A DNA stretch of 64,000 nucleotides, taken from contig CANLWY010000003.1 of assembly GCA_947494995.1 (NCBI GenBank), positions 62,001-126,000 on the forward strand, in the 5' to 3' direction. Under the pieces are notes generated by a model, which saw only the letters and a list, made by a program, of their open reading frames with translations, made no database searches and had not been told where the DNA came from. Made by a program: the position numbers and the translations under genes. Source of the DNA: an uncultured Campylobacterales bacterium (GTDB lineage: Bacteria > Campylobacterota > Campylobacteria > Campylobacterales > Arcobacteraceae). Shown here piece after piece: positions 1-64,000 of the stretch. Position 1 is the first letter of the stretch; the number at the start of each line of letters is the position of its first letter.

Positions 1-886
1 TTATATCAATAGTTATAACATCTGCATTTGGTTTTATATAGTCATGGTTACTCGATGCAAGTTTTCCATCTCTAAAAAACATTCTTACAAGAACAGCTTT
101 ATTCTCTTTAGTCTCTATAGCAAATAAATCCAAGTTTTCATTTGTTGCTAAATCCATACCTGTTTGAATTTGAGATTTTTCTATTGTTTTTATTCTATCT
201 CTTAATTTCATTGCCTCTTCAAATCTAAAATCTATACTATATTCTTCCATTTTAGATGTGAGTTTTGAGATTAGTTTGTTTTTATTATATATATAAGCTA
301 ATGCTTCATCAATAAGTTTTGAATAGTCTTCTTTTGTAATTTTCCCTTCGCAAGGTGCATGGCATTTTTTAATTTGATAAAAAAGACAAGCCTCTTTTCC
401 TTTTATACAAGATTTTTTTTGTACTAGTGGAACAATCTCATAAATTGAATCAAGAATATCTCTTGCTCCTGTAGAATAGGGACCAAAATATTTTATATTT
501 TTCTCTTTTAATACTCGTCTAGTGATTTCAAGTCTAGGAAAATCTTCATCATGGTTTATATAGATATATGGATATGTTTTATCATCACGAAGAAGAATAT
601 TATATTTAGGTTTAAGTTGTTTTATTAGAGAGTTTTCTAAGATTAATGCATCATGTTCATTTGGTACAACTATCCATTCACAGCTTACAACTTCACTAAC
701 CATTTTATAAATTCTAGGACCTAATTTATCAGAAGGTTGTAGTTTAGGAGTAAATTTAAAGTAGGATTTAACTCTATTTTTTAAAACTTTTGCTTTTCCA
801 ATATATAGTAATTTTCCATTTTTATCAAAGTATTGGTAAACACCAGCTTCATTAGGTAGTTGTTGTAGTTTTTCTTCCAAGTTCAT
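1..886 (-). CDS. uvrC: Excinuclease ABC subunit C (UvrC), N-terminal part, cut by window start
   Basis: UvrC makes the two incisions flanking a bulky lesion in nucleotide excision repair, working with UvrB. The 295 visible residues begin MNLEEKLQQLPNEAGVYQYF and hold the N-terminal GIY-YIG nuclease (GVY near residue 15, then LLYIGKAKVLKNRVKSYF), the Cys-rich segment (CIKGKEACLFYQIKKCHAPC) and a UvrB-binding UVR helix (FRFEEAMKLRDRIKTIEKS). The C-terminal nuclease half lies outside the window. The start at 886 is the first ATG that gives the family N-terminus. It diverges from a SRAP-family repair gene 59 bp away, so the short gap must hold both promoters. Identification is by family motifs and is secure. 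Confidence 0.95.
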   Translation of the reverse strand, partial: MNLEEKLQQLPNEAGVYQYFDKNGKLLYIGKAKVLKNRVKSYFKFTPKLQPSDKLGPRIYKMVSEVVSCEWIVVPNEHDALILENSLIKQLKPKYNILLRDDKTYPYIYINHDEDFPRLEITRRVLKEKNIKYFGPYSTGARDILDSIYEIVPLVQKKSCIKGKEACLFYQIKKCHAPCEGKITKEDYSKLIDEALAYIYNKNKLISKLTSKMEEYSIDFRFEEAMKLRDRIKTIEKSQIQTGMDLATNENLDLFAIETKENKAVLVRMFFRDGKLASSNHDYIKPNADVITIDI

Positions 887-945
887 TTTGCAATGATATT
901 TAAAAAAGGTTTTGATATAGTTTAAAAATTTTTTTAAGGAAATGG

Positions 946-1632
946 ATGCCAGGACGTTTAGCTATTTTTGATGATAAGTCTTTTAAGGAAGATACTTTAG
1001 AACTTATAAAAAATGATATGGTTCAATCTTTAAATATTAAATATAATATTCCTCCAACACTTCCAATCCCTGCACTTTTGAATAATGGTAATTATCTTTA
1101 TACTCATTTTGGATATTTACCTTCTTGGGCAAAAGATAAAAGCTCAATGAATATAAATGCAAGAAGTGAATCTATATTTGAGAAGATTACATTTAGAGAG
1201 TCTTACAAATTTAGACGTTGTATTATTCCTATAAATGGTTTTTATGAATGGGAAGTAGAAGACAAAGAAAAGATACCATATTTTGTAAAAGATATTAAGA
1301 ACGAATATTTAGCACTTGCAGGTATTTGGGATGAATGGTTTGATAGTGAATTAAATATGAATATAGTTACAGTTGCACTCATAACTTGTGATGCAAACGA
1401 GAAGTTAGGAAAAATACATCATCGTATGCCTGTGGTTTTAGAGAAACAAGATTTTGCCACTTGGCTTTATGGTGAGAATTTGAAGGATGTAAATAGTTTA
1501 TTTCAAATATACCCAAGTGAAAAGTTAGATATTTATGAAGTTACTGATGAGGTAAATAAGGTTTTATTTGATGAGAGAAAAGCAATTGAAAAAGTTGAGA
1601 AGAAGGACTTAGGACAGTTGTCTTTGTTTTAA
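946..1632 (+). CDS. SRAP (YedK/HMCES) family protein with Pro2 instead of Cys2 and a C-terminal beta-clamp motif
   Basis: SRAP proteins cap abasic sites in single-stranded DNA; the family nucleophile is Cys2, exposed after Met removal. Here the N-terminus is MPGRLAIF, so Cys2 is replaced by Pro, while the other active-site elements are present: NARSE (71-75), GFYEWE with Glu101, and HHRMPVVL with His158. The fold signatures YNIPPT and LPSWAKDK are also present. Length (228 aa) is normal. The C-terminus is GQLSLF, which matches the bacterial sliding-clamp-binding pentapeptide QL[S/D]LF. The start is fixed by ATG 946 after AAGGA; a nearby ATG at 942 is out of frame. It is divergent from uvrC, supporting a DNA-repair role. 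Family assignment is sure; whether it still crosslinks abasic sites is open. Confidence 0.92.
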
Positions 1633-2174
1633 AGTCCTAATAATCTTTTTATCTCTTTTTCTAACTCTTTAGGTTTTGTAATTGAACCATACCTTTCTAT
1701 AACTTTTCCATTTGGGTCAACTAAAAATTTTGTAAAGTTCCATTTAATACTCTGTGTTCCAGCAAATCCTCTTACTTCTTTTTTTAAATGTTTGTATAAA
1801 GGTATTGCATTTTCGCCATTTACATCAACTTTTTCAAACATATCAAAGTTTACACCATATGTTAAAGAACAAAACTCTTTAATCTCTTTATTTGTTCCAG
1901 GTTCTTGATTTGAAAATTGATTAGAAGGAAATCCTAAAATCATAAAGCCATCATCTTTATATTTATCATATAACTTTTCAAGTCCTTCATACTGTTTTGT
2001 GAAGCCACATTTACTAGCTACATTTACAATCAAAAGAACTTTTCCTTTATATTTTGACATAGAAACTTCTTGCCCATCAATTGTTGTAACATTAAAGTCA
2101 TATATTCTCATATTTGTATCCTTTGCAATTAAAAAGGTAGTTGTTAAGAGTATTAGAAATAGTCTATATATCAT
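1629..2174 (-). CDS. Glutathione peroxidase family thiol peroxidase, exported
   Basis: This is a Cys-type glutathione-peroxidase-fold enzyme that reduces peroxides using thioredoxin-like or glutathione donors. The catalytic tetrad is visible: peroxidatic Cys in [13 protein letters not shown], Gln in GFPSNQF, and Trp/Asn in [10 protein letters not shown]. The ORF starts with a hydrophobic segment ([19 protein letters not shown]), so the enzyme is probably exported to the periplasm, unlike the usual cytosolic BtuE form. At 181 aa it is the normal size. It is the last gene of a minus-strand run with the SprT-like and J-domain genes (gaps of 19 and 8 nt) and its 3' end overlaps the convergent SRAP gene by 4 nt. 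Confidence 0.92.
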
Positions 2175-2193
2175 TTTTCACCTTTTGTTGATT

Positions 2194-2691
2194 TTAGAAA
2201 AAGTTTGTTTTCCCCATAATGATATCATTATTATTTACAAATCTATCACATTTTAAACCATTTAGTTCTTTACAGATATTTTGCCATTTTTTTGAATGCC
2301 CACCATTTTCATCTGAAAAGTTTCCCATAATAAACATTAAAGCATGGGCATATTCATGAGGTAATACATCATCAATCATATAAGGAATACTCTCTTGAAA
2401 ACGTTTTTTATTTAAAAATATTGTAATCTGACCACTTTTTGAATATGTTGCAGCTCCAAAAAGTCTAGAAGGTATTTTATCCGAAATTTTTACAGGTATT
2501 TTTCTTTTTATTCCAAATTTTTTGTATGCTAAGTTTTCAAGGTATCTATGTTTTTGATAGATCTTTTTTTGAATCTCTTTATTTAAGGGGTTATTTTTAA
2601 ATTGATAATCTTCATACCAAGAGTAAAGCAAAAAAACTGAACCTAAAATTATTGTTGATAAGAAAAATAGGTTTAGCTTTTTTAAAAACAT
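2194..2691 (-). CDS. SprT-like zinc metallopeptidase with N-terminal membrane anchor
   Basis: The zinc-binding motif HEYAHA (in VLPHEYAHALMFIMG), followed by GGHSKKWQNICKELNG, is the arrangement of SprT-like proteases, where two His and a downstream His bind zinc and Glu is the catalytic base. Residues about 7-25 (LNLFFLSTIILGSVFLLYSW) form one membrane helix, placing the catalytic domain probably in the periplasm, unlike cytosolic SprT. Length is 165 aa. It lies between a membrane J-domain gene and an exported peroxidase in one apparent operon. Substrate is unknown; the neighbourhood suggests envelope protein quality control, which is inference. Confidence 0.85.
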   Translation of the reverse strand: MFLKKLNLFFLSTIILGSVFLLYSWYEDYQFKNNPLNKEIQKKIYQKHRYLENLAYKKFGIKRKIPVKISDKIPSRLFGAATYSKSGQITIFLNKKRFQESIPYMIDDVLPHEYAHALMFIMGNFSDENGGHSKKWQNICKELNGLKCDRFVNNNDIIMGKTNFF

Positions 2692-2699
2692 GAGTTTAC

Positions 2700-3185
2700 T
2701 TATTGATCACCATAAGCTTTCATTAATACATCCTTATAATGATTAAGTTGTTGCATTAGTTCATCCCCATGGTCATTTATATCTGGATGATATTTTCTTG
2801 CAAGTTCTTTATATTTTCTTTTTATAGCATCTTTTGTAGGGGTATCTGTAAATCCAAAGAACTCTTTTGCTTTTTGTACTTCTCCAAATTGTGGAGGAGC
2901 ATTATAGTTTCCTTGTCTAAACTGTTGTTGGAACTGTTCGAAGTCAAAATCATTGTGATTAAAACCACCCGATTGTCCTCCTGGGTTAAAGTCTTGACCA
3001 TTGAAAGTAAATTTAAATGCTCCTGCATTTTGTTGAAATTTCTTTTTAAATTGATATGCAGCATAGTATCCAATAGCTATTAGAATGAATATTATAATTA
3101 AAAAAGTTCCAAAATTTGTAAATATTAAATAAAGAATACCAAAAAAGATTCCCCATTTAATAAGAGAATTAATAAGTTGTGTCAT
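2700..3185 (-). CDS. Membrane-anchored J-domain protein
   Basis: The C-terminal ~50 residues are a J domain: EFFGFTDTPTKDAIKRKYKE and ARKYHPDINDHGDELMQQL, with the HPD tripeptide that stimulates DnaK ATPase. One hydrophobic segment (residues ~10-45) anchors it in the inner membrane, and a Gln/Phe/Asn/Gly-rich linker (DFDFEQFQQQFRQGN) joins the two. The layout, N-terminal membrane segment and C-terminal J domain, resembles DjlA-type co-chaperones, but the central TerB-like domain of DjlA is absent. It is the first gene of the minus-strand run with the SprT-like protease and glutathione peroxidase. A cytosol-facing J domain is expected, as DnaK is cytosolic. Confidence 0.88.
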   Translation of the reverse strand: MTQLINSLIKWGIFFGILYLIFTNFGTFLIIIFILIAIGYYAAYQFKKKFQQNAGAFKFTFNGQDFNPGGQSGGFNHNDFDFEQFQQQFRQGNYNAPPQFGEVQKAKEFFGFTDTPTKDAIKRKYKELARKYHPDINDHGDELMQQLNHYKDVLMKAYGDQ

Positions 3186-3312
3186 ATATTGTAAAACCTT
3201 AAATTTTTTAGTCTAATATTATAGTATCTTATTTTAAAGTATAAGCTTTTATTGTGATTTTTTTGTGTAGTAAATGTAACATATGACAAAATTGATGCAT
3301 AAAAAATGGTCA

Positions 3313-3329
3313 TATGATAATTTATCATA
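3313..3329. promoter_or_regulatory. Palindromic operator candidate upstream of lactate permease
   Basis: TATGATAA-T-TTATCATA is a perfect 17-bp palindrome 53 bp before the lctP start. The flanks extend it: AAAATGG with a three-base bulge on the left and CCATTTT on the right, giving outer TGGT/ACCA-type half-sites reminiscent of FadR-type GntR operators. Lactate permeases are often controlled by such regulators (LldR), but no regulator gene lies nearby, so the binding protein is a guess. Confidence 0.5.
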
Positions 3330-3381
3330 CCATTTTCATTTTTTTCGTTTATGATTAAAGCATCGAAAGAAGGAGTAAAAT

Positions 3382-5073
3382 ATGGAAATAGGTACACAAG
3401 CCTTTTTTGCTGCACTTCCAATTTTTGTTGCAGCAATTCTATTAGTTGGTTTTAGATTACCAGCAAAAAAAGCAATGCCAATTGTTTATGTTGTTACAAC
3501 GGCAGTGGCATTATATGTTTGGGAAGTTACATTTAACAGAGTGTTAGCTTCAACAATTCAAGGTCTACTTATTACAGTGGCTGTATTGTGGATTATTTTT
3601 GGTGCAATTTTATTGCTTAATACACTTAAGCATTCTGGTGCAATTAAAGTTATTAGAGAAGGTTTTAATAATATAAGTCCAGATAGAAGGGTTCAAGTAA
3701 TTATTATTGCTTGGTTATTTGGTTCTTTTATTGAAGGTGCTTCTGGATTTGGTACACCAGCAGCAATTGCAGCTCCACTTATGGTTGCAATAGGATTCCC
3801 TGCAATGGCAGCAGTTATGATTGGTATGATGATTCAATCAACTCCAGTATCTTTTGGAGCAGTTGGTACTCCAATTTTAATTGGTGTTAATAAAGGGTTA
3901 GATTCTGAAGGAATTGCAAAAACTTTAGAAGGTTTAGGTTCTAATTGGGACGTTTATTTACAGATAATCACATCTGAGGTTGCAGTTGTACATGCTATTA
4001 CAGGTACACTAATCCCTCTATTCATGATTATGATGATGACTAGATTCTTTGGTAAAAATAAATCTTGGACGGAAGGTTTATCAATTATACCATTTGCAAT
4101 TTTTGGTGGTTTAGCATTTACTATTCCTTATGCTTTAACAGGTATTTTCTTAGGTGCAGAATTCCCATCACTAATTGGTGCATTAATTGGATTAGCAATT
4201 GTTGTTCCCGCAGCACGTGCAGGTTTCTTACTTCCTAAGAACTCTTGGGATTTTGCTCCAAAAGAAGAGTGGCCAGTTCACTGGGTATCTAAATTTGAAG
4301 TTAAATTAGATGCAATGTCTTCTAAGGTAGATATGTCTCTAACAAGAGCTTGGATTCCATATCTTTTAGTTGCAGTTATTCTTGTAATTACAAGAGTAAG
4401 TGATGAAGCTAAAGCATTTGTTAAAGGTTGGGTTATCCCATTTAAAGATATTTTAGGTGAAGGTTTAGGTTACTCTATTGTACCACTTTACTTACCAGGT
4501 GGTATCTTAGTATTTGTTGTATTTTTAACTTATTTCTTACATAGAATGGAGTTTAAAGAAATGAAAGCTGCTATTGGTGAATCATCTAAAGTTATGATTG
4601 GTGCAGGGTTTGTTCTTGTATTTACTATTCCATTAGTAAGAATCTTAATTAATTCTGGTGTTAATGAAGCAGGACTTGATTCTATGCCTGTTGCAATGGC
4701 AAATTTTGTTGCAAATTCAGTTGGTGATATTTATCCACTATTTGCTCCAATGGTTGGTGCATTAGGTGCATTTATTGCAGGTTCAAATACTGTATCAAAT
4801 ATGATGTTAGCACAATTCCAGTATGGTGTTGCAGACGCACTTACAATCTCAACAGCATTTATGGTGGCTCTTCAAGCAGTTGGAGCAGCAGCTGGTAATA
4901 TGATTGCAATTCACAATGTTGTTGCAGCATCAGCTACAGTTGGACTTCTTGACCAAGAGGGTGAAACTCTAAGAAGAACAGTGATTCCTACAATTTATTA
5001 TTGTTTAATTGCTGGTATTTTAGGTTTAATTGGTATGTATACTTTAGGTCTTACTGATCCATTAATGAAGTAA
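3382..5073 (+). CDS. lctP: L-lactate permease (LctP/LldP family)
   Basis: A 563-residue inner-membrane protein with about 12-14 hydrophobic helices that imports lactate (and often glycolate) with protons. Family signatures include the conserved stretch [20 protein letters not shown], then [17 protein letters not shown] and the late [19 protein letters not shown]. Length is typical. The start at 3382 follows GAAGGAG by 7 nt. It stands alone: a palindrome lies 53 bp upstream and a hairpin follows the stop codon, so it is probably monocistronic. No lactate dehydrogenase is adjacent in this window. Identity is secure. Confidence 0.95.
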
Positions 5074-5084
5074 TAGTTATTATA

Positions 5085-5118
5085 TAGATAAAGAGGAATT
5101 AAATTACCTCTTTATCTA
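5085..5118 (+). terminator. Hairpin after lactate permease
   Basis: An inverted repeat with a 12-bp perfect stem (TAGATAAAGAGG / CCTCTTTATCTA) and 10-nt loop starts 12 nt after the lctP stop codon. It is not followed by a clear T-run, so termination is likely but may be incomplete or factor-assisted. Confidence 0.6.
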
Positions 5119-5160
5119 AAAAGATATAACTCTCCTCAAAATTACTTTTTATATAATTTG

Positions 5161-5199
5161 TTTACTTTTCATTTACTTTTTATTTACTTTTGATATAAT
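5161..5199 (+). promoter_or_regulatory. Three tandem 11-bp repeats abutting a TATAAT -10 box
   Basis: TTTACTTTTCA, TTTACTTTTTA and TTTACTTTTGA follow one another without gaps (5161-5193) and run directly into TATAAT (5194-5199), 30 bp before the TonB-receptor gene. Direct repeats with an 11-bp period are the typical layout for OmpR/PhoB-type response-regulator sites, one monomer per helical turn, placed where a weak -35 needs an activator. Which regulator binds is unknown. Confidence 0.6.
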
Positions 5200-5228
5200 T
5201 CTTCAATTAATTTATTAAAAGAGTTGTA

Positions 5229-7205
5229 ATGATACGCTTGAGTTTAAAACTTATTTTTCTTTTTTTTGTTTCTTTCTCTACTTTAAATGCAGGTAGTAAC
5301 CCTGAAGATATTGATACCTTACTAGATATTTACGCAAAAGAGAGTGATTTATCAAAAAAAACAAAAAAAGAAGCTGCTGGAAATGTAATTGTCTATACAA
5401 GGCAAGATTTAGAAAGAATGCAAGTAAAATCTCTATCTGAGCTTTTAAAAAGTATTCCTTTTTACAGATACAATGAAAATAGATTAGGTTATACTGATTT
5501 AGATGACAAGTTTCCAAATGTTAGTTCAGATGCAAGAGTTTATATAAATGAAAGAGAGATAATCTCTCCTTTTTATGGTAACTCATTAGGAATAATTTCT
5601 AAATATGATTTGGCATATATTGATCATGTAGAAATTTATACAGGTGTTACATCTTTTGAGTTTGGAGTAGAACCTGCAAGTATGGTTGTAAGACTATATA
5701 CAAAAGATCCAAATAGAGAAGTTGGTGGACAACTTAAAACTAGTATATCTTCTCATAATTCGAGTGAACATAGTGTTTCATATGCCGATATTTTAAATGA
5801 CTTTTCATATTATGCTTATATAAACAAAAAAAATACGAAAGAAAATAAAATAAAACATGAAAATAGTGACTTATCAAGGGATAAAGAGAGTACACATATT
5901 TTTCTTTCACTACAAAATGATACAAATAGAATAGAATATAATAGAATAGAAGGTAAATCAGATTTATTTATGGATGGTATTGCAGGGGGTGATGGATCTC
6001 CTACAGTTAATAATACTGATGCTTCTTATAATCTTTTAGGATGGTATTCTACATATTTTGATGAAAAATTATCTTTGTCTTTAGATTACATAGAGGATAA
6101 GTCAAAAACAAAACAAGCAGATTCTCCTTTTTTAGGTTCTTTAACTGTTGATGTTGCAGGTAACCCTATACCAGCTACATTTGAATCTTATCTTGCAAAA
6201 CAAAAAGAGAAACAAATCAGTGCTGTCTTAAAATATAAAGAGAGTATAGGAAACCATGATTTACTCTTTGGTTTACAATATAGAAAAAAAGATTTTCAAT
6301 TTAAAGAGATAAAAATTTCAAATGTAATTGCTACAGTGCCAGTTTTTATACCACCAGCTACATTTACAACTACAAAAGTTCCTTTAGGTGAAATTGATAT
6401 TAACTCAAACTTAGCACCTAATCTTTTTAACTATACAAGTGAAAAATTATATGGAATATTTTTAGAAGATACTTATTCTATAAATGATAATCAAGCTATT
6501 ATTGCTGCAGTTAAACGTGATTATGTAAAACCAAATGGCGGTTTAGAGAAACAAAAACTTTCTCTTTATAGATTAGGATATATATATTCGGATGAAAACT
6601 TCAATTTTAAAACATTTTTAGTTTCAACTGAGTCACGTTTTGATCCAAACTATTATACAAGACTAAGTTTAGACAAAGGTCTTAAACCTCAAAGAGATGA
6701 TTCTCTAAATATTGAGGTAAATTGGAAAAACAAATCTTATGAATATGGAATTAATCTGTTTAAAATGAAACAGACTAATAAGCTTAATGGTTCTGGAACT
6801 ATGTCGGAGCCTTATTATAAACAAGGTATATCTTTTAAAAATACTTACAATTTTGATAGTTTAAATAGAGTAGATACAAACTTTTTTGTAATGAATACAG
6901 ATAATAGAGTAAGTGATGAAAAAGATACTGTTTATGGTGGATATATTAGATTTTTAAATACATATGAAAATTTTGATTTCTATAATGAATTGATATATAG
7001 AGATGGATATGAAGGTTTAAAAGCAGGTTATGACTTTAATAGTGCAATTACATACAACCCAACTAAAGATTTATCAATATCAATAAAGGGTGAAAATATT
7101 TTTAATAAAGCTATAAATACAGTTTATAGTGATTCACCAAAAGATTTAGGACCAATTTCAACTGCTACTCGTAAGTTCTGGTTTACAATGGAGTATAGAT
7201 TTTGA
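5229..7205 (+). CDS. TonB-dependent receptor-like outer-membrane protein
   Basis: A 658-residue outer-membrane protein. It has a signal peptide (cleavage likely after STLNAG), a plug domain (VIVYTRQDLERMQVKSLSEL; DHVEIYTGVTSFEFGVEP) and a beta-barrel ending in the aromatic FWFTMEYRF typical of outer-membrane insertion. The C-terminal GENIFNKAINTVYSDSPKD region is a common receptor signature. No clear TonB box was identified. The substrate is unknown. The plug lacks some usual Gly-rich repeats, so it is a divergent member. It overlaps the next gene by 4 nt, and three 11-bp repeats precede its promoter, which suggests regulated expression. Confidence 0.85.
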   Translation: MIRLSLKLIFLFFVSFSTLNAGSNPEDIDTLLDIYAKESDLSKKTKKEAAGNVIVYTRQDLERMQVKSLSELLKSIPFYRYNENRLGYTDLDDKFPNVSSDARVYINEREIISPFYGNSLGIISKYDLAYIDHVEIYTGVTSFEFGVEPASMVVRLYTKDPNREVGGQLKTSISSHNSSEHSVSYADILNDFSYYAYINKKNTKENKIKHENSDLSRDKESTHIFLSLQNDTNRIEYNRIEGKSDLFMDGIAGGDGSPTVNNTDASYNLLGWYSTYFDEKLSLSLDYIEDKSKTKQADSPFLGSLTVDVAGNPIPATFESYLAKQKEKQISAVLKYKESIGNHDLLFGLQYRKKDFQFKEIKISNVIATVPVFIPPATFTTTKVPLGEIDINSNLAPNLFNYTSEKLYGIFLEDTYSINDNQAIIAAVKRDYVKPNGGLEKQKLSLYRLGYIYSDENFNFKTFLVSTESRFDPNYYTRLSLDKGLKPQRDDSLNIEVNWKNKSYEYGINLFKMKQTNKLNGSGTMSEPYYKQGISFKNTYNFDSLNRVDTNFFVMNTDNRVSDEKDTVYGGYIRFLNTYENFDFYNELIYRDGYEGLKAGYDFNSAITYNPTKDLSISIKGENIFNKAINTVYSDSPKDLGPISTATRKFWFTMEYRF

Positions 7206-7615
7206 AAAAGATTATTCTAACTCTAACTTTATTATTGTCTCAGCTCTTTTGTGGTGAAATTGAAGTTGCCGCAAAAATTATTGATAAAATATCTCACTCT
7301 TTAGTAAAAAAAGAGAAGATAAATATTTATACAAATGATATAAGAAGTTTATATAGTACAAAAATATCAGAACATTTAAATCATACAAAAAATTGTGGTG
7401 AAGCTGATATTATCTTTACTAAAACAGAAGAACTTCCAAGTTGTGATAAAGAGATTCTTGTTTTTGCGACAACGTACTTAGCTTTTAAAAATCTTCCTAA
7501 TGCTGTTGGTGCATTCTTTTATCAAAAAGGACGTCCTAGTATCGTTTTTAGAAAAGATAACCTAGAAAAGTATAGTATTGTTTTACCAAAAGAGTTTAAT
7601 AAATATATAGAATAG
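7202..7615 (+). CDS. Small exported protein coupled to the TonB-dependent receptor, weakly YfiR-like
   Basis: A 137-residue protein with a signal peptide (MKKIILTLTLLLSQLFCGE) and no further membrane segment, so periplasmic. The start overlaps the receptor stop by 4 nt (translational coupling). Two Cys (in KNCGEAD and LPSCDKE) could form a disulfide. The C-terminal part, with GAFFYQKGRPSIVFRKDNLE and then YSIVLPKEFNKYI, follows the same pattern as the end of the YfiR-like protein at 55.8-56.4 kb (YYQNRKIKFVINQESLENAK), which is also encoded in an operon with a TonB-type receptor. The resemblance is by eye and weak. Function is not recognised; a periplasmic partner for the receptor is the simplest reading. 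Confidence 0.7.
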   Translation: MKKIILTLTLLLSQLFCGEIEVAAKIIDKISHSLVKKEKINIYTNDIRSLYSTKISEHLNHTKNCGEADIIFTKTEELPSCDKEILVFATTYLAFKNLPNAVGAFFYQKGRPSIVFRKDNLEKYSIVLPKEFNKYIE

Positions 7616-7625
7616 GGACTGTAGT

Positions 7626-8249
7626 TTAAAAGTATACATTTTCTGTAAGATTTTTTATTTGTTTTAAAATATAGTCTGGTTCATTATACTTTATATTTAT
7701 TGGGTAAATCTCTTTTTTATATTTAATAGCCAATGATGGAAAACTATTTAATCCTAGTTTTCTTCTTAGGTTCAATTTTTCATTAAACAGAGTAATAGTC
7801 TCTTCACTATATAGATCATTTTTAAACTGTTCAATATCTAAGTTTAATTCTTCTGCTAGTTTAATCATAGTACTCTCATCACTTGGATTCATAGCTCTTT
7901 GATAATAAGCTTGTTGAATGGCAGATATCATCTCTTCTTCTTTTTTTTGTTTTTTTGCAGCAAGTGTTGCTTGACAAGAAAGATAAGTTGAACGTCTTGG
8001 AGTACAACTTATCCAAAACTCGTGGTTAAACTTTGTTCCAACTCTTTGTTCTATGTCATACCAGATTGTTTCTATCTTTTCTCTCATTTCATCTGGCATT
8101 GGTTTATTTGAATGTGGAGCTAGTCCTCCTGGTACATGTACAATTTTTATATTTGAAGATAGTTTACTTTTTATTTCTTCAAATGTTGGTGCAAAAGCAT
8201 AACACCACGCACACATTGGATCATAAACATAATAAAGAGTATGTATCAT
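7626..8249 (-). CDS. DsbA-family (FrnE-like) thioredoxin-fold protein
   Basis: The N-terminus MIHTLYYVYDPMCAWCYAFA carries the CxxC redox motif (CAWC) followed by the helical insertion and a late cis-Pro segment (LGLNSFPSLAIKYKKEIYPI) of the DsbA/FrnE/2-hydroxychromene-2-carboxylate isomerase clan. There is no signal peptide, so it acts in the cytosol. Length 207 aa fits the FrnE-like group. It probably reduces or isomerises disulfides in oxidative stress; the substrate is unknown. It is convergent with the receptor operon, 10 nt from its end, and has its own promoter region upstream of 8249. Confidence 0.85.
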   Translation of the reverse strand: MIHTLYYVYDPMCAWCYAFAPTFEEIKSKLSSNIKIVHVPGGLAPHSNKPMPDEMREKIETIWYDIEQRVGTKFNHEFWISCTPRRSTYLSCQATLAAKKQKKEEEMISAIQQAYYQRAMNPSDESTMIKLAEELNLDIEQFKNDLYSEETITLFNEKLNLRRKLGLNSFPSLAIKYKKEIYPINIKYNEPDYILKQIKNLTENVYF

Positions 8250-8348
8250 TTTTTTCTCCGAAAGCTTTTCTTTTATATTACTTTAATAATTATAAAGTAT
8301 GATTAATTCACAGATTATATACAATTATTTAGAAAAATATTAGGAAGA

Positions 8349-8615
8349 ATGATGGATTATGAAGAGTTTGAGAAGGCTGTTGACCTTTTTGGAATACTTA
8401 TTAGAACTTCGAAAAAAGATTTGAAAAAGAAGTATTTGAAATTATCTAAAGAACTACATCCCGATATGCCAAATGGTAGTCATGAAAAGTTTCAGGAGCT
8501 TCAAGATGCATATGAATTGTTAAACAAATATATGGATTCTTTTGTATTCTCTTTTGATGAAGAAGAGTTTAAAGGACAGTTTCCATCATTTACAAATTAT
8601 AAAAACTGGAGATAG
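8349..8615 (+). CDS. Small J-domain protein
   Basis: Nearly the whole 88-residue protein is a J domain: DLFGILIRTSKKDLKKKYLK and SKELHPDMPNGSHEKFQELQ with the HPD motif, then a short acidic and aromatic tail. It lacks the Gly/Phe and zinc regions of DnaJ, so it is a minimal DnaK co-chaperone, probably client-specific. Translation may start at ATG 8349 or 8352; AGGAAG precedes both. It leads a close-packed plus-strand run to 12259 (next gene 2 nt away), whose members are otherwise unrelated. Confidence 0.88.
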   Translation: MMDYEEFEKAVDLFGILIRTSKKDLKKKYLKLSKELHPDMPNGSHEKFQELQDAYELLNKYMDSFVFSFDEEEFKGQFPSFTNYKNWR

Positions 8616-8617
8616 TT

Positions 8618-10072
8618 ATGAAGAAAATTGCTTTATTGTTAGCAGTAACAGGATCACTTTTTGCAAGTACAGAGATAAAAAGTATAGATATTTTTACAAA
8701 TAAAACTTTTGTAAATCAAAAAATAAATCTAGCTTCAAAAAGTGTGGATTTAATAGGTCAAGTAAGACTTGAAGATGTTAGATTTCTATTAAAAGAAGGT
8801 TGTAAAGTAAATAGTAGTGATATAGAACATGTAAACTTTGAAAATGATGATTTAAGTATTAAAATTGAAGAGTTAAAAGGAAAAATAAATGCAAAACATA
8901 ATGAGATAAAAGCTTTACAAAGCAATATATCATTTTTAGAAAAAACTTCTATCACAAATATTGCTAATTCTAACTCTTTAAAAAATACATCAGAGTTCTT
9001 AAAAAAAGAGATTTTGGCAAATCATAATTCTATATTTGCTCTACAAAAATATATAAAAGAGGACAATGAAGAGTTAAAACAGTTAATCAAAAAAAGAGCA
9101 AATAGTAAGTTTACAAAGTTAGACTTTGATGTAAGTTGTAATAGTGATGTTTTAATTTCATATCCAATTTATAACTTATCAAGAAATGGATTTTATGAAA
9201 TCAACTATGATTCAAAAGATAAAAAAATAGATATTAAAAACTCTAGTTTTTTAACTCAATCAAGTGGAGTAGACTTTAAAAATATTGATATAAATCTTTA
9301 TACATATAATTTTTCTAATCAATTAAAACCAAATAAGTTTTATCCAAAATATTTAGATGTTTATAATCCAAAATCAGTAGCCTATGCACAAGAAGAAGTT
9401 ATGATGATGGATGCTGCAATGCCAATGAAAAAAATGGCAAGACTAAAAGCTGCACCAAGACCAACTTTTGCATATGTAGAAGATACAACAAAATCATTTT
9501 TTAAAGCTTCAAATATAACGCTTTTAAGTGGAAAGAAAACGGAAGTTACTTTTGCAAAAGATGAGTATAAAGCAAATGATAGTTTAGAAATAGATGGATA
9601 CTCTTCTGCTCAAGCTTTTTATAAAGTAGATTTCATATCTAAAAAGCTTTATGGTGTTTTAAATGCAAAACTTTTTTTAGATGGCACATATATTGGTAGA
9701 AACTCTTTAAAAGAGATACAAAAAGATAAGGAAAGTGAAATCCATTTTGGAACAAATAGATTTATTGATGTTAAAAAAGAGTTAGTAAAAGATATGAAAG
9801 AAGAACCTTTCTTTAGTATGAATAAATTAAAAACTCAAAAAATCTGGGAGTATAAAATTACTAATAATAGTAGTAAGATTCAAAGTCTAACTCTTCTTGA
9901 AAGGGTTCCTGTTTCTAAACATGAAGATATAAAAGTTAAACTAATTGGAAAATCAAAGGAAAATAAGTTTGATAAAAATGGTAAAATCTATTTTGATTTA
10001 AAATTAAAACCAAATGAGAGTAAAATCATAAATTTTGGATATGAAATAGAAAGACCAAATAAAAATAAATAA
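8618..10072 (+). CDS. DUF4139 domain protein (MuiA-like), exported
   Basis: A 484-residue protein with a signal peptide (MKKIALLLAVTGSLFAST). An N-terminal DUF4140-like part (about 20-75) is followed by a coiled coil (about 90-165, Lys/Glu/Leu-rich), a spacer with a Met/Ala-rich patch (VMMMDAAMPMKKMARLKAAP) and the C-terminal DUF4139 beta domain ending WEYKITNNSSKIQSLTLLER and KLKPNESKIINFGYEIE. Proteins of this type are sometimes called mucoidy inhibitor A; molecular function is not established. It starts 2 nt after the J-domain gene and is followed 9 nt later by the ADP-ribosylglycohydrolase-like gene. Confidence 0.85.
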   Translation: MKKIALLLAVTGSLFASTEIKSIDIFTNKTFVNQKINLASKSVDLIGQVRLEDVRFLLKEGCKVNSSDIEHVNFENDDLSIKIEELKGKINAKHNEIKALQSNISFLEKTSITNIANSNSLKNTSEFLKKEILANHNSIFALQKYIKEDNEELKQLIKKRANSKFTKLDFDVSCNSDVLISYPIYNLSRNGFYEINYDSKDKKIDIKNSSFLTQSSGVDFKNIDINLYTYNFSNQLKPNKFYPKYLDVYNPKSVAYAQEEVMMMDAAMPMKKMARLKAAPRPTFAYVEDTTKSFFKASNITLLSGKKTEVTFAKDEYKANDSLEIDGYSSAQAFYKVDFISKKLYGVLNAKLFLDGTYIGRNSLKEIQKDKESEIHFGTNRFIDVKKELVKDMKEEPFFSMNKLKTQKIWEYKITNNSSKIQSLTLLERVPVSKHEDIKVKLIGKSKENKFDKNGKIYFDLKLKPNESKIINFGYEIERPNKNK

Positions 10073-10081
10073 GGCTTAAAA

Positions 10082-10948
10082 ATGTTTGATCAAAGAATAG
10101 TAAAAGAATTAGTATTAAGTTCTCTTGTTGCAGACTCTTACTCTTTAGGAGCACATTGGATATATGATGAGAAACAGTTGGAGCAAATAGATTTTGACTG
10201 GAATGAACTAAATGCACCAAAGGCAATTTGGCATAAAGGAAAAGTTGCTGGAGATTTTACACATATTGGAGATCAAGCATTTTGGTTGTATCAATATTTA
10301 CAAAATAAAGAGAGTTTTGATGTTCTAGAATATATTGAGTTTTGGAAAAACAAAATGGATATATATAATGGTTATATTGACGGTGCTACAAGAGAAACAT
10401 TAGAGAACATAAATGACGAAAAAACACCAACAGGAAGTTCTTCAACTGATTTATCAGTAATAGGAAGAATTGCTCCTTTATTACTTGTATCAAAGACAAA
10501 AGAAGAGTTTTTATCAAATGTAGAGACCCTTGTATCTTCAACACATAATTCAAAAGAAGCAATAGTAGCTTCAAGATTTTTTGCAATACTTTTATTAGAA
10601 GTTTTAGAAGGAAAAGTAATTGAAGAGGCAATTTTAGAACTAAAAGATAAGTTTGATACAAAGATTCAATCATTTATTTATAGTGGGGTAGCTTCAAAAA
10701 CTGATGATACTTTTGAAGCAATTAGAGGATTTGGACCTGCTTGTGATATAAGTGGTGGATTTGAAGGTGTAATTCATTTGTTATGTAAGTATGATAACCT
10801 TAAGGATATGTTAGTGTGTAATGCAAGAGCAGGGGGAGATTCAAGTTCAAGAGCAATGGTTTCAACAATGATTTTTATGGCACAACCAGATAAAAGTTTA
10901 AACCAGATTCCTAGCTCATGGTTAAATATTAAAGCAACAATAGCTTAA
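10082..10948 (+). CDS. ADP-ribosylglycohydrolase-fold protein of the crystallin-J1/SelJ type, altered metal site
   Basis: The 288 residues show the all-helical ADP-ribosylglycohydrolase (DraG/ARH) layout: LVLSSLVADSYSLGAHWIYD at the start, GDFTHIGDQAFWLYQYL where active enzymes have TDDT, and ARAGGDSSSRAMVSTMIFMA where they have GGDTDT. In active enzymes those Asp bind two Mg ions; here the DD pair and the second Asp of the last motif are missing and only some acidic residues remain. The GGDSxSR form is what I recall from J1-crystallin and selenoprotein J relatives. So it may be a non-enzymatic or differently acting member. No ADP-ribosyltransferase is adjacent. Confidence 0.8.
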   Translation: MFDQRIVKELVLSSLVADSYSLGAHWIYDEKQLEQIDFDWNELNAPKAIWHKGKVAGDFTHIGDQAFWLYQYLQNKESFDVLEYIEFWKNKMDIYNGYIDGATRETLENINDEKTPTGSSSTDLSVIGRIAPLLLVSKTKEEFLSNVETLVSSTHNSKEAIVASRFFAILLLEVLEGKVIEEAILELKDKFDTKIQSFIYSGVASKTDDTFEAIRGFGPACDISGGFEGVIHLLCKYDNLKDMLVCNARAGGDSSSRAMVSTMIFMAQPDKSLNQIPSSWLNIKATIA

Positions 10949-10956
10949 GGATAAGA

Positions 10957-11379
10957 ATGAATATTTCGAGGTTTTTTAAAGATAAGTTTTATATAGAAGT
11001 AGGCTTAGCTTCATTTCTATTTATTATTGCATTAATAATGGATAGATTAATGGATGCAATTATTTACATGCTATATTTCATCATTTTTCTAGAAATAGTA
11101 AGAGCTGTATTAAACTATATTAGAGAACAAAGAGTAGTTCTTTCTATTCTTGTGGATGCCTTTATTATTCTTGCATTAAGAGAATTGATTGTTAATGTTG
11201 TAAAGATAAATGAAGAGAATATTGACTCTATTGATGCACTTTTTGCTTCTCCTTTAAATTACAATATTATGATTATTTCAGGAGTAGTTTTATTTTTACT
11301 TATTGTAAGGTATTTATCTGTTAAAACTTCTCAAAAGTATCTTATAGAAAAAATGAAAAATTGCGATTGTCATGATTGA
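10957..11379 (+). CDS. PsiE-like small membrane protein
   Basis: A 140-residue inner-membrane protein with four predicted helices (about 14-30, 33-52, 62-80, 97-117), matching the phosphate-starvation-inducible PsiE family, with the typical RVVLSILVDAFIILALREL segment after the second helix. The tail ends KNCDCHD, a Cys/His cluster that could bind metal. The biochemical role of PsiE is unknown. Its 3' end overlaps the radical SAM gene by 8 nt, implying co-translation. Confidence 0.75.
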   Translation: MNISRFFKDKFYIEVGLASFLFIIALIMDRLMDAIIYMLYFIIFLEIVRAVLNYIREQRVVLSILVDAFIILALRELIVNVVKINEENIDSIDALFASPLNYNIMIISGVVLFLLIVRYLSVKTSQKYLIEKMKNCDCHD

Positions 11380-12259
11380 TTATCACGAGCCAGTCTATAG
11401 ACCACCTGCGGAAGCTAATTCTATAATTATTCAAGTTTCACTTGGGTGCAGTTTTAATAAATGTGCCTTTTGTTCTATGTATGAAACAAAAAGATTCAAA
11501 GTTCGCTCTATGGAAGATATAAAAAGAGATATAAGAGATATGTCTGTTTATTCTGATGCAAGAAGAGTTTTTTTAGCTGATGGAGATGCTTTAGCTTGTG
11601 ATACTGATTTTCTTATTGAAATACTTCAATATTTAAAACAAAGGTTTCCAAAACTTCAAAGAGTAAGCTCTTATGCAAGTCCATATAATTTATTAGAAAA
11701 ATCACAAGCAGAGTTAGAACTTTTAAGAGAAAATGGTTTAAGTCTTATTTATTATGGAATTGAATCTGGAAATCATGAGTTGTTGAAATATATAAATAAG
11801 CCAATGAGACCATCAAAAATGATTGAAGGTTTAAATAAGGCTACAAATGCAAATATGAAAATATCTGTTACTGTTATTTTAGGTCTAGGGGGTAAAAAAC
11901 TATCTAAACAACATATTGAAGACAGTGCAAAGCTTATAAATGAGTGTGAACATATAAACTATTTGTCAACATTACAATTAGGACTTTCTTCTACAAAAGA
12001 AGATAATTTTTTTAAAAGGTTTGAAGATAAAAACAGTGAATTTATTTTTTGTACAGATGAAGAGATGTTAGCTGAACAAAAGAGGTTTATCTCTTTAATA
12101 AATCCAAAGAAGTCAATAATTTTTAGATCAAATCATGCTTCAAATGCACTTCCTCTTAAAGGAACACTTCCAAAAGATAAAGATAAATTACTTAAAGTTT
12201 TGAATATGGCCTTAGAAGATGATACTCTTCTTCGACCACATTTTTTAAGAGGTTTTTAA
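11372..12259 (+). CDS. Radical SAM protein
   Basis: A 295-residue radical SAM enzyme. The 4Fe-4S cluster motif is GCSFNKCAFCSMYE, spaced C-x4-C-x2-C rather than the usual C-x3-C-x2-C; this longer spacing is shared by a COG1032-type subgroup. SAM-binding elements follow: VFLADGDAL, LSLIYYGIESGNHELLKYI and SVTVILGLGG. No B12-binding or TRAM domain is present, and the substrate is unknown. The N-terminus starts directly with IDYHEPVYRPPAEANS, typical of this subgroup. It overlaps the PsiE-like gene by 8 nt and converges on the lysine-rich gene 3 nt beyond its stop. Confidence 0.85.
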   Translation: MIDYHEPVYRPPAEANSIIIQVSLGCSFNKCAFCSMYETKRFKVRSMEDIKRDIRDMSVYSDARRVFLADGDALACDTDFLIEILQYLKQRFPKLQRVSSYASPYNLLEKSQAELELLRENGLSLIYYGIESGNHELLKYINKPMRPSKMIEGLNKATNANMKISVTVILGLGGKKLSKQHIEDSAKLINECEHINYLSTLQLGLSSTKEDNFFKRFEDKNSEFIFCTDEEMLAEQKRFISLINPKKSIIFRSNHASNALPLKGTLPKDKDKLLKVLNMALEDDTLLRPHFLRGF

Positions 12260-12262
12260 AAA

Positions 12263-12514
12263 CTATTTTTTAGATTTCTTTTTAGCTTTCTTTTTTGAAC
12301 ATTTTTTCTTATCACACTTTTTAGCTTTCTTTTTTTTGTCAGCTTTCTTCTTTTTATTTTGTTTTTTCTTGTCTTTTTTAACTACTTTTTTCTTAGCTAT
12401 TTTTTTTGCTTCTTTTTTAGTTTTTTCTTTTTTCTTTGTTGCCTTTTTAGCTACTTTTTTAGCAACAGCTTTTTTTGCTTTTTTCTTTTTCTCTTCTTCT
12501 TTTTTCTTTGCCAT
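12263..12514 (-). CDS. Lysine-rich basic protein, histone H1-like composition
   Basis: The 83-residue product is more than half Lys, with Ala, Val and Glu filling the rest (MAKKKEEEKKKKAKKAVAKK and onward), in irregular KKxxKK repeats. A late segment adds two Cys (KKCDKKKCSKKK). An upstream in-frame ATG at 12574 exists, but ATG 12514 follows AAGGAG by 7 nt and begins the basic stretch, so it is preferred. Such sequences resemble bacterial H1/AlgP-like DNA-binding tails and would bind nucleic acid by charge. The low-complexity composition means homology cannot be judged, but SD, clean start and stop support a real gene. Confidence 0.75.
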   Translation of the reverse strand: MAKKKEEEKKKKAKKAVAKKVAKKATKKKEKTKKEAKKIAKKKVVKKDKKKQNKKKKADKKKKAKKCDKKKCSKKKAKKKSKK

Positions 12515-12617
12515 AAATTGCTCCTTGTTTAAAATATAATGAACAATAATACAGGTTTTTATGATTAATGTCAATAAAATATTACTATTTTAATTAAAAT
12601 ATAGATAAAAGTGTGAT

Positions 12618-12644
12618 AATTTCTAGGGAAAGTCCCTAGAAATT
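12618..12644 (-). terminator. Perfect hairpin after the cytochrome c peroxidase gene
   Basis: A 12-bp perfect stem (AATTTCTAGGGA / TCCCTAGAAATT) with a 3-nt loop begins right after the stop codon of the minus-strand peroxidase gene. The T-run beyond it is weak, but position and stability make it the likely terminator. Confidence 0.75.
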
Positions 12645-13670
12645 TTAGTTCATGTCTGGTTTTGGAGTACTTTCAGTAATAACTGGAAGAATAGGGTAAG
12701 TTATTTCAGGTTTTTTACCAGTTAAAGAGTTTAAGAAAGTTACAATTTTATCAGTATCTTTATCTGAGATTTTCATACTAAGCTGAATATCACCCATAAG
12801 TTTTACAGCATGTTTTAAAGTCCATACATTTCCATTATGAAAATAAGGAGCAGTTTCTTCAATATTTCTTAGTGTTGGAGTTTTAACCATTCCATCTTTT
12901 GTACCCGTAAATCCACCTACATTAAGGTCATATTTTTTAGCATCAAATGGCATCATCGTTCCACCTAGACCTATATCATTGTGGCAAGATGCACAACCTT
13001 TATCTATAAATACGTTTAAGCCTTCCTTCTCTTTCTTAGTAAGTGCATTCATATTACCATTTAAAAATGCATCATATCTTGAAGGTGTAATAAGTGTTCT
13101 TTCAAAAACAGCAATAGTTTCAGTAATAAGTCCAAAATCAATTTTTGCATCATCACCATAAGCTTTTTTAAACTCTTCTACATATGTAGGCATAGATAGA
13201 ACTCTTTTTTCAACTAAACCTTTTGGAGCAGCCATTTCAGGTCCTGCTTGAATTGGTCCTTGAGCTTGAGCTTCTAAGTGTGGATCCCTTCCATCCCAAA
13301 ATTGAGCTTTATTTAATACTGAGTTATATACTGTAGGTGAGTTTAAGTGTGCTGGGTTTGGTGTCCATTTGTGACCAACTGCAGCTCCAACTCCATCTAC
13401 TCCACCCATTCCTAAGTTATGACAGGTATTACATGAAATAAGACCACTTTTTGAAAGTCTTGGATCAAAATAAAGTTTTTTACCAAGTTCAACTTTAGCA
13501 TCTGTGATTGGATTTTTAGGATTATCAACAAGTTTTAATATCTCTGATTGACTTGTTGGGATAGCTTTTAATCCTGCCTTGTCAGCTTTTTTTAATAAAG
13601 CTGCATCACTCATTGCAAAAGCACTTACTCCTGCAAATAAAATTGATGAAAAAATCATTGCTTTTTTCAT
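12645..13670 (-). CDS. Di-heme cytochrome c peroxidase
   Basis: A 341-residue periplasmic enzyme that reduces hydrogen peroxide to water with electrons from c-type cytochromes. It has a signal peptide (MKKAMIFSSILFAGVSAFA) and two c-type haem sites, CNTCHNLGMGGVDG in the N-terminal lobe and CASCHNDIGLGG in the C-terminal lobe. Other family marks are LGKKLYFDPRLSKSG, FWDGRDPHLEAQAQGPI, KTPTLRNIEETAPYFHNG and a final MNxxP-like tail. Length is standard for bacterial CcpA. It has its own upstream gap (93 nt to the kinase gene) and a strong hairpin after it, so it is a separate unit beside the regulator-peroxidase-kinase operon. Confidence 0.95.
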   Translation of the reverse strand: MKKAMIFSSILFAGVSAFAMSDAALLKKADKAGLKAIPTSQSEILKLVDNPKNPITDAKVELGKKLYFDPRLSKSGLISCNTCHNLGMGGVDGVGAAVGHKWTPNPAHLNSPTVYNSVLNKAQFWDGRDPHLEAQAQGPIQAGPEMAAPKGLVEKRVLSMPTYVEEFKKAYGDDAKIDFGLITETIAVFERTLITPSRYDAFLNGNMNALTKKEKEGLNVFIDKGCASCHNDIGLGGTMMPFDAKKYDLNVGGFTGTKDGMVKTPTLRNIEETAPYFHNGNVWTLKHAVKLMGDIQLSMKISDKDTDKIVTFLNSLTGKKPEITYPILPVITESTPKPDMN

Positions 13671-13763
13671 TTTCTTCTCCTTTAATAGTTGTTCTGTAAA
13701 TGTAGTATATGAGAAAAAAATGTAGAAATTATGAGAAAATAAAAAGTTTCTGAAAGTAAAATG

Positions 13764-15257
13764 TTACTTTTTAAATATAATAATAAATGAAGCCCCACTC
13801 TTGATATTTTGTACTTCTAGTTTTCCATCGCTTTTTTCTATAATGATTTTAGACATATAAAGTCCTATTCCTAAGCCTTTATCTTTTGTAGTAAAATATG
13901 GTTCAAATATCTTTTCAAGTAACTCTTTTTTTATGCCACCTGCATTATCTTTTATCTCTATTTTTATTTTCTCTTTTTTTATTGATGTTTTTATGTTTAG
14001 TATTGGATTTTCAATATCTTTTTTTATAAATTCATCTTTTGCATTGTTAAAAATATTAAATAGAACTTGTAAAAATTCACCTCTATATGCTTTTACTTGA
14101 ATATTTTCATCTAAATCAAATTCTACGTTTATTTGATGGGCTTTAAAACTTCCTTTTAAAAGGTTTGATACCTCTTTAATAGCTTCACTTAAATCAAACT
14201 CTTCTTTTTGGTTTGTATTTTTAAAAAAATCTCTAAAATCATCAATTGTATTTGAAAGATATTTTATTTGTGCATTTGCAAGTTTTGTTTTCTTTTCAAA
14301 ATACTGGGGACTTAATTTGTCTTTTTCATAGGCTGTTTTTATATTCATTAAAATATATGATATATGTGTTAAAGGTTGTCTCCATTGGTGGGCAATATTC
14401 CCTATCATCTCTCCCATGGAAGCAAGTTTACTTTGATATGTTAGATGTTGCAGTTGCTTTTGTGACCGTTGTAGTTTTCTATATGATAGGGTGAATAGAA
14501 TTAAAAATATAGTAACAAGTACATATAAGACATTTGAAGTAATATAAACACTATGTTGTGCTGTTTTTCTTTGATTTAAAAGTAAATTCTTAGCTTCACT
14601 AAGTAGTTCATCAATATTACTGTTCATAGCTACATCTTGATATTTTAATTGAAAGTTTATACTTTTTTGTAAAGTTTTCACTTTATTTGCAAAGTTGATT
14701 AAAAAGTTATTCTCTAGGTCTAGATTATATTGTTTGATAATATCCACATCATAAAGTCTATTTTGTTCAATCTTTTCTAGTAAATCTATTCTTATATTGT
14801 GAAGTTTGATTTTTGTCTCTAAATCAAACTGTGATAATTCATGGTGAGACCTATCTAAAATAATAGAGATATTTTGTTTATTTGTTGCTCTTCTTGCTTT
14901 GAATCTCTCTAGCCAGATGATTTTTTGATTAAATAGTGAGTATAATTTATCTAGGGTTTCTATATAAGAGCTTTGAAACTTTGCTTCAAAGGAGTCTTTT
15001 TTTAGTTTTTCAATAGCTTGTAAACTCTTATTTATATCTTTGTTTAAAGTATCAAAGTTATTTACAGCACTATTTCCTAAAATATAGCTATTAAGCTTGT
15101 TGTTTAATGCTAAGATAGTATTTATTTTATCATTATGATTAAAAAATATTTGTGTATTTTTCTTATGAAGTACGATAGTGTAAATCATTAAAAAAAATAG
15201 TGTAAGTAGAATTAAAAAAACTATATAGATGTTGTTTTTTATTAGATACTCTTTCAT
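13764..15257 (-). CDS. Sensor histidine kinase of the regulator-peroxidase-kinase operon
   Basis: A 497-residue membrane kinase. Helices at about 12-30 and 238-260 flank a ~200-residue, helix-rich periplasmic sensor without a recognised motif. The cytosolic part has a short coiled coil, the H-box GEMIGNIAHQWRQPLTHISY, and a HATPase domain with N-box VLFNIFNNAKDEFI, G1 IKDNAGGIKKELLEKIFEPY and G2 KGLGIGLYMSKIIIEKSDG. No HAMP domain is obvious. Its start overlaps the stop of the peroxidase gene by 4 nt, and the regulator precedes that gene, so all three should be made together. The stimulus is probably linked to peroxide or haem redox state, by context only. Confidence 0.9.
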   Translation of the reverse strand: MKEYLIKNNIYIVFLILLTLFFLMIYTIVLHKKNTQIFFNHNDKINTILALNNKLNSYILGNSAVNNFDTLNKDINKSLQAIEKLKKDSFEAKFQSSYIETLDKLYSLFNQKIIWLERFKARRATNKQNISIILDRSHHELSQFDLETKIKLHNIRIDLLEKIEQNRLYDVDIIKQYNLDLENNFLINFANKVKTLQKSINFQLKYQDVAMNSNIDELLSEAKNLLLNQRKTAQHSVYITSNVLYVLVTIFLILFTLSYRKLQRSQKQLQHLTYQSKLASMGEMIGNIAHQWRQPLTHISYILMNIKTAYEKDKLSPQYFEKKTKLANAQIKYLSNTIDDFRDFFKNTNQKEEFDLSEAIKEVSNLLKGSFKAHQINVEFDLDENIQVKAYRGEFLQVLFNIFNNAKDEFIKKDIENPILNIKTSIKKEKIKIEIKDNAGGIKKELLEKIFEPYFTTKDKGLGIGLYMSKIIIEKSDGKLEVQNIKSGASFIIIFKK

Positions 15258-16213
15258 TGAATAATTGTTACCTTACCATTTAAGGATTTTAGAAACTCTT
15301 CAATTAAAAAAATTTCTTCTTTTGTTAAGTCTAAACCTAGTTGCGCCTTTGCAATTAAACTTATGGCTTCTTTTAAAGTCTTTACTTTTCCATTGTGTAA
15401 ATAAGGATGAGTAAGAGCCACGTTTCTTAAGCTAGGAACCTTAAAATAAAATTTATCAAAGTCATTTTTTGTGATATTATATAAGCCAAAGTCTGGATTG
15501 TATCCTTCTTTATACTCTTCGTTAGGAGTTCTTCCCATTATTTCATTTGCTACTTTTTCGTCTGTAAGTCCTAGTTGTGCATAAAGTCCACCACCTATGT
15601 TTACCCCATTGTGGCAAGAGACACAACCTTTTTTATTAAAAAGTTCATAGCCTTTTTTTTGATTTTGCGTAAGGGCATTTTCGTCTCCTCTTAAATACTC
15701 ATCAAAAGCACTTGGAGTTACTAGTGTTTTTTGAAACTCTTCAAGGGCATCACCTATGGTTTCTTTACTTATTCCATCTTTATAAAGCTTATTAAACTCT
15801 TTATTGTATTGGCTATTCTTTGATAGTTTTTTAATTAAGTTATTAAAGTTATTTCCCATCTCTTTACTGTTTGTAATAGGAAACTGTACTTGGTGAGCTA
15901 AGGTTTTTACTCTTCCATCCCACATTTGCCTAAAATTGTAAATAGCATTTAGTACTGTTGGGGTATTTATTATTCCTATCTGTCCTTTTATTCCAAAAGA
16001 GAATTGAAGATTATCAACTCCACCCAGCTCTAAGTTATGACAAGTAGCACATGAGACTGTATTATCTTTTGATAATATTGGGTCAAAATAGAGTTTCTTT
16101 CCTAAAAGTGCTTTTTGTTTGTCATATAGCATTTTCTCAGGTAGTGCTTGAATGGGTTCCATGGCAAAGGAAAATGAAGTAAAAACTAAAAAAGTTAATA
16201 AAAACTTATTCAT
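15254..16213 (-). CDS. Second di-heme cytochrome c peroxidase/MauG-like protein, inside a two-component operon
   Basis: A periplasmic di-haem protein with signal peptide (MNKFLLTFLVFTSFSFAM) and two haem sites, CATCHNLELGGVDN and CVSCHNGVNIGGG. It keeps LGKKLYFDPILSKDN, MWDGRVKTLAHQVQFPI and KVPSLRNVALTHPYLHNGK, so it is a full-length (320 aa) relative of the peroxidase at 12.6 kb, but clearly diverged. ATG 16213 is preferred to the upstream TTG 16225 because GGAAAAGAAG directly precedes it. It overlaps the regulator by 8 nt and the kinase by 4 nt. The arrangement suggests it either is the output of the system or senses for the kinase. Confidence 0.92.
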   Translation of the reverse strand: MNKFLLTFLVFTSFSFAMEPIQALPEKMLYDKQKALLGKKLYFDPILSKDNTVSCATCHNLELGGVDNLQFSFGIKGQIGIINTPTVLNAIYNFRQMWDGRVKTLAHQVQFPITNSKEMGNNFNNLIKKLSKNSQYNKEFNKLYKDGISKETIGDALEEFQKTLVTPSAFDEYLRGDENALTQNQKKGYELFNKKGCVSCHNGVNIGGGLYAQLGLTDEKVANEIMGRTPNEEYKEGYNPDFGLYNITKNDFDKFYFKVPSLRNVALTHPYLHNGKVKTLKEAISLIAKAQLGLDLTKEEIFLIEEFLKSLNGKVTIIQ

Positions 16214-16892
16214 CTTCTTTTCCAATTAAATTAATTTGGTATCCAATACCAGATATGTTTTTGATACTTTCTTTTGTCATCTTTTTTCTAAGTTCTCTAG
16301 CCATTGACCTTAAGGCATCATCACTAGCATAATCATCCCAAACATAAGATATAAACTCGTCATATTTTACTGCACGATTAGAGTTTTTAATAAGAAGTTC
16401 TAAAAATAGTAACTCTTTTTTTGTAAGTGCTATTTGTTCTTTATCTAAAAAGAGTGTTTGGTTTAATATATCAAATTTATATCCACCAAAAATATTAAAA
16501 ATTGAAGACTCTTTTACAACATCTTCTGTACAGCTCTCAAGTACAGGTAGTAGAGTATCTTCCATTATAGGTTTTACAAGATATTTAATAAGTCCAAGCT
16601 CAATAGCTTCAATCAAATATTCAGTCTCTAAAAAAGCAGTAGCAATAATGATTTTGGTAGTTTTATCATTTTTTCGTATTTCTTTTATCATCTCAATACC
16701 ATTTAATTTAGGCATTTTAATATCAGTGATGATAATATCAGGTTTTAATTCTTTATATTTTTCTAGACCATCTAATCCATTACATGCTTCATATACATTA
16801 TCACAATGAAATCTAAGATACTCAACGGCATCTTCTCTGATAAACTCTTCATCATCAATATATAAAATCTTTAAATCTTTTAAATTATCCAT
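16206..16892 (-). CDS. OmpR-type response regulator
   Basis: A 228-residue regulator with an N-terminal REC domain (acidic pair in LYIDDEEFI, phospho-acceptor Asp in DIIITDIKMP, switch Thr/Lys in IIATAF and YLVKPI) and a C-terminal winged helix (ALTKKELLFLELLIKNSNRA; SMARELRKKMTKESIKNISG). First gene of the operon with the peroxidase and the histidine kinase. The divergent gap of 214 bp to hemerythrin holds its promoter. Targets are unknown. Confidence 0.92.
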   Translation of the reverse strand: MDNLKDLKILYIDDEEFIREDAVEYLRFHCDNVYEACNGLDGLEKYKELKPDIIITDIKMPKLNGIEMIKEIRKNDKTTKIIIATAFLETEYLIEAIELGLIKYLVKPIMEDTLLPVLESCTEDVVKESSIFNIFGGYKFDILNQTLFLDKEQIALTKKELLFLELLIKNSNRAVKYDEFISYVWDDYASDDALRSMARELRKKMTKESIKNISGIGYQINLIGKEDE

Positions 16893-17026
16893 AACTATAC
16901 CTTTGAAAAAATATATTATATTACAAATTTATTAAATTTAAAGATAAAATTTATTATTTGAAAAAAATTATACTAAAAGCTTAATATTATTTAAACTTTA
17001 AATTTTTTTATTATATTTTATACTCT

Positions 17027-17071
17027 CTTGACCTAAGTCAAGAAAAATGCTTTAATTGTCTTAAGTATACT
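17027..17071 (+). promoter_or_regulatory. CRP/FNR-type dyad and -10 box before hemerythrin
   Basis: CTTGAC-CTAA-GTCAAG (17027-17042) is a perfect dyad with the TTGAx-N4-xTCAA layout of CRP/FNR-family operators. A -10-like TATACT lies at 17066-17071, which puts the dyad centre near -43, close to the classic class II activator position. Control of an oxygen-binding protein by an oxygen- or NO-responsive regulator would make sense; the regulator gene is not in the window. Confidence 0.55.
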
Positions 17072-17106
17072 TGTTAGTGAATAAATGACCAATTATAGGA
17101 ATAGAT

Positions 17107-17667
17107 ATGAGAAAAAATGATATTTTCCCTTGGACTAAGAGTTTTGAAACTGGAATAAAAGAAATTGATGAACAACATAGAAAAATGGTCAATTTAATAA
17201 ATGAGCTAACATATTACTTTGTAGAAGACAAAGAGTATGATATGAATAATACTGTTGATGAACTAATTTCATATACACAGTATCACTTTAATTCAGAAGA
17301 GAAGATATTAGAAAAATATATCAAATCAGAAGATATCCTTTTATCACATAAAAAAGGTCATTCAAACTTTCTTCCAAAAATTATGGAAATAAAAGAGAAG
17401 TATAAAAATGACAATCAAAGTGAAAGGATTTTGTTCTTTCTAATTAAATGGTTAGCTTTTCATATCATAGATGATGATAAAAGACTAATTTATACTATAA
17501 ATAAAAAGTCTAAAAACTTTGATAAAGAGTCAATAAAAATAATCTATTTTATCTGGGAAACAACCCTAAGAATAAAAACAATTAAAAAGTTGAAAAAAAT
17601 GAACAATAGTCTAAAAGATATTCTTCATAATAACTACTACGAATTTGTAGGAGATATTAAAAAGTAG
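17107..17667 (+). CDS. Bacteriohemerythrin
   Basis: A 186-residue protein whose first ~135 residues form a hemerythrin four-helix bundle with a non-haem di-iron site that binds oxygen. The iron ligands fit: EIDEQHRKMVNLINELTYYF (helix 1), YTQYHFNSEEKILEKY (HxxxE), HKKGHSNFLPKI and WLAFHIIDDDKRL (HxxxD). The extra ~45-residue Lys-rich tail is not part of the fold. It stands alone after a CRP/FNR-type dyad. Likely roles are oxygen storage or delivery, or oxygen sensing, in a microaerophile. Confidence 0.93.
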   Translation: MRKNDIFPWTKSFETGIKEIDEQHRKMVNLINELTYYFVEDKEYDMNNTVDELISYTQYHFNSEEKILEKYIKSEDILLSHKKGHSNFLPKIMEIKEKYKNDNQSERILFFLIKWLAFHIIDDDKRLIYTINKKSKNFDKESIKIIYFIWETTLRIKTIKKLKKMNNSLKDILHNNYYEFVGDIKK

Positions 17668-17696
17668 TTTTTATATTTCATTCTGTAATATTTTTT

Positions 17697-17725
17697 AAAC
17701 ATAATCAAAAAATATATTAAAATAC
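17697..17725 (+). repeat. Left copy of 29-nt direct repeat flanking the accessory island
   Basis: The 29 nt AAACATAATC...TTAAAATAC occur here and, identically, at 22854-22882. Both copies sit 25 nt or less before a TGGAG Shine-Dalgarno and a phage-regulator-like gene (RhuM here, ORF6N there). The repeat contains a TATATT/TTAAAAT stretch that could be a -10 box, so it may be a duplicated promoter/leader, an island boundary, or both. Confidence 0.75.
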
Positions 17726-17749
17726 ACCCAATATAAATTGGAGTATTTT

Positions 17750-18607
17750 ATGGAAAATATAGTTATATATAATGAAGGTGAATTAGAGTTAAACGTATCA
17801 GTAGAAAATGAAACAGTATGGTTAAATAGAAGTCAATTGTCAGAGTTGTTTGGAAGAGATTTAAAAACTATTGGTAAACATATTAACAATGTTTTTAGAG
17901 AAGGAGAACTAGACAAAGTTTCAACTGTCTCAAAATTTGCGATAGTTCAAAATGAAGGTGGACGAGAAGTCAAAAGAGATATAGAATATTATAATCTTGA
18001 TGTAATAATATCTATTGGATATAGAGTAAAATCTCAAAGAGGTGTAAGATTTAGACAATGGGCTATTACAGTTCTAAAATCCTATATTCAAAATGGTTTT
18101 GTAATCAACTCTGAAAAAATTACAAATGAAAGGTTTGTAAGTTTAGAAAATGATGTAAACTTCCTAAAAGATAAAGTTCAAAATATATCAAATCAAATAG
18201 AAGATAAGACTCTAAAACCAACTCAAGGAATATTTTACGATGGACAAGTTTTTGATGCATATGCCTTTGTATCAAATCTTATAAGAGAAGCAAAACAATC
18301 TATAATCCTAATCGACAATTATGTGGATGATACAACACTAACTATCTTTTCAAAAGTACCAAATATAAAAGTAACTATCTACACTCACACAATAACAAAA
18401 CAACTAAAACTAGACCTAGAAAAATACAATACTCAATACAACAATATCACACTAAGAACTTTCAAAAACTCGCACGATAGATTTTTGATAATAGATGAAA
18501 AGGAACTTTATCATGTAGGAGCAAGTTTAAAAGACTTAGGTAAAAAATGGTTTGCTTTTTCAAAGATGGATATAGCTTCTTTTGTTTTATTAAATAGATT
18601 AAAATAG
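17750..18607 (+). CDS. RhuM-family protein with PLD-like C-terminal domain
   Basis: The N-terminal half is the RhuM/virulence-protein domain found in mobile islands (SVENETVWLNRSQLSELFGR, then VKRDIEYYNLDVIISIGYRV and RGVRFRQWAITVLKSYI). A short coiled coil leads to a C-terminal domain with AYAFVSNLIREAKQSIILID and HDRFLIIDEKELYHVGASLK, where H242-x-R-x4-D249 resembles one half of a phospholipase-D HKD motif with Lys replaced by Arg. The 286-aa frame starts at ATG 17750, preceded by GGAG at 6 nt; the TTG at 17738 lies within that leader. Function is unknown; such genes often sit next to defence or restriction modules, as here. Confidence 0.82.
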   Translation: MENIVIYNEGELELNVSVENETVWLNRSQLSELFGRDLKTIGKHINNVFREGELDKVSTVSKFAIVQNEGGREVKRDIEYYNLDVIISIGYRVKSQRGVRFRQWAITVLKSYIQNGFVINSEKITNERFVSLENDVNFLKDKVQNISNQIEDKTLKPTQGIFYDGQVFDAYAFVSNLIREAKQSIILIDNYVDDTTLTIFSKVPNIKVTIYTHTITKQLKLDLEKYNTQYNNITLRTFKNSHDRFLIIDEKELYHVGASLKDLGKKWFAFSKMDIASFVLLNRLK

Positions 18608-18685
18608 ACAAACTGAAATTGATTTGAAAATTGTGACGTGATTTGTGACGAAGAAGAGCTATAATATCGTTTTGGGGAGAATTAA

Positions 18686-19807
18686 ATGAATATTGAAAAA
18701 CTTAAAGATATCATTCAGGATAGTAATATAAATTTCTTAATAGGTTCTGGTATGTCAGCTGACTATTTAAGGACTTTAGGAAGTATAGAAGTATTATTAA
18801 CAGAATCTGAAAATATAGAAGATGAAGAGATTAAAAATATTGTAAAAGTATCGTTATATAAAAAATATTTTGATGGAGTTATTGAAAAAAATCTTAACAT
18901 ATTAGATAATGACAGTACTACTGATATATTAATGAATAATTATAAAACTTTCTTTGAGATTTTTAATAAAATATTACTTGAAAGAAAGAGCACATTATTA
19001 AGTAAACAAATTAATATTTTTACAACAAATATTGATATATGTTTAGAAAAATCTTTAGAAGACAAAGGGTTTGAATTTAATGATGGTTTTATAGGTAATT
19101 TTAAACCAAAATTTGATTTAAGCAATTTTAAAAAGTCATTATTCAAAAGAAGCTTACATTTTGAAAATATTTCGGAAATACCAGTATTTAATATTTATAA
19201 GATTCATGGTTCGTTAACTTGGAAAAAAGTAGATGATAGTATCTTGTTTTCTCCAACTTTACAATTAATTAAAAAAGTCTCTGATGTAACAATTTCAGAT
19301 GATACATTGATAGAAGTTGATAATGATGATACAATTGATGATTTAGAATCAAAAGCAACAAGTGTAACATATAATGCAAGTGAAATTAGAAGATTTAAAA
19401 GGCAATATGAAAAGCTAAATATTGTTAATCCTACAAAAGATAAATTCAGGCATACAATTTTAAATGAAACATATTATGAACTTCTTAGAATATATTCAAA
19501 TGAATTAGAGAAGGATAATAGTATTTTATTTGTATTAGGTTTTTCATTTGCTGATGAACATATACGAGATTTAACGATAAGGGTTGCAAACTCAAATCCA
19601 ACACTTATTATTTATATAGTGGCATATAGTAATAATACAAGAGATAATTTAAATACATCTCTTATTCCTTTAATTAAAAATAATAATGTCAAAATTATTT
19701 CTCCTAAAACCCATTCTATAAGTGGAGCAGAAGAATTTAAATATAATTTTGAAGAAGTAAATAGTAGAATATTTAAGTCTTTAAAAAAGAGTATTTTAGA
19801 GGGATAA
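18686..19807 (+). CDS. SIR2-domain protein, probable NAD-degrading effector of a SIR2-HerA defence system
   Basis: SIR2-domain effectors in anti-phage systems destroy NAD+ on infection. All key elements are visible in the 373 residues: the Gly-rich NAD loop GSGMS (20-24), the TTNID motif with Asn115 and Asp117, the general base His174 in KIHGSLTW, and the late LGFSFADEHIRDLTIRVAN typical of SIR2-like defence proteins. There is no zinc module, as in NADase-type members. It starts 78 nt after the RhuM gene and ends 1 nt before the HerA gene, so it is co-translated with it. SIR2 plus HerA is a known defence pair in which the two proteins form a complex. Activity is inferred. Confidence 0.9.
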   Translation: MNIEKLKDIIQDSNINFLIGSGMSADYLRTLGSIEVLLTESENIEDEEIKNIVKVSLYKKYFDGVIEKNLNILDNDSTTDILMNNYKTFFEIFNKILLERKSTLLSKQINIFTTNIDICLEKSLEDKGFEFNDGFIGNFKPKFDLSNFKKSLFKRSLHFENISEIPVFNIYKIHGSLTWKKVDDSILFSPTLQLIKKVSDVTISDDTLIEVDNDDTIDDLESKATSVTYNASEIRRFKRQYEKLNIVNPTKDKFRHTILNETYYELLRIYSNELEKDNSILFVLGFSFADEHIRDLTIRVANSNPTLIIYIVAYSNNTRDNLNTSLIPLIKNNNVKIISPKTHSISGAEEFKYNFEEVNSRIFKSLKKSILEG

Positions 19808-19808
19808 G

Positions 19809-21662
19809 ATGAATAATAATCAAGTAATAAAAGATTCAATATTTAAAATTGGACAAGTGATCTCAATAGATGGTAGGAAGATTCAAATTAGTGTAGATAA
19901 AACAAAAAATTCCTCACATATATTATATCAAGGTGAATTATTAAAAAATGTTTCAGTTGGTGGATATATAAAAATTTTAAAAGGTTTTACCAAAATTATT
20001 GCAAAAGTTGAAGGGGAATCTATTAAAGAGGATAAATTAAATTCAACTAAAAACTATAAAAGTGATAAAGATAAAATTAATAGAATTTTAAATGTTAGCT
20101 TACTTGGTTTTTTCAAAGGTAAAAAATTTGAAAGAGGTATTAAAGAATTACCATTAGTTTATAATGAATGTTATCTTTTAGAAAACGAAGAATTTAATCA
20201 AGTGCATAATTTTATAAAAGATGGTGATGATGAATTAGAAATAGGTAGTTTATCTCTTGAAAGGGGACAAAGTATTAGTTTTGGTACAAATAGTTTATTT
20301 GCAAGTCATATCGGAATATTTGGTAATACAGGTAGTGGTAAATCATATACTTTAGCAAAACTTTATAATACACTTTTATCAAATTATAAAAACAATGATA
20401 AGTTTAGAGAAAATGCGAAATACTATCTTTTTGATTTTAATGGAGAATATTTGAATACAAATTCTAACGAAGAAGATAGAGTAATTATTGAGAGTACTTT
20501 TAAACAAACTTATAATTTATCAACAAGTAGTCCTAATGATAGATTCCCAATCTTAAAAAAAGAGATTAATGATATTAGTTTTTGGTCTATTTTTTTAGAA
20601 TCAACAGAAAAAACTCAAACTCCTTTTTTAAAGAGGGCAATTAAAAACAAGTTTTATGATAATCGAATTCATAATATAGATGGAGTTAGATTTTTAATTA
20701 TTCAAAATCTAAAGAAAATGATTGAAAAAAAAATTACGAAGGGGATAATTTTAGAGTTTTTAGATGCTTTAGATAATTCATTTGATAATTTGGTGAATTT
20801 AAATGAAATTATTTATGATTTTGAATCAAGTTTGAAATTTCATTCTATGAGTGATACTTATTATTATGGTAGTTATTATGCAAACAATCAAGTAGAGGAT
20901 TTTGAAAGAGTTGTTTATAACAAAGTGAACAACATAGAATGGAATAATATAAATTATCTGGAAACAATTAAATTAAGAATTATTTTAAACTATTATTTTG
21001 AAGTTACTGTACATAATTTAAATTCAGAACATATTTCACCTTTATTAAAAAGAGCAAATAAAAAGTTTGATGATTTAGAAAAAGTTATTTTTATTCCTGA
21101 AAGAGATGAGGGTTCAAATGAAAATATTTGGAATGTAATATCTTTAAAGAATGTTAATATTGAGATGAAAAAAGTTTTACCACTTTTGATTGCAAAGCAA
21201 ATATATGATAAACAAAAAAAACTAGGTGATAAAACAAAATATTTAAATATAATAGTTGATGAAGCACATAATATCATGTCGAAAAATTCAGATAGAGAAA
21301 GTGAAACTTGGAAAGATTATAGATTAGAAACTTTTGAAGAAATTATCAAAGAGGGTAGAAAATTTGGCGTTTTTTTAACTATTGCTAGCCAAAGACCATC
21401 TGATATATCATCTACTATTTTATCTCAATTACATAATTACTTTTTACATAGATTAATAAATAATAATGATATTCTAGCAGTTGAAAAGACTATTTCATAT
21501 TTAGATAAAGTTTCTTTTGATTACTTACCAATATTGCCTACGGGGTCATGTATTGTTGCTGGACTATCTGCACAAGTTCCTGTAGTAATTGATATTGGAA
21601 AGATTGATTATGGTTTTGAACCAAAAAGTGAAACAATGGTTCTAACTGATAATTGGAATTAA
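19809..21662 (+). CDS. HerA-type (FtsK/HerA superfamily, DUF87) ATPase
   Basis: A 617-residue DNA-translocase-like ATPase. An N-terminal beta-rich HAS-barrel-like part (~10-75) precedes the P-loop GNTGSGKS (172-179), Walker B YLNIIVDEAHNIM (Asp484, Glu485) and a sensor/arginine-finger region FLTIASQRPSDISSTILSQL and HNYFLHRL. HerA rings are hexameric; in SIR2-HerA systems the ring scaffolds the SIR2 effector. Gaps of 1 nt separate it from both the SIR2 and protease genes. It is larger than archaeal HerA because of a helical insertion (~260-430). No NurA-like nuclease is adjacent. Identification is secure, defence function is by context. Confidence 0.92.
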   Translation: MNNNQVIKDSIFKIGQVISIDGRKIQISVDKTKNSSHILYQGELLKNVSVGGYIKILKGFTKIIAKVEGESIKEDKLNSTKNYKSDKDKINRILNVSLLGFFKGKKFERGIKELPLVYNECYLLENEEFNQVHNFIKDGDDELEIGSLSLERGQSISFGTNSLFASHIGIFGNTGSGKSYTLAKLYNTLLSNYKNNDKFRENAKYYLFDFNGEYLNTNSNEEDRVIIESTFKQTYNLSTSSPNDRFPILKKEINDISFWSIFLESTEKTQTPFLKRAIKNKFYDNRIHNIDGVRFLIIQNLKKMIEKKITKGIILEFLDALDNSFDNLVNLNEIIYDFESSLKFHSMSDTYYYGSYYANNQVEDFERVVYNKVNNIEWNNINYLETIKLRIILNYYFEVTVHNLNSEHISPLLKRANKKFDDLEKVIFIPERDEGSNENIWNVISLKNVNIEMKKVLPLLIAKQIYDKQKKLGDKTKYLNIIVDEAHNIMSKNSDRESETWKDYRLETFEEIIKEGRKFGVFLTIASQRPSDISSTILSQLHNYFLHRLINNNDILAVEKTISYLDKVSFDYLPILPTGSCIVAGLSAQVPVVIDIGKIDYGFEPKSETMVLTDNWN

Positions 21663-21663
21663 T

Positions 21664-22509
21664 ATGAAACAGAAAATTGACTATACAGATCCTATATTTG
21701 ATTTATATAAAATAAAATGTTATGAAGCTTTAGATTCTACTTTAGAATTAGAGAAATCAACTCTTCCCATCTATGCGGTTTTAAAAAATAATAAGCCAGA
21801 ACATATTGGTACAGGTGTTTTAATAAATATTAAATCTAAATTTTTTATATTTTCAGCATCACATGTATTTGATGAAATAGGAGATGACCCATTATCAATT
21901 GGACTAGGAAAAGGCAGAAAGCTTTTAACTTTTGGAGGAGATAGATTTAGTACAGCACGAGATAAAACTGGTAAACATCAATACGATCCTATTGATGCAA
22001 GCGTTTTCCCCGTTACAGTAGATTTACCAAAAGATATAAAGGAACAAGCACTAAGTTATAAGGATTTAGATTTATCTGAAAATGATGATAATAATGATAT
22101 TCATATTATTGCAGGTTATAGAATAAAAAAATCATATGCTATAGGAAATCAATCTTATGGAAAAGCTCAAGCATTTCCATCAATTAAATTAAAATTGAAA
22201 GATTATTCTTTATACAAAAAATTAGATAAAGAATTACATATTGCACTTGCTTATGAGTCTTATAATATTATAAATGGAATAAAACAAAAAACTCCAAAAT
22301 TAACTGGAATGAGTGGTGGAGGTATTTTTAGATCAAAAGAAATAAGAATACCTGCTTCTTCAAATATTGATATTATAAGAAAACCATTATTATCTGCAAT
22401 AACAATAGGTTATGAACCAAAAAGGCATAATAGAGAAGGAATAGTAATAGGAACAAAGATACATGTTCATTTATCTTTAATACAAAAGTATTTACCGGGT
22501 TTACTTTAA
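21664..22509 (+). CDS. Trypsin-like serine protease, third gene of the SIR2-HerA operon
   Basis: A 281-residue cytosolic protein (no signal peptide) with the trypsin/HtrA order of catalytic residues: His67 in IFSASHVFDE after GTGVLI, Asp111 in DPIDASVFPV, and Ser217 in LTGMSGGGIF, the usual GxSGG pocket. The C-terminal AITIGYEPKRHNREGIVIGT resembles the closing strands of the second barrel. No PDZ domain follows. It begins 1 nt after the HerA stop codon, so it belongs to the same transcript. Proteases occur in several defence systems as activatable effectors, but I do not recall one as a standard part of SIR2-HerA. Triad assignment is by motif and is fairly sure. Confidence 0.85.
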   Translation: MKQKIDYTDPIFDLYKIKCYEALDSTLELEKSTLPIYAVLKNNKPEHIGTGVLINIKSKFFIFSASHVFDEIGDDPLSIGLGKGRKLLTFGGDRFSTARDKTGKHQYDPIDASVFPVTVDLPKDIKEQALSYKDLDLSENDDNNDIHIIAGYRIKKSYAIGNQSYGKAQAFPSIKLKLKDYSLYKKLDKELHIALAYESYNIINGIKQKTPKLTGMSGGGIFRSKEIRIPASSNIDIIRKPLLSAITIGYEPKRHNREGIVIGTKIHVHLSLIQKYLPGLL

Positions 22510-22520
22510 GATATAAATTA

Positions 22521-22692
22521 TTACCTCTCTAACTTTTTTTCTATTTCTTTAAGTTCTTCGCAGACTCCTCAAGCATTTCATTAAAAGCCAATCCTTTTGT
22601 AACTATTTTATAAAGGTTTGGTTTGTTTTTTTGCCAGTTATATAGCGTCTTTCTATCTATATCCAAATATCTTGCAATATCTTTTTTTTCAT
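22521..22692 (-). pseudogene. Frameshifted remnant of a small helix-turn-helix protein
   Basis: Reading the minus strand, an ATG at 22692 is followed by a run of eight A and is out of frame with DIARYLDIDRKTLYNWQKNK and PNLYKIVTKGLAFNEMLEES, a clear HTH sequence; nine A would restore the frame. A second shift near 22560 moves the natural end to another frame (VCEELKEIEKKLER, stop at 22521). Two lesions argue for a decayed gene rather than a single sequencing slip. The region 22510-22904 otherwise holds only a short unconvincing plus-strand frame and the leader of the ORF6N gene. Confidence 0.75.
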
Positions 22693-22853
22693 TTTAAATA
22701 CTAATTTTTGATTTAGATAGAACAAATGTTATAGAGGAAGAGACTGATAACCTAATGATGGAAGAAGTATTAAATAAAGTGCTATCTGTATGGTATATAA
22801 ATAAACTTGTTCCATATTTGCATCACAAAATATTACAATATGCCATACTTTTA

Positions 22854-22882
22854 AAACATAATCAAAAAATATATTAAAATAC
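22854..22882 (+). repeat. Right copy of the 29-nt direct repeat
   Basis: Identical to 17697-17725, 5157 bp away. The similarity extends with changes to the start codon (TGGAGTATTTTATG on the left, TGGAGTATATTATG here), so the whole leader of about 55 bp is related. Confidence 0.75.
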
Positions 22883-22904
22883 TTCAAAAAAGATGGAGTA
22901 TATT

Positions 22905-23414
22905 ATGAAAAGCTTACAAATAGAGAATATTAATTCGAAGATATATGAGATAAGAGGACAGAATGTTATGTTGGATAGAGATTTAGCTATTTTATATAAT
23001 GTTGAGACAAGAGCTTTAAAACAAGCAGTAAAAAGAAATATTGAGAGATTTCCAAACGATTTTATGTTTCAACTTTCAGAAAGTGAGGTTAATTCAATGG
23101 TATCACAAAATGTGATACCTTCAAAGCAGCATCTTGGTGGTAGCTTACCTTATGCTTTTACAGAACAGGGTGTCGCAATGCTAAGTGCAGTATTAAAAAG
23201 TAAAACAGCAGTAGATATTAGTATTAGAATTATGCGTACATTTGTAGAACTAAGAAGATTCGCTTTAACCTATGATGAATTAGCCAAAAAGATAGATGAA
23301 ATAGAAAAAAGAGTTACATCAGGTGAAGAAACTGATATAAGAATCATAGATGTTTTAAATCAACTGATGAATAGTGATGATAAAGAATCAGATAAGATAG
23401 GTTTTATAAAATAA
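22905..23414 (+). CDS. ORF6N-domain (KilA-N-like) protein
   Basis: The first ~95 residues are an ORF6N domain: INSKIYEIRGQNVMLDRDLA, LYNVETRALKQAVKRNIERF, PNDFMFQLSESEVNSMVSQN and LPYAFTEQGVAMLSAVLKS. It is a DNA-binding domain common in phage and mobile-element regulators. A C-terminal coiled coil (TYDELAKKIDEIEKRV) follows. ATG 22905 is chosen (169 aa) because GGAG lies 8 nt before it; the in-frame ATG at 22893 overlaps that Shine-Dalgarno. Its leader copies that of the RhuM gene, suggesting common regulation or duplication. It closes the accessory island and converges with the methyltransferase gene. Confidence 0.88.
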   Translation: MKSLQIENINSKIYEIRGQNVMLDRDLAILYNVETRALKQAVKRNIERFPNDFMFQLSESEVNSMVSQNVIPSKQHLGGSLPYAFTEQGVAMLSAVLKSKTAVDISIRIMRTFVELRRFALTYDELAKKIDEIEKRVTSGEETDIRIIDVLNQLMNSDDKESDKIGFIK

Positions 23415-23420
23415 TCCTAT

Positions 23421-24110
23421 TTATTTTTGATATATTCCAAAATAGTGTGGTACTGGTGGCTCTTGTGTATCATCATAGGCTAAAAAGCTTATTTCTTTTA
23501 GATTATCTAAATTTACAAACTCATCCATTTCTGATTTAGCTAGAGGTAGGGGGATAACATCTTCCATAGTATTTTCTTCTCTACTTCTACAAGATACTAA
23601 GATATATCCATTAGGTGTAATCAAAGAACTCATAGCCTCTCTTGCTTTTTTTCTATATTGGTTTGGTAGTACTTGGATAGTGTTGCATTCATAAACTATA
23701 TCAAAGTTTTCAAACCAATTTTTTGGATAATTAAATAAATCTTCGACTAAATAGTTTACTTTTGAGTTAGGGAATCTTTTTTTGCAAAGATCTATTGCTG
23801 TTGGTGAGATATCAAATGCAGTTACTTTAAAGCCAAAAGAGCTTAAAGCTTCTGCATCATCTCCAACTCCACAGCCTATAACTATTGCTGTTTTTTTCTC
23901 CTTGTTTATTTTCTCTTCTTTTAACCAAGAGACTAAATAAGGGCTTGGTTCTAAATCAGCCCAAAAAACTTCTGTATAATCGCCATTTGCACTTTGGTAG
24001 ATTTTATCAAACCAGCCAGTAGGGTTATCTTTTTCTTGGAAGTCTTTTACCATCTTTTTATACTCTTCAGACGAGAAGGTCTCTTTTTTAAGAAAGTCTA
24101 AGTCTTCCAA
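23421..24110 (-). CDS. SAM-dependent methyltransferase (class I)
   Basis: A 229-residue Rossmann methyltransferase. Motif I is TAIVIGCGVGDDAEALSSFG, motif II acidic residue in KVTAFDISPTAIDLCKKRF, and motif III/IV NFDIVYECNTIQVLP. Closest by layout to the TehB/thiopurine methyltransferase-like group acting on small molecules; no rRNA- or DNA-specific NPPY motif is seen. Start ATG 24110 lies 9 nt after the xth stop codon, so it is last in the minus-strand run from the MerR gene. Substrate not known. Confidence 0.88.
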   Translation of the reverse strand: MEDLDFLKKETFSSEEYKKMVKDFQEKDNPTGWFDKIYQSANGDYTEVFWADLEPSPYLVSWLKEEKINKEKKTAIVIGCGVGDDAEALSSFGFKVTAFDISPTAIDLCKKRFPNSKVNYLVEDLFNYPKNWFENFDIVYECNTIQVLPNQYRKKAREAMSSLITPNGYILVSCRSREENTMEDVIPLPLAKSEMDEFVNLDNLKEISFLAYDDTQEPPVPHYFGIYQK

Positions 24111-24119
24111 ATCTAACTC

Positions 24120-24905
24120 CTATAGTTCTATTTCAAGAGCAATAGGGCAGTGGTCACTTCCCATAATTTCATCTAAAATATAAGCATCTTTGATATTGTC
24201 TTTTAAATCTTCACTTACATAGAAGTAGTCAATTCTCCAGCCAACGTTATTTGCTCTTGCATTTGCTCTATACGACCACCAGCTATATTTATCTTTAATA
24301 TCTCCATGTACATGTCTTAGAGTATCAATATATCCATGTTCTAAAAACTTAGTAATCCAATCTCTTTCCATCGGTAAAAATCCAGAAGTCTTTTCATTTG
24401 CTTTTGGACGTGCAAGGTCTATTTCTTTGTGAGCTGTATTTACGTCACCACATACAATAATAGATTTTCCCTCTTTTTTTAGATCTTCACAATACTCTAA
24501 AAATCTGTCGTAAAACTCCATTTTATAAACTAGTCTCTCTTCTTTTGATTGACCATTTGGAAAATATACATTGAAAAATGCAATATCTTTATCTCCCAGA
24601 GTAAAATGAACTTCATTTATTCTTCCTTCGTCTAGTACATCAACACTAGGACAGTTACACTCAAATGTAGTATCAAAGTCTGTAAAAAGTGCTGTTCCAC
24701 TTCTTCCTTTTATTGCTGATTGAGAAGCAAATAGAGTGTTGTAGTTTCTATCAAATATAGTTTCTGGAATTTGTTCTTTTGTTGATTTTGTTTCTTGAAT
24801 TCCAAGAATATCTATTTGGGCTTCATCCACCCATTTTAATGCTTCTTTTTTATCAACTGCTCTAATACCATTTACGTTCCATGAAACGAATTTATAATTT
24901 GCCAT
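24120..24905 (-). CDS. xth: Exodeoxyribonuclease III (AP endonuclease)
   Basis: A 261-residue Mg-dependent exonuclease/AP endonuclease that cuts 5' of abasic sites in base excision repair. Family motifs in order: KFVSWNVNGIRAV (metal-binding Asn), ILGIQETKS (Glu), GTALFTDF, VCGDVNTAHKEIDLARPKAN (catalytic Asp/Asn), TSGFLPMERDWITKF, WWSYRANARANNVGWRIDYF and the terminal GSDHCPIALEIEL with catalytic Asp-His. Full length and all active-site residues present. It starts directly after the stop of the small exported-protein gene. Confidence 0.95.
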   Translation of the reverse strand: MANYKFVSWNVNGIRAVDKKEALKWVDEAQIDILGIQETKSTKEQIPETIFDRNYNTLFASQSAIKGRSGTALFTDFDTTFECNCPSVDVLDEGRINEVHFTLGDKDIAFFNVYFPNGQSKEERLVYKMEFYDRFLEYCEDLKKEGKSIIVCGDVNTAHKEIDLARPKANEKTSGFLPMERDWITKFLEHGYIDTLRHVHGDIKDKYSWWSYRANARANNVGWRIDYFYVSEDLKDNIKDAYILDEIMGSDHCPIALEIEL

Positions 24906-25166
24906 TTATTTTGTTTCCTTAGTTTCTATTTTTTCTATATTATCAATTTCTATAAATTTCTTATCTTCATTTTTTATCTCTTTTTCTGAGCCTTTTTTAT
25001 TTAGAACTGATCCTAAAGCTGATCCTACACCAAAGGCACTTTTTGGAGTTAGTTTATCTCCTTTTCCTCCATGCATATCTATTTGACCTTTTTCTTGACC
25101 ATAATTATATGCATAGTTTGCAAATGCTGATGAGATAAATATTAGACTAAGTAGTAGTGTTTTCAT
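24906..25166 (-). CDS. Small exported protein of unknown function
   Basis: An 86-residue protein with a signal peptide (MKTLLLSLIFISSAFANYA), a short Gly-rich section (QEKGQIDMHGGKGDKLTPKS, AFGVGSALGSVL) and a charged Lys/Glu tail. No Cys and no further membrane segment, so probably periplasmic. I do not recognise the family. It overlaps the upstream small membrane-protein gene by 20 nt and abuts xth, which indicates it is translated as part of this operon. Confidence 0.7.
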   Translation of the reverse strand: MKTLLLSLIFISSAFANYAYNYGQEKGQIDMHGGKGDKLTPKSAFGVGSALGSVLNKKGSEKEIKNEDKKFIEIDNIEKIETKETK

Positions 25167-25413
25167 TCTTTTTTCCTCTTAAATTTTTATACATTCCATA
25201 TAAGGTGATTATTATCCAAAAAACTTCAATAATAAATGAACCTAGATTAAAATGTACAAAAAGTGATATAAGTAGTAATATTGCACCAATTAGGTTTAAA
25301 ATCTGGTAATAGAATGAAGTTACAGTCTGTTTTTCAACTTGCAATAAAAAGTATGCCCATACAATAAAAAGCATACCTATAAATCCAATAATTTGATAAA
25401 TATCCATCGTCAT
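25147..25413 (-). CDS. Small inner-membrane protein, CBU_0592-like
   Basis: An 88-residue protein with three hydrophobic helices (IIGFIGMLFIVWAYFLLQ; ILNLIGAILLLISLFVHF; SFIIEVFWIIITLYGMY), ending in a basic tail. The pattern, especially the YQxxNxxGAxLL core, matches the CBU_0592 family of unknown function. Its ATG overlaps the MerR stop by one base (TAATG), so the two are translationally coupled. Confidence 0.75.
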   Translation of the reverse strand: MTMDIYQIIGFIGMLFIVWAYFLLQVEKQTVTSFYYQILNLIGAILLLISLFVHFNLGSFIIEVFWIIITLYGMYKNLRGKKNENTTT

Positions 25414-26084
25414 TATAACTCTTTTTTAAATTTTTCAATAAATGATAAATAAGAATGTTGATTTAAAATATACTGTTTTGAGGTAAAAAATGTTTCAAAT
25501 ATCAGGTGCCAAATCTCTTTGTTGTTAACATTTTCAATTTTTCCGCAAAATAGATTTTGCATTTTTCTTTCAATACTTACCATTTCTTGTGCAAGTGTAG
25601 CATACTCAATTAATATTGAGTAATCAATATTGAGTTTCTTATATTCTGTGATTAAGTTTATTAAAGAGAGTTCTTTTTTTGTATACTCTTCATCTTTTAA
25701 TAAAACAATTACCTTTTTTTCAATTAACTCATCTAATATAGACTCATCAATTTCAGTTATTTCAATAATTTGTTCTTTTGTATATGTTGTTTTATCATTG
25801 TTTATTCCCATATATGCATCTACTAAAGGTATTAGCATTGATTTTGAACTTGTCAATTTATGATCATCGTTTTGCATAATTTCTTTTAGTTGGGAAATAG
25901 AACAATTTAAGTCTGTTTGCATATATTTAATATATTTTAATAAATCTACATGCTCTTGATTATATTTATGAACATTTGGTTTTATTTTTTCTGCTTGAGG
26001 TAATAGACCTTCTTTTATATAGTATAAGATGGTAGATTTAGGTACCCCAGTTATTTTTACTAATTGAGACATGCTATATTGCAT
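25413..26084 (-). CDS. MerR-family transcriptional regulator
   Basis: A 223-residue regulator with an N-terminal winged helix of the MerR type (YSMSQLVKITGVPKSTILYY, IKEGLLPQAEK, HVDLLKYIKYMQTDLNCSIS). The C-terminal part is long and helical and has only one Cys (LFCGKIENV), so it is not an obvious metal sensor. It diverges from the AhpD-like gene across a 100-bp gap containing a 19-bp palindrome, the expected operator. It also leads the minus-strand run down to the methyltransferase. Confidence 0.88.
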   Translation of the reverse strand: MQYSMSQLVKITGVPKSTILYYIKEGLLPQAEKIKPNVHKYNQEHVDLLKYIKYMQTDLNCSISQLKEIMQNDDHKLTSSKSMLIPLVDAYMGINNDKTTYTKEQIIEITEIDESILDELIEKKVIVLLKDEEYTKKELSLINLITEYKKLNIDYSILIEYATLAQEMVSIERKMQNLFCGKIENVNNKEIWHLIFETFFTSKQYILNQHSYLSFIEKFKKEL

Positions 26085-26117
26085 AGTTTTCCTTAATTTA
26101 GTTTTTATATGAAATTA

Positions 26118-26136
26118 TGTAAAGTGTCACTTTACA
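26118..26136. promoter_or_regulatory. 19-bp palindrome between MerR and AhpD-like genes
   Basis: TGTAAAGTG-T-CACTTTACA is a perfect inverted repeat in the divergent gap (26085-26184). MerR proteins bind such dyads within over-long promoter spacers, so this is the likely operator for the regulator at 25413-26084, controlling itself and the 26185 gene. Confidence 0.7.
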
Positions 26137-26184
26137 ATTTACATAATATGCATGAAATTAGATTATATCAAAAGGAAAATAAAA

Positions 26185-26511
26185 ATGGGTAGATTGGAAG
26201 AAGTAAATAGTATAGTTACAAAGGTTGCATCTCATAGAAAAGAGGCAATTGATAGTTTTATGCAGTTTGCAAATATTGTAAAAGAGGCAAAATCTCTTGA
26301 TTTAAAAACTAAAGAACTTATACTTATTGCTTTAGGCGTAAATAGTAAATGTGAATGGTGTATTGCTGCACATATTGCAGGAGCTGTAAGTGCAGGAGCT
26401 ACAAAAGAAGAGATTTTAGATAGTTGTATGTTAACAGTATTAATGGGTGGTGGACCAAATCTAATGCACATGAGCATAGTTAATGAAGAGTTAGAAAAAC
26501 ATTTTAAATAA
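26185..26511 (+). CDS. Carboxymuconolactone decarboxylase/AhpD-like protein
   Basis: A 108-residue helical protein of the AhpD-like clan. The redox-active motif is NSKCEWCIAAHIAGAVSAGA: CxxC followed by His in the AhpD arrangement, which supports a thiol-peroxidase or alkylhydroperoxidase role. ATG 26185 is preferred over 26152 because AAAGGA precedes it and MGRLEEVNSIVTKV is a natural start. It is divergent from the MerR gene with a shared palindrome. The MerR/AhpD pairing suggests response to a reactive or electrophilic compound. Confidence 0.85.
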   Translation: MGRLEEVNSIVTKVASHRKEAIDSFMQFANIVKEAKSLDLKTKELILIALGVNSKCEWCIAAHIAGAVSAGATKEEILDSCMLTVLMGGGPNLMHMSIVNEELEKHFK

Positions 26512-26571
26512 TATTCTTGCATAATAAGTGAAAATTTGGTATTTTATACTAAATTTTCACAAAGATATTAA

Positions 26572-27288
26572 ATGCCAGACGAAATATTATTAGGAATAAT
26601 CTCATTTTTAACATCAACTATTGCAGGAGTGGTAGGACTTGGTGGAGGTTTAATTCTTATTACTATTTTACCATCGTTTCTTCCTTTAAATGCATTAGTA
26701 CCTGTTCATGGATTAACTCAGTTATCAAGTAATGTTAGTCGTGCCTTTTTTGGCTGGAAGGATGTAAAGGTAGAAGTAATACCAAAATTTCTTTTTGGTT
26801 CTCTTTTAGGAGTCTCTTTTTTTGCTGTAATTTTATATTTTGTCTCACTTGAGTATGTTCCTTTATTTATTGGCTTATATATTCTTTTATCTCTTTGGAG
26901 TAATAAGTTTAATAAAAAGATAGAACGGTTTGAAAGTTATGTTTTAATAGGTTTTTTTCAAAGTGGTTTATCTATTATAGTTGGGGCAACTGGGCCAATT
27001 GCAACAACACTACTTGTAAAAGACTACAATGATAAACATACTGTTGTTGCTACTGCAGCAGTACTTAAAAGTATAACTCATCTTTTAAAAGTTATAGTAT
27101 TTATATTTTTTGGCTTCGTTTTCTTTGATTATATAGGAATTTTAACTACTATGATTATTGGTGCAGTTGCTGGATCTTGGGCTGGAACCAAACTAAGAGA
27201 TAAAATAGATGGCAAAAAATTCATGTTTGCTTTAAAACTTTTATTGTCAGCTCTTGCAATAAAACTAATTTTTGAACTTTTTATTTAA
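26572..27288 (+). CDS. TauE/SafE family membrane transporter
   Basis: A 238-residue inner-membrane protein with about eight helices in two related halves. The family repeat is seen as STIAGVVGLGGGLILITILP in the first half and FFQSGLSIIVGATGPIATTL in the second, and GAVAGSWAGTKLRDKI precedes the last helix. Members export sulfite, sulfoacetate or other organosulfur anions; the substrate here is unknown. It is 60 bp downstream of the AhpD-like gene in the same direction. Confidence 0.88.
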   Translation: MPDEILLGIISFLTSTIAGVVGLGGGLILITILPSFLPLNALVPVHGLTQLSSNVSRAFFGWKDVKVEVIPKFLFGSLLGVSFFAVILYFVSLEYVPLFIGLYILLSLWSNKFNKKIERFESYVLIGFFQSGLSIIVGATGPIATTLLVKDYNDKHTVVATAAVLKSITHLLKVIVFIFFGFVFFDYIGILTTMIIGAVAGSWAGTKLRDKIDGKKFMFALKLLLSALAIKLIFELFI

Positions 27289-27341
27289 AATCTAATGTAA
27301 ATAAAATTAACTTTTTATTATAATTTGCATAAGGATATGAT

Positions 27342-27941
27342 ATGCAAATGAAAATGAAATTAATTTTAACAATAATAAGTACTGCACTTTTATTTAGTGC
27401 ATGTTCTAATACTCAGCCACAAGAAGCACCTAAAAAGGTTCTAAGTGAAGAAGAAGTAAAGTTTGAAGCTAGAAAGGCTATAAGAGTTGTTGGTGGAGCT
27501 TTTATGCAAACACTAAAAGCAAAAGTAAGAGAAGGTGGACTTTCAAATGCGGCAACATTCTGTTCTGCTCATACAGATGATTTATACAATGAGGTATCAA
27601 AAAATTTAGATGAAGGTGTATCTGTTAAAAGAATAACTGATAAACCAAGAAACATGCAAAATATGGCTACTGATGAACAGCTATTGGTTCTTAAAGAAAT
27701 TCAAAGAAAATTTAATAACAATGAAAGAATTGGAATGGTAGTGAAACAAAAATCAGAAAATCATTATCAAGTATATAAACCAATAATAATGATGGCAAAG
27801 TGTTTAAACTGCCATGGTGATTCTAAAACAATAAATAAAGAAGCTTATGAAATAGTCTCTAAAAAATACCCTCAAGATATGGCTATAAATTATAAAGCAG
27901 GTGATTTTAGAGGTGCTTTTTTAGTTGATATAATCAAATAA
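27342..27941 (+). CDS. c-type haem lipoprotein with Tll0287-like (DUF3365) domain
   Basis: A 199-residue envelope protein. The signal sequence ends in a lipobox (ALLFSACSNTQ), so it is a lipoprotein. The body is a DUF3365/Tll0287-like sensor fold and holds one haem-c site, CLNCHGDSKT, preceded by YQVYKPIIMMAK. Such domains are found as gas or redox sensors. It is a stand-alone protein, not fused to a kinase. It has its own short upstream region (53 bp) and precedes the TetR gene. Confidence 0.82.
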   Translation: MQMKMKLILTIISTALLFSACSNTQPQEAPKKVLSEEEVKFEARKAIRVVGGAFMQTLKAKVREGGLSNAATFCSAHTDDLYNEVSKNLDEGVSVKRITDKPRNMQNMATDEQLLVLKEIQRKFNNNERIGMVVKQKSENHYQVYKPIIMMAKCLNCHGDSKTINKEAYEIVSKKYPQDMAINYKAGDFRGAFLVDIIK

Positions 27942-27986
27942 AACAATAGATTTTTTTACAAATTAAAATATTTAATTAAAAAAGTC

Positions 27987-28015
27987 TTGACATTTTAGAA
28001 TAAGTGTTCTATAAT
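27987..28015 (+). promoter_or_regulatory. Consensus promoter with TetR operator in its spacer
   Basis: TTGACA (27987-27992), a 17-bp spacer and TATAAT (28010-28015) match the sigma-70 consensus exactly. The spacer starts the inverted repeat TTTTAGAAT-AAGT-GTTCTATAA (27993-28014). The same operator with the same offset to the -10 box lies before the peroxiredoxin gene, so the TetR protein most likely represses both. Confidence 0.8.
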
Positions 28016-28036
28016 CTTTCAAATGGAGTTTGAAAC

Positions 28037-28597
28037 ATGGCAAGACCTGTAGAATATGATTTAGATAAAGTACTTGACAGTGCAATGGAAATATTTTGGC
28101 AAAAAGGATATGAAGGTGTATCTATGGCTGAACTAGTTTCATATACAGGACTAAATCGTAGAACTATGTACTCTTTATTTAAGGATAAAGAAGGACTTTT
28201 TAGAGATGCTCTTGAAAACTATTATTCAAAAAGGTCAGCTTCTAAGTTGACTGTTTTAAGAGAAAATTCTGGAAAAAAAGGTATTGAAGTTTTCTTTCAA
28301 ACATTTATGTTTAGCGATAATTTTAAAGGGTGTCTTTTCTCAAATACAATGAGAGAAAAAGATTTTATGAATGATGAAACTTATAATATACCCAAAGAGT
28401 ATTTTGATAATATTTGTGCTCAAATGGAAATAAATCTTTCCCAAGCAAAAGAAATGGGTGAATTTAGCGGTGACGCAAGATCAATGGCAATGATAATAAT
28501 CACTTTTATTCATGGTTTTCATGTCTACGGAAAGTACAATCATTCAAAAGAAGATAGTGATACTATCATAAAAAATATCTTATCAATGATAAGATAA
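28037..28597 (+). CDS. TetR/AcrR-family regulator
   Basis: A 186-residue repressor with an N-terminal HTH (VLDSAMEIFWQKGYEGVSMA, ELVSYTGLNRRTMYSLFKDK) and a helical ligand-binding domain. One Cys in KGCLFSNTM (the position of Cys in several TetR proteins sensing electrophiles or oxidants) is notable beside a peroxiredoxin. A near-consensus promoter with an overlapping palindrome precedes it, and an almost identical palindrome lies before the downstream peroxiredoxin gene; autoregulation plus control of that gene is the likely circuit. Ligand unknown. Confidence 0.9.
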   Translation: MARPVEYDLDKVLDSAMEIFWQKGYEGVSMAELVSYTGLNRRTMYSLFKDKEGLFRDALENYYSKRSASKLTVLRENSGKKGIEVFFQTFMFSDNFKGCLFSNTMREKDFMNDETYNIPKEYFDNICAQMEINLSQAKEMGEFSGDARSMAMIIITFIHGFHVYGKYNHSKEDSDTIIKNILSMIR

Positions 28598-28610
28598 TTT
28601 TTTTTATATA

Positions 28611-28633
28611 TTATAGAATGATTATTCTATAAT
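28611..28633 (+). promoter_or_regulatory. TetR operator overlapping the peroxiredoxin promoter
   Basis: TTATAGAAT-GATT-ATTCTATAA (28611-28632) is a perfect 9+9 inverted repeat. TATAAT at 28628-28633 begins 17 bp into it, exactly as at the TetR gene's own promoter. The -35 region (TATATA) is poor. Confidence 0.78.
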
Positions 28634-28654
28634 ATTACAAATAAAGGAAAAAAA

Positions 28655-29308
28655 ATGTCAAGACTAATAGATGCTATAAAAGAGTATCAAGAAGGAACTT
28701 TTAAAAAGAAAGCTCCTATTGAAATTCAAGAGATAATGTTGGCTGCTACAAAAAAGTTACAAGATGAAAGTATTAGTAAAAATGCATTAAAAGTAGGGGA
28801 TAAATTTGAAAATGTTGAATTATTTAATATAGATGGACATAGTGTTAAACTACATGACTATTTTAAAAATAATGAATTTTTAGTTGTTAACTTTTATAGA
28901 GGTGGCTGGTGTCCGTATTGTAATTTGGAATTAAAAGCATTGCAAGAAATTCTTGATGATTTAAAAGCTTTAAATACTTCTTTAATAGCTGTTTCACCTC
29001 AAACACCTGATAACTCTTTAAGTACAAAAGAAAAAAATGAGTTAGAGTTTGAAGTATTAAGTGATATTGGAAATAAAGTAGCAAAAAAGGTTGGTCTTGT
29101 ATTTTCATTAGCTGATGAGTTAAAGCCTATTTATAAAGAGTTTGGAATTGATATTCCTGCTTCAAATAATGATGAAACATATGATTTACCTATGCCTGCA
29201 ACTTATGTTATCAATAAAAACAAAGAGATAATATTTTCATATATTGATGAAGATTATACAAAAAGAAGTGAACCAAGTGATATTCTTGAGGCAATAAAAA
29301 AGAATTAA
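28655..29308 (+). CDS. Peroxiredoxin-like AhpC/TSA family protein
   Basis: A 217-residue thioredoxin-fold protein. After a helical N-terminal extension (~60 residues), the redox site is NFYRGGWCPYCNLELKAL with a CPYC motif, in place of the usual PxxxTxxC of classical peroxiredoxins. SLIAVSPQTPDNSLSTKEKN and the cis-Pro region MPATYVINKNKEI complete the fold. This group is usually annotated peroxiredoxin-like and is often paired with TetR regulators, as here (57 bp downstream, shared operator). Probably thiol-dependent peroxide reduction in the cytosol. Confidence 0.88.
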   Translation: MSRLIDAIKEYQEGTFKKKAPIEIQEIMLAATKKLQDESISKNALKVGDKFENVELFNIDGHSVKLHDYFKNNEFLVVNFYRGGWCPYCNLELKALQEILDDLKALNTSLIAVSPQTPDNSLSTKEKNELEFEVLSDIGNKVAKKVGLVFSLADELKPIYKEFGIDIPASNNDETYDLPMPATYVINKNKEIIFSYIDEDYTKRSEPSDILEAIKKN

Positions 29309-29324
29309 TACTTTTAGGATAATA

Positions 29325-29354
29325 ATGTAAGATAGGTTATAACCTATCTTACAT
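29325..29354. terminator. 30-bp perfect palindrome between convergent genes
   Basis: ATGTAAGATAGGTTA / TAACCTATCTTACAT is a 15+15 perfect palindrome between the peroxiredoxin gene and the convergent SDR gene, including the last codons of the latter. It should act as a bidirectional terminator; T-runs are short. Confidence 0.7.
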
Positions 29355-30048
29355 ATGAACCATTATTAAAATCTATTGTTGCTCCATTTACATATTCTGG
29401 GCAAGAAGTTGCTAACCAAAACATAACTTCTGCTGCTTCTTCAGGCTTTGCAAATCTTCCGCTAGGAACTAACTTTTTAAATTCAGCTTTTCTTTCTTCA
29501 CTATTATCTTTTTGCATATCAGTATCTACAGGACTTGCTGCAATACAATTTACAATAATACCATCACTTCCTAATAGTTTAGCGAATATTTTTGTAGCAT
29601 TGATTACTCCTGCTTTTGCAATTCCATACCAAATATCAGGATGACCTACTTGTCCTGCAATAGAAGTGTTATTTACAATTCTTCCATATCCTCTTTTTTT
29701 CATATCTTCCGAAAAAAGTGTCATAAGTTCAACTGGAGCATGAAGATCAACATTCATAATCTTTTCTTTTGCTTTTTTTGGATAGTTATCGTATGTATAT
29801 TTTGGTTGTAAAAAACCTGCATTATTAACTAAAGTATCTATTTCACCTACTTCTTTAGCTAGTTCTGATAAGTTTTCTATATTTGATAAATCATACTCTA
29901 TAGTAGTTACTTTTTCATTGTCCCTATATGGAAAATCTGAGAAATCTCTAGCAACAACAACTATATCATAATCTGCTTCTAAAAACTTTTTTACTAAAGC
30001 TAAGCCAATTCCTTTGTTTCCACCTGTTACAAGTACTCTTTTTAACAT
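29344..30048 (-). CDS. Short-chain dehydrogenase/reductase
   Basis: A 234-residue NAD(P)-dependent oxidoreductase of the classical SDR type. Cofactor loop LVTGGNKGIGLAL (TGxxxGIG), structural NNAG in IDTLVNNAGFLQP, catalytic Ser/Tyr/Lys in NNTSIAGQVGHPDIWYGIAKAG, and the post-motif IVNCIAASPVDTDM. FabG-like, substrate unknown. Its minus-strand promoter (TTGACA-N17-TATGAT) shares a GTCTAT element with the LrgA promoter, so the DauR-like regulator between them may control both. Confidence 0.92.
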   Translation of the reverse strand: MLKRVLVTGGNKGIGLALVKKFLEADYDIVVVARDFSDFPYRDNEKVTTIEYDLSNIENLSELAKEVGEIDTLVNNAGFLQPKYTYDNYPKKAKEKIMNVDLHAPVELMTLFSEDMKKRGYGRIVNNTSIAGQVGHPDIWYGIAKAGVINATKIFAKLLGSDGIIVNCIAASPVDTDMQKDNSEERKAEFKKLVPSGRFAKPEEAAEVMFWLATSCPEYVNGATIDFNNGSYVR

Positions 30049-30079
30049 ATTTTCCCTTTTTTATTTTTTAGTAGGATGA

Positions 30080-30108
30080 ATCATATCATTAAATAGACTT
30101 AATGTCAA
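30080..30108 (-). promoter_or_regulatory. SDR promoter with GTCTAT element in spacer
   Basis: On the minus strand TTGACA (30108-30103), a 17-bp spacer and TATGAT (30085-30080) lie 32 bp before the SDR start. The spacer contains GTCTATTTA beginning at its fifth base. The LrgA-like promoter at 30819-30847 has GTCTATAAA at the same offset. Confidence 0.65.
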
Positions 30109-30177
30109 TATAAATTAACAATATAGACAAAATATCTATATTTTAAGTTTAACTTCTTTTATTGTATTATTCACTCT

Positions 30178-30783
30178 ATGAATGAACAACTAAAAACTTT
30201 TATTCCTTTATGTGAATCTATAGGAAAACTTTTTTATCCAAATGTTGAGGTGGTTTTACACGATTTGGAGTCTAGAAAGGTAGCTCATATTGTAAACTCT
30301 TTTTCAAAAAGAGTAGCTGGTGATGATATGATAAGTGATCCTAAGGATTTAAGTTCTGTAAGTAGCGATATTATAGGACCCTATAGTAAAGTAAATATTG
30401 ATGGAACTAAGCTTAAAACTGTATCTACAATTATAAGAGATATAAAGAAAAACCCTATTGGAATAATCTGTATAAACTTTAAAGCAGAAGTTTTTGAAAA
30501 TATGTATGAGTCTTTGAAAGTATTGTTAAATATAGAAGAAGAGAATCAACCTCAAATGCTATTTTCACAAGATTGGAAAGTTCATACTCATAATACAATA
30601 AATAAATATCTAAATGAAAACAATCTTATTTTGGAAAATCTAAAAACTAAAGAGAAAAAAGAGTTAGTAATTCATCTTCATAAAGAAGGAATCTTTTCTA
30701 TAAGAAATGTTATACCTTACCTTTGTAAAGCATTAGAAGTTTCAAGAGCTGCTGTTTATAAATGGTTAAAAGAGATAAAGTAG
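30178..30783 (+). CDS. YheO/DauR-like PAS-HTH transcriptional regulator
   Basis: A 201-residue regulator: an N-terminal YheO-like PAS domain (LCESIGKLFYPNVEVVLHDL, NPIGIICINFKAEVFENMYE) and a C-terminal HTH (LHKEGIFSIRNVIPYLCKAL, EVSRAAVYKWLKEIK) like DauR. Such regulators control amino-acid or redox genes. A TATTAT box at 30165-30170 is only 7 nt before the ATG and there is no Shine-Dalgarno, so the mRNA may be leaderless. It lies between the SDR gene (divergent) and lrgAB (same direction) and is the natural candidate for their control. Confidence 0.88.
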   Translation: MNEQLKTFIPLCESIGKLFYPNVEVVLHDLESRKVAHIVNSFSKRVAGDDMISDPKDLSSVSSDIIGPYSKVNIDGTKLKTVSTIIRDIKKNPIGIICINFKAEVFENMYESLKVLLNIEEENQPQMLFSQDWKVHTHNTINKYLNENNLILENLKTKEKKELVIHLHKEGIFSIRNVIPYLCKALEVSRAAVYKWLKEIK

Positions 30784-30818
30784 ATATTGTAAATAAAAAG
30801 TCTATAAAATCACAAATA

Positions 30819-30847
30819 TTGACAATCTGTCTATAAATAACTATAAT
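30819..30847 (+). promoter_or_regulatory. Consensus promoter of the LrgAB operon
   Basis: TTGACA (30819-30824), 17-bp spacer, TATAAT (30842-30847), a perfect sigma-70 match 25 bp before the LrgA start. The spacer contains GTCTATAAA at the same offset as in the SDR promoter, a likely regulator site; a further TCTATAAAA is at 30801. Confidence 0.75.
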
Positions 30848-30871
30848 TCATTTTTTATTAAAGGTTTATAA

Positions 30872-31222
30872 ATGTTAAAAGGAATAATCACACTTTTATT
30901 TTTTCAATTTTTAGGGGAATGTATAGCTATACTTTTTGAACTATTAGTGCCAGGACCTGTTATAGGAATGGTACTTCTTTTAGTTTTTTTAATGATAAGA
31001 AAAGGAAGCTTTCCAAGCTTGGATAGTGCAGTAAATGTTCATCTAAGATATTTGCCTATGCTTTTTATTCCTGCTGCAATGGGAATTGTTACACAAGCAG
31101 ATATTATTTCAAAAGAGTTTTGGGCTATAACTATCTCTTTAGTTCTTGGAACTATAGTTGCACTTGCATTTTGCGCAAAACTTATGGATTATTTAACAAT
31201 AAAAAAGGAGAATAGAGGATGA
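30872..31222 (+). CDS. CidA/LrgA family holin-like protein
   Basis: A 116-residue inner-membrane protein with four helices. LrgA/CidA marks are FLGECIAILFELLVPGPVIG and the mid-region YLPMLFIPAAMGIVTQADII. With LrgB it forms a membrane pair implicated in export or uptake of small acids (pyruvate, acetate, glycolate) and in murein hydrolase control. It overlaps the LrgB gene by 4 nt (ATGA), and a perfect consensus promoter precedes it. Confidence 0.9.
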   Translation: MLKGIITLLFFQFLGECIAILFELLVPGPVIGMVLLLVFLMIRKGSFPSLDSAVNVHLRYLPMLFIPAAMGIVTQADIISKEFWAITISLVLGTIVALAFCAKLMDYLTIKKENRG

Positions 31223-31932
31223 ATTTTGATGCTTTAGTTGAATATATAACAACAACTCCTTTATTATGGTTACTTTTAACTCTAGGTGCTTTTAAAATTG
31301 GAATAATAGTTTATGAAAAGTTTGATAAACATACTTTATTACAACCTATCATAATCTCATATGTGATTATAATGTCTGTACTTTTAATTTCAGGAGCTTC
31401 ATATGAAGAGTATTTTAAGGGTGTTGAGATTATACACTTCTTCTTAGGTCCTGCTACTGTTGCATTAGCTTTACCTTTGTATAGGAATTTAAAATTTATA
31501 AAGACACTTTTTATGCCAATTGTTTTGACACTACTTATAGCTGGAAGTTTTTCAATTATATTTGCTGTTGGATTATTATGGGCTTTAGATGCGCAGTTGC
31601 CAACTATTTTATCAATGACAACAAAATCTATTACAGCTCCAATTGCAATTATTACATCTGAACAAATAGGTGCAATTCCTTCTCTTGCAGTTGGATTTGT
31701 GTTAATAACTGGAATTATTGGCGCACTTTTAGGGACATTTATTTTTAAAATTATGAAGATAAAACATGATACTTCAAAAGGTTTTGCTCTTGGAGTAATA
31801 TCTCACGGAATAGGAACTGCAAGGGCTTTTGAAATATCAGAAAAAGCAGCTGCTTTTTCTGCTCTTGCTATGGGACTAACAGGAGTTTTAACTGCTATAT
31901 TCTTACCTTTGATAATTCAGTTTTTAATGTAA
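31219..31932 (+). CDS. LrgB family membrane protein
   Basis: A 237-residue protein with about seven helices, partner of the preceding LrgA/CidA-like protein. Family signatures: FLGPATVALALPLYRNLKFI, TKSITAPIAIITSEQIGAIP, and GFALGVISHGIGTARAFEIS. Full length. The 4-nt overlap with the LrgA gene gives coupled translation. Transport of glycolate/pyruvate-like acids is known for plant and bacterial relatives; the substrate here is not determined. Confidence 0.92.
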   Translation: MNFDALVEYITTTPLLWLLLTLGAFKIGIIVYEKFDKHTLLQPIIISYVIIMSVLLISGASYEEYFKGVEIIHFFLGPATVALALPLYRNLKFIKTLFMPIVLTLLIAGSFSIIFAVGLLWALDAQLPTILSMTTKSITAPIAIITSEQIGAIPSLAVGFVLITGIIGALLGTFIFKIMKIKHDTSKGFALGVISHGIGTARAFEISEKAAAFSALAMGLTGVLTAIFLPLIIQFLM

Positions 31933-31936
31933 TATT

Positions 31937-32371
31937 TTACTCAAAGAGCATAAAATACATTCCTGTACCCATAATAGATGAGATCGTAATAAGAGAAAAA
32001 ACTATTTTCCCTAATAGTTTATGTCTTTTATTATCAAGATTCTTATGTTTATATGCTTTAATTGAAGAAAAAATCAAGTAAGCCCAAAGTATAACGCCTA
32101 CTATAGCGATAAGTATATGAATAATTAAATAAATAAGCATAAAAGATTCTGATGTACCGCTATACTGTTTATAGTATAAAAAACCGCCTTCTATTCTAAT
32201 CATAATTTCGAAATATAATATAATGATAAAGGTTAAGATAAAAATAGCAACTTGAGACTTTATGTGCAATTTATATCTTTTTTTAACTGCTTGAAAAATA
32301 CTTGAAGCTAATAAAAATGGAAGTATAATAAAATATATTGTTACGACTGTCATATAAAAAGGTGCTTGCAT
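31937..32371 (-). CDS. DUF420-like membrane protein
   Basis: A 144-residue inner-membrane protein with four helices (~7-26, 42-62, 78-101, 122-141). Conserved His in LIIHILIAIVG and in KRHKLLGKIVFSL, with the overall pattern of the DUF420/CtaM-like group linked to haem-copper oxidase biogenesis. No oxidase gene is adjacent. It converges with lrgB, 4 nt apart. Confidence 0.7.
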   Translation of the reverse strand: MQAPFYMTVVTIYFIILPFLLASSIFQAVKKRYKLHIKSQVAIFILTFIIILYFEIMIRIEGGFLYYKQYSGTSESFMLIYLIIHILIAIVGVILWAYLIFSSIKAYKHKNLDNKRHKLLGKIVFSLITISSIMGTGMYFMLFE

Positions 32372-32481
32372 TTTGATCCTTATTTTGTATCGTCTTTTTA
32401 TATGTATTATATCATTTTATTGTATTTGACTTTTTTATTCATTAGTGATAGTATTCGAAAAATTTATTAAAAAGTATTTTA

Positions 32482-33672
32482 ATGATTAAAAATATATTTA
32501 AATCACGTGAAGCCTTACTTTATGTTATGTCTATATCAATGGTATTTTCATTTTCAGCTTGGATGAGTTTACTTAACAACTTTGTAATAGAAGTAGCTTC
32601 TTTTGATGGAAGTCAGATTGGAATACTTCAAAGTCTTAGAGAAATACCTGGTTTTTTAGCCTTTACTGTAGTTCTTGCAATAATCTTTGTTGCTCAACAA
32701 AGATTAGCTTATATCTCTATGATTCTGTTAGGTCTTGGTGTTATGGTTACTGGGTACTTTCCTAGTGCAATTGGCCTTTATATTACAACGGTGATTATGT
32801 CTATAGGTTTTCACTATTTAGAAACGCTAAATCAATCATTGTCTTTGCAATGGCTATCTAAAGAAAAAGCTCCTATAGTTTTAGGAAAGATAACAGCTGC
32901 AAAATCATTTACAGCTCTTTTAGCTTTTATGATTATCTATATTATGATGAAGTTTTATTCTGTTGAGTATAAATATGTGTATGCATTTTTTGGTGGAATT
33001 ACACTTCTTACAGGTATTTTAGCGTGGATAGGATTTGAACATTTTAAAGATGAGGTTGTTCAAGAAAAAAAATTAGTACTAAAAAAAGAGTATTGGCTTT
33101 TTTATGTATTAACTTTTTTTGCAGGTGCTAGACGTCAGATATTTGTTGTATTTGCAGGATTTTTACTAGTTGAAAAATTTGGTGTAGATATTCATAATAT
33201 GGTAGTACTTCTTTTTGTAAACTCAATTTTGACTATCTATTTTGCTCCAAAAATTGGTAAGTTTATTACAAGATTTGGAGAAAGAGTTACTTTAAAAGTA
33301 GAGTATATTGGTTTGATGTTAGTATTTATCTCTTATGCTTTTGTAGACAATTTATATTTTGCGTATTTTTTATTTGTTATTGACCATGTTTTGTTTGCAA
33401 TGGCTATTGCTCTTAAGACATATTTTCAAAAGATTGCAGATCCAAAAGATATTGCAAGTGCTAGTGCTGTTTCATTTACAATAAATCATATAGCAGCTGT
33501 ATTTTTACCAGTACTTTTAGGTCTTGTATGGTTATATTCACATTCTCTTGTATTTATTATTGGAGCAAGTATTGCATTCCTGTCATTTGCTCTATCTTTT
33601 TTAATTCCAGAACATCCAGAGCAAGGAGTTGAAACTACTCTAAAGGCTAAGAGAGTTAATCCTCTTTCTTAG
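32482..33672 (+). CDS. Major facilitator superfamily transporter
   Basis: A 396-residue protein with 11-12 hydrophobic helices in two halves, the MFS layout. Motifs are weak; FDGSQIGILQSLREIPGFLA in the first half and FAPKIGKFITRFGERVTLKV, a loop 8-9 signature (GxxxxRxGxR), in the second. Substrate unknown. Its 3' end overlaps the convergent zinc-ribbon gene by 17 nt. A DUF420-like gene diverges upstream. Confidence 0.88.
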   Translation: MIKNIFKSREALLYVMSISMVFSFSAWMSLLNNFVIEVASFDGSQIGILQSLREIPGFLAFTVVLAIIFVAQQRLAYISMILLGLGVMVTGYFPSAIGLYITTVIMSIGFHYLETLNQSLSLQWLSKEKAPIVLGKITAAKSFTALLAFMIIYIMMKFYSVEYKYVYAFFGGITLLTGILAWIGFEHFKDEVVQEKKLVLKKEYWLFYVLTFFAGARRQIFVVFAGFLLVEKFGVDIHNMVVLLFVNSILTIYFAPKIGKFITRFGERVTLKVEYIGLMLVFISYAFVDNLYFAYFLFVIDHVLFAMAIALKTYFQKIADPKDIASASAVSFTINHIAAVFLPVLLGLVWLYSHSLVFIIGASIAFLSFALSFLIPEHPEQGVETTLKAKRVNPLS

Positions 33673-34840
33673 CTCCACAAGTTGAACAGTATGGTTCATG
33701 TCTAGTTGTAGCATTTCCGCAACTTTTGCACTCTTCTTTTAACTTTATTCCACAAAATGGGCAATACTCTTTATTGTAATCTATTTTTCTTTCACACTTA
33801 AAACATTGGGAAAATGAGATAAGTTTTGGAAAATCTTTTTTAACAATTTTTTCTTGTTTTAGTCTTGCTGTTCTTTTTTGAATATAATAAATTAATCCTC
33901 CGAAAAACAGAACTATAAGTACAATTGATAAATAGTTTAATAAAGAGACTAATCCAATACTAACTAAAAACTCAATAAAATTTTTTAATAAAGTTTTTGG
34001 AATAACATGGTAAATAAGTGATAAGGAATACCCAACTATTGGGAGTAATAGTATAAAAGATATATGTGTAGTTATGATTTTTATTACAGGATTATACTCT
34101 TGACCTTTTAATTCTTTCTTTTTAGTTCTTAAATAGAAAAATCCAAAAAATAGAAGTAAAGGAACAATAAATAAAAGCATATATCCATACTCTTTAAATG
34201 GTTGCCAAAAGGTATAGCTTTTTTTCTCTTTATTAAATAGTTCTTTATTGTTTTCAATATACTGCTTATACTCTTTATAGCCTTCTAAATTTGTAACTTC
34301 TGTAATAGAATCTAACTCTTCTTGTAGTTTTTTATTATCTTGATTTAGTGCATCAAATTCAACTTTTGCTTCATTTAAGACTTTATTGTTTTGCATTTTT
34401 GCAATTTGCTCAAATAGTCTTGTATTGTATTGTTTTCTTATTTGTTCAAGTCTATTATTGTTTTGTCTTATTTCATCTTTTAGTTTTCTTGTTTTATCAA
34501 GATTTGTTTTAAAGATTTTTGTTTTTACAAAAACATTTGTTTTTTCTTCAAGTTTATTACAAATAGAACTTTTGTTATGAAGTTGTATATAAGAATCATA
34601 AGAGATGAAGTCATTATAGTTAGTTTTTATTTCTTTAAAATGCTTAGTACATTCATAGGGATAGTATTGATAGGTTTTTGGTGCTTTATTTGTTTCTCCT
34701 TCTATTCCTAGAATTACATTTGATAAGATAAAAATATCAAGAATGATGATTAAAAAAATTGATAGTTTTGTTAAGGGTTCATTTTTAAAACTAAAAAGCT
34801 CTTTTTTTACAGATTTACTTTTTTGAAGCCATTTCCACAT
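33656..34840 (-). CDS. Membrane protein with coiled coil and double zinc ribbon
   Basis: A 394-residue protein. Helix near 25-45, then a coiled coil (~115-190), helices at ~215-235, ~255-275 and ~295-315, and at the C-terminus two zinc ribbons: FKCERKIDYNKEYCPFCGIK and CKSCGNATTRHEPYCSTCGA. The Cys pairs are all intact. Such C-terminal ribbons occur in many unrelated membrane proteins and do not give a function. Single gene, convergent with the MFS transporter. Confidence 0.75.
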   Translation of the reverse strand: MWKWLQKSKSVKKELFSFKNEPLTKLSIFLIIILDIFILSNVILGIEGETNKAPKTYQYYPYECTKHFKEIKTNYNDFISYDSYIQLHNKSSICNKLEEKTNVFVKTKIFKTNLDKTRKLKDEIRQNNNRLEQIRKQYNTRLFEQIAKMQNNKVLNEAKVEFDALNQDNKKLQEELDSITEVTNLEGYKEYKQYIENNKELFNKEKKSYTFWQPFKEYGYMLLFIVPLLLFFGFFYLRTKKKELKGQEYNPVIKIITTHISFILLLPIVGYSLSLIYHVIPKTLLKNFIEFLVSIGLVSLLNYLSIVLIVLFFGGLIYYIQKRTARLKQEKIVKKDFPKLISFSQCFKCERKIDYNKEYCPFCGIKLKEECKSCGNATTRHEPYCSTCGAKKED

Positions 34841-34925
34841 AGATATTCCTTAATAATTTAAGATATTATTGTATCAGAATACTCCTTGAAGCTTGAAAGT
34901 AAATTTAAAACAAAAATAAAACATA

Positions 34926-34942
34926 TTTGAAACAATTTTGAC
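34926..34942 (+). promoter_or_regulatory. TTTGAAACAA element upstream of the kinase-regulator pair
   Basis: TTTGAAACAATTTTGAC contains one full copy and one half copy (TTTTGA) of the 11-bp repeat found twice before the TAXI gene at 38353. It lies 31 bp before the kinase start. Autoregulation by the encoded response regulator is a reasonable inference. Confidence 0.5.
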
Positions 34943-34972
34943 TTTTTTGTAAGTTTTTCGTTAAGATATTGT

Positions 34973-37600
34973 ATGGATTCAAAAAAGCAAAAAAAAATCT
35001 ACGACTTAGAATATATTCAAAATATATTTAGAGTTATTCCTTTGACATTTATTCTTATTCTTTCTATTGTTTCAATATTTATTACTTATGTGATTATAGA
35101 AGCTAAACAAAATCGTGAATTGGACTTGATTTTTCAAAAAGAGCTTTTGCATAATGAGTTTGATAAAAAAGAGATTCTTTTTGATTTTTCATCAAAAATA
35201 AATCAAAGGCTTGATAATGAGTTATCAAAGATAAATAAGGTTTTACAAGAGCATACTTATAAGATAATAGGAAGTTTAGATAACAACCATAAGGCTTTGA
35301 GGTTTGATAGTACAGTTGAATTTTTGGAAAAATATGAAAATGAAAATGGTGTAGATATTGTACTTTTTGAGAAAAAGAAATCAAATATTGTTTATGGACA
35401 CGATAAAATAGTTTTTCTTTCAAAACTAATCTTTGGTAAATATGATGATACTTATAAAAAGATAGTTTTACAGTATATCTATTCACAAGGAAGATATAAC
35501 CTTCAAGAGTGGAAAAATGACCTTACTGGTGCACTTAGACTTAGTTTTTTTGATTTACTTAAAATTGATGGTAAAGAGTATTATATAGGAACTTTTTCAA
35601 AGTTAGAAAATATTCGCTTTATCACTAAAAATTTGATAATAGATGAGATTGATAATTTAGATAAATCGGAAGATTTCTCTATTTGGTTTTTTGATATGAT
35701 TACAAAACTTACTTATAATTTCAATGGCAATAAAAAGTATGATAATCTAAATGTTCTTCTTTCTAAAGAGTATAATAGTATGAAATATGATATTTTGAGA
35801 TATTATGGTTCAAATGAAGAAACCAATAAAGCCTTTAATAATTATTCTTTGTATAATAACAAGTTTAAATTTTTATTCTCTATTGAATATGATAAAAATG
35901 TCTTTATAGATGAAAAAAGTATAAAAGATAAATATCATTCTTTATTTATAACGATAAGTTCTTATATTGTTTTAATAGGAGCTTTGTTTATACTGTTTTC
36001 ACTTCTTTTTTCAAATCTTACAAGAAAGATTTTGGATAGGTATAATAAAGAACTTCAAGATAGAACAGATTCTTTAACACACTGGAAGAATAGATTTGAG
36101 TTGGCAATTATTGCTTCAAACGATGGTTTATGGGATATTGATTTTGAAACAGAAGAGATTTATTTTTCTGATAAATGGCTTGAAATATCAGGATATGAAG
36201 AAGGAGAGGTTAAGAAGTTTTCAGATTGGTTTGCACTAATCCATAAAAATGAAAAACCACAAGTTGAAACTATTTTTGAAGAAATCTTTGCAAATAAAAG
36301 AGATGATTTTATGTGTGAGTATAGACTAAAAACTAAAAATGATGGTTTTAAGTGGATACTTGGACGTGGAAGACTCTTTTTAGATAAAGATACTGGACAT
36401 AAAAGAATGCTTATGATGTCAATGGATATTGATAAAAACAAGCGTCTTAAAAAAGAGCTTTTAGATGTAGAACTTCTTGTTGAAGATGGCAAAATTGTCC
36501 TTTTTAAACTATTTAATGATGATAGTCTTAGTATAAAATATATTTCAAATGCCATTAAAAACTATGGATACAATAAACAGATATTTGAAAATGGCGAAAT
36601 GAACTTTTTAGACTTAATCTATAAAGAGGATATAAATATTGTAAAAGTTGCATTAAATGCAGCCCTTAGTCAAGATCTAAGTGATTTTACCTTTGTTTGT
36701 AGAGCATTAAATGCGGCAAATGAGATAAGATGGATATCTTGTAGAACCTTACTTTTAAAAGACCATTCTGGAAATGTGGTAAATTTTTATGGATATATAA
36801 ATGATATTACAAAGATTAAACTAAGTGAACAAGAGTTAAAACTAAAAGTAGAAGATGAATTAGAAAAGAATAGAAGGAAAGATAGAATTCTGATTCAACA
36901 AAGTAAGTTAGCAGCCATGGGTGAGATGCTTGGAAATATTGCACATCAATGGAGACAGCCACTTAATAATGTATCTTTGTTTTTACAGTTTTTAAAAGAT
37001 AATTATAAAAATGAAAATTCAAATGAAGTGATGGTAAATAAGTATTTTGATAAATCATTTACTCAAATACAGTATATGTCTCAGACAATTGATGATTTTA
37101 GAAATTTTTATAGACCTTCAAAACAAAAAACTTATTTTACAGTAGAACATGCTCTTAGTTCTACAATAGAGATAATTAAAGCTCAACTAAAAAATGAAAA
37201 TATTGAGTTGATTGAAAATATTGAAGATGTGGAAGTTTTAAGTTTTGAAAATGAGTTAAAACAAGCCTTTTTAAATATATTAAGTAATGCTATAGATGCA
37301 ATAAAACAAAAAAGAGAAAAACATAAATTCGAAGCTTATGTAAAAATAGATGTTGAAAGCTGCGAAAACCTTGTTAATATAAAGATTGAAAACAATGGTG
37401 GAGAGATAAAAGAAGAAGTAATATCAAGAGTTTTTGAACCATATTTTACAACAAAGTTTGAATCTCAAGGGACAGGAATAGGTTTATATATGACGAAGTC
37501 AATTATTGAAACAAATATTAAAGGTAAAATTGAAGTTTGTAATATAAAAGATGGTGTGTTTTTTATGATAAGATTACCTTTATATAGTGAGGAGAAGTAA
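34973..37600 (+). CDS. PAS-containing sensor histidine kinase of the TRAP locus
   Basis: An 875-residue membrane kinase. Helices at ~18-40 and ~325-347 enclose a ~280-residue periplasmic sensor, probably Cache-like. Two cytosolic PAS domains follow (ELAIIASNDGLWDIDFETEE to about 505; ILFK... to about 625), then a coil, the H-box GEMLGNIAHQWRQPLNNVSL, N-box AFLNILSNAIDAIKQ, G1 IKIENNGGEIKEEVISRVFE and G2 GTGIGLYMTKSIIE. It overlaps the regulator gene by 1 nt (TAATG). The adjacent TRAP importer suggests it senses the imported carboxylate directly or with the binding protein. Confidence 0.92.
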   Translation: MDSKKQKKIYDLEYIQNIFRVIPLTFILILSIVSIFITYVIIEAKQNRELDLIFQKELLHNEFDKKEILFDFSSKINQRLDNELSKINKVLQEHTYKIIGSLDNNHKALRFDSTVEFLEKYENENGVDIVLFEKKKSNIVYGHDKIVFLSKLIFGKYDDTYKKIVLQYIYSQGRYNLQEWKNDLTGALRLSFFDLLKIDGKEYYIGTFSKLENIRFITKNLIIDEIDNLDKSEDFSIWFFDMITKLTYNFNGNKKYDNLNVLLSKEYNSMKYDILRYYGSNEETNKAFNNYSLYNNKFKFLFSIEYDKNVFIDEKSIKDKYHSLFITISSYIVLIGALFILFSLLFSNLTRKILDRYNKELQDRTDSLTHWKNRFELAIIASNDGLWDIDFETEEIYFSDKWLEISGYEEGEVKKFSDWFALIHKNEKPQVETIFEEIFANKRDDFMCEYRLKTKNDGFKWILGRGRLFLDKDTGHKRMLMMSMDIDKNKRLKKELLDVELLVEDGKIVLFKLFNDDSLSIKYISNAIKNYGYNKQIFENGEMNFLDLIYKEDINIVKVALNAALSQDLSDFTFVCRALNAANEIRWISCRTLLLKDHSGNVVNFYGYINDITKIKLSEQELKLKVEDELEKNRRKDRILIQQSKLAAMGEMLGNIAHQWRQPLNNVSLFLQFLKDNYKNENSNEVMVNKYFDKSFTQIQYMSQTIDDFRNFYRPSKQKTYFTVEHALSSTIEIIKAQLKNENIELIENIEDVEVLSFENELKQAFLNILSNAIDAIKQKREKHKFEAYVKIDVESCENLVNIKIENNGGEIKEEVISRVFEPYFTTKFESQGTGIGLYMTKSIIETNIKGKIEVCNIKDGVFFMIRLPLYSEEK

Positions 37601-38310
37601 TGAACCAAAGAGTTACAAGAGCTTTATTAGTAGAAGATGAAGAAGATGCAAGAGAGATATTAGCTTTTTATTTAGATACAGTTTTTGATGAGGTTGAAGT
37701 TGCCTCAAATGGACAAAAAGGCTTTGATAAGTTTCTAAAAAACAAAGAAAAAAACAAGTTTTTTGATGTAATAGTTACTGATATTCAAATGCCACAAAAA
37801 GATGGACTAACTATGCTTGAAGAGATAGCACAGATTAGAGAAGAACAAAAGTTTATTATAGTATCAGCATATAAAGATGAAGAGTATCTTTTTAGGTCAA
37901 TAAATTTAAATGTAATAAGCTATTTTGTAAAACCACTTGTTGTAGAGAATATTATGCAAATACTAAAAAAAGTCAAAAAGTCTATTTTGGAAACAGCACA
38001 AATAGTTCCTATAACTGTAGATGATAAACCAGTTAAAATAAATTCTATATATACATATGACAAATCAAAAAAACTATTATACGATGGAAAAGAGATTGTA
38101 AACTTATCTAAAAAAGAGACTCTACTAGTTGATGCAATGATTGTAAAAAAAGGTGAAATTAATACAAATGAAACACTTAAAAAAGCAGTTTGGGATGACA
38201 CTAATACTTCAGATGCAACACTTCGTACTGTTATTAAAAGAGTAAAAGATAAAATTGCCAAAAATGACTTCATTGTTTCAAAAAAAGGTTTAGGATATAT
38301 TGTTGAGTAA
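37600..38310 (+). CDS. OmpR-type response regulator of the TRAP locus
   Basis: A 236-residue regulator. REC domain: ALLVEDEEDAREILAFYLDT (acidic pair), DVIVTDIQMPQKDG (phospho-Asp), IIVSAYKDEEY and ISYFVKPLVVEN (switch residues). C-terminal winged helix: VNLSKKETLLVDAMIVKKGE, ATLRTVIKRVKDKIAKNDFI. Two tandem 11-bp repeats lie 43 bp downstream, before the TAXI gene, and a related element precedes the kinase gene. These repeats are its likely binding sites. Confidence 0.93.
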   Translation: MNQRVTRALLVEDEEDAREILAFYLDTVFDEVEVASNGQKGFDKFLKNKEKNKFFDVIVTDIQMPQKDGLTMLEEIAQIREEQKFIIVSAYKDEEYLFRSINLNVISYFVKPLVVENIMQILKKVKKSILETAQIVPITVDDKPVKINSIYTYDKSKKLLYDGKEIVNLSKKETLLVDAMIVKKGEINTNETLKKAVWDDTNTSDATLRTVIKRVKDKIAKNDFIVSKKGLGYIVE

Positions 38311-38352
38311 AAAATATACCCAAAAAATGGGAGTTTCTAAATAAATTTCATA

Positions 38353-38384
38353 TTTTGAAACAATTTTGAAACAATTTGGAAAAA
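38353..38384 (+). promoter_or_regulatory. Tandem TTTTGAAACAA repeats before the TAXI gene
   Basis: TTTTGAAACAA occurs twice in direct tandem (38353-38363 and 38364-38374) and a decayed third unit (TTTGGAAAAA) follows to 38384. A -10-like TTATACT lies just after (38391). The 11-bp period suits an OmpR-type dimer binding upstream of an activated promoter; the regulator is encoded directly upstream. Confidence 0.7.
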
Positions 38385-38426
38385 TCTATGTTATACTTTC
38401 ATTGTAAAACAAAAAGGGAGATTACA

Positions 38427-39443
38427 ATGAAATTAAACTTACTTAAAAAACTAGCTGTTTCATCTTTAGTTGCAGCATCATTAGTTACTGTTGCAAGTGC
38501 AAAGAAAGCTGAGCAAAAATATGTTATTGCTACTGCAAGTACAGGTGGAACTTATTATCCAGTGGGAGTTGGGATTGCAACTATTGCATCTTTAAAATTA
38601 GCAAAGAAAAATAAACTTACTTTTTCAGCTATTACATCTGCAGGTTCTGGGGAAAATGTAGATATGTTAGAAAAAGGCGAAGTTGATTTTGCAATTTTAC
38701 AAGGTCTATTTGGTTCAATGGCTTGGCAAGGTAAAGCTAAATATGAAGGTCAAGCAAAGAAAAATCTAAGATCAGTATCTATGTTATGGCAAAATGTTGA
38801 GCAATTTACTGTTAAAAAAGATTTTGCAAAAACTGGAAACGTAATGGATTTAAAAAATCTTTATGGTGAGAGGTTTTCTATTGGTGGAAGATCTTCAGGT
38901 TCAAGAGTTTCTGCTGAAACAATTATGAGTTCACTTGGAATAGAATTTGATAAAATGAATATCCAATATCTAGGGTATACTCCAAGTTCAACTGCACTTC
39001 AAGATGGAAAAGTTCAAGGGATGAATACTCCATCAGGACCACCAACATCTGCTGTTACAAATGCATTTGCTTCTATTGGTAATGACAAAATTAGAGTATT
39101 AGATTTTGATGCAAATAATTTAAAAGCAATTAATGATAACTATCCTGTATGGACTCCATTTACAATTAAAGCTGGAACATATCCAGGTCAAAATAAAGAT
39201 ATCAATACAATTGCACAACCAAACTTATTAGTTGTAACAAAAGATACTTCAGAAGAGACAGTATATTTATTAACAAAAACTATTTATGAGAACTTACCAT
39301 TCTTAAATACAGTACATAAAGCTACAAAAGCAATGTCTTTAGAAAAAGCAATTGCAGGACTTCCAATGCCTCTACACCCAGGTGCGGCAAAATTCTATAA
39401 AGAAAAGGGAATTAACATTCCAGCTTCTTTAATAGCTAAATAA
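38427..39443 (+). CDS. TAXI-family TRAP transporter solute-binding protein
   Basis: A 338-residue periplasmic binding protein with a signal peptide (MKLNLLKKLAVSSLVAASLV, cleavage near VASAKK). The TAXI signature is IATASTGGTYYPVGVGIATI; further marks are FAILQGLFGSMAWQG, ERFSIGGRSSGSRVSAETIM and the C-terminal GLPMPLHPGAAKFYKEKGI. ATG 38427 follows GGGAG; an in-frame ATG at 38376 lies within the operator and has no signal peptide. A hairpin follows the gene, which could raise its expression relative to the permease. Confidence 0.94.
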   Translation: MKLNLLKKLAVSSLVAASLVTVASAKKAEQKYVIATASTGGTYYPVGVGIATIASLKLAKKNKLTFSAITSAGSGENVDMLEKGEVDFAILQGLFGSMAWQGKAKYEGQAKKNLRSVSMLWQNVEQFTVKKDFAKTGNVMDLKNLYGERFSIGGRSSGSRVSAETIMSSLGIEFDKMNIQYLGYTPSSTALQDGKVQGMNTPSGPPTSAVTNAFASIGNDKIRVLDFDANNLKAINDNYPVWTPFTIKAGTYPGQNKDINTIAQPNLLVVTKDTSEETVYLLTKTIYENLPFLNTVHKATKAMSLEKAIAGLPMPLHPGAAKFYKEKGINIPASLIAK

Positions 39444-39449
39444 TATAAA

Positions 39450-39477
39450 TTTAAAAGGAGTTTACACTCCTTTTAAA
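39450..39477 (+). terminator. Intercistronic hairpin between TAXI and permease genes
   Basis: TTTAAAAGGAGT / ACTCCTTTTAAA, a 12-bp perfect stem with a 4-nt loop, 7 nt after the TAXI stop. It may partly terminate transcription or protect the upstream mRNA so the binding protein is made in excess over the permease. Confidence 0.6.
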
Positions 39478-39561
39478 ACTTACTATTTTATAAACTATAT
39501 AAGTGATTTCCAATTGTTTATGTAGTTTATATTCTTATTGAATTAATTTGAGGGATGAATA

Positions 39562-41511
39562 ATGATTAAGATTAAATATTTTAAAGAGATTACTTTTGTT
39601 TACGCAATTTTTATCTCACTATTTCACTTTGGGATAAATATTTGGGGTGGTTTGAGTGACCTTTGGTTTAACTCAGCACATTTTGCTCTTTTAGCTTCAC
39701 TTGGGTTTTTAACTTTTGAAGCAAATAAAAATGATAATGAAGTATCTATAGTAAATTTAATTTTTGCAGTAGGTTCTTTAGTGACATTTTTTTATATGAT
39801 GGCATTTGAAGAGAGTCTTTATGCTGTTGCTAATGGACAAATGAGAACAAGTGATTTAGTAATTGCATCTCTAACTATTATTTTAGCAATTGAGATGGTT
39901 AGAAAATCTACAGGATATGTAATACCAGGTATTATTGTTTTTTGTATTGCTTACTTACTGTTTTTAGGACAACACTTTGAAGGTGTATTTGCTTTTGCTG
40001 GTATGAGCCCTGAAAGATTTTTATATAGAATGTTCTATACAAATGAAGGTTTATTTGGTCCAATTGCTACAATATCTTCAACATATGTATTTATGTTTAT
40101 TTTATTTGCAGCTTTTTTATTAAAATCAGGAGCAGGGGATTTTATTGTTGATGTTGCCAATGCAGTTGCAGGAAGATATACCGGTGGAACTGGACATGTT
40201 GCTGTTATATCATCTGCTATGATGGGTACTATTTCAGGTTCAGCTGTTGCAAATACAGTATCTACTGGATCTATTACAATTCCTATGATGCAAAAAGCAG
40301 GTTTCAAATCAAAGTTTGCAGCAGCTGTGGAAGCAGCAGCAAGCACAGGAGGACAAATTATGCCTCCTATTATGGGTGCAGGGGCTTTTATTATGGCTCA
40401 GATGACACATATTCCTTTTGTAACTATTATCTCAGTATCTGTTTTACCTGCAATTTTATATTTTGCATCAATTGCATTTTATATTAATATTCATGCAAAA
40501 GAGCACAATGTAAGAGGTGAAAAATCTGATGTGAAAATCTTACCTATTTTAAGAGAAGGTTTTCATTTTATTATTCCCTTATCAACTTTAGTTGGATTAT
40601 TGATTTATGGGTTTACCCCTACGTATTCAGCAGGAATTGCAATTGTAACTATTGTATTAGCTTCTTATCTTACAAAAAATAAAAGAATGGGAATAAAAGA
40701 GATACTAGAAGCTTTGGCTCTTGGAAGTAAAAATATGATTGTAACAGGTGTACTGTTAATTGCTGTTGGTATCATTGTTGGTATTATCAACATCTCTGGT
40801 ATTGGTATTACTTTTTCACAGTTAATCATGGAATGGTCAGGAAATTCACTTTTAATAGCTATTATTTTAGTTGCAATAGCTTCACTTATTTTAGGTATGG
40901 GATTACCTGTTACAGCTTCTTATGTTGTATTATCAGTATTATCTGCACCTGCACTAGTTGGTCTAATGCTTAGTCCTGAAATGGCAGCACTTGTAAATGC
41001 AGGTATTCAGATTCCTGAGGTAACTATGTACTTATTATCAGCGCATTTGATAATATTCTGGTTATCACAAGATTCAAACCTTACTCCTCCTGTGTGTTTA
41101 GCAGCATTTGCAGCAGCAGCTATTGCAAAAACACCACCTATGGCTACTGGTTTAACTTCTTGGAAAGTAGGAAAGGGAATGTATATTATTCCACTTCTAT
41201 TTGCTTTTACTCCACTTGTAAATGGTACTTGGTTTGAAAGGTTTGAAATATTTGGTTTTGCATTATTTGGAATAATGTGCTTTTCTATCGTAATGGAAGG
41301 ATATTGGGATAGAAAAATGAGTATTTTAGAAAGATTAGTATTTGCCGTTGCAGCAGTGTTACTTCTTACAACTGATAGTATTTTTGATATGGAGAGTTTC
41401 TTTGGAGTTGTACAAAACACTCATATTGTAGGATTTGGAATTTTTGCTGTATCTATGGTACTTCATAAGATGCTTTCAAAAGAAGAAAAAAAATATGCCA
41501 AAAGTATATGA
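39562..41511 (+). CDS. TRAP transporter fused permease (DctQ-DctM type)
   Basis: A 649-residue inner-membrane protein with about 17-18 helices. The first ~110 residues correspond to the small DctQ-like subunit, and the rest to DctM, as usual for TAXI systems. Signatures: GGTGHVAVISSAMMGTISGS, AVANTVSTGSITIPMMQKAG, EAAASTGGQIMPPIMGAGAF, GMGLPVTASYVVLSVLSAPA. Full length. It uses the sodium gradient with the TAXI binding protein. The downstream gene is L-2-hydroxyglutarate oxidase, which suggests a C5 hydroxy-dicarboxylate substrate, by context only. Confidence 0.94.
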   Translation: MIKIKYFKEITFVYAIFISLFHFGINIWGGLSDLWFNSAHFALLASLGFLTFEANKNDNEVSIVNLIFAVGSLVTFFYMMAFEESLYAVANGQMRTSDLVIASLTIILAIEMVRKSTGYVIPGIIVFCIAYLLFLGQHFEGVFAFAGMSPERFLYRMFYTNEGLFGPIATISSTYVFMFILFAAFLLKSGAGDFIVDVANAVAGRYTGGTGHVAVISSAMMGTISGSAVANTVSTGSITIPMMQKAGFKSKFAAAVEAAASTGGQIMPPIMGAGAFIMAQMTHIPFVTIISVSVLPAILYFASIAFYINIHAKEHNVRGEKSDVKILPILREGFHFIIPLSTLVGLLIYGFTPTYSAGIAIVTIVLASYLTKNKRMGIKEILEALALGSKNMIVTGVLLIAVGIIVGIINISGIGITFSQLIMEWSGNSLLIAIILVAIASLILGMGLPVTASYVVLSVLSAPALVGLMLSPEMAALVNAGIQIPEVTMYLLSAHLIIFWLSQDSNLTPPVCLAAFAAAAIAKTPPMATGLTSWKVGKGMYIIPLLFAFTPLVNGTWFERFEIFGFALFGIMCFSIVMEGYWDRKMSILERLVFAVAAVLLLTTDSIFDMESFFGVVQNTHIVGFGIFAVSMVLHKMLSKEEKKYAKSI

Positions 41512-41589
41512 GTTAGAAAGAGTAGGGATATCTACTGTAAAAATGTAGATAGAATAAAAATTGGAATAAATAAAAAGTAGGATGTTAAA

Positions 41590-42780
41590 ATGTATGATTA
41601 TCTAATAATTGGGGCTGGAATTATTGGACTTAATATTGCTAAAAATTTAAAAGAAAGATTCCCTGAATCAAAAATTTTAGTATTAGAAAAAGAGAAAGAA
41701 GTTGCTTTGCATAGTAGTGGTAGGAATTCAGGTGTATTACATGCAGGGTTTTATTATACTGCTGATTCATTAAAAGCAAAGTTTACAAAAGAAGGAAATG
41801 CTGCTTTAAAAGAGTTTTGTAAAAACAGAGGTCTAAAAGTAAATGAGTGTCAAAAAGTTGTAGTAGCTCAAAATGAATCTGAACTAAAAGGTTTAGAAGA
41901 GTTAAAAAGAAGAGGCGATGTAAATGGAGTAGAGCTTATTTGGCTTGATGAAAAGAGACTTGAAGAGTTATATCCTAATGTAAGAACACATGAAAAAGCG
42001 CTTTTATGCCCTTCTACAGCAACTGTAAATCCAAGTGAGGTTACTCGAGAGTTTGCAAAGGTTTGTAAGGAGATTGGGGTAGAACTTATTTTAGATTGTA
42101 AGTATGAATCTAGTGAAGGTAATAAAATTATTACATCAAAGGGTGAGTTTATATCTAAAAAAATAATAAACTGCGCAGGTCTTTACGCAGATAAAATTGC
42201 AAATGATTTTGGTTTTTCAAAAGATTATGTAATTATTCCTTTTAAAGGAATATATTTAAAAGATCATGAAAATAAAGCACAATTAAAGACAAATATTTAT
42301 CCTGTACCAAATCTTGATAATCCATTTTTAGGAGTTCATTTTACTCTTACAGTTGATAATGAAGCAAAAATAGGACCAACTGCAATTCCTGCTTTTTGGA
42401 GAGAAAATTATAAAGGCTTTTCAAATTTTAATATAAAAGAGTTTTTCCAAATTATATATTATGAAACAAAACTATTTCTTACAAATGCTTTTGGATTTAG
42501 AGAATTAGCATTTACAGAAATTCAAAAGTATTGTTTTGCTTATTTAAAAGCTTTAGCAAAAGACTTAACTCAAAATATGGATAATGTAGGTTTTGATCAA
42601 TGGAGTACACCAGGAATTAGAGCACAGCTTTTAAATAAAAAAACATTAGAGCTAGTACAAGATTTTGTTGTAGAATCTGATAAAAATTCAGTTCATGTAT
42701 TAAATGCTGTAAGTCCAGCATTTACTTGTTCAATTCCTTTTGCAAATTGGGTAGTTGAGGAGTATGTTATAGATAAGTAA
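41590..42780 (+). CDS. lhgO: L-2-hydroxyglutarate oxidase/dehydrogenase
   Basis: A 396-residue FAD-dependent enzyme oxidising L-2-hydroxyglutarate to 2-oxoglutarate, passing electrons to the respiratory chain or oxygen. FAD-binding GxGxxG: YLIIGAGIIGLNIAKNLKE; family marks HSSGRNSGVLHAGFYY, NCAGLYADKIANDFGF, PFKGIYL, GVHFTLTVDNEAKIGP and the C-terminal LNAVSPAFTCSIPFANWV. It lies 78 bp behind the TRAP permease in the same direction, with only a weak hairpin between (ATCTAC/GTAGAT), so it is probably part of the same regulon. Product 2-oxoglutarate would enter the TCA cycle. Confidence 0.92.
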   Translation: MYDYLIIGAGIIGLNIAKNLKERFPESKILVLEKEKEVALHSSGRNSGVLHAGFYYTADSLKAKFTKEGNAALKEFCKNRGLKVNECQKVVVAQNESELKGLEELKRRGDVNGVELIWLDEKRLEELYPNVRTHEKALLCPSTATVNPSEVTREFAKVCKEIGVELILDCKYESSEGNKIITSKGEFISKKIINCAGLYADKIANDFGFSKDYVIIPFKGIYLKDHENKAQLKTNIYPVPNLDNPFLGVHFTLTVDNEAKIGPTAIPAFWRENYKGFSNFNIKEFFQIIYYETKLFLTNAFGFRELAFTEIQKYCFAYLKALAKDLTQNMDNVGFDQWSTPGIRAQLLNKKTLELVQDFVVESDKNSVHVLNAVSPAFTCSIPFANWVVEEYVIDK

Positions 42781-42842
42781 TAAAAAGTAATGTAATTTAT
42801 TTTTATATGGATATAATTGAATATTTCAATTAAGGATTTATC

Positions 42843-43598
42843 ATGTCTTACATAAAATTAAATTCAGAAAATATTTTTAATGAACATATATGTTGTGCTT
42901 TTTCAGATAAAAAGTGTAAAGATGGTTATGAGGCAAAGAAACATTGGTTAAACTCTCAGTTTGAAAAAGGTTTTGTTTTTGAAAGGTTAGATGAAAGAGC
43001 AAAGGTTTTTATGGAAACAGTACCTTTAAAAGATGCTTGGGTTCCTGTAAATGAAGCTAATTATCTTTATATTGGATGCTTTTGGGTTAGTGGAAAATAT
43101 AAAAAGCAAGGACATGGAAAAAAACTTCTTGAAAATGCAATAATAAGGTGTAAAGAAAACTCTATTGATGGTTTAGTAACTATTGTAGGTAAAAAGAAAT
43201 TTCATTTTATGAGTGATACTAAATGGTTATTAAAACAAGGTTTTGAAGTAGTAGATGAAACAAGTGATGGTTTTGTACTCTTAGTTTTAAAACTTAAAAA
43301 AAGTGCTATAAATCCAAGTTTTAAGGATAGTGTACACAAGCAAGATATTAGCACTAAAGGATGTGTGGTTTATTTTTCAAATGGATGTCCTTATAGTGAG
43401 TATTATATTAATGAATCTCTTGTAGAACTATGTAAAAAGAAGAAGATATCATTAGAGATAAACAAAATAGATAGTTTAGAAAAGGCTCAAAACTCACCAA
43501 CACCTGCTACAATATTTTCATTGTTTTATGAAGGTAAATTTATTACAACAGATATAAGTGTTTGTATTGAGAGTAAATTTAATAAGTTAGTAAAGTAA
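42843..43598 (+). CDS. GNAT acetyltransferase with YoaP-like C-terminal domain
   Basis: A 251-residue two-domain protein. The N-terminal GNAT domain shows the acetyl-CoA loop in YIGCFWVSGKYKKQGHGKKL (Q/RxxGxG/A: QGHGKK). The C-terminal ~100 residues match the YoaP domain, thioredoxin-like, with CVVYFSNGCPYSEYY and a single remaining Cys of CxxC. The combination is known as GNAT-YoaP; its substrate is unknown. Own promoter: TATAAT at about 42821. It converges with the LysR gene, 2 nt apart. Confidence 0.85.
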   Translation: MSYIKLNSENIFNEHICCAFSDKKCKDGYEAKKHWLNSQFEKGFVFERLDERAKVFMETVPLKDAWVPVNEANYLYIGCFWVSGKYKKQGHGKKLLENAIIRCKENSIDGLVTIVGKKKFHFMSDTKWLLKQGFEVVDETSDGFVLLVLKLKKSAINPSFKDSVHKQDISTKGCVVYFSNGCPYSEYYINESLVELCKKKKISLEINKIDSLEKAQNSPTPATIFSLFYEGKFITTDISVCIESKFNKLVK

Positions 43599-43600
43599 AG

Positions 43601-44428
43601 TTAAAACTCTAGCTCTTTTAGATAATTAGCTATTTTGGGTATATAATCTTTTCTACAAACCAAACAAGTAGGAATATACGCTGTTTTTTTGTCTAGTTTT
43701 GTAATTTTTAAATCATCTTTGAATCCTAGTTTTTCAACTAGATTTGTTGGTAGCAAAGTTTTACCCATACCTGATTTTACGCAAGCTAATATTGTCTCTA
43801 AGCTTCCAAAGGCAAGTGATTTTTCTATTATTTCTCCTTTTTGTATATAATAGTTTTTTAAAAATTCATCATATGCGCAACCTTTTTTAAATGATAAAAC
43901 TACATTTTGGCATTTTCCTTCTTTTGGTTCTAGTATTGCTATTTCTTCTTCATATTTTTGTAAAACTATTAAATCTTCATGTTTTGGATCTCCACTTACA
44001 AAAGCAATATCTACTTTATAATCTAAAATCATTTTCATCATATCTCTTGTAGTACCAGTTAGAAGTTCTAGCTGCATATTTGGAAAATCTTCATGAAGTT
44101 TTATTAAAAAAGGTGATATTCTAACTGCTGCATTACAGTCTGTTGAACCTACAATTAATTTTTTTTGTTGGTCTAGGTTTTGCATATCTAGTATTGCTGT
44201 TTCAACTCTTCTTACTATTTCAATTGCATGTCTATAAAGTTTTTCTCCTTCTTGTGTTAAAAGTACACCTTTAGGAACACGATGAAATAAAGGTAATCCT
44301 ATAGATTTTTCAAGTTGTTTTATTCTTGAAGTTACATTTGATTGGGCAAAACCAAGCTCCTGTGCTCCTAAAGATATACTTTTATTGTTTGCTACTGCTA
44401 CAAAAACTTTTAGTAGATTTGAATCCAT
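43601..44428 (-). CDS. LysR-family transcriptional regulator
   Basis: A 275-residue LysR-type regulator. HTH: LLKVFVAVANNKSISLGAQE, LGFAQSNVTSRIKQLEKSI; C-terminal substrate domain (GSTDCNAAVRISPFLIKLHE). ATG 44428 (MDSNLLKVF) is preferred because AAGGA lies 10 nt before it; an in-frame start at 44455 would add nine residues rich in operator sequence. Divergent from an MFS transporter gene across a gap with TATCACT repeats, the expected arrangement for LysR control of that operon. Confidence 0.92.
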   Translation of the reverse strand: MDSNLLKVFVAVANNKSISLGAQELGFAQSNVTSRIKQLEKSIGLPLFHRVPKGVLLTQEGEKLYRHAIEIVRRVETAILDMQNLDQQKKLIVGSTDCNAAVRISPFLIKLHEDFPNMQLELLTGTTRDMMKMILDYKVDIAFVSGDPKHEDLIVLQKYEEEIAILEPKEGKCQNVVLSFKKGCAYDEFLKNYYIQKGEIIEKSLAFGSLETILACVKSGMGKTLLPTNLVEKLGFKDDLKITKLDKKTAYIPTCLVCRKDYIPKIANYLKELEF

Positions 44429-44491
44429 ATCACTTTTCCTTATATCACTTATCACGATTTTATATTTGACACACTATCACTTTTAGTGATA
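44428..44491. promoter_or_regulatory. TATCACT repeats and palindrome in the LysR/MFS gap
   Basis: TATCACT-TTT-AGTGATA (44475-44491) is a perfect 17-bp palindrome of the LysR type (T-N11-A is contained). Further TATCACTT copies lie at 44428 and 44443 and a partial one at 44450. Together they form a plausible multi-site LysR operator for both divergent genes. Confidence 0.7.
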
Positions 44492-44526
44492 TTATACATA
44501 ATCTTTAAAAAAAAGGGAAGTGATTC

Positions 44527-45717
44527 ATGCATTTTAATTTATTAGATAGAAACAATAATATCTCTATTTTAATAGCTGGGATTATTGCAGTAATCATTGG
44601 AATAGGAGTTGCAAGATTTGCATTTACTTCACTTTTACCTCCTATGTTAGAAGGTTTTTTGACTGTTACTTTTGCAGGGATTTTAGCCTCTGTTAATTTT
44701 GCAGGATATTTAAGTGGTTCAATTTTTTCTATGTTTATAAAAGATATAAACCAGAAAGTAATATTTTTTAGAATAGGTATTGTTTTATCAATTGCAACTA
44801 CTGTCATCCTAGGAATAACAGAAAATGAAATAGTTTGGGTTATAGGTAGGATTGTAGCAGGTTTTGCAGCAGCAATGGCTTTTGTTGTAGGTTCTGCTAT
44901 TGTTATGAGTAAACTATCTTTTGAGAATAAAACAAAAGCTATGGGTTTCCATTTCTCTGGAATAGGATTTTCAATATTAATAACTGATTTAATAAGTAGA
45001 GTAGTTTTAAGTAGTGGAGGGGATTGGAAAGATTCTTGGTTAGTCCTTGTTTTTGTTGGTTCTCTTTTATCTATTTATTCAATTTATATTTTATCATTTG
45101 ATAAAAAAGTTAAAACAAATGTTGTGAAACATAAGTTTAATAAAGCTTTATTTACGCCTTTTGTAATATTAATTATTTGTGCTTACTTTACTGAAGGAGT
45201 TGGATTTGTTGTTCAAGGAACCTTTTTACCTGATATTATCAACTCTCTTAAAGGTTTAGAAGGTTATGGAAATCTTACGTGGACACTAGTTGGTCTTGCT
45301 GGAATTCCTTCTTGTATTATATGGCTTAGACTAGCACATAATTATGGGAGTGTAAATATTATTATAATTGCACTATTAGTACAAATGATAAGTATTTTAA
45401 TACCAGCAATGACATCAAATATCTATATGAATTTATTAAGTGGTATTTTATTTGGTGGAACTTTTGTAGGACTTGTTGGATTATTTATGAATCTTAGTGG
45501 AAAATTAGCAGGAAGTAATCCTGTTATATTAATGGGAGCTGTTACAACTTCATATGGAACTGGGCAAGTCGTAGGACCTCTTTATTCTATATATTTTATT
45601 GAGAAATATGGAAATTATGATTATGCTCTGTATTTAACAGCATTGATTGTTTTAGGAGGAGTTTTATTACTACTTTTTTCTAAAACAATTATGACAGAAG
45701 AACAAAAAAAATTATAA
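44527..45717 (+). CDS. YbfB/YjiJ-type MFS transporter
   Basis: A 396-residue membrane protein with 12 helices and the YbfB/YjiJ MFS pattern: GIGVARFAFTSLLPPMLEGF near the start, NFAGYLSGSIFSMFIKDINQ, FTEGVGFVVQGTFLPDIINS and SGILFGGTFVGLVGLFMNLS. First gene of a LysR-controlled set with a tautomerase and a monooxygenase. It probably imports or exports a small aromatic or organic acid; the substrate is not known. Confidence 0.88.
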   Translation: MHFNLLDRNNNISILIAGIIAVIIGIGVARFAFTSLLPPMLEGFLTVTFAGILASVNFAGYLSGSIFSMFIKDINQKVIFFRIGIVLSIATTVILGITENEIVWVIGRIVAGFAAAMAFVVGSAIVMSKLSFENKTKAMGFHFSGIGFSILITDLISRVVLSSGGDWKDSWLVLVFVGSLLSIYSIYILSFDKKVKTNVVKHKFNKALFTPFVILIICAYFTEGVGFVVQGTFLPDIINSLKGLEGYGNLTWTLVGLAGIPSCIIWLRLAHNYGSVNIIIIALLVQMISILIPAMTSNIYMNLLSGILFGGTFVGLVGLFMNLSGKLAGSNPVILMGAVTTSYGTGQVVGPLYSIYFIEKYGNYDYALYLTALIVLGGVLLLLFSKTIMTEEQKKL

Positions 45718-45730
45718 GGAGATTAAAAAA

Positions 45731-45937
45731 ATGCCAATAATAAATGTAAAAATGACACATGAAGATGGAGGGGCAACAGTAGAACAAAAAGAGGAATTAG
45801 CAAAAAAATTAACAGATGTTTTTGTAGAGGTTTTTGGACGTGGTGAAAAGACTTGTGTAGTAACGATTGATGAAGTATCAACTGATAATTATGCAATAGG
45901 TGGGAAAACAATAAGTAATATAAGAAAAGGCAATTAA
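45731..45937 (+). CDS. 4-oxalocrotonate tautomerase-like protein
   Basis: A 68-residue protein with Pro2 exposed after Met removal (MPIINVKMTHEDGGATVEQK), the catalytic base of the tautomerase superfamily; KLTDVFVEVFGRGEKTCVVT and VSTDNYAIGGKTI complete the fold. The usual pair of Arg is reduced, but the size and start are right. Such enzymes tautomerise 2-hydroxymuconate-like enols. It lies 13 bp after the MFS gene and ends directly before the monooxygenase gene. Confidence 0.9.
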   Translation: MPIINVKMTHEDGGATVEQKEELAKKLTDVFVEVFGRGEKTCVVTIDEVSTDNYAIGGKTISNIRKGN

Positions 45938-46255
45938 GTGTATGCAGTAATTTTTGAAGTTGAAATATCTGAGGGAAAAAAAGATCAGTATTTAAATATA
46001 GCAGCTAAGTTAAAAAAACAACTTGTAACTATGCCTGGCTTTATCTCTATTGAAAGATTTGAATCTTTGGTAAATGAAAGAAAACTTCTTTCTCTCTCTT
46101 TTTGGGAAGAAGAAAAACATCTATTAGCTTGGAAAAAAAACCTTGAACATATGTCAGCACAAAAAGAAGGACGAGAATCTATTTTTAAAGATTATAGAAT
46201 AAGAATTGCTGAAATTAAAAGGGATTATACTATGGAAACTTCATCATTAAAGTAA
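45938..46255 (+). CDS. Antibiotic biosynthesis monooxygenase (ABM) domain protein
   Basis: A 105-residue ABM/dimeric alpha-beta barrel protein: VIFEVEISEGKKDQYLNIAA, TMPGFISIERFESLVNERKL, LSFWEEEKHLLAWKKNLEHM. These act as cofactor-free oxygenases or as haem- or quinol-related proteins. GTG 45938 directly follows the tautomerase stop TAA, so the two are coupled. With the tautomerase and MFS gene it suggests processing of an aromatic or enolic compound, under LysR control. Confidence 0.85.
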   Translation: MYAVIFEVEISEGKKDQYLNIAAKLKKQLVTMPGFISIERFESLVNERKLLSLSFWEEEKHLLAWKKNLEHMSAQKEGRESIFKDYRIRIAEIKRDYTMETSSLK

Positions 46256-46292
46256 TTATTATATTTTATCTAGATTAAAGTATAATCAATTC

Positions 46293-47294
46293 ATGAAAAA
46301 ACTTGATACCTCAATAAAAGATGCAATTTTAATATTTTTAGTAGTTTTTATAATAGCTCATACTTTAACTTATTATGATGGCTTTGAACTCTTAATTGAG
46401 TTTGTAGAAGAGTATGAAGAATATGAATTAGATGAATTTATTTTAATTCTATTTGTTGGCTCTTTTGGAGGATTTTTATATTCAATTAGAAGATATCTAG
46501 AGGTAAAAAAATTAAAGCAAAAACTTGATGAATATAGTAAAGAGTTAGAAAAAGATAATCTTGAAAAAGAATCAATTTTGTTAGAGCAAACAAAGATGGC
46601 TTTTTTAGGTGAAATGATAAGAAATATTGCTCACCAGTGGAGACAACCTTTAAGTGGAATAAGTACTTCTGTTAGTGGATTAAAGCTTGAAAAAGAGATG
46701 GGTGTGCTTAATGATGAAATTCTAGATAGAACTTTAAATAATATAATGGATACAACTTTATACTTATCTGATACAATAGATAGTTTTCGAGACTATATGC
46801 AAGAGAATAGTGTTAAGAAGTCATTTGATGTAAACAAGAATATAAATAAAGCTTTTTCTATTCTTGAAGGTCCTTTAAAAGCTACATTTATCAAATTAGT
46901 TCTAGATTTAAAAAATGAGATTATCATTAGTGGTTATTCAAATGAACTTACACAAGTTATAATGAATATAATTTATAATGCAAAAGATGCCCACGATATA
47001 ACTCAAAATAAAGATAGATATATTTTTATTTCAACAAAAAAAGAGAATGAAAAACTATCTATAGAAATATATGATAATGCAAATGGAATTGATGAAAAAA
47101 TTATTGGAAAAGTTTTTGAACCATACTTTACTACAAAACATCAATATAAAGGCACTGGATTAGGACTTTTTATGTCATATAAGATTATTAATGAGAGAAT
47201 GAAAGGTGAATTAAGTGTCAAGAATATTGAGTTTGAATATAAAGGGAAAAGCTATAGAGGTGCAAAGTTTTTAATAACAATTCCCATAAAATAG
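46293..47294 (+). CDS. Orphan membrane histidine kinase
   Basis: A 333-residue kinase with two helices (~10-28 and ~50-68), a very short acidic external loop (EFVEEYEEYELDE) and no sensor domain. Coil, H-box GEMIRNIAHQWRQPLSGIST, N-box VIMNIIYNAKDAHDI, G1 IYDNANGIDEKIIGKVFEPY and G2 GTGLGLFMSYKIINE. No response regulator is adjacent; it could partner with the regulator at 50 kb or sense via the neighbouring symporter. Confidence 0.88.
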   Translation: MKKLDTSIKDAILIFLVVFIIAHTLTYYDGFELLIEFVEEYEEYELDEFILILFVGSFGGFLYSIRRYLEVKKLKQKLDEYSKELEKDNLEKESILLEQTKMAFLGEMIRNIAHQWRQPLSGISTSVSGLKLEKEMGVLNDEILDRTLNNIMDTTLYLSDTIDSFRDYMQENSVKKSFDVNKNINKAFSILEGPLKATFIKLVLDLKNEIIISGYSNELTQVIMNIIYNAKDAHDITQNKDRYIFISTKKENEKLSIEIYDNANGIDEKIIGKVFEPYFTTKHQYKGTGLGLFMSYKIINERMKGELSVKNIEFEYKGKSYRGAKFLITIPIK

Positions 47295-47363
47295 AAAACC
47301 ATAAATCACACTTTAAACCCTCTTTAGTATGATAAACTGCTTTTTTATTAAAAGGAGAAAATC

Positions 47364-48812
47364 ATGTTAGGTGAAATCAATAGTTTTTTGAACAACCTAA
47401 TTTGGGGCAATATTTTAATATATTTATTACCTTTATTAGGTATATTTTTTACAGTTAGCTCTAAGTTTGTACAGTTTAGATATTTTTTTAAAATGTTCAA
47501 TATCCTAAGGGATACTGTTCATGACAAACAAGGACATATCAGTTCTTTTCAAGCACTAATGTTAAGTGTTGCTGGTCGTGTTGGTGGTGGTAATATTGCA
47601 GGAGTTGCAGTTGCTATTACACTTGGTGGACCAGGAGCAGTTTTCTGGATGTGGATTATTGGACTTATTGGTATGAGTACAAGTTTTTTTGAGTGTTCTT
47701 TAGCTCAACTGTATAAAGAAAAAGATGCAGAGGATTCTTGTGTTTATCGAGGTGGTCCAGCTTATTACGTAACAAAAGCTTTAGGGCAAAGATGGATTGG
47801 TGTTATTATCTCTGTTCTTATAATGATTACCTTTGGTTTTGCTTTTAATGCTACACAATCATATATTATCACTACTTCTTTTGAATCTACATTTTCTGTT
47901 CCTAGTTGGATCAGTGGTATTATAATAACTTTTCTTTTTGCTTTAGCTATTTTTGGTGGAATTAAAAGAATAACAAAATTTTCAGAAGTGATTGTTCCTA
48001 TAATGGCTGTTGGATATCTTCTTATTGCTGTTGTAGTGATTGCTTTAAATATCTCAGAAGTTCCATCTTTGGTTGGAATGATTATAAATGAAGCATTTAA
48101 TCCAAGTTCTGCTATTGGTGGAGGTATTGGAGCTGTTATATTACAAGGTGCTAAAAGAGGAATGTTTTCAAATGAGGCAGGTCTTGGTTCTGCACCAAAT
48201 GTAGCAGCAGTTGCTTATGTAGCTCACCCTGTTCAACAAGGAATAGTACAATCTTTTTCTGTATTTATTGATACTATTATTTTATGTTCTTGTACTGCGT
48301 TTATAATTCTTTTATCTGGAATTTATCAACCAGGAGTAGAAGGTATTCAAGGAGTATTATTAACTCAAAATGCATTGATTGAACATATTGGACCATTTGG
48401 TGGTTATTTTGTAACGATAGCACTATTACTTTTTGGATTTTCTTCAATGTTATATAACTATTATTTAGCAGAAAATTCACTTAACTTTTTTGTAAAAGGA
48501 AATAGAACAATTTTTGCAATTTTTAGAGTAATTGTAGTTGCTTTAATTATTTGGGGATCATTTCAAAATCTATCTTCAGTATTTTCTTTTGCAGATTTAT
48601 CTATGGGATTATTAGCCGTAATTAATTTAGTTGTAATTGCAATTTTATATAAACCAGTATTACAACTTATTAAAGGTTATGATAGACAACTTAAAGAGGG
48701 TAAAAAACCAGTCTTAAAGTATAATGATTATGTGGAATTTAAAATAGATAAAGAAGTCTGGAAAGAGATTGTTAATAATATTAACGATGAGAAAGAAAAA
48801 GCAAAAGTGTAA
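47364..48812 (+). CDS. Sodium:alanine/glycine symporter (AGCS family)
   Basis: A 482-residue transporter with 11 helices. AGCS marks: LMLSVAGRVGGGNIAGVAVA, TLGGPGAVFWMWIIGLIGMS, ECSLAQLYKEKDAEDSCVYRGGP (split: the GGPAYYV turn follows), AKRGMFSNEAGLGSAPNVAA and AHPVQQGIVQSFSVFIDTII. It takes up small amino acids with sodium. It lies between two histidine kinase genes; a Shine-Dalgarno AAGGAGA precedes the ATG. Substrate assignment to alanine/glycine is by family. Confidence 0.93.
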   Translation: MLGEINSFLNNLIWGNILIYLLPLLGIFFTVSSKFVQFRYFFKMFNILRDTVHDKQGHISSFQALMLSVAGRVGGGNIAGVAVAITLGGPGAVFWMWIIGLIGMSTSFFECSLAQLYKEKDAEDSCVYRGGPAYYVTKALGQRWIGVIISVLIMITFGFAFNATQSYIITTSFESTFSVPSWISGIIITFLFALAIFGGIKRITKFSEVIVPIMAVGYLLIAVVVIALNISEVPSLVGMIINEAFNPSSAIGGGIGAVILQGAKRGMFSNEAGLGSAPNVAAVAYVAHPVQQGIVQSFSVFIDTIILCSCTAFIILLSGIYQPGVEGIQGVLLTQNALIEHIGPFGGYFVTIALLLFGFSSMLYNYYLAENSLNFFVKGNRTIFAIFRVIVVALIIWGSFQNLSSVFSFADLSMGLLAVINLVVIAILYKPVLQLIKGYDRQLKEGKKPVLKYNDYVEFKIDKEVWKEIVNNINDEKEKAKV

Positions 48813-48868
48813 GTTTTTATTATGCTTTTTGCTTATTAAGTAAAAATTGGACATCATAAAGGTTAAAT

Positions 48869-50008
48869 ATGTATAAGGGCTTTAATATGTTCAATAAAGA
48901 AGGGATACCTTTTTTTACCATTGCAATTCCTTTTTTAAGTATAATTTTTATATCTTTTTTTACTGTTTCTTATCATTTGAAGCTTTCCAATGAGAGTTTA
49001 CAAGTAGAGATTGAAGAGTATAAAAAAGTTTATACTTTAAAAAATAATATAACACAAAAACAAATAGATTCTATAATAGAAGAAAGAATTAATTTACATA
49101 AAGAAAAAGATAAAAAGTTTAAAAGATTTATTCTTGTCATGACTATTTCAGTATTAATTTTTATGGCTCTTTTCTCTTTTTTAATGATCTCTATTATTGG
49201 TGATGTAGTAAAAAAATATAAAAGTCAAGTTCAATTAAAAGAAGAAAAACTTGAGAATTTAAATAAAAACTTGGCTTCAAAAGTAGAACTTGGTATTCAA
49301 GAAGCAAAAGAGAAAGATAAAGCTATTCTAAGACAATCAAAGTTAGCAAGGCTTGGAGGAATGATTTCTATGATTGCTCATCAATGGAGACAACCTTTAA
49401 CAGAACTTTCAGGGGTTTTAATGGAGCTTGAAACAGCAACAAGATTTAAAAAAGTAAATGATAAACATATTTTGCACTCTATTGAGAGAAGTGATAAGTT
49501 GATTGAATTTATGTCAAATACTATTGATGATTTTAGAAATTTTTATAAGCCAGATAAGAAAAAAGAGAGTTTTCTTATAAAAGAGTCTTGTATTAGGGCA
49601 TATGGAATTATTGATGCTACATTAAAAGATTTAGGAATAGAATTTATTTTAGAAGTAAAAGAGAATAGTGAGGCTTATGGCTATCCAACAGATTTCTCTC
49701 AAGTGGTTTTAAATATTATAGGAAATGCAAAAGATATTCTAATAGAAAGAAAGATAAAAGGTCCAAAAATTTATCTAACTATTGATAGAAAAAATGATAA
49801 GAGTATAGTAACTATTAAAGATAATGCAGGTGGGATAAAAGAAGAATATTTAGATACTCTATTTGATCCTTACTTTTCAACAAAAGATTCAGGAACTGGC
49901 TTAGGGCTTTATATTTCAAAGCATATTATTGAAAAGAATATGGCAGGAGAGTTAAGTGTTAAAAATGATGAAGATGGTGCTGTTTTTGAAATAGTACTAG
50001 ATGCTTAA
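48869..50008 (+). CDS. Sensor histidine kinase
   Basis: A 379-residue membrane kinase with helices at ~13-33 and ~88-112 around a ~55-residue helical external part. A coiled coil leads to H-box GGMISMIAHQWRQPLTELSG, N-box VVLNIIGNAKDILIE, G1 IKDNAGGIKEEYLDTLFDPY and G2 GTGLGLYISKHIIE. It overlaps or abuts the response-regulator gene (8 nt overlap if the regulator starts at 50001). Stimulus unknown; the adjacent AGCS symporter suggests amino acids. Confidence 0.9.
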   Translation: MYKGFNMFNKEGIPFFTIAIPFLSIIFISFFTVSYHLKLSNESLQVEIEEYKKVYTLKNNITQKQIDSIIEERINLHKEKDKKFKRFILVMTISVLIFMALFSFLMISIIGDVVKKYKSQVQLKEEKLENLNKNLASKVELGIQEAKEKDKAILRQSKLARLGGMISMIAHQWRQPLTELSGVLMELETATRFKKVNDKHILHSIERSDKLIEFMSNTIDDFRNFYKPDKKKESFLIKESCIRAYGIIDATLKDLGIEFILEVKENSEAYGYPTDFSQVVLNIIGNAKDILIERKIKGPKIYLTIDRKNDKSIVTIKDNAGGIKEEYLDTLFDPYFSTKDSGTGLGLYISKHIIEKNMAGELSVKNDEDGAVFEIVLDA

Positions 50009-50018
50009 AAGAGAAAAA

Positions 50019-50699
50019 ATGAATGAAAATTTATTAGAAGAATTAAAAAATATACCGATTTTATGTGTTGAAGATGAAGAAGGTATTAGAGAAGTTATTG
50101 TAGAAACTTTAAGATACTATTTTGATGAAGTCTATGAAGCAAGTGATGGAGAAGAGGCCTATGAAATATATCAAGAGTATAGACCGAAGATAATTTTATC
50201 AGATATACAAATGCAGAACTGCGATGGTGTAGAGTTTGTTAAAAAAGTTAGAGAACACGATCATCAAACTACAATTATAATGCTTACAGCGTATTCAAAT
50301 GAAGAGTATTTAATTGATTTGATAAACTTGAATATAAATCATTTTATATTAAAACCTTTAAATCTAAAAAAATTAAATCAAGCACTTTTAAAGTATCTAA
50401 ATAAAAGTTTAGAACCTATAACTTTAGCTAAAGATTTAGTACTAGATTTAGAAAAAAGAGAACTTTTATATAAAGATGAAGAAGCAGTTATTTTAAGGAA
50501 AAGAGAAAAAGAATTTTTGCAACTTCTGTATGAAAAAAAAGGTGCTATTGTTACTTACGATATGATTGAAGAAGAGCTTTGGATAGAAAAAGAAATGACT
50601 TCTCATGCCTTAAAATCTTTTATAAAAGAGCTTCGAGCAAAACTTCCTTTTAATATAATAAAAAATGTTCCTCAAGAAGGATATACATTAGCTAATTAA
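50019..50699 (+). CDS. OmpR-type response regulator
   Basis: A regulator of about 226 residues. REC domain: PILCVEDEEGIREVIVETLR, KIILSDIQMQNCDGVEFVKK (phospho-Asp), MLTAYSNEEY and NHFILKPLNLKK. C-terminal winged helix: VILRKREKEFLQLLYEKKGA and HALKSFIKELRAKLPFNIIK. Start 50019 is chosen because AAAAGAGA precedes it closely; 50001 gives six extra residues and an 8-nt overlap with the kinase. It clearly pairs with the kinase upstream. Confidence 0.9.
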   Translation: MNENLLEELKNIPILCVEDEEGIREVIVETLRYYFDEVYEASDGEEAYEIYQEYRPKIILSDIQMQNCDGVEFVKKVREHDHQTTIIMLTAYSNEEYLIDLINLNINHFILKPLNLKKLNQALLKYLNKSLEPITLAKDLVLDLEKRELLYKDEEAVILRKREKEFLQLLYEKKGAIVTYDMIEEELWIEKEMTSHALKSFIKELRAKLPFNIIKNVPQEGYTLAN

Positions 50700-50740
50700 A
50701 AGGATATGAATAAAATAAAAGTAATCAAAGGAAGGTATAT

Positions 50741-51235
50741 ATGAAAATTACTATTATAAATACTGGTGGAACATTTAACAAAAGATATAATCCCATAAAA
50801 GGTGAATTGGAAGTTCCCAATGATAATATAGCTTTAGAGAAGATAATTTCTTCTTGTCACAATATAGAGTTTGAGATTAAAAACATTATTTCAAAAGATA
50901 GTTTAGATATGGATGATAACGATCGGCAAACGATTGTAGATGTTGTGAATAAAAGTGTAAATGATAAAATAATTATAATTCATGGAACGGATACAATAGA
51001 TTTAACTTCAACTTTTTTAAAAAAACAAGTAAAAAATAAAAAGATTGTTTTTACAGGAGCTATGGTTCCTATGAGTATTGATGAAGTTGAAGCAACTATG
51101 AATTTTTCCCAAGCTTTAGGCTTTTTAAGTGCAGATGTTAAAGATGGGATCTATTTATCTATGCATGGAGTTGTTGTAGAAGCATCAAAACTTATAAAAA
51201 ATAGAAGTGTAGGTGAGTTTTTAATCAAAGATTAA
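50741..51235 (+). CDS. Asparaginase N-terminal-domain protein (half-size)
   Basis: A 164-residue protein matching only the N-terminal domain of type I/II asparaginases: INTGGTFNKRYNP (first catalytic Thr), IIIHGTDTIDLTSTF (the TDT of the second catalytic triad) and VFTGAMVPMSIDEVEATMNF. Full enzymes have about 330 residues with a second domain that closes the active site; here the protein ends cleanly at SVGEFLIKD, so it is a natural single-domain form rather than a cut gene. Activity as a homodimer/tetramer is possible but unproven. It follows the response regulator by 41 nt. Confidence 0.82.
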   Translation: MKITIINTGGTFNKRYNPIKGELEVPNDNIALEKIISSCHNIEFEIKNIISKDSLDMDDNDRQTIVDVVNKSVNDKIIIIHGTDTIDLTSTFLKKQVKNKKIVFTGAMVPMSIDEVEATMNFSQALGFLSADVKDGIYLSMHGVVVEASKLIKNRSVGEFLIKD

Positions 51236-51292
51236 AAGCTTTTGAACAAAAAGTATATTTTAGATATACTAAGAAAAAAATAAGGAAACAAA

Positions 51293-51481
51293 ATGTTCGT
51301 ACAACTTAATGACAGAGTTTATTTAAACATGAGTAAAATCACGAGAACAAAAATTGATCATGTAGAAGATGGAATCAGAGTAAGATTTTATGAAGGACAA
51401 GATCAAGTTGCAAAATCACAAAGATTTGAAGATGTTAAAGAAGCTCAAAAGTGGTTAAAAAAACTATTAAAAGATTTATAA
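51293..51481 (+). CDS. Conserved small protein of unknown function
   Basis: A 62-residue soluble protein (MFVQLNDRVYLNMSKITRTK, VRFYEGQDQVAKSQRFEDV) with an alternating hydrophobic beta pattern and a final Lys-rich helix (KEAQKWLKKLLKDL). AAGGAAAC precedes the ATG, and a strong hairpin follows. I do not recognise a family. The compact beta-rich layout could bind nucleic acid, but nothing shows it directly. Confidence 0.75.
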   Translation: MFVQLNDRVYLNMSKITRTKIDHVEDGIRVRFYEGQDQVAKSQRFEDVKEAQKWLKKLLKDL

Positions 51482-51489
51482 TCTTAATT

Positions 51490-51525
51490 ACACAAGAGTA
51501 AGGCTTAAAGCTCTTACTCTTGTGT
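51490..51525. terminator. Bidirectional terminator between small protein and ferritin genes
   Basis: ACACAAGAGTAAG / CTTACTCTTGTGT with an inner GCTT/AAGC extension forms a long hairpin with one bulge. It starts 9 nt after the small-protein stop and covers the last codons of the convergent ferritin gene. Confidence 0.75.
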
Positions 51526-52023
51526 TGGGTCTACAAAATTTCTAGAAGCTAACTCTTTATCTATTGTATAAAGTCCATATCCATTATCTCCCACAAGTTT
51601 AATATGATCAATAATTTCACCTACTGTTGCTTCTTCTTCAACTTGTTCAGTTACATACCATTGCAGTAAGTTATATGTTGCATGATCTTTCTCTTTCATT
51701 GCTATGTCAGATAGATTGTTTAAATTTTTTGTCATAAATTGTTCATGAGCTAATGATTTTCTAAATACATCTAGAAGTGATTTATATTCAACTTTTACAC
51801 TTTTGATATCTGGAAGTGTAATTTCTGCTCCTTGATCTTCAAGATATTTAAACATTTTCATTCCATGCGCTACTTCTTCTTGATACTGAATTAAAAACCA
51901 AGATGCTGCACCATTAAAACCCTCTTTAGAACAGTATGCACTCATACCAAGATAAATATATGCTGAGTGAAACTCTTTATTTAATTGTACTATTAACTCT
52001 TTTTGTAAATTTTTGCTAATCAT
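51514..52023 (-). CDS. ftn: Ferritin
   Basis: A 169-residue iron-storage protein that oxidises Fe(II) at a di-iron centre and stores it in a 24-mer. Helix signatures with ligands: QLNKEFHSAYIYLGMSAYCS (Glu), FLIQYQEEVAHGMKMFKYLE (ExxH), and LLQWYVTEQVEEEATVGEII (Glu/Gln). No haem-binding Met typical of bacterioferritin was identified. Full length. It reduces free iron and so complements the peroxide-defence genes in this window. Confidence 0.95.
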   Translation of the reverse strand: MISKNLQKELIVQLNKEFHSAYIYLGMSAYCSKEGFNGAASWFLIQYQEEVAHGMKMFKYLEDQGAEITLPDIKSVKVEYKSLLDVFRKSLAHEQFMTKNLNNLSDIAMKEKDHATYNLLQWYVTEQVEEEATVGEIIDHIKLVGDNGYGLYTIDKELASRNFVDPTQE

Positions 52024-52160
52024 AATATTCCTTTTTAATTATAGAAAATATTATAACACTTTAATATAGAACAAATCTTTAAAATTTGTTATTTTTTAAG
52101 TTATTATTAACTTTTACACATATATAATAGAATTAATAACTTAATAATAAAGGATAAAAA

Positions 52161-52244
52161 ATGAACGAATTAATTTCAACTGTATTATCTGCTGCTAGCA
52201 ATATTTTAGAGTTTACTGCTTGGTTTGGTTGGGGCGGATTTTAA
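52161..52244 (+). CDS. Candidate 27-residue hydrophobic peptide gene
   Basis: ATG 52161 opens 27 codons: MNELISTVLSAASNILEFTA then WFGWGGF. It has its own TATAAT box (52123-52128), AAAGGA 7 nt before the ATG, and a hairpin right after the stop. It lies alone on the plus strand between two minus-strand genes (ferritin and receptor). The peptide has an amphipathic-helix-like start and an aromatic, Gly-rich end; it might sit in the membrane or be a signal peptide-like product. I recognise no family. An sRNA that happens to have an ORF is an alternative. Confidence 0.55.
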   Translation: MNELISTVLSAASNILEFTAWFGWGGF

Positions 52245-52251
52245 TAATTAA

Positions 52252-52275
52252 AGATGAGGGATAATCCCCTTATCT
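52252..52275. terminator. Hairpin after the small peptide gene
   Basis: AGATGAGGG / CCCTTATCT (one G-U pair) with a 6-nt loop, 7 nt after the peptide stop and 4 nt from the stop of the convergent receptor gene, so it may serve both strands. Confidence 0.6.
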
Positions 52276-52279
52276 CTAT

Positions 52280-54286
52280 TTAGAACTTATATTCTAAAGT
52301 AAATAAAAACTCTCTGCCTTTTGTAAAGGCTCCTTTTTGAAAACTTGTTAAAGTTGAACCTGCTGGGATTCTATTATCCCTATCTAATAAGTTTGTTACA
52401 TTGAAGTTTAAAGATAGATTTTTCTTAATTTTATAGTTAATATTTGCATTAAGAGTTATATTATGATTAGTCTCTTCACCTATTCTTTCATTTGAATTGT
52501 TAATTGGTGCTTTCATTTTACCTATATAGTTTGCATATATTGAATATCTTGTAGTATCATTTTTATAAGACATTCCTATTTTAGATAAAACTTTAGGAGA
52601 AAAATCTGGGGAATAGTTTTTAGAACTATTTTTTACTTTATGTTTTGTATTTTGTAAAGTTATACTTGAAAATATATCTAAATTATGGTTTGGTTTATAG
52701 GTTAAGGCAAACTCTAAACCTCTTGTGATCTTATCTCCTACATAAGTAGTAGGTAGGTTTGTTCCACTTTGGGTAAATAAACTTATATTTCTTCCCTTGT
52801 TATAAAAAATAGAAGAGTTGATTTGATAGTTTTTAGAGATGTACATATAGTTTATTTCACTACTTTTAATCTCTTCATATTTTTCAATACTAGAGTAGGT
52901 AAGTTGATTTGCTTTCCCATGTAGAAATTTTAAATGATTATTTGCATTTATATGATAAATGGCACTAAATTCTGGTAAGTAATCAGATCTTTTAGGAATT
53001 ATTCCGTAGATATGATTATCATAATGAGGATTACTTAAATCATTATCTTCTTTAAAATCGATTCCAAATTTATCTCTTTTTGTGTATCTAATTCCACTAT
53101 TAAACTCAAATTTATCAGAAAATTTATACTGAATTTTTGAGTAAAGATCTTTTGTTTTAAAAGAGTAATCTCTTTTATTAGCAATAGTATATAGTGTTGA
53201 TTCTAATGAATAATCAAAGTCTTCATATGTTGCGCCCAAAAGAAATTTTATTTTATCATTTACTGCGTAGTTAAGATGCATATCTAGTTGATGTCTTTTA
53301 TCTTCTGCATGGTTATTTACTTTAGCCAGAGGGTTACTTAAAATATTAAATTGATTAATATCATAATTTTTTTGCGAGGTAATAAAATTGATTTTGTATG
53401 ATAGTTTATCATTTAGTTCATCTTCATATGTTAAAGATATAGTTTTTTCTTCTTGTTCAACTTCATTTCCATCTCTATATGTTGGTTCTATATATGTTCC
53501 ATAATTAGTTTTAGAATAAGTTATATCTGTTGTTAAATTTTTATATCTATGTGAAAAATCAAGGGTTTTATACTCATTTTCAAGTAGTCCATCTAAAGAT
53601 TTATTTGCTTTTGAACCTCTACTTGCAAAATAGTTTGGATTAAAAGCATCACTTAAATCTCCTTTAATTCCATCTGTTTGGTAAAAGCTTGTATTTAAAG
53701 TAAAACCTCCATTTTCTTGAGCTTTACTTATTCTTGCAAATACTTTTGATTGCTTGTTATTTCCTTTTGAAAGAGATATTATGTTCCCTTCATTGAAATC
53801 ATTTGTAATAATATTTATTGAACCATACATTGAATTACTTCCATAAGTAACTGCTTGTGGACCTTTTATAATCTCTATTCTATCTATTGCTTTAATAGGA
53901 GTTGCAAAGAAATTTCTATTTGAAGTTCCTCCTCTAGGAACTCTTAAAGGAGAGATAGAGTTGTTATTTATCATTAGTTTAAAAGAAGAGCCTAAACTTC
54001 CCCTTGAACCTATTTGAAAGTGTTCAGTATCGTCAATAATGAATAAACCAGGAATATTTTTAAGAAGTTCATCAAGTGTAGTATAGTTATATTTTTCAAT
54101 ATCTTTTCTAGTTAAAACAGTAATATTTGCAGGAATCTCTTCTACTCTTTGGTAGCTTTTTGTTGCTGAGTAGATTTTTATATCCATTAACTCTTCAAGA
54201 GATAAGGTATCTAAATCATGTTGATCTGTATGTTGTGCAAATAGTAAATTAACTGATGTTAAAAGAATTAAGATACTATGTTTCAT
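52280..54286 (-). CDS. TonB-dependent receptor in a signalling operon
   Basis: A 668-residue outer-membrane receptor with signal peptide (MKHSILILLTSVNLLFAQ), plug domain (ANITVLTRKDIEKYNYTTLD, ELLKNIPGLFIIDDTEHFQI, IDRIEIIKGPQAVTYGSNSM) and a barrel ending FTLEYKF. The plug IKGP..YGS..M.G.INI signature is canonical. A Val/Ser TonB box is not obvious. Substrate unknown. It is the last gene of an operon starting with a REC-GGDEF-EAL protein and overlaps the kinase gene by 4 nt, an unusual place for a receptor. Confidence 0.92.
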   Translation of the reverse strand: MKHSILILLTSVNLLFAQHTDQHDLDTLSLEELMDIKIYSATKSYQRVEEIPANITVLTRKDIEKYNYTTLDELLKNIPGLFIIDDTEHFQIGSRGSLGSSFKLMINNNSISPLRVPRGGTSNRNFFATPIKAIDRIEIIKGPQAVTYGSNSMYGSINIITNDFNEGNIISLSKGNNKQSKVFARISKAQENGGFTLNTSFYQTDGIKGDLSDAFNPNYFASRGSKANKSLDGLLENEYKTLDFSHRYKNLTTDITYSKTNYGTYIEPTYRDGNEVEQEEKTISLTYEDELNDKLSYKINFITSQKNYDINQFNILSNPLAKVNNHAEDKRHQLDMHLNYAVNDKIKFLLGATYEDFDYSLESTLYTIANKRDYSFKTKDLYSKIQYKFSDKFEFNSGIRYTKRDKFGIDFKEDNDLSNPHYDNHIYGIIPKRSDYLPEFSAIYHINANNHLKFLHGKANQLTYSSIEKYEEIKSSEINYMYISKNYQINSSIFYNKGRNISLFTQSGTNLPTTYVGDKITRGLEFALTYKPNHNLDIFSSITLQNTKHKVKNSSKNYSPDFSPKVLSKIGMSYKNDTTRYSIYANYIGKMKAPINNSNERIGEETNHNITLNANINYKIKKNLSLNFNVTNLLDRDNRIPAGSTLTSFQKGAFTKGREFLFTLEYKF

Positions 54287-55839
54287 GTTTTCTCCTTAAA
54301 TGAACTTTCTTTTGGTATAACTATAATAAATTTTGTTCCTAAATTTTTTTCTGATTGCATATCTAATGTTCCTTTTAGTTTTTGATGAACTAAGTTATAA
54401 ACTATGTTTAGTCCTAGTCCAGTTCCTCCCGTATTTCTTTTTGTAGTTACAAAAGGTTCATATATTTTATCTATAATATCTTCTTTTATTCCATTTCCAT
54501 TATCTTCATATTCAAGAATTAAGTTGTTATCTTCTTCTTTTATGATTACAATAATTTGTGCTTCTTTTTTTATATCTTCAAATCCATGAATAATTGAATT
54601 TTGAATAAGATTATTGAAAATTTGAGCAATAACACCTGGAGAGTTTTTTATTTTAATATTCTCCCCTTCAATTATTACCTTAACTGGAAGAAGTTTAAGT
54701 TTATTATGATTTGTTAAAAATATCTCTTGAATATAGTTTTTTATATCAAAGACTCTTATATCATTTGTAACTTGGTCTACAGAAATTTGTTTAAAACTCT
54801 TTATTAATCCAGAGGCATAGTTTAAACTTTTTAATAATAGTTTTGAAGTATCGTTTAAAACTGATAATCTTTTTTCCATTGTAGATTTTGTAAGTGTTTC
54901 ATTTTCATAATCACTTATTAAACTCTCTGTTTCTTTTATTATAATCGAACTTCCTGTAATTGCATTTCCAAGCGGAGTATTTACTTCATGTGCAATACCA
55001 CTTACAAGGTTTCCTAATGCTGACATTTTTTCAGATTCAATAAGTTTTTGTTGGGTTTGTTTTAAATCATATAAACTTTTTTCTAACTCTTGAGTTCTTA
55101 TTTCAACTTGTTTTTCAAGGTTATTAGTAAGATTCTCCGTATCTTTTAAAAGCATGTTAAAGGCTTTATATAAAGAGCCTATTTCATTTTTTGAATTATA
55201 ATTTACCCTTGTAGCATAATTTTGAGAAGAAGCAATATCTTCTGCTGTTGAGGCAAGAGAAAGTATAGGACTTAATAGATAGTTACTTAAAAAAATTGAT
55301 ATAATATAAATTACTAATAATAAAGCTAAGGTAAAAAAGATAACTTCATTAAAAACTTTCATCAATAATTCTGTAATAATTTGTGTGGATTTTTCCATAT
55401 AAAGTATGCCATAAATTTCGTCTTGATGTTTTAGGGGAATACTAAACTTTAGTGTTCCATATTTTAAGAACTCGTTTGTTTCTGACTCTAAAGAGATTTT
55501 ATTTAAATTAACTTCAATAGGTTTTCTAATAAGAGAAGGGTTATATTGAGCAAATATCTCTTTTTCATTGTTAAAAACGACAACTCTTAATACATTCTTA
55601 TCATTTTCAAGTTTTTGTAAACTTTCTTTAACACCATCATAATCATCAAAAACTAATGCAGAAACAGTAAAGTCTGCAAATAAGTTTGCTTGAATAATAG
55701 AGTTTTGAATAAAATTGTTTTTTTCAAGTTTTACATTTGCAATGAAATTAAAATATGTAACACCAATTACAATTGTTGAACTAATTGTAATTAGAATTAT
55801 TACAAGTTTTGTTTTTATAGAGAGGCTTAAATTTTTCAT
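54283..55839 (-). CDS. HAMP-containing sensor histidine kinase
   Basis: A 518-residue membrane kinase. Helices at ~10-32 and ~165-187 enclose a ~130-residue periplasmic domain (CHASE8-like by pattern). A HAMP domain (SNYLLSPILSLASTAEDIAS, YNSKNEIGSLYKAFNML), a coiled coil, H-box GNLVSGIAHEVNTPLGNAIT, N-box IFNNLIQNSIIHGFE, G1 YEDNGNGIKEDIIDKIYEPF and G2 GGTGLGLNIVYNLVHQ follow. The H-box (AHEVNTP) differs from the AHQWRQP kinases elsewhere in the window. No DNA-binding regulator is in this operon; the REC domain of the EAL protein is the likely phosphate acceptor. Confidence 0.92.
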   Translation of the reverse strand: MKNLSLSIKTKLVIILITISSTIVIGVTYFNFIANVKLEKNNFIQNSIIQANLFADFTVSALVFDDYDGVKESLQKLENDKNVLRVVVFNNEKEIFAQYNPSLIRKPIEVNLNKISLESETNEFLKYGTLKFSIPLKHQDEIYGILYMEKSTQIITELLMKVFNEVIFFTLALLLVIYIISIFLSNYLLSPILSLASTAEDIASSQNYATRVNYNSKNEIGSLYKAFNMLLKDTENLTNNLEKQVEIRTQELEKSLYDLKQTQQKLIESEKMSALGNLVSGIAHEVNTPLGNAITGSSIIIKETESLISDYENETLTKSTMEKRLSVLNDTSKLLLKSLNYASGLIKSFKQISVDQVTNDIRVFDIKNYIQEIFLTNHNKLKLLPVKVIIEGENIKIKNSPGVIAQIFNNLIQNSIIHGFEDIKKEAQIIVIIKEEDNNLILEYEDNGNGIKEDIIDKIYEPFVTTKRNTGGTGLGLNIVYNLVHQKLKGTLDMQSEKNLGTKFIIVIPKESSFKEKT

Positions 55840-55840
55840 A

Positions 55841-56356
55841 CTATTTAGCCTCTTTTACAATTTTTGAAAGTTTTAAAATTTTATAACTTGCTTTTAATTT
55901 GGCATTTTCCAAACTCTCTTGATTTATTACAAATTTAATTTTTCTATTTTGATAATATAAACCAAGGTGCATGCCGTTGTAAACATCATCAGGAAAATCT
56001 GTAATTATAAGTACAGGTTTTCCTTTTATTTTTTTAAATATTTTATCAACATTAGAAGATGATTCTTTTGTAAAATAGAGTAGATTTATTCTACTTAATC
56101 TTTTATCTTGATGGTTTTTAATATTAAAGACTTCAATAGGAAGCTTTTGTATCTTTTTATCTTTTAAAACAATTTTCATTTTATCTTTTAATTGTTCATT
56201 TTGATAAATTCCAATAACAAATTTATCTTCAAGCTTTGGCCATTGTATGAATTGAGTGATTCTTTCAATAATAGTGATTTTAATATTACTAGTTCCAAAA
56301 GCAGTAGTTACTAATAGAAATATTAAGATAAATATTTTTTTTATAAAACTATTCAT
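55841..56356 (-). CDS. YfiR-like periplasmic protein
   Basis: A 171-residue exported protein with a signal peptide (MNSFIKKIFILIFLLVTTAF) and a YfiR/HmsC (DUF4154) pattern: ITQFIQWPKLEDKFVIGIYQ, LLYFTKESSSNVDKIFKKIK, GKPVLIITDFP and the ending RKIKFVINQESLENAKLKAS. In Pseudomonas, YfiR is the periplasmic brake on the diguanylate cyclase YfiN. Start ATG 56356 is used in place of the TTG at 56362. It overlaps the EAL gene by 8 nt and lies 1 nt from the kinase gene. Here it may modulate the kinase sensor domain. Confidence 0.85.
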   Translation of the reverse strand: MNSFIKKIFILIFLLVTTAFGTSNIKITIIERITQFIQWPKLEDKFVIGIYQNEQLKDKMKIVLKDKKIQKLPIEVFNIKNHQDKRLSRINLLYFTKESSSNVDKIFKKIKGKPVLIITDFPDDVYNGMHLGLYYQNRKIKFVINQESLENAKLKASYKILKLSKIVKEAK

Positions 56357-58064
56357 TATCAATTAGGTCTTTCTTTGGTTCCCCAAAATAGTAGCCTTGG
56401 GCATAATCTACACCTAAGTGTTTAACTTCATTAAAAACTTCTTTTGAATGGACAAATTCAGCAATTGTTTTTACTTGTATATTTTTTGTATATGATAAAA
56501 TAGATTCTGTAATATATCTTGAGTTTTTATTTGTAATAATGTCTTTTATGAAGCTTCCATCAATTTTAACACTATCAACTTTCAATGATTTAAGTTGAGA
56601 AAAGTTTGAATATTCTACTCCAAAATCATCAATACTTAATTGGAATCCTACTTCTCTAAGTTTATTTAGGTTTTTTATAGCTTGAATATTTGTGCTAATA
56701 CTTTTTTCTTCAAGTATCTCAAGAGAGACTCTTTTTGGTTCGATTTTATAAGTATTGCAATAGTTTAGTAAAGTTTTTTCTAAATCTTTTTCCATTAAAT
56801 CATGATCTGTTAAGTTTACAGAAAAATCAAGATTATTATTCATAAATTTTTTACAAGCTTGTTCAAATACTATTTTAGTGATCTTAGTAAGTAAACCAGC
56901 ATTTCTAGCTGCACCTAAGAAGTGAAATGGAGAATATATAGTATCTTCATAAACAAGTCTTACAAGGGATTCATATTTTACTATTTTTTCTGTTTCTATT
57001 TCAATTATTGGTTGAAAGTATGCAATTACATTATTTGAATCAATGGCTTTTGTTAATCTTTTTGACCAAAGAAGATTATTGTTTATGATTTTAATTGCGT
57101 TTAATTCTTCTGAATAGAGTTCAATTTTGTTATCCTGTTTTTGTCTAGATGCATATACCGCAATTTCTGACTTTTGTAGTAGATTATTGTTTGGATAGTT
57201 TGCAATTCCAATACTAACATTTATTAAAAGAGTTAACTCATCAATCCCAAAAGGATACGTAGATAATTTATTTTTTATTTTTAACGCAGTATCTAATAAA
57301 AATTGGTCAGATTTATTTTCAAAAAGTAAAACAAAATTATCTGATTCAACTCTATAAATTAAGTTAGTCCCAAGGTCAGAAGTTTTTAAAATAGTTGCTA
57401 TATCTTTTAAAATTACATCTCCTACAGGATATCCATAGGCATTATTAATAGTACTAAAAGAATCAATATCAATTAAAATTAATCCTAGCTCTTCAAATTT
57501 CTTTAAATCTTGATATAGTTTTTCTCTTGAAAAAAGGTTTGTAACAGGATCAGTTATTAAAGTCTGGTAAAGTTCATTTTTTTTACGCTCTAATTCACTT
57601 AACTGTTTATATTGGCAAAGAGCTGTTCTTGTTGTTGTATAAAGTTTTGTAGTTGTAAGCTCTGTTTTTTCTTTATAGTCATTAATATCATATTTATTGA
57701 TAATTTCTTCTTCAGGAGCATATCCAGGTTGACCAGTTCTTATGATTATTCTAATTAGATTATTGTTCAAATGGTTTCTTATAAAATCAACAATATTTAA
57801 TCCCGCATCATTTGATTCCATAACTATATCTAAAATTACAAATGAAAAGTTTGAGTTATTTGATAAAATCTCTTTTGCTTCTTTTTCACTAAAAGCAGAA
57901 ACAAGTTTTAATTTTTTATTATCAAATTCAAAATCGTGTAGGGCAAGTTTTGTTACAGCATGAACTTCATAATCATCATCAACAATTAAAACAGACCAAA
58001 ATGAGTCATTTTTATTGTTTTCTATATTACTTTCTTCTGCAAAAATTAAATTACTGTCTTTCAT
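56349..58064 (-). CDS. REC-GGDEF-EAL protein, probable c-di-GMP phosphodiesterase
   Basis: A 571-residue cytosolic protein. N-terminal REC domain (VLIVDDDYEVHAVTKLALHD, FVILDIVMESNDAGLNIVDF; then IIIRTGQPGYAPEEEIINKY). The GGDEF domain is degenerate at the active site (RVESDNFVLLF instead of GGDEF), so it probably lacks synthase activity. The EAL domain keeps YESLVRL, SVNLTDHDL, LEILEE, SIDDFG, DSVKIDGSFI, TIAEFVHS and AQGYYFGEP, the set needed for c-di-GMP hydrolysis. It heads the operon with YfiR, kinase and receptor genes, giving a receptor-to-c-di-GMP pathway. Confidence 0.92.
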   Translation of the reverse strand: MKDSNLIFAEESNIENNKNDSFWSVLIVDDDYEVHAVTKLALHDFEFDNKKLKLVSAFSEKEAKEILSNNSNFSFVILDIVMESNDAGLNIVDFIRNHLNNNLIRIIIRTGQPGYAPEEEIINKYDINDYKEKTELTTTKLYTTTRTALCQYKQLSELERKKNELYQTLITDPVTNLFSREKLYQDLKKFEELGLILIDIDSFSTINNAYGYPVGDVILKDIATILKTSDLGTNLIYRVESDNFVLLFENKSDQFLLDTALKIKNKLSTYPFGIDELTLLINVSIGIANYPNNNLLQKSEIAVYASRQKQDNKIELYSEELNAIKIINNNLLWSKRLTKAIDSNNVIAYFQPIIEIETEKIVKYESLVRLVYEDTIYSPFHFLGAARNAGLLTKITKIVFEQACKKFMNNNLDFSVNLTDHDLMEKDLEKTLLNYCNTYKIEPKRVSLEILEEKSISTNIQAIKNLNKLREVGFQLSIDDFGVEYSNFSQLKSLKVDSVKIDGSFIKDIITNKNSRYITESILSYTKNIQVKTIAEFVHSKEVFNEVKHLGVDYAQGYYFGEPKKDLIDNE

Positions 58065-58285
58065 TAAAAAGAATCCAAAATAGTTTTTTTATAAACGATA
58101 ATATTATTTTCACTCTAAGGAATATTAAAACATCGCCTATTCAAGTATTAATTATAGCAGTGAATTATTATTTTTATATTAATTTTTATTAAATGTTTAA
58201 AATTTATTTTAAATAACTATTTAAAAGTAAAATAACTATTTTTTAGGTAAAATCACGAAAAAATTAAGTAATAGGAAAATTAATT

Positions 58286-59203
58286 ATGATTTATACATGT
58301 GGACATACAACTCCTGATTCAGATTCAATCTGTTCAGCTATTTCATTGGCTTACCTTTTAAATAAAATTGGACGTGAAGCAACACCTGCAAGACAAGGTG
58401 ATGTTAACCCTGAAACACAATTTATTTTAGATAGATTTGGATTTGAAGCTCCAGAGCTTAAAACAGAATTTGCTGGTGAAGAGATTTATATTACTGACTA
58501 TTCAGATAAAGGTCAAGCCCCTGCTGATATTGAAGAAGCAACAATTGTTGGTATAGTAGATCACCACAAATTAGGAGATTTAACTACTTCAACTCCATTA
58601 GAGTGTTGGATTAGACCTGTTGGATGTACTAATACAATTGTAAAAGAGATGTATGATTATCATGGTGTAGAAATCCCTGCAAATATTGCAGGAATTATGC
58701 TATGCGCTATTTTATCAGATACTGTTATTTTCAAATCTCCAACTTGTACAAAGATTGATACAAAAATTGTAAGAGAGTTAGCAAAAATAGCTGGAATTGA
58801 AGATTTTAAAGCTCTTGGAATGGAGATGTTTAAAGTAAAATCTGCTGTTGAAGGTGTTCCAGTAAGAGAGTTAATTTTAAGAGATTATAAGCCTTTTGAT
58901 ATGCATGGTTCAGCTGTTGGTATTGGTCAACTTGAAGTAATTGATGTATCAATTTTTGATAATATTAAAGAAGAGTTAAAAGTTGATTTAGAGGCTTTAA
59001 GAGTAGAGAATGGTTTACATACTGCTTGTTTACTATTAACTGATATTATGAAAGAAGGTTCTGAGGTATTAGTAGCTTCAGAAGATACTTCAATCTTTGA
59101 AAAAGCATTTGATACAAAACTAGAAGAAGGTTCTGTTTGGTTAAATAAATGTTTATCAAGAAAGAAACAAGTAATTCCTTTCTTAGAACCTGCATTTGCA
59201 TAA
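58286..59203 (+). CDS. ppaC: Manganese-dependent inorganic pyrophosphatase
   Basis: A 305-residue family II pyrophosphatase that hydrolyses PPi and drives biosynthesis. Metal motifs of the DHH family: IYTCGHTTPDSDSICSAISL (HxxxDxDS), YITDYSD, VGIVDHHKLGD (DHH), and a C-terminal DHHA2-like domain with ENGLHTACLLLTDIM and WLNKCLSRKKQVIPFLEPAF (SRKKQ motif binding PPi). Full length. Monocistronic, with a strong terminator after it. Confidence 0.96.
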   Translation: MIYTCGHTTPDSDSICSAISLAYLLNKIGREATPARQGDVNPETQFILDRFGFEAPELKTEFAGEEIYITDYSDKGQAPADIEEATIVGIVDHHKLGDLTTSTPLECWIRPVGCTNTIVKEMYDYHGVEIPANIAGIMLCAILSDTVIFKSPTCTKIDTKIVRELAKIAGIEDFKALGMEMFKVKSAVEGVPVRELILRDYKPFDMHGSAVGIGQLEVIDVSIFDNIKEELKVDLEALRVENGLHTACLLLTDIMKEGSEVLVASEDTSIFEKAFDTKLEEGSVWLNKCLSRKKQVIPFLEPAFA

Positions 59204-59207
59204 ATAA

Positions 59208-59234
59208 AAAGCAACCATAAAGGTTGCTTTTTTT
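59208..59234 (+). terminator. Rho-independent terminator of ppaC
   Basis: AAAGCAACC-ATAAA-GGTTGCTTT followed by a T-run (total seven T): a classic intrinsic terminator 5 nt after the stop codon. Confidence 0.92.
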
Positions 59235-59296
59235 CTTTCTTAAATCTTTTTCTTGACTGTAAATCTAAATAATAGAAATAAAAATTAGGATACTAA

Positions 59297-60388
59297 ATGG
59301 CAGAATTATTAAAAAATGTTTTTACTAAAGAGTATATAACTGATTTATCAAAAAATATAAAAAAAGAGTATTTAGAGTTTGATATAGAAAAGTTTATAAA
59401 CTATATTTTTAATGATAAGTGGGAAAATTTAGAATTAAAAGAGAGAATGAGATTGATAAGTTTTGCTTTTAATGAGTTTTTGCATATGGAATATGAAAAA
59501 CAAGTAGATATTCTTATAAAAGTTAAAAAAGAACTCTCTTATAATGATTCAATGGGACTTCAATCTATGATTTTTCAAGATTTTGTAGAAGTATTTGGAC
59601 TTGATGATTTTGATAATTCAATTAAAGCTTTGGAAGAGTTTACTATAAATTCAAGTTCAGAGTTTGCAATAAGACAGTTTATTTTAAAATATGAAGATAA
59701 AACAATACTTCAGATGAAAAAATGGGCAAAAAGTAAGAATTTGCATATTCGAAGACTTGCAAGTGAAGGGTCTCGTCCAAGACTTCCTTGGGCAATTGCA
59801 CTTCCTAAATATAAAAAAGATCCAAGTAAAGTATTAGAAATAATTGAACTTTTAAAAAATGATGAAAGTGAATATGTAAGAAAATCTGTGGCAAATAATC
59901 TAAATGATATTTCTAAAGATAATCCTCATATATTAATAGAGTTTATAAAAAAGAATATTGGGAAAACAAAAGAGCTTGACTGGATATGTAAACATGCTTC
60001 AAGAACATTATTAAAAGCAGGTGAAAAAACTGTTTTAGAACTTTTTGGCTATAAAGCAGACAAATCTTTTTCTATAGAGAGTTTTATTTGTAGTAAAGAG
60101 GTAAAAGAAGGAGAGAACTTAAATTTCTTTTTTGATTTAAAAACTTCAAAAAAGAGTCTAGGAAGTATTAGATTAGAGTATGCAATAGATTTTCAAAAAG
60201 CAAATGGAACTCTATCGAGAAAAGTTTTTATGATAAGTCAAAACCAGATAAAAACAAATAGTAAAAGTTTTAAAAAATATCAAAGTTTTAAAGCTATAAC
60301 TACAAGAAAATATCATAAAGGTTTACATAAAATTGCTATAATTGTAAATGGCGAGGAAAAAATAATAGAAGAGTTTAATTTAATATGA
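59297..60388 (+). CDS. DNA alkylation repair protein, AlkC-like
   Basis: A 363-residue HEAT-repeat-like DNA glycosylase. The N-terminal ~260 residues hold repeats with HIRRLASEGSRPRLPWAIAL, the AlkC/AlkD signature, and EYVRKSVANNLNDISKDNPH and DWICKHASRTLLKAG. A C-terminal Ig-like beta domain (residues ~265-363; FICSKEVKEGENLNFFFDLK) is characteristic of AlkC rather than AlkD. It excises N3-alkylpurines such as 3-methyladenine and 3-methylcytosine. It overlaps ybaK by 4 nt. Confidence 0.9.
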   Translation: MAELLKNVFTKEYITDLSKNIKKEYLEFDIEKFINYIFNDKWENLELKERMRLISFAFNEFLHMEYEKQVDILIKVKKELSYNDSMGLQSMIFQDFVEVFGLDDFDNSIKALEEFTINSSSEFAIRQFILKYEDKTILQMKKWAKSKNLHIRRLASEGSRPRLPWAIALPKYKKDPSKVLEIIELLKNDESEYVRKSVANNLNDISKDNPHILIEFIKKNIGKTKELDWICKHASRTLLKAGEKTVLELFGYKADKSFSIESFICSKEVKEGENLNFFFDLKTSKKSLGSIRLEYAIDFQKANGTLSRKVFMISQNQIKTNSKSFKKYQSFKAITTRKYHKGLHKIAIIVNGEEKIIEEFNLI

Positions 60389-60852
60389 CACCAGCAATAA
60401 ATTTACTGAAAAAAAATAGATGTGATTTTAAAATTCATAAATATGATCATGATCCAGCTTGCACTAATTATGGTGAAGAAGCTGCTTTAAAGTTAAATTT
60501 TGATCAAAATAGAGTTTTTAAAACACTTTTAGTGGAGTTAAATCCAAAAGAATTAGCAGTGGGAATTATACCTGTAAACTGTTCAATGTCTTTAAAAAAT
60601 ATTGCCTTGGCATTAAAAGTCAAGAGTGCAAAAATGGCAGATAAACAAGAAGCACAGAAGGTTACAGGTTATTTACTTGGAGGGATATCTCCCTTAGGTC
60701 AAAAAAAAAGATTAAGAACAGTTATAAATAAATCAGCTTTTAATTATGATACTATTTTTGTAAGTGGAGGTAAGCGTGGCCTTGATATTGAAGTAAAACC
60801 ACAAGATCTAGAAAAGCTTTTAAATACAATATCTTTTGAAATTATTGCTTAA
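60385..60852 (+). CDS. ybaK: Cys-tRNA(Pro)/Cys-tRNA(Cys) deacylase YbaK
   Basis: A 155-residue editing enzyme that hydrolyses Cys-tRNA(Pro) formed by prolyl-tRNA synthetase. YbaK marks: LLKKNRCDFKIHKYDHD, NRVFKTLLVELNPKELAVGI (with the functional Lys of VFKTL), KSAKMADKQEAQKVTGYLLG, GGISPLGQKKRLRTVINKSA and the ISxGKRGLDIEV tail (VSGGKRGLDIEVKPQDL). Full length. Coupled to the AlkC-like gene by a 4-nt overlap. Confidence 0.93.
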   Translation: MTPAINLLKKNRCDFKIHKYDHDPACTNYGEEAALKLNFDQNRVFKTLLVELNPKELAVGIIPVNCSMSLKNIALALKVKSAKMADKQEAQKVTGYLLGGISPLGQKKRLRTVINKSAFNYDTIFVSGGKRGLDIEVKPQDLEKLLNTISFEIIA

Positions 60853-60944
60853 ATTAATCAAAATATGTAAATATTAATTTAACGAACTCTTAATATTTAA
60901 AGAGTAGTATTAGTTATTCAAAAATAATAACTAAAGGAGATCTT

Positions 60945-63900
60945 ATGCAAGATACTACTTCTTCAGATATGAATGCGATATGTTCGCAACTATTAACTCC
61001 AAAAGATTTAGAAATCTCACATGAATTGTTCAATCAAGTGCTTAAGGATATTATAGTTACTCAAATTGTAGATAGTGATACAAGAAAGAGTATAAAAATA
61101 TATTCTACTTATCAGCTTTATTTATCCTCTATTACTCCTATTTTACATGATATTGGATTTATGATTATTGATGAAGTAACATATAATATAAGAAATGGCA
61201 AAGAATTAATATATGTATCAAGGTTTAATCTATATGTTGAAACTGATGGTGACCTTCAAAGAATAGAGAATGCAAGAGATAATTTAGAAGAGGTAATAGT
61301 AAGATGTATTAAAGATCCGTCTTTAATTCATTCAAAGGCTTTTTCTTTAGTATTAAATCAGAATTTTAATCTACGTAAAATATCTCTTGTTAGAGCATTT
61401 ATTGAGTATATTGATCAAGCAGTTTTGACAATAAATTCTGCAACAATATTAAATACTCTAGTAAATCATCATGCAATCACTGATCTTTTTGTAGATTATT
61501 TTAGAACAAAGTTTGAACCTAAAATCACAAAGAGAAAAGAGAAGTTAACTTCTTTAGAAAATCAAATAGAAGATTTAATTAAGATGATTCCTCAGATTAT
61601 AGATGATAGAATTTTAAAGCTTACTTTATCTTTTTTACAATCTTTATTAAGAACAAATTATTACTTAAATGCAGAGGCTATCTCTTTTAAAATAGATACA
61701 CAAAAGTTTGGCGAAAACTTAAAAGGACTTCAACCAAATTTAGAAAACTTTATTTATCATCAAGATTTTTATGGTGTTCACCTAAGAATGAGTAATATTT
61801 CAAGAGGTGGATTACGATGGTCTGATAGACATGATGATTATAGACAAGAGGTAAAATCTTTAATGATTACTCAAGAGGGTAAAAACTCTATTATCATTCC
61901 AGATGGTTCAAAAGGTGGATTTGTAATTAATAAGAATTCATCAACCATCAATAAAGACTACTTTCAAGAAGTATATTCAATGTATATAAATGCTAACCTT
62001 GATTTAGTTGATAATATGGTAAATGGAAAAGTTGTAAAAGATGAAAATGTAGTCTCTTATGATGGTGATGATCCATATTTTGTAGTTGCTGCTGATAAAG
62101 GAACAGCTTCTATGAGTGATGTTGCAAATAGTATTGCCATAGAAAGAGGATATTGGCTTGGCGATGCTTTTGCTAGTGGAGGTTCAAATGGTTATGGACA
62201 TAAAGATTTAGGTATTACAGCTCGTGGTTCAATTATGTCTACAAAAAGGTTTTTTATAGAAGAGGGAATTGATATTTATAAAGATCCAGTTTCTATCATG
62301 GGAATTGGTTCAATGAGTGGAGATGTTTTTGGAAATGGACTCATCGAATCAGATAAATTTAAACTCTTGGCGGCAATTGGTCATAAAGAGATTTTTATTG
62401 ACCCAAATCCTGATTTAGATAAAAGTTATAAAGAGAGAAAAAGACTTTTTGAAGCAAAAGAGTCTGGATGGAGCCATTATAATCAAAAAGCAATATCAAA
62501 AGGTGGTGGAGTATTCAGAAGAAGTGATAAAGAGATAGAATTAACACCAGAAATTAAAAAACTTATAAATACAAAGAAAAAAGTTCTAAGTGGTGAGGAG
62601 TTGTGTAGACTACTTCTTACTATGAATGTAGATATGCTTTTTAATGGTGGAGTTGGAACTTATGTAAAAGCAAGTGACGAAAATTCAATTGATATTGGTG
62701 ATAAACAAAATGAAGCAGTAAGAGTTGATGCAAATGAAATAAGAGCTAGAATTGTAAGTGAAGGTGGAAATTTAGGTTTTACTCAAAGAGCTAGAATTGA
62801 GTATGCTCTTACAGGTGGAAAGATAAATATTGATGGTATTGATAATGCAGGGGGAGTTGATACTTCAGACCACGAAGTAAACTTAAAAATTTTATTAAAT
62901 ACTATAGGTGTTAATCAAAATATGTGTGAAGAAGAAAAAAAAGGTACTCTACACTCATTAACAGAACAGGTTGTAAACTTAGTACTTCAAAGTAACTATA
63001 ATCAGTCTTTAGCGATCTCTATTGATGAGAGATTTTCACGAAGATATTTGAATGATTTTATAAAAGTTATTGAAGTTCTTGAAAATAATGTTGTAGCCTT
63101 TTCAAGGGCATCTTTCTTTATCCCAAAAAATGAGAATATCCAAGATATTATAAATATGGATGGTTCTATTGTAAGACCAGTTTTATCTTCACTATTATCT
63201 TATTCAAAAATATTTTTAAAGAAGATACTTTTAGAATCAACATTAGTTGATGAACAATTTGCTGTACAGTTTTTATATAGATATTTTCCAAAATCATTTG
63301 TTGGTGCATATGAGAAAGAGCTTTTAAATCACCCTTTAAAAAGAGAAATTATTGCTACAAAAATGGCAGATGTTATTATCAATGCACAAGGTTGTACTTT
63401 TGTAAGTGATTATGAAAAGTTAGGACTAGATAGATATTTACTAAAAATTAAATCATATTTAGTAGCAAAACAATTGTTTGGAGCTAAAGATATAAGAGAA
63501 AAAATCTATTCACAAGATTATGTGATGGATGCAGAGAAACAGTATAGATTAATCAATAAATTAGAATATACACTCTATGCAAGTACGAGATGGATGGTAA
63601 AATATCTTAAAAAGAATCAGCTTGATGCAGCACATATTTTAGATCATAAAAGTGAATTGTTTGCTCTTCTTGGACAAGTGCACAAACAGACTATTTCAGA
63701 GCTTATTGAAGGGGATGAAGAGTTTAATCAATTCTTTAGTGTTATTGATTATTTAAGATTTGCAGTACCAGCAATTGTTATTAAGACAAATACAAATCAC
63801 TCTTTCAATGATGTTGTTATCTTATTCTATTCATTAATTCATGAGTTTAATATTTTAGAGATTATTGTTTCATTAAATAGAATTAAAATAAGTTCGAGAA

Positions 63901-64000
63901 ATGATATGGTCTTAAGAAATCAAGTATTGCAATTTATTGAGTTTATTGTTGTTCATTACACTAAAAAAATATTAAATTTTCAAAGAGTAAATGAAGAGCC
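60945..64000 (+). CDS. gdh: NAD-specific glutamate dehydrogenase, large type, cut by window end
   Basis: The 1018 visible residues belong to the large NAD-GDH (Bac_GDH) family, which deaminates glutamate to 2-oxoglutarate. Catalytic region starts at ~280: SRGGLRWSDRHDDYRQEVKS, QEGKNSIIIPDGSKGGFVIN, then MGIGSMSGDVFGNGL and GGVGTYVKASDE, EGGNLGFTQRARIEYALTGG. The N-terminal part (~280 aa) is much shorter than in the 180-kDa class (~700 aa), so this looks like the shorter 115-kDa-like class. AAGGAGA lies 4 nt before ATG 60945. The stop codon is beyond the window. Confidence 0.93.
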   Translation, partial: MQDTTSSDMNAICSQLLTPKDLEISHELFNQVLKDIIVTQIVDSDTRKSIKIYSTYQLYLSSITPILHDIGFMIIDEVTYNIRNGKELIYVSRFNLYVETDGDLQRIENARDNLEEVIVRCIKDPSLIHSKAFSLVLNQNFNLRKISLVRAFIEYIDQAVLTINSATILNTLVNHHAITDLFVDYFRTKFEPKITKRKEKLTSLENQIEDLIKMIPQIIDDRILKLTLSFLQSLLRTNYYLNAEAISFKIDTQKFGENLKGLQPNLENFIYHQDFYGVHLRMSNISRGGLRWSDRHDDYRQEVKSLMITQEGKNSIIIPDGSKGGFVINKNSSTINKDYFQEVYSMYINANLDLVDNMVNGKVVKDENVVSYDGDDPYFVVAADKGTASMSDVANSIAIERGYWLGDAFASGGSNGYGHKDLGITARGSIMSTKRFFIEEGIDIYKDPVSIMGIGSMSGDVFGNGLIESDKFKLLAAIGHKEIFIDPNPDLDKSYKERKRLFEAKESGWSHYNQKAISKGGGVFRRSDKEIELTPEIKKLINTKKKVLSGEELCRLLLTMNVDMLFNGGVGTYVKASDENSIDIGDKQNEAVRVDANEIRARIVSEGGNLGFTQRARIEYALTGGKINIDGIDNAGGVDTSDHEVNLKILLNTIGVNQNMCEEEKKGTLHSLTEQVVNLVLQSNYNQSLAISIDERFSRRYLNDFIKVIEVLENNVVAFSRASFFIPKNENIQDIINMDGSIVRPVLSSLLSYSKIFLKKILLESTLVDEQFAVQFLYRYFPKSFVGAYEKELLNHPLKREIIATKMADVIINAQGCTFVSDYEKLGLDRYLLKIKSYLVAKQLFGAKDIREKIYSQDYVMDAEKQYRLINKLEYTLYASTRWMVKYLKKNQLDAAHILDHKSELFALLGQVHKQTISELIEGDEEFNQFFSVIDYLRFAVPAIVIKTNTNHSFNDVVILFYSLIHEFNILEIIVSLNRIKISSRNDMVLRNQVLQFIEFIVVHYTKKILNFQRVNEE

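Follow-up and report, generated by a model that had tools for sequence, protein, structure and literature searches.

Five genes within the 64,000-nucleotide stretch of DNA analysed here (the window), from an uncultured member of the Arcobacteraceae, are best read as a self-contained unit for the uptake and catabolism of L-2-hydroxyglutarate, whose importer probably takes 2-oxoglutarate as a second ligand (probability about 0.7). This reading draws on genes, protein families, residue conservation, operator conservation and gene linkage, all of which were observed directly. The ligand, the direction of transport, phosphotransfer, DNA binding and activation we infer from these, and the unit would work as follows. 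Within the periplasm, the TAXI protein would bind the C5 acid and deliver it to the fused permease. LhgO would then convert L-2-hydroxyglutarate into 2-oxoglutarate, with the electrons probably passing to quinone. The kinase would detect the acid, either directly or via the loaded TAXI protein, and phosphorylate the OmpR-type regulator, which would occupy two 11-bp direct repeats that replace the -35 element and switch on the TAXI promoter.

Genes of the unit and identity of the oxidase

The layout described in an earlier note on this DNA (sensor kinase, regulator, TAXI binding protein, fused permease and LhgO, in that order) was confirmed, with scores above curated cut-offs for the TAXI protein, the permease and LhgO. 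All five genes lie on the forward strand. The sensor histidine kinase (34973-37600, 875 aa) carries PAS_3, HisKA and HATPase_c domains after an N-terminal region, and the regulator (37600-38310, 236 aa) is of the OmpR/PhoB type, with both a receiver (Response_reg) and a Trans_reg_C domain. These are followed by a TAXI-type TRAP solute-binding protein (38427-39443, 338 aa; TIGR02122, 294.7 bits against a cut-off of 84.35), a fused TRAP permease of the DctQM type (39562-41511, 649 aa; TIGR02123, 596.5 bits against 320.65) and LhgO, an L-2-hydroxyglutarate oxidase/dehydrogenase (41590-42780, 396 aa; NF008726, 335.9 bits against 299). The start of the TAXI gene was placed at ATG 38427 and not at the mechanical TTG 38376 because of a ribosome-site-like AAGGGAGA and a signal peptide recognized by eye. 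A stem-loop of 12 pairs lies between the TAXI and permease genes (39450-39477; consensus scan only). The YoaP-domain gene at 42843-43598 was excluded from the unit, having 0 tblastn matches in 14 loci.

LhgO retains all six substrate contacts of the fly enzyme dmL2HGDH, S47, H51, Y237, L247, H250 and R344 corresponding to Ser88, His92, Tyr289, Leu299, His302 and Arg393, and these include the arginine that pairs with the C5 carboxylate. Together with the NF008726 score, the contacts uphold the enzyme's proposed identity. The protein is divergent, with 336 bits compared with 609.9 and 612.5 for two gammaproteobacterial members scanned (NCBIfam), and is 32-37% identical to gammaproteobacterial LhgO. 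Such identities, and a score only slightly over the cut-off, would also suit an LhgO-like protein that acts on another 2-hydroxy acid, with an importer that carries that acid; the six retained contacts and the high-scoring LhgO at the same place in relatives make this very improbable. CsiD was found in 0 of 104 genomes of the family, including the present one, with a positive E. coli control. A plasmid search with a Vibrio lhgO returned 170 records, of which 14 were 80-90% identical and 156 were 60-80% identical.

The binding protein and its linkage to LhgO

The model of the TAXI protein (pLDDT 87) has the TAXI fold: ranks 1-6 of a structure search, with Z from 45.2 down to 30.7, were TAXI or TAXI-like entries, and rank 7 fell to Z 16.0. 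The top match (Z 45.2, rmsd 1.3, 309 aligned) was VCA0144 of Vibrio cholerae (PDB 9ibp, released 2025-12-24), which is also the closest solved protein, at 55-56% identity. The title of the 9ibp entry gives no ligand. At the locus of a 99%-identical copy in Vibrio metoecus, an LhgO-cluster gene comes right after the permease, and the locus group of VCA0144 has an NtrC-type regulator, in contrast to the OmpR-type regulator here.

The glutamate TAXI proteins VcGluP (VC0430) and TtGluBP share the fold (Z about 31) at 29-31% identity; they differ by a two-residue insertion near Glu in the alignment and by other residues at the positions of Y200 and M201. Equivalents of the glutamate-binding Tyr, Ser, Gln and Glu of VcGluP are retained in the present pocket, so that sequence alone leaves glutamate among the candidate ligands, and pocket residues were dropped as a means of deciding the ligand. 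Phe replaces Tyr44 in 3 of 4 family genomes without LhgO and in 0 of 24 with it (Fisher p 0.0012; a post hoc count over 28 of the 30 clade members, uncorrected for kinship). Among gammaproteobacteria, 3 of the 4 that have Phe at this position lack LhgO, as do 42 of the 71 that have Tyr, which is no clear link, and the residue was rejected as an LhgO marker. No TAXI relatives were found in the viral contigs searched.

Across the 104 family genomes, 24 of the 26 LhgO genes above the cut-off have a TAXI gene of the present clade no more than 7 kb away, and none of the 26 is near any of 120 other TAXI places among the matches listed. The other two (G015, G062) have no clade TAXI gene nearby. Counted from the TAXI gene, the adjacency to LhgO that the earlier note had named as a check was found in 26 of 30 family clade members (a figure that includes partial and below-cut-off LhgO copies) and at 34 of 80 orthologous gammaproteobacterial loci, at 30 of which the LhgO-cluster gene is directly 3' of the permease. 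The flanks examined at the remaining 46 loci, some ending at contig ends, held no LhgO-cluster gene. Gene clusters for these loci were built on mechanical ORFs of at least 100 aa, with 75 of the 80 loci in the TAXI cluster. The regulator at 48 of the 80 belongs to a single cluster, of which the member scanned is NtrC-type. A sigma-54 pattern was present at 32 of 43 TAXI genes with a regulator of this cluster versus 1 of 33 without (background, 40 of 6420 windows); 76 TAXI ORFs were scanned from -350 to +80 around the mechanical start, so some matches fall 3' of the start. The importer-oxidase pairing recurs in distant bacteria, mostly with another, NtrC-type regulator.

An importer mainly for 2-oxoglutarate or glutamate, with LhgO as a repair enzyme that clears L-2-hydroxyglutarate arising from internal side reactions, would agree with the pocket residues common to VcGluP and with the uptake of 2-oxoglutarate by a Proteus system, as reported in PMC12344293. 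It would also agree with genomes G008 and G033, which retain TAXI, permease and LUD genes with no above-cut-off LhgO anywhere in the genome; these two suggest that the ligand range may be wider than L-2-hydroxyglutarate. A repair enzyme, however, has no need to sit behind an importer, and the tie of the family LhgO to the present TAXI clade only, among the matches listed, and the recurrence of the pair in Gammaproteobacteria under another regulator both render this explanation unlikely. The LUD gene is present in 25 of the 30 clade members of the family and absent from the present genome.

Operator and sensor kinase

Two exact copies of TTTTGAAACAA (38353-38363 and 38364-38374) form a putative tandem operator (38353-38374, forward strand) of 11-bp period at the -35 position 5' of the TAXI gene, and a -10 box, TATACT (38392-38397, forward strand), lies 17 bp 3' of it. 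OmpR/PhoB-type regulators bind tandem direct repeats of about 10-11 bp. In sequence, the repeats here are conserved at the own operon of a regulator of this type. The earlier note had placed repeats before both the kinase and the TAXI gene. Those before the TAXI gene are exact; the kinase promoter has a half site only, a single 10/11 copy (ATTTGAAACAA, 34925-34935, forward strand, 1 mismatch) whose second half is degenerate. On the minus strand, a third exact copy lies within the regulator gene (38273-38283, codons of the IVSKKG end).

With no more than 1 mismatch allowed, the lone 11-mer gave 21 matches where 14.0 were expected, and 5 of 100 shuffles were equally high; with no excess clear of shuffles, this count was set aside as weak. 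For the tandem 20-mer, one strand of 2 Mb of sequence generated with trinucleotide frequencies contained 0 matches with 2 or fewer mismatches; allowing 3 gave 2. The genome itself holds one exact copy, at the TAXI promoter, and 11 with 2-3 mismatches (reversed-pattern control, 5). The tandem 20-mer is not due to chance. The proposed operator is also conserved, being retained with up to 1 mismatch 5' of the TAXI gene in 12 of the 12 orthologous loci first scanned and in loci L154, L162, L163 and L166; TATACT or TATAAT was read by eye 17-18 bp 3' of the repeat in the 16 promoters listed. A sigma-70 scan was dropped, its count being barely above shuffles (54 found, 48.8 in shuffles).

The N-terminal region of the kinase (residues 41-326) has no Pfam match and appears by eye to be periplasmic. 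Five PDB profile matches to it (interleukin-10 receptor, UBX protein; E 0.024 to 0.61) were taken as chance. The sensor region gave 55 matches across the 104 family genomes; a TAXI gene stands no more than 12 kb from 49 of them, and the remaining 6 are at contig ends or broken. Two genera (G020, G102) have the kinase-regulator-TAXI trio without permease and LhgO; the G102 kinase lacks the PAS part and keeps the sensor region. Both permease-less TAXI genes are intact and have a dN/dS well below 1. They sit on long branches of the TAXI tree, for which each sixth of the 72 gammaproteobacterial rows of 300-380 aa was taken. Position 97 of their proteins is occupied by Ala; the 26 family members that have a permease, and the 72 gammaproteobacterial rows read, carry Gly there. 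Alignment A3 omits L044.

These trios hint at a co-sensor role for the TAXI protein. For the sensing step, there is an even chance that the kinase detects the ligand by its own periplasmic domain and that the TAXI protein takes no part in signalling: a large N-terminal region belongs to the kinase itself, and permease-less TAXI genes on long branches may be decaying. The concentration of sensor-region matches near TAXI genes and the low dN/dS in the two relatives count against this. We tentatively consider that the TAXI protein could instead, when loaded with its ligand, serve a dedicated family of kinases as a co-receptor, signalling having perhaps separated from transport once or twice.

Known systems and biological meaning

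To our knowledge, TAXI systems are widespread and few of their ligands are known. L-2-hydroxyglutarate is an intermediate of lysine degradation in E. coli. A TAXI-TRAP system of Proteus mirabilis (membrane component PMI1055) was reportedly described by Roden et al. 2023. Its reported ligands are alpha-ketoglutarate in PMC11574862, and 2-oxoglutarate and 2-hydroxyglutarate in PMC12344293. The kind of system is therefore known, and the substrate that the earlier note had put forward would not be the first of its sort for a TAXI system. A system of this kind would bind these acids and carry them by proton-driven transport. Going by its description, the Proteus mirabilis TAXI-TRAP system likewise comprises a TAXI protein and a membrane component, whereas the present locus has LhgO and a two-component system built in.

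In the E. coli csiD-lhgO-gabDTP operon, going by PMC6265302, LhgO also converts L-2-hydroxyglutarate to 2-oxoglutarate in a quinone-coupled reaction, on substrate made internally by CsiD from glutarate; the present unit, in contrast, has an importer and no CsiD. Bordetella BctCDE, as presented in the review PMC5812351, also sets a two-component system beside a binding-protein-dependent secondary importer, and its binding protein is required for signalling. That system is of the TTT family, with a TctC-type protein and citrate, and the present one is TRAP-TAXI; the BctCDE-like trait here consists of gene linkage and the permease-less trios, known from genes alone. Among the matches listed, titles and abstract openings held no pairing of TAXI with LhgO or of TAXI with kinase co-sensing, in a search that left most subscription journals outside its scope; PMC6061476 contains both LhgO and TRAP terms. 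Additions beyond the known kind are the LUD gene in most clade members, the TAXI-tied sensor domain and the permease-less trios.

The repetition of the importer-oxidase pairing in distant relatives makes the cargo of the importer directly testable, and a clade that spans the family and Gammaproteobacteria, with a solved member and a link to LhgO, provides a short list of ligands for testing. The link to the sensor, together with the permease-less trios, likewise makes TAXI signalling a testable question. If the reading is true, L-2-hydroxyglutarate would gain a role as an external food.

Importer and oxidase in the family

Gene call and family search assigned five genes on the forward strand: the sensor kinase (34973-37600), the OmpR-type regulator (37600-38310), the TAXI protein (ATG 38427, end 39443), the fused TRAP permease (39562-41511) and LhgO (41590-42780). 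A 12-pair stem-loop between the TAXI and permease genes (39450-39477) perhaps sets their expression ratio. The window lies on contig 3 of a 3.17 Mb genome, in which four TAXI matches above the cut-off were found.

TAXI, LhgO, permease, LUD and kinase sensor region were each searched in the same 104 family genomes, and the coordinates were crossed. There were 150 TAXI rows, 30 of the window's clade and 120 others. For 24 of the 26 above-cut-off LhgO genes a clade TAXI gene lay no more than 7 kb away (22 within 4.5 kb), and for none was another TAXI gene near (120 other listed rows); the remaining two were in genomes G015 and G062. Clade TAXI genes were accompanied by LhgO in 26/30 cases, partial and below-cut-off copies counted, and by the permease in 28/30. 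Exceptions for LhgO were G008 and G033, which keep LUD with no above-cut-off LhgO, and G020 and G102. A conserved uptake-and-oxidation unit is well supported.

For three TAXI genes of a different group (G117:C1:2357679, G036:C5:19724 and G113:C15:143869; genome, contig, position), the LhgO profile matches weakly, at 62-64 bits, approximately 3 kb off, perhaps a second importer-oxidase pairing.

Operator and sensor region

Two exact TTTTGAAACAA copies form a tandem operator before TAXI (38353-38374), with TATACT 17 bp downstream. Besides the window and its 12 orthologous loci (L035-L046), the scan for the 20-mer pattern took in L047 and L048, which belong to another TAXI clade. The pattern occurred with at most one mismatch upstream of TAXI in 12/12 orthologous loci with their own TAXI promoter (window, L035-L045) and was absent from L047 and L048; in L046 TAXI abuts the regulator gene and the 20-mer instead precedes the kinase gene. 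A second scan placed the operator before TAXI in L154, L162, L163 and L166, and L153 (G102) had no site within three mismatches. In 2 Mb simulated with trinucleotide frequencies (one strand), the 20-mer was found at no place within two mismatches and at two within three. Besides one exact site, at the window's TAXI promoter, the window's genome contained 11 weaker sites; reversing the pattern as a control gave five. TATACT or TATAAT, resembling a -10 box, lay 17-18 bp 3' of the repeat in 16/16 promoters printed, read by eye, the scan's regular expression having mostly caught an overlapping TGTTAT. We take this geometry to resemble PhoB-class activation.

The earlier note placed repeats before both kinase and TAXI genes. 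This held for TAXI; the window's kinase upstream region has one half-site only. Kinase-upstream sites within three mismatches were present in L039, L040, L041, L042, L044, L045, L046, L155, L163 and L166 and absent from the window, L035, L038 and L162; for L036, L037, L043 and L154 the kinase promoter falls outside the sequence covered by this count.

Kinase residues 41-326 had no Pfam match and, by profile search, no credible PDB relative. This sensor region gave 55 matches in 44/104 genomes. For 49 of them a TAXI gene lay no more than 12 kb away; the six exceptions are broken or sit at the end of a contig (G090 C11, G032 C109, G024 C19, G007 C76, G018 C72 and C264). At 37% identity or above, 21/23 were near the window's TAXI clade; 28/32 weaker matches were near other TAXI genes, of a group scoring approximately 334-373 bits.

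LUD genes and trios lacking the permease

In 25/30 cases the clade TAXI gene is accompanied by a gene with a LUD domain (PF02589 in the two members scanned). Its 198 aa product has a single LUD domain, and the gene follows the permease in L035-L045, L163 and L166 as a regular operon member in relatives. Genome searches gave no match in the window's genome, G108 or G094, so the unit can do without LUD. Fifteen of 40 listed LUD places in the family lie away from the clade. The G020 LUD gene (L141:1498-2163) stands elsewhere, beside a gene of at least 394 aa. A chemotaxis receptor gene between permease and LUD (L045:11336-13243 and L043:5966-7876; MCP signalling domain scanned in L045 only) may link the ligand to chemotaxis.

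The kinase-regulator-TAXI trio of G020 (L046, L165) lacks an orthologous permease, the best genome-wide being 36% identical and beside another TAXI gene. No permease match was found in the G102 genome (L153), an absence weakened by an assembly 86% complete. Neither genome has an above-cut-off LhgO, and the G102 kinase (634 aa) is missing its PAS part. The G102 trio (L153:1127-8159) is set among other genes, presumably for polyamine synthesis. Slow decay of the two TAXI genes is possible: their branches are longer than the rest (0.36 and 0.26 versus 0.014-0.12). Both genes are intact, and pairwise dN/dS involving them is approximately 0.13-0.22 versus 0.14-0.19 among four others. They were not grouped together in a tree poorly resolved there, and share Ala at position 97, which is Gly in 26 permease-bearing family members and 72/72 gammaproteobacterial rows. 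Retention for signalling once transport was lost fits these genes; the nearest precedent for a signalling binding protein is Bordetella BctC (excerpt of PMC5812351).

Ligand and recurrence of the pairing

Fly L2HGDH contacts to 2-oxoglutarate (Ser88, His92, Tyr289, Leu299, His302 and Arg393; excerpt of PMC10726252) align with S47, H51, Y237, L247, H250 and R344 of the window's LhgO. In E. coli, quinone receives electrons from LhgO (excerpt of PMC6265302). CsiD makes L-2-hydroxyglutarate inside the E. coli cell, whereas no CsiD was found in any of the 104 family genomes searched.

The TAXI model (pLDDT 87) matched PDB entry 9ibp (VCA0144, Vibrio cholerae) at Z 45.2. Residues Y45, S75, Q93 and E125 of the glutamate protein VcGluP, singled out in an excerpt of PMC11574862, align to Y44, S75, Q93 and E126 (numbered from codon 38424; one less from the ATG); with these kept, the sequence does not tell glutamate apart from its hydroxy and oxo analogues. 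Position 44 is Tyr in 24/24 family loci with LhgO and Phe in 3/4 without, a post hoc comparison ignoring kinship; the equivalent VcGluP Tyr45 touches the ligand's amino group (same excerpt). In an excerpt of PMC12344293, the reported ligands of a Proteus TAXI system are 2-oxoglutarate and 2-hydroxyglutarate; the excerpt of PMC11574862 gives alpha-ketoglutarate. L-2-hydroxyglutarate is the likely ligand of the unit, and 2-oxoglutarate is probably a ligand too.

A genome scan kept the best 80 of at least 574 confirmed relatives (68-99% identical to 9ibp; gammaproteobacterial by titles). An LhgO-cluster gene was present in 34/80 of these loci, immediately after the permease and on its strand in 30, farther along in L073, L075 and L111, and on the opposite strand in L074; two of the 34 scored approximately 610 bits in an NCBIfam scan. 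The TAXI-LhgO adjacency, whose lack in relatives the earlier note named as refuting its reading, is kept in these 34 loci, as it is in most of the clade. A regulator of one cluster (scanned member NtrC-type) was present in 48/80 loci and in 30/34 with LhgO. A strict sigma-54 pattern accompanied 32/43 TAXI genes with the NtrC-cluster regulator versus 1/33 without (background, 40/6420 scanned windows).

Systems of this kind are already known, and the present analysis contributes evidence from the whole clade, the sensor link and the absence of the LUD gene. Importer and oxidase have remained a pair, or were paired on two occasions, under control systems that differ.
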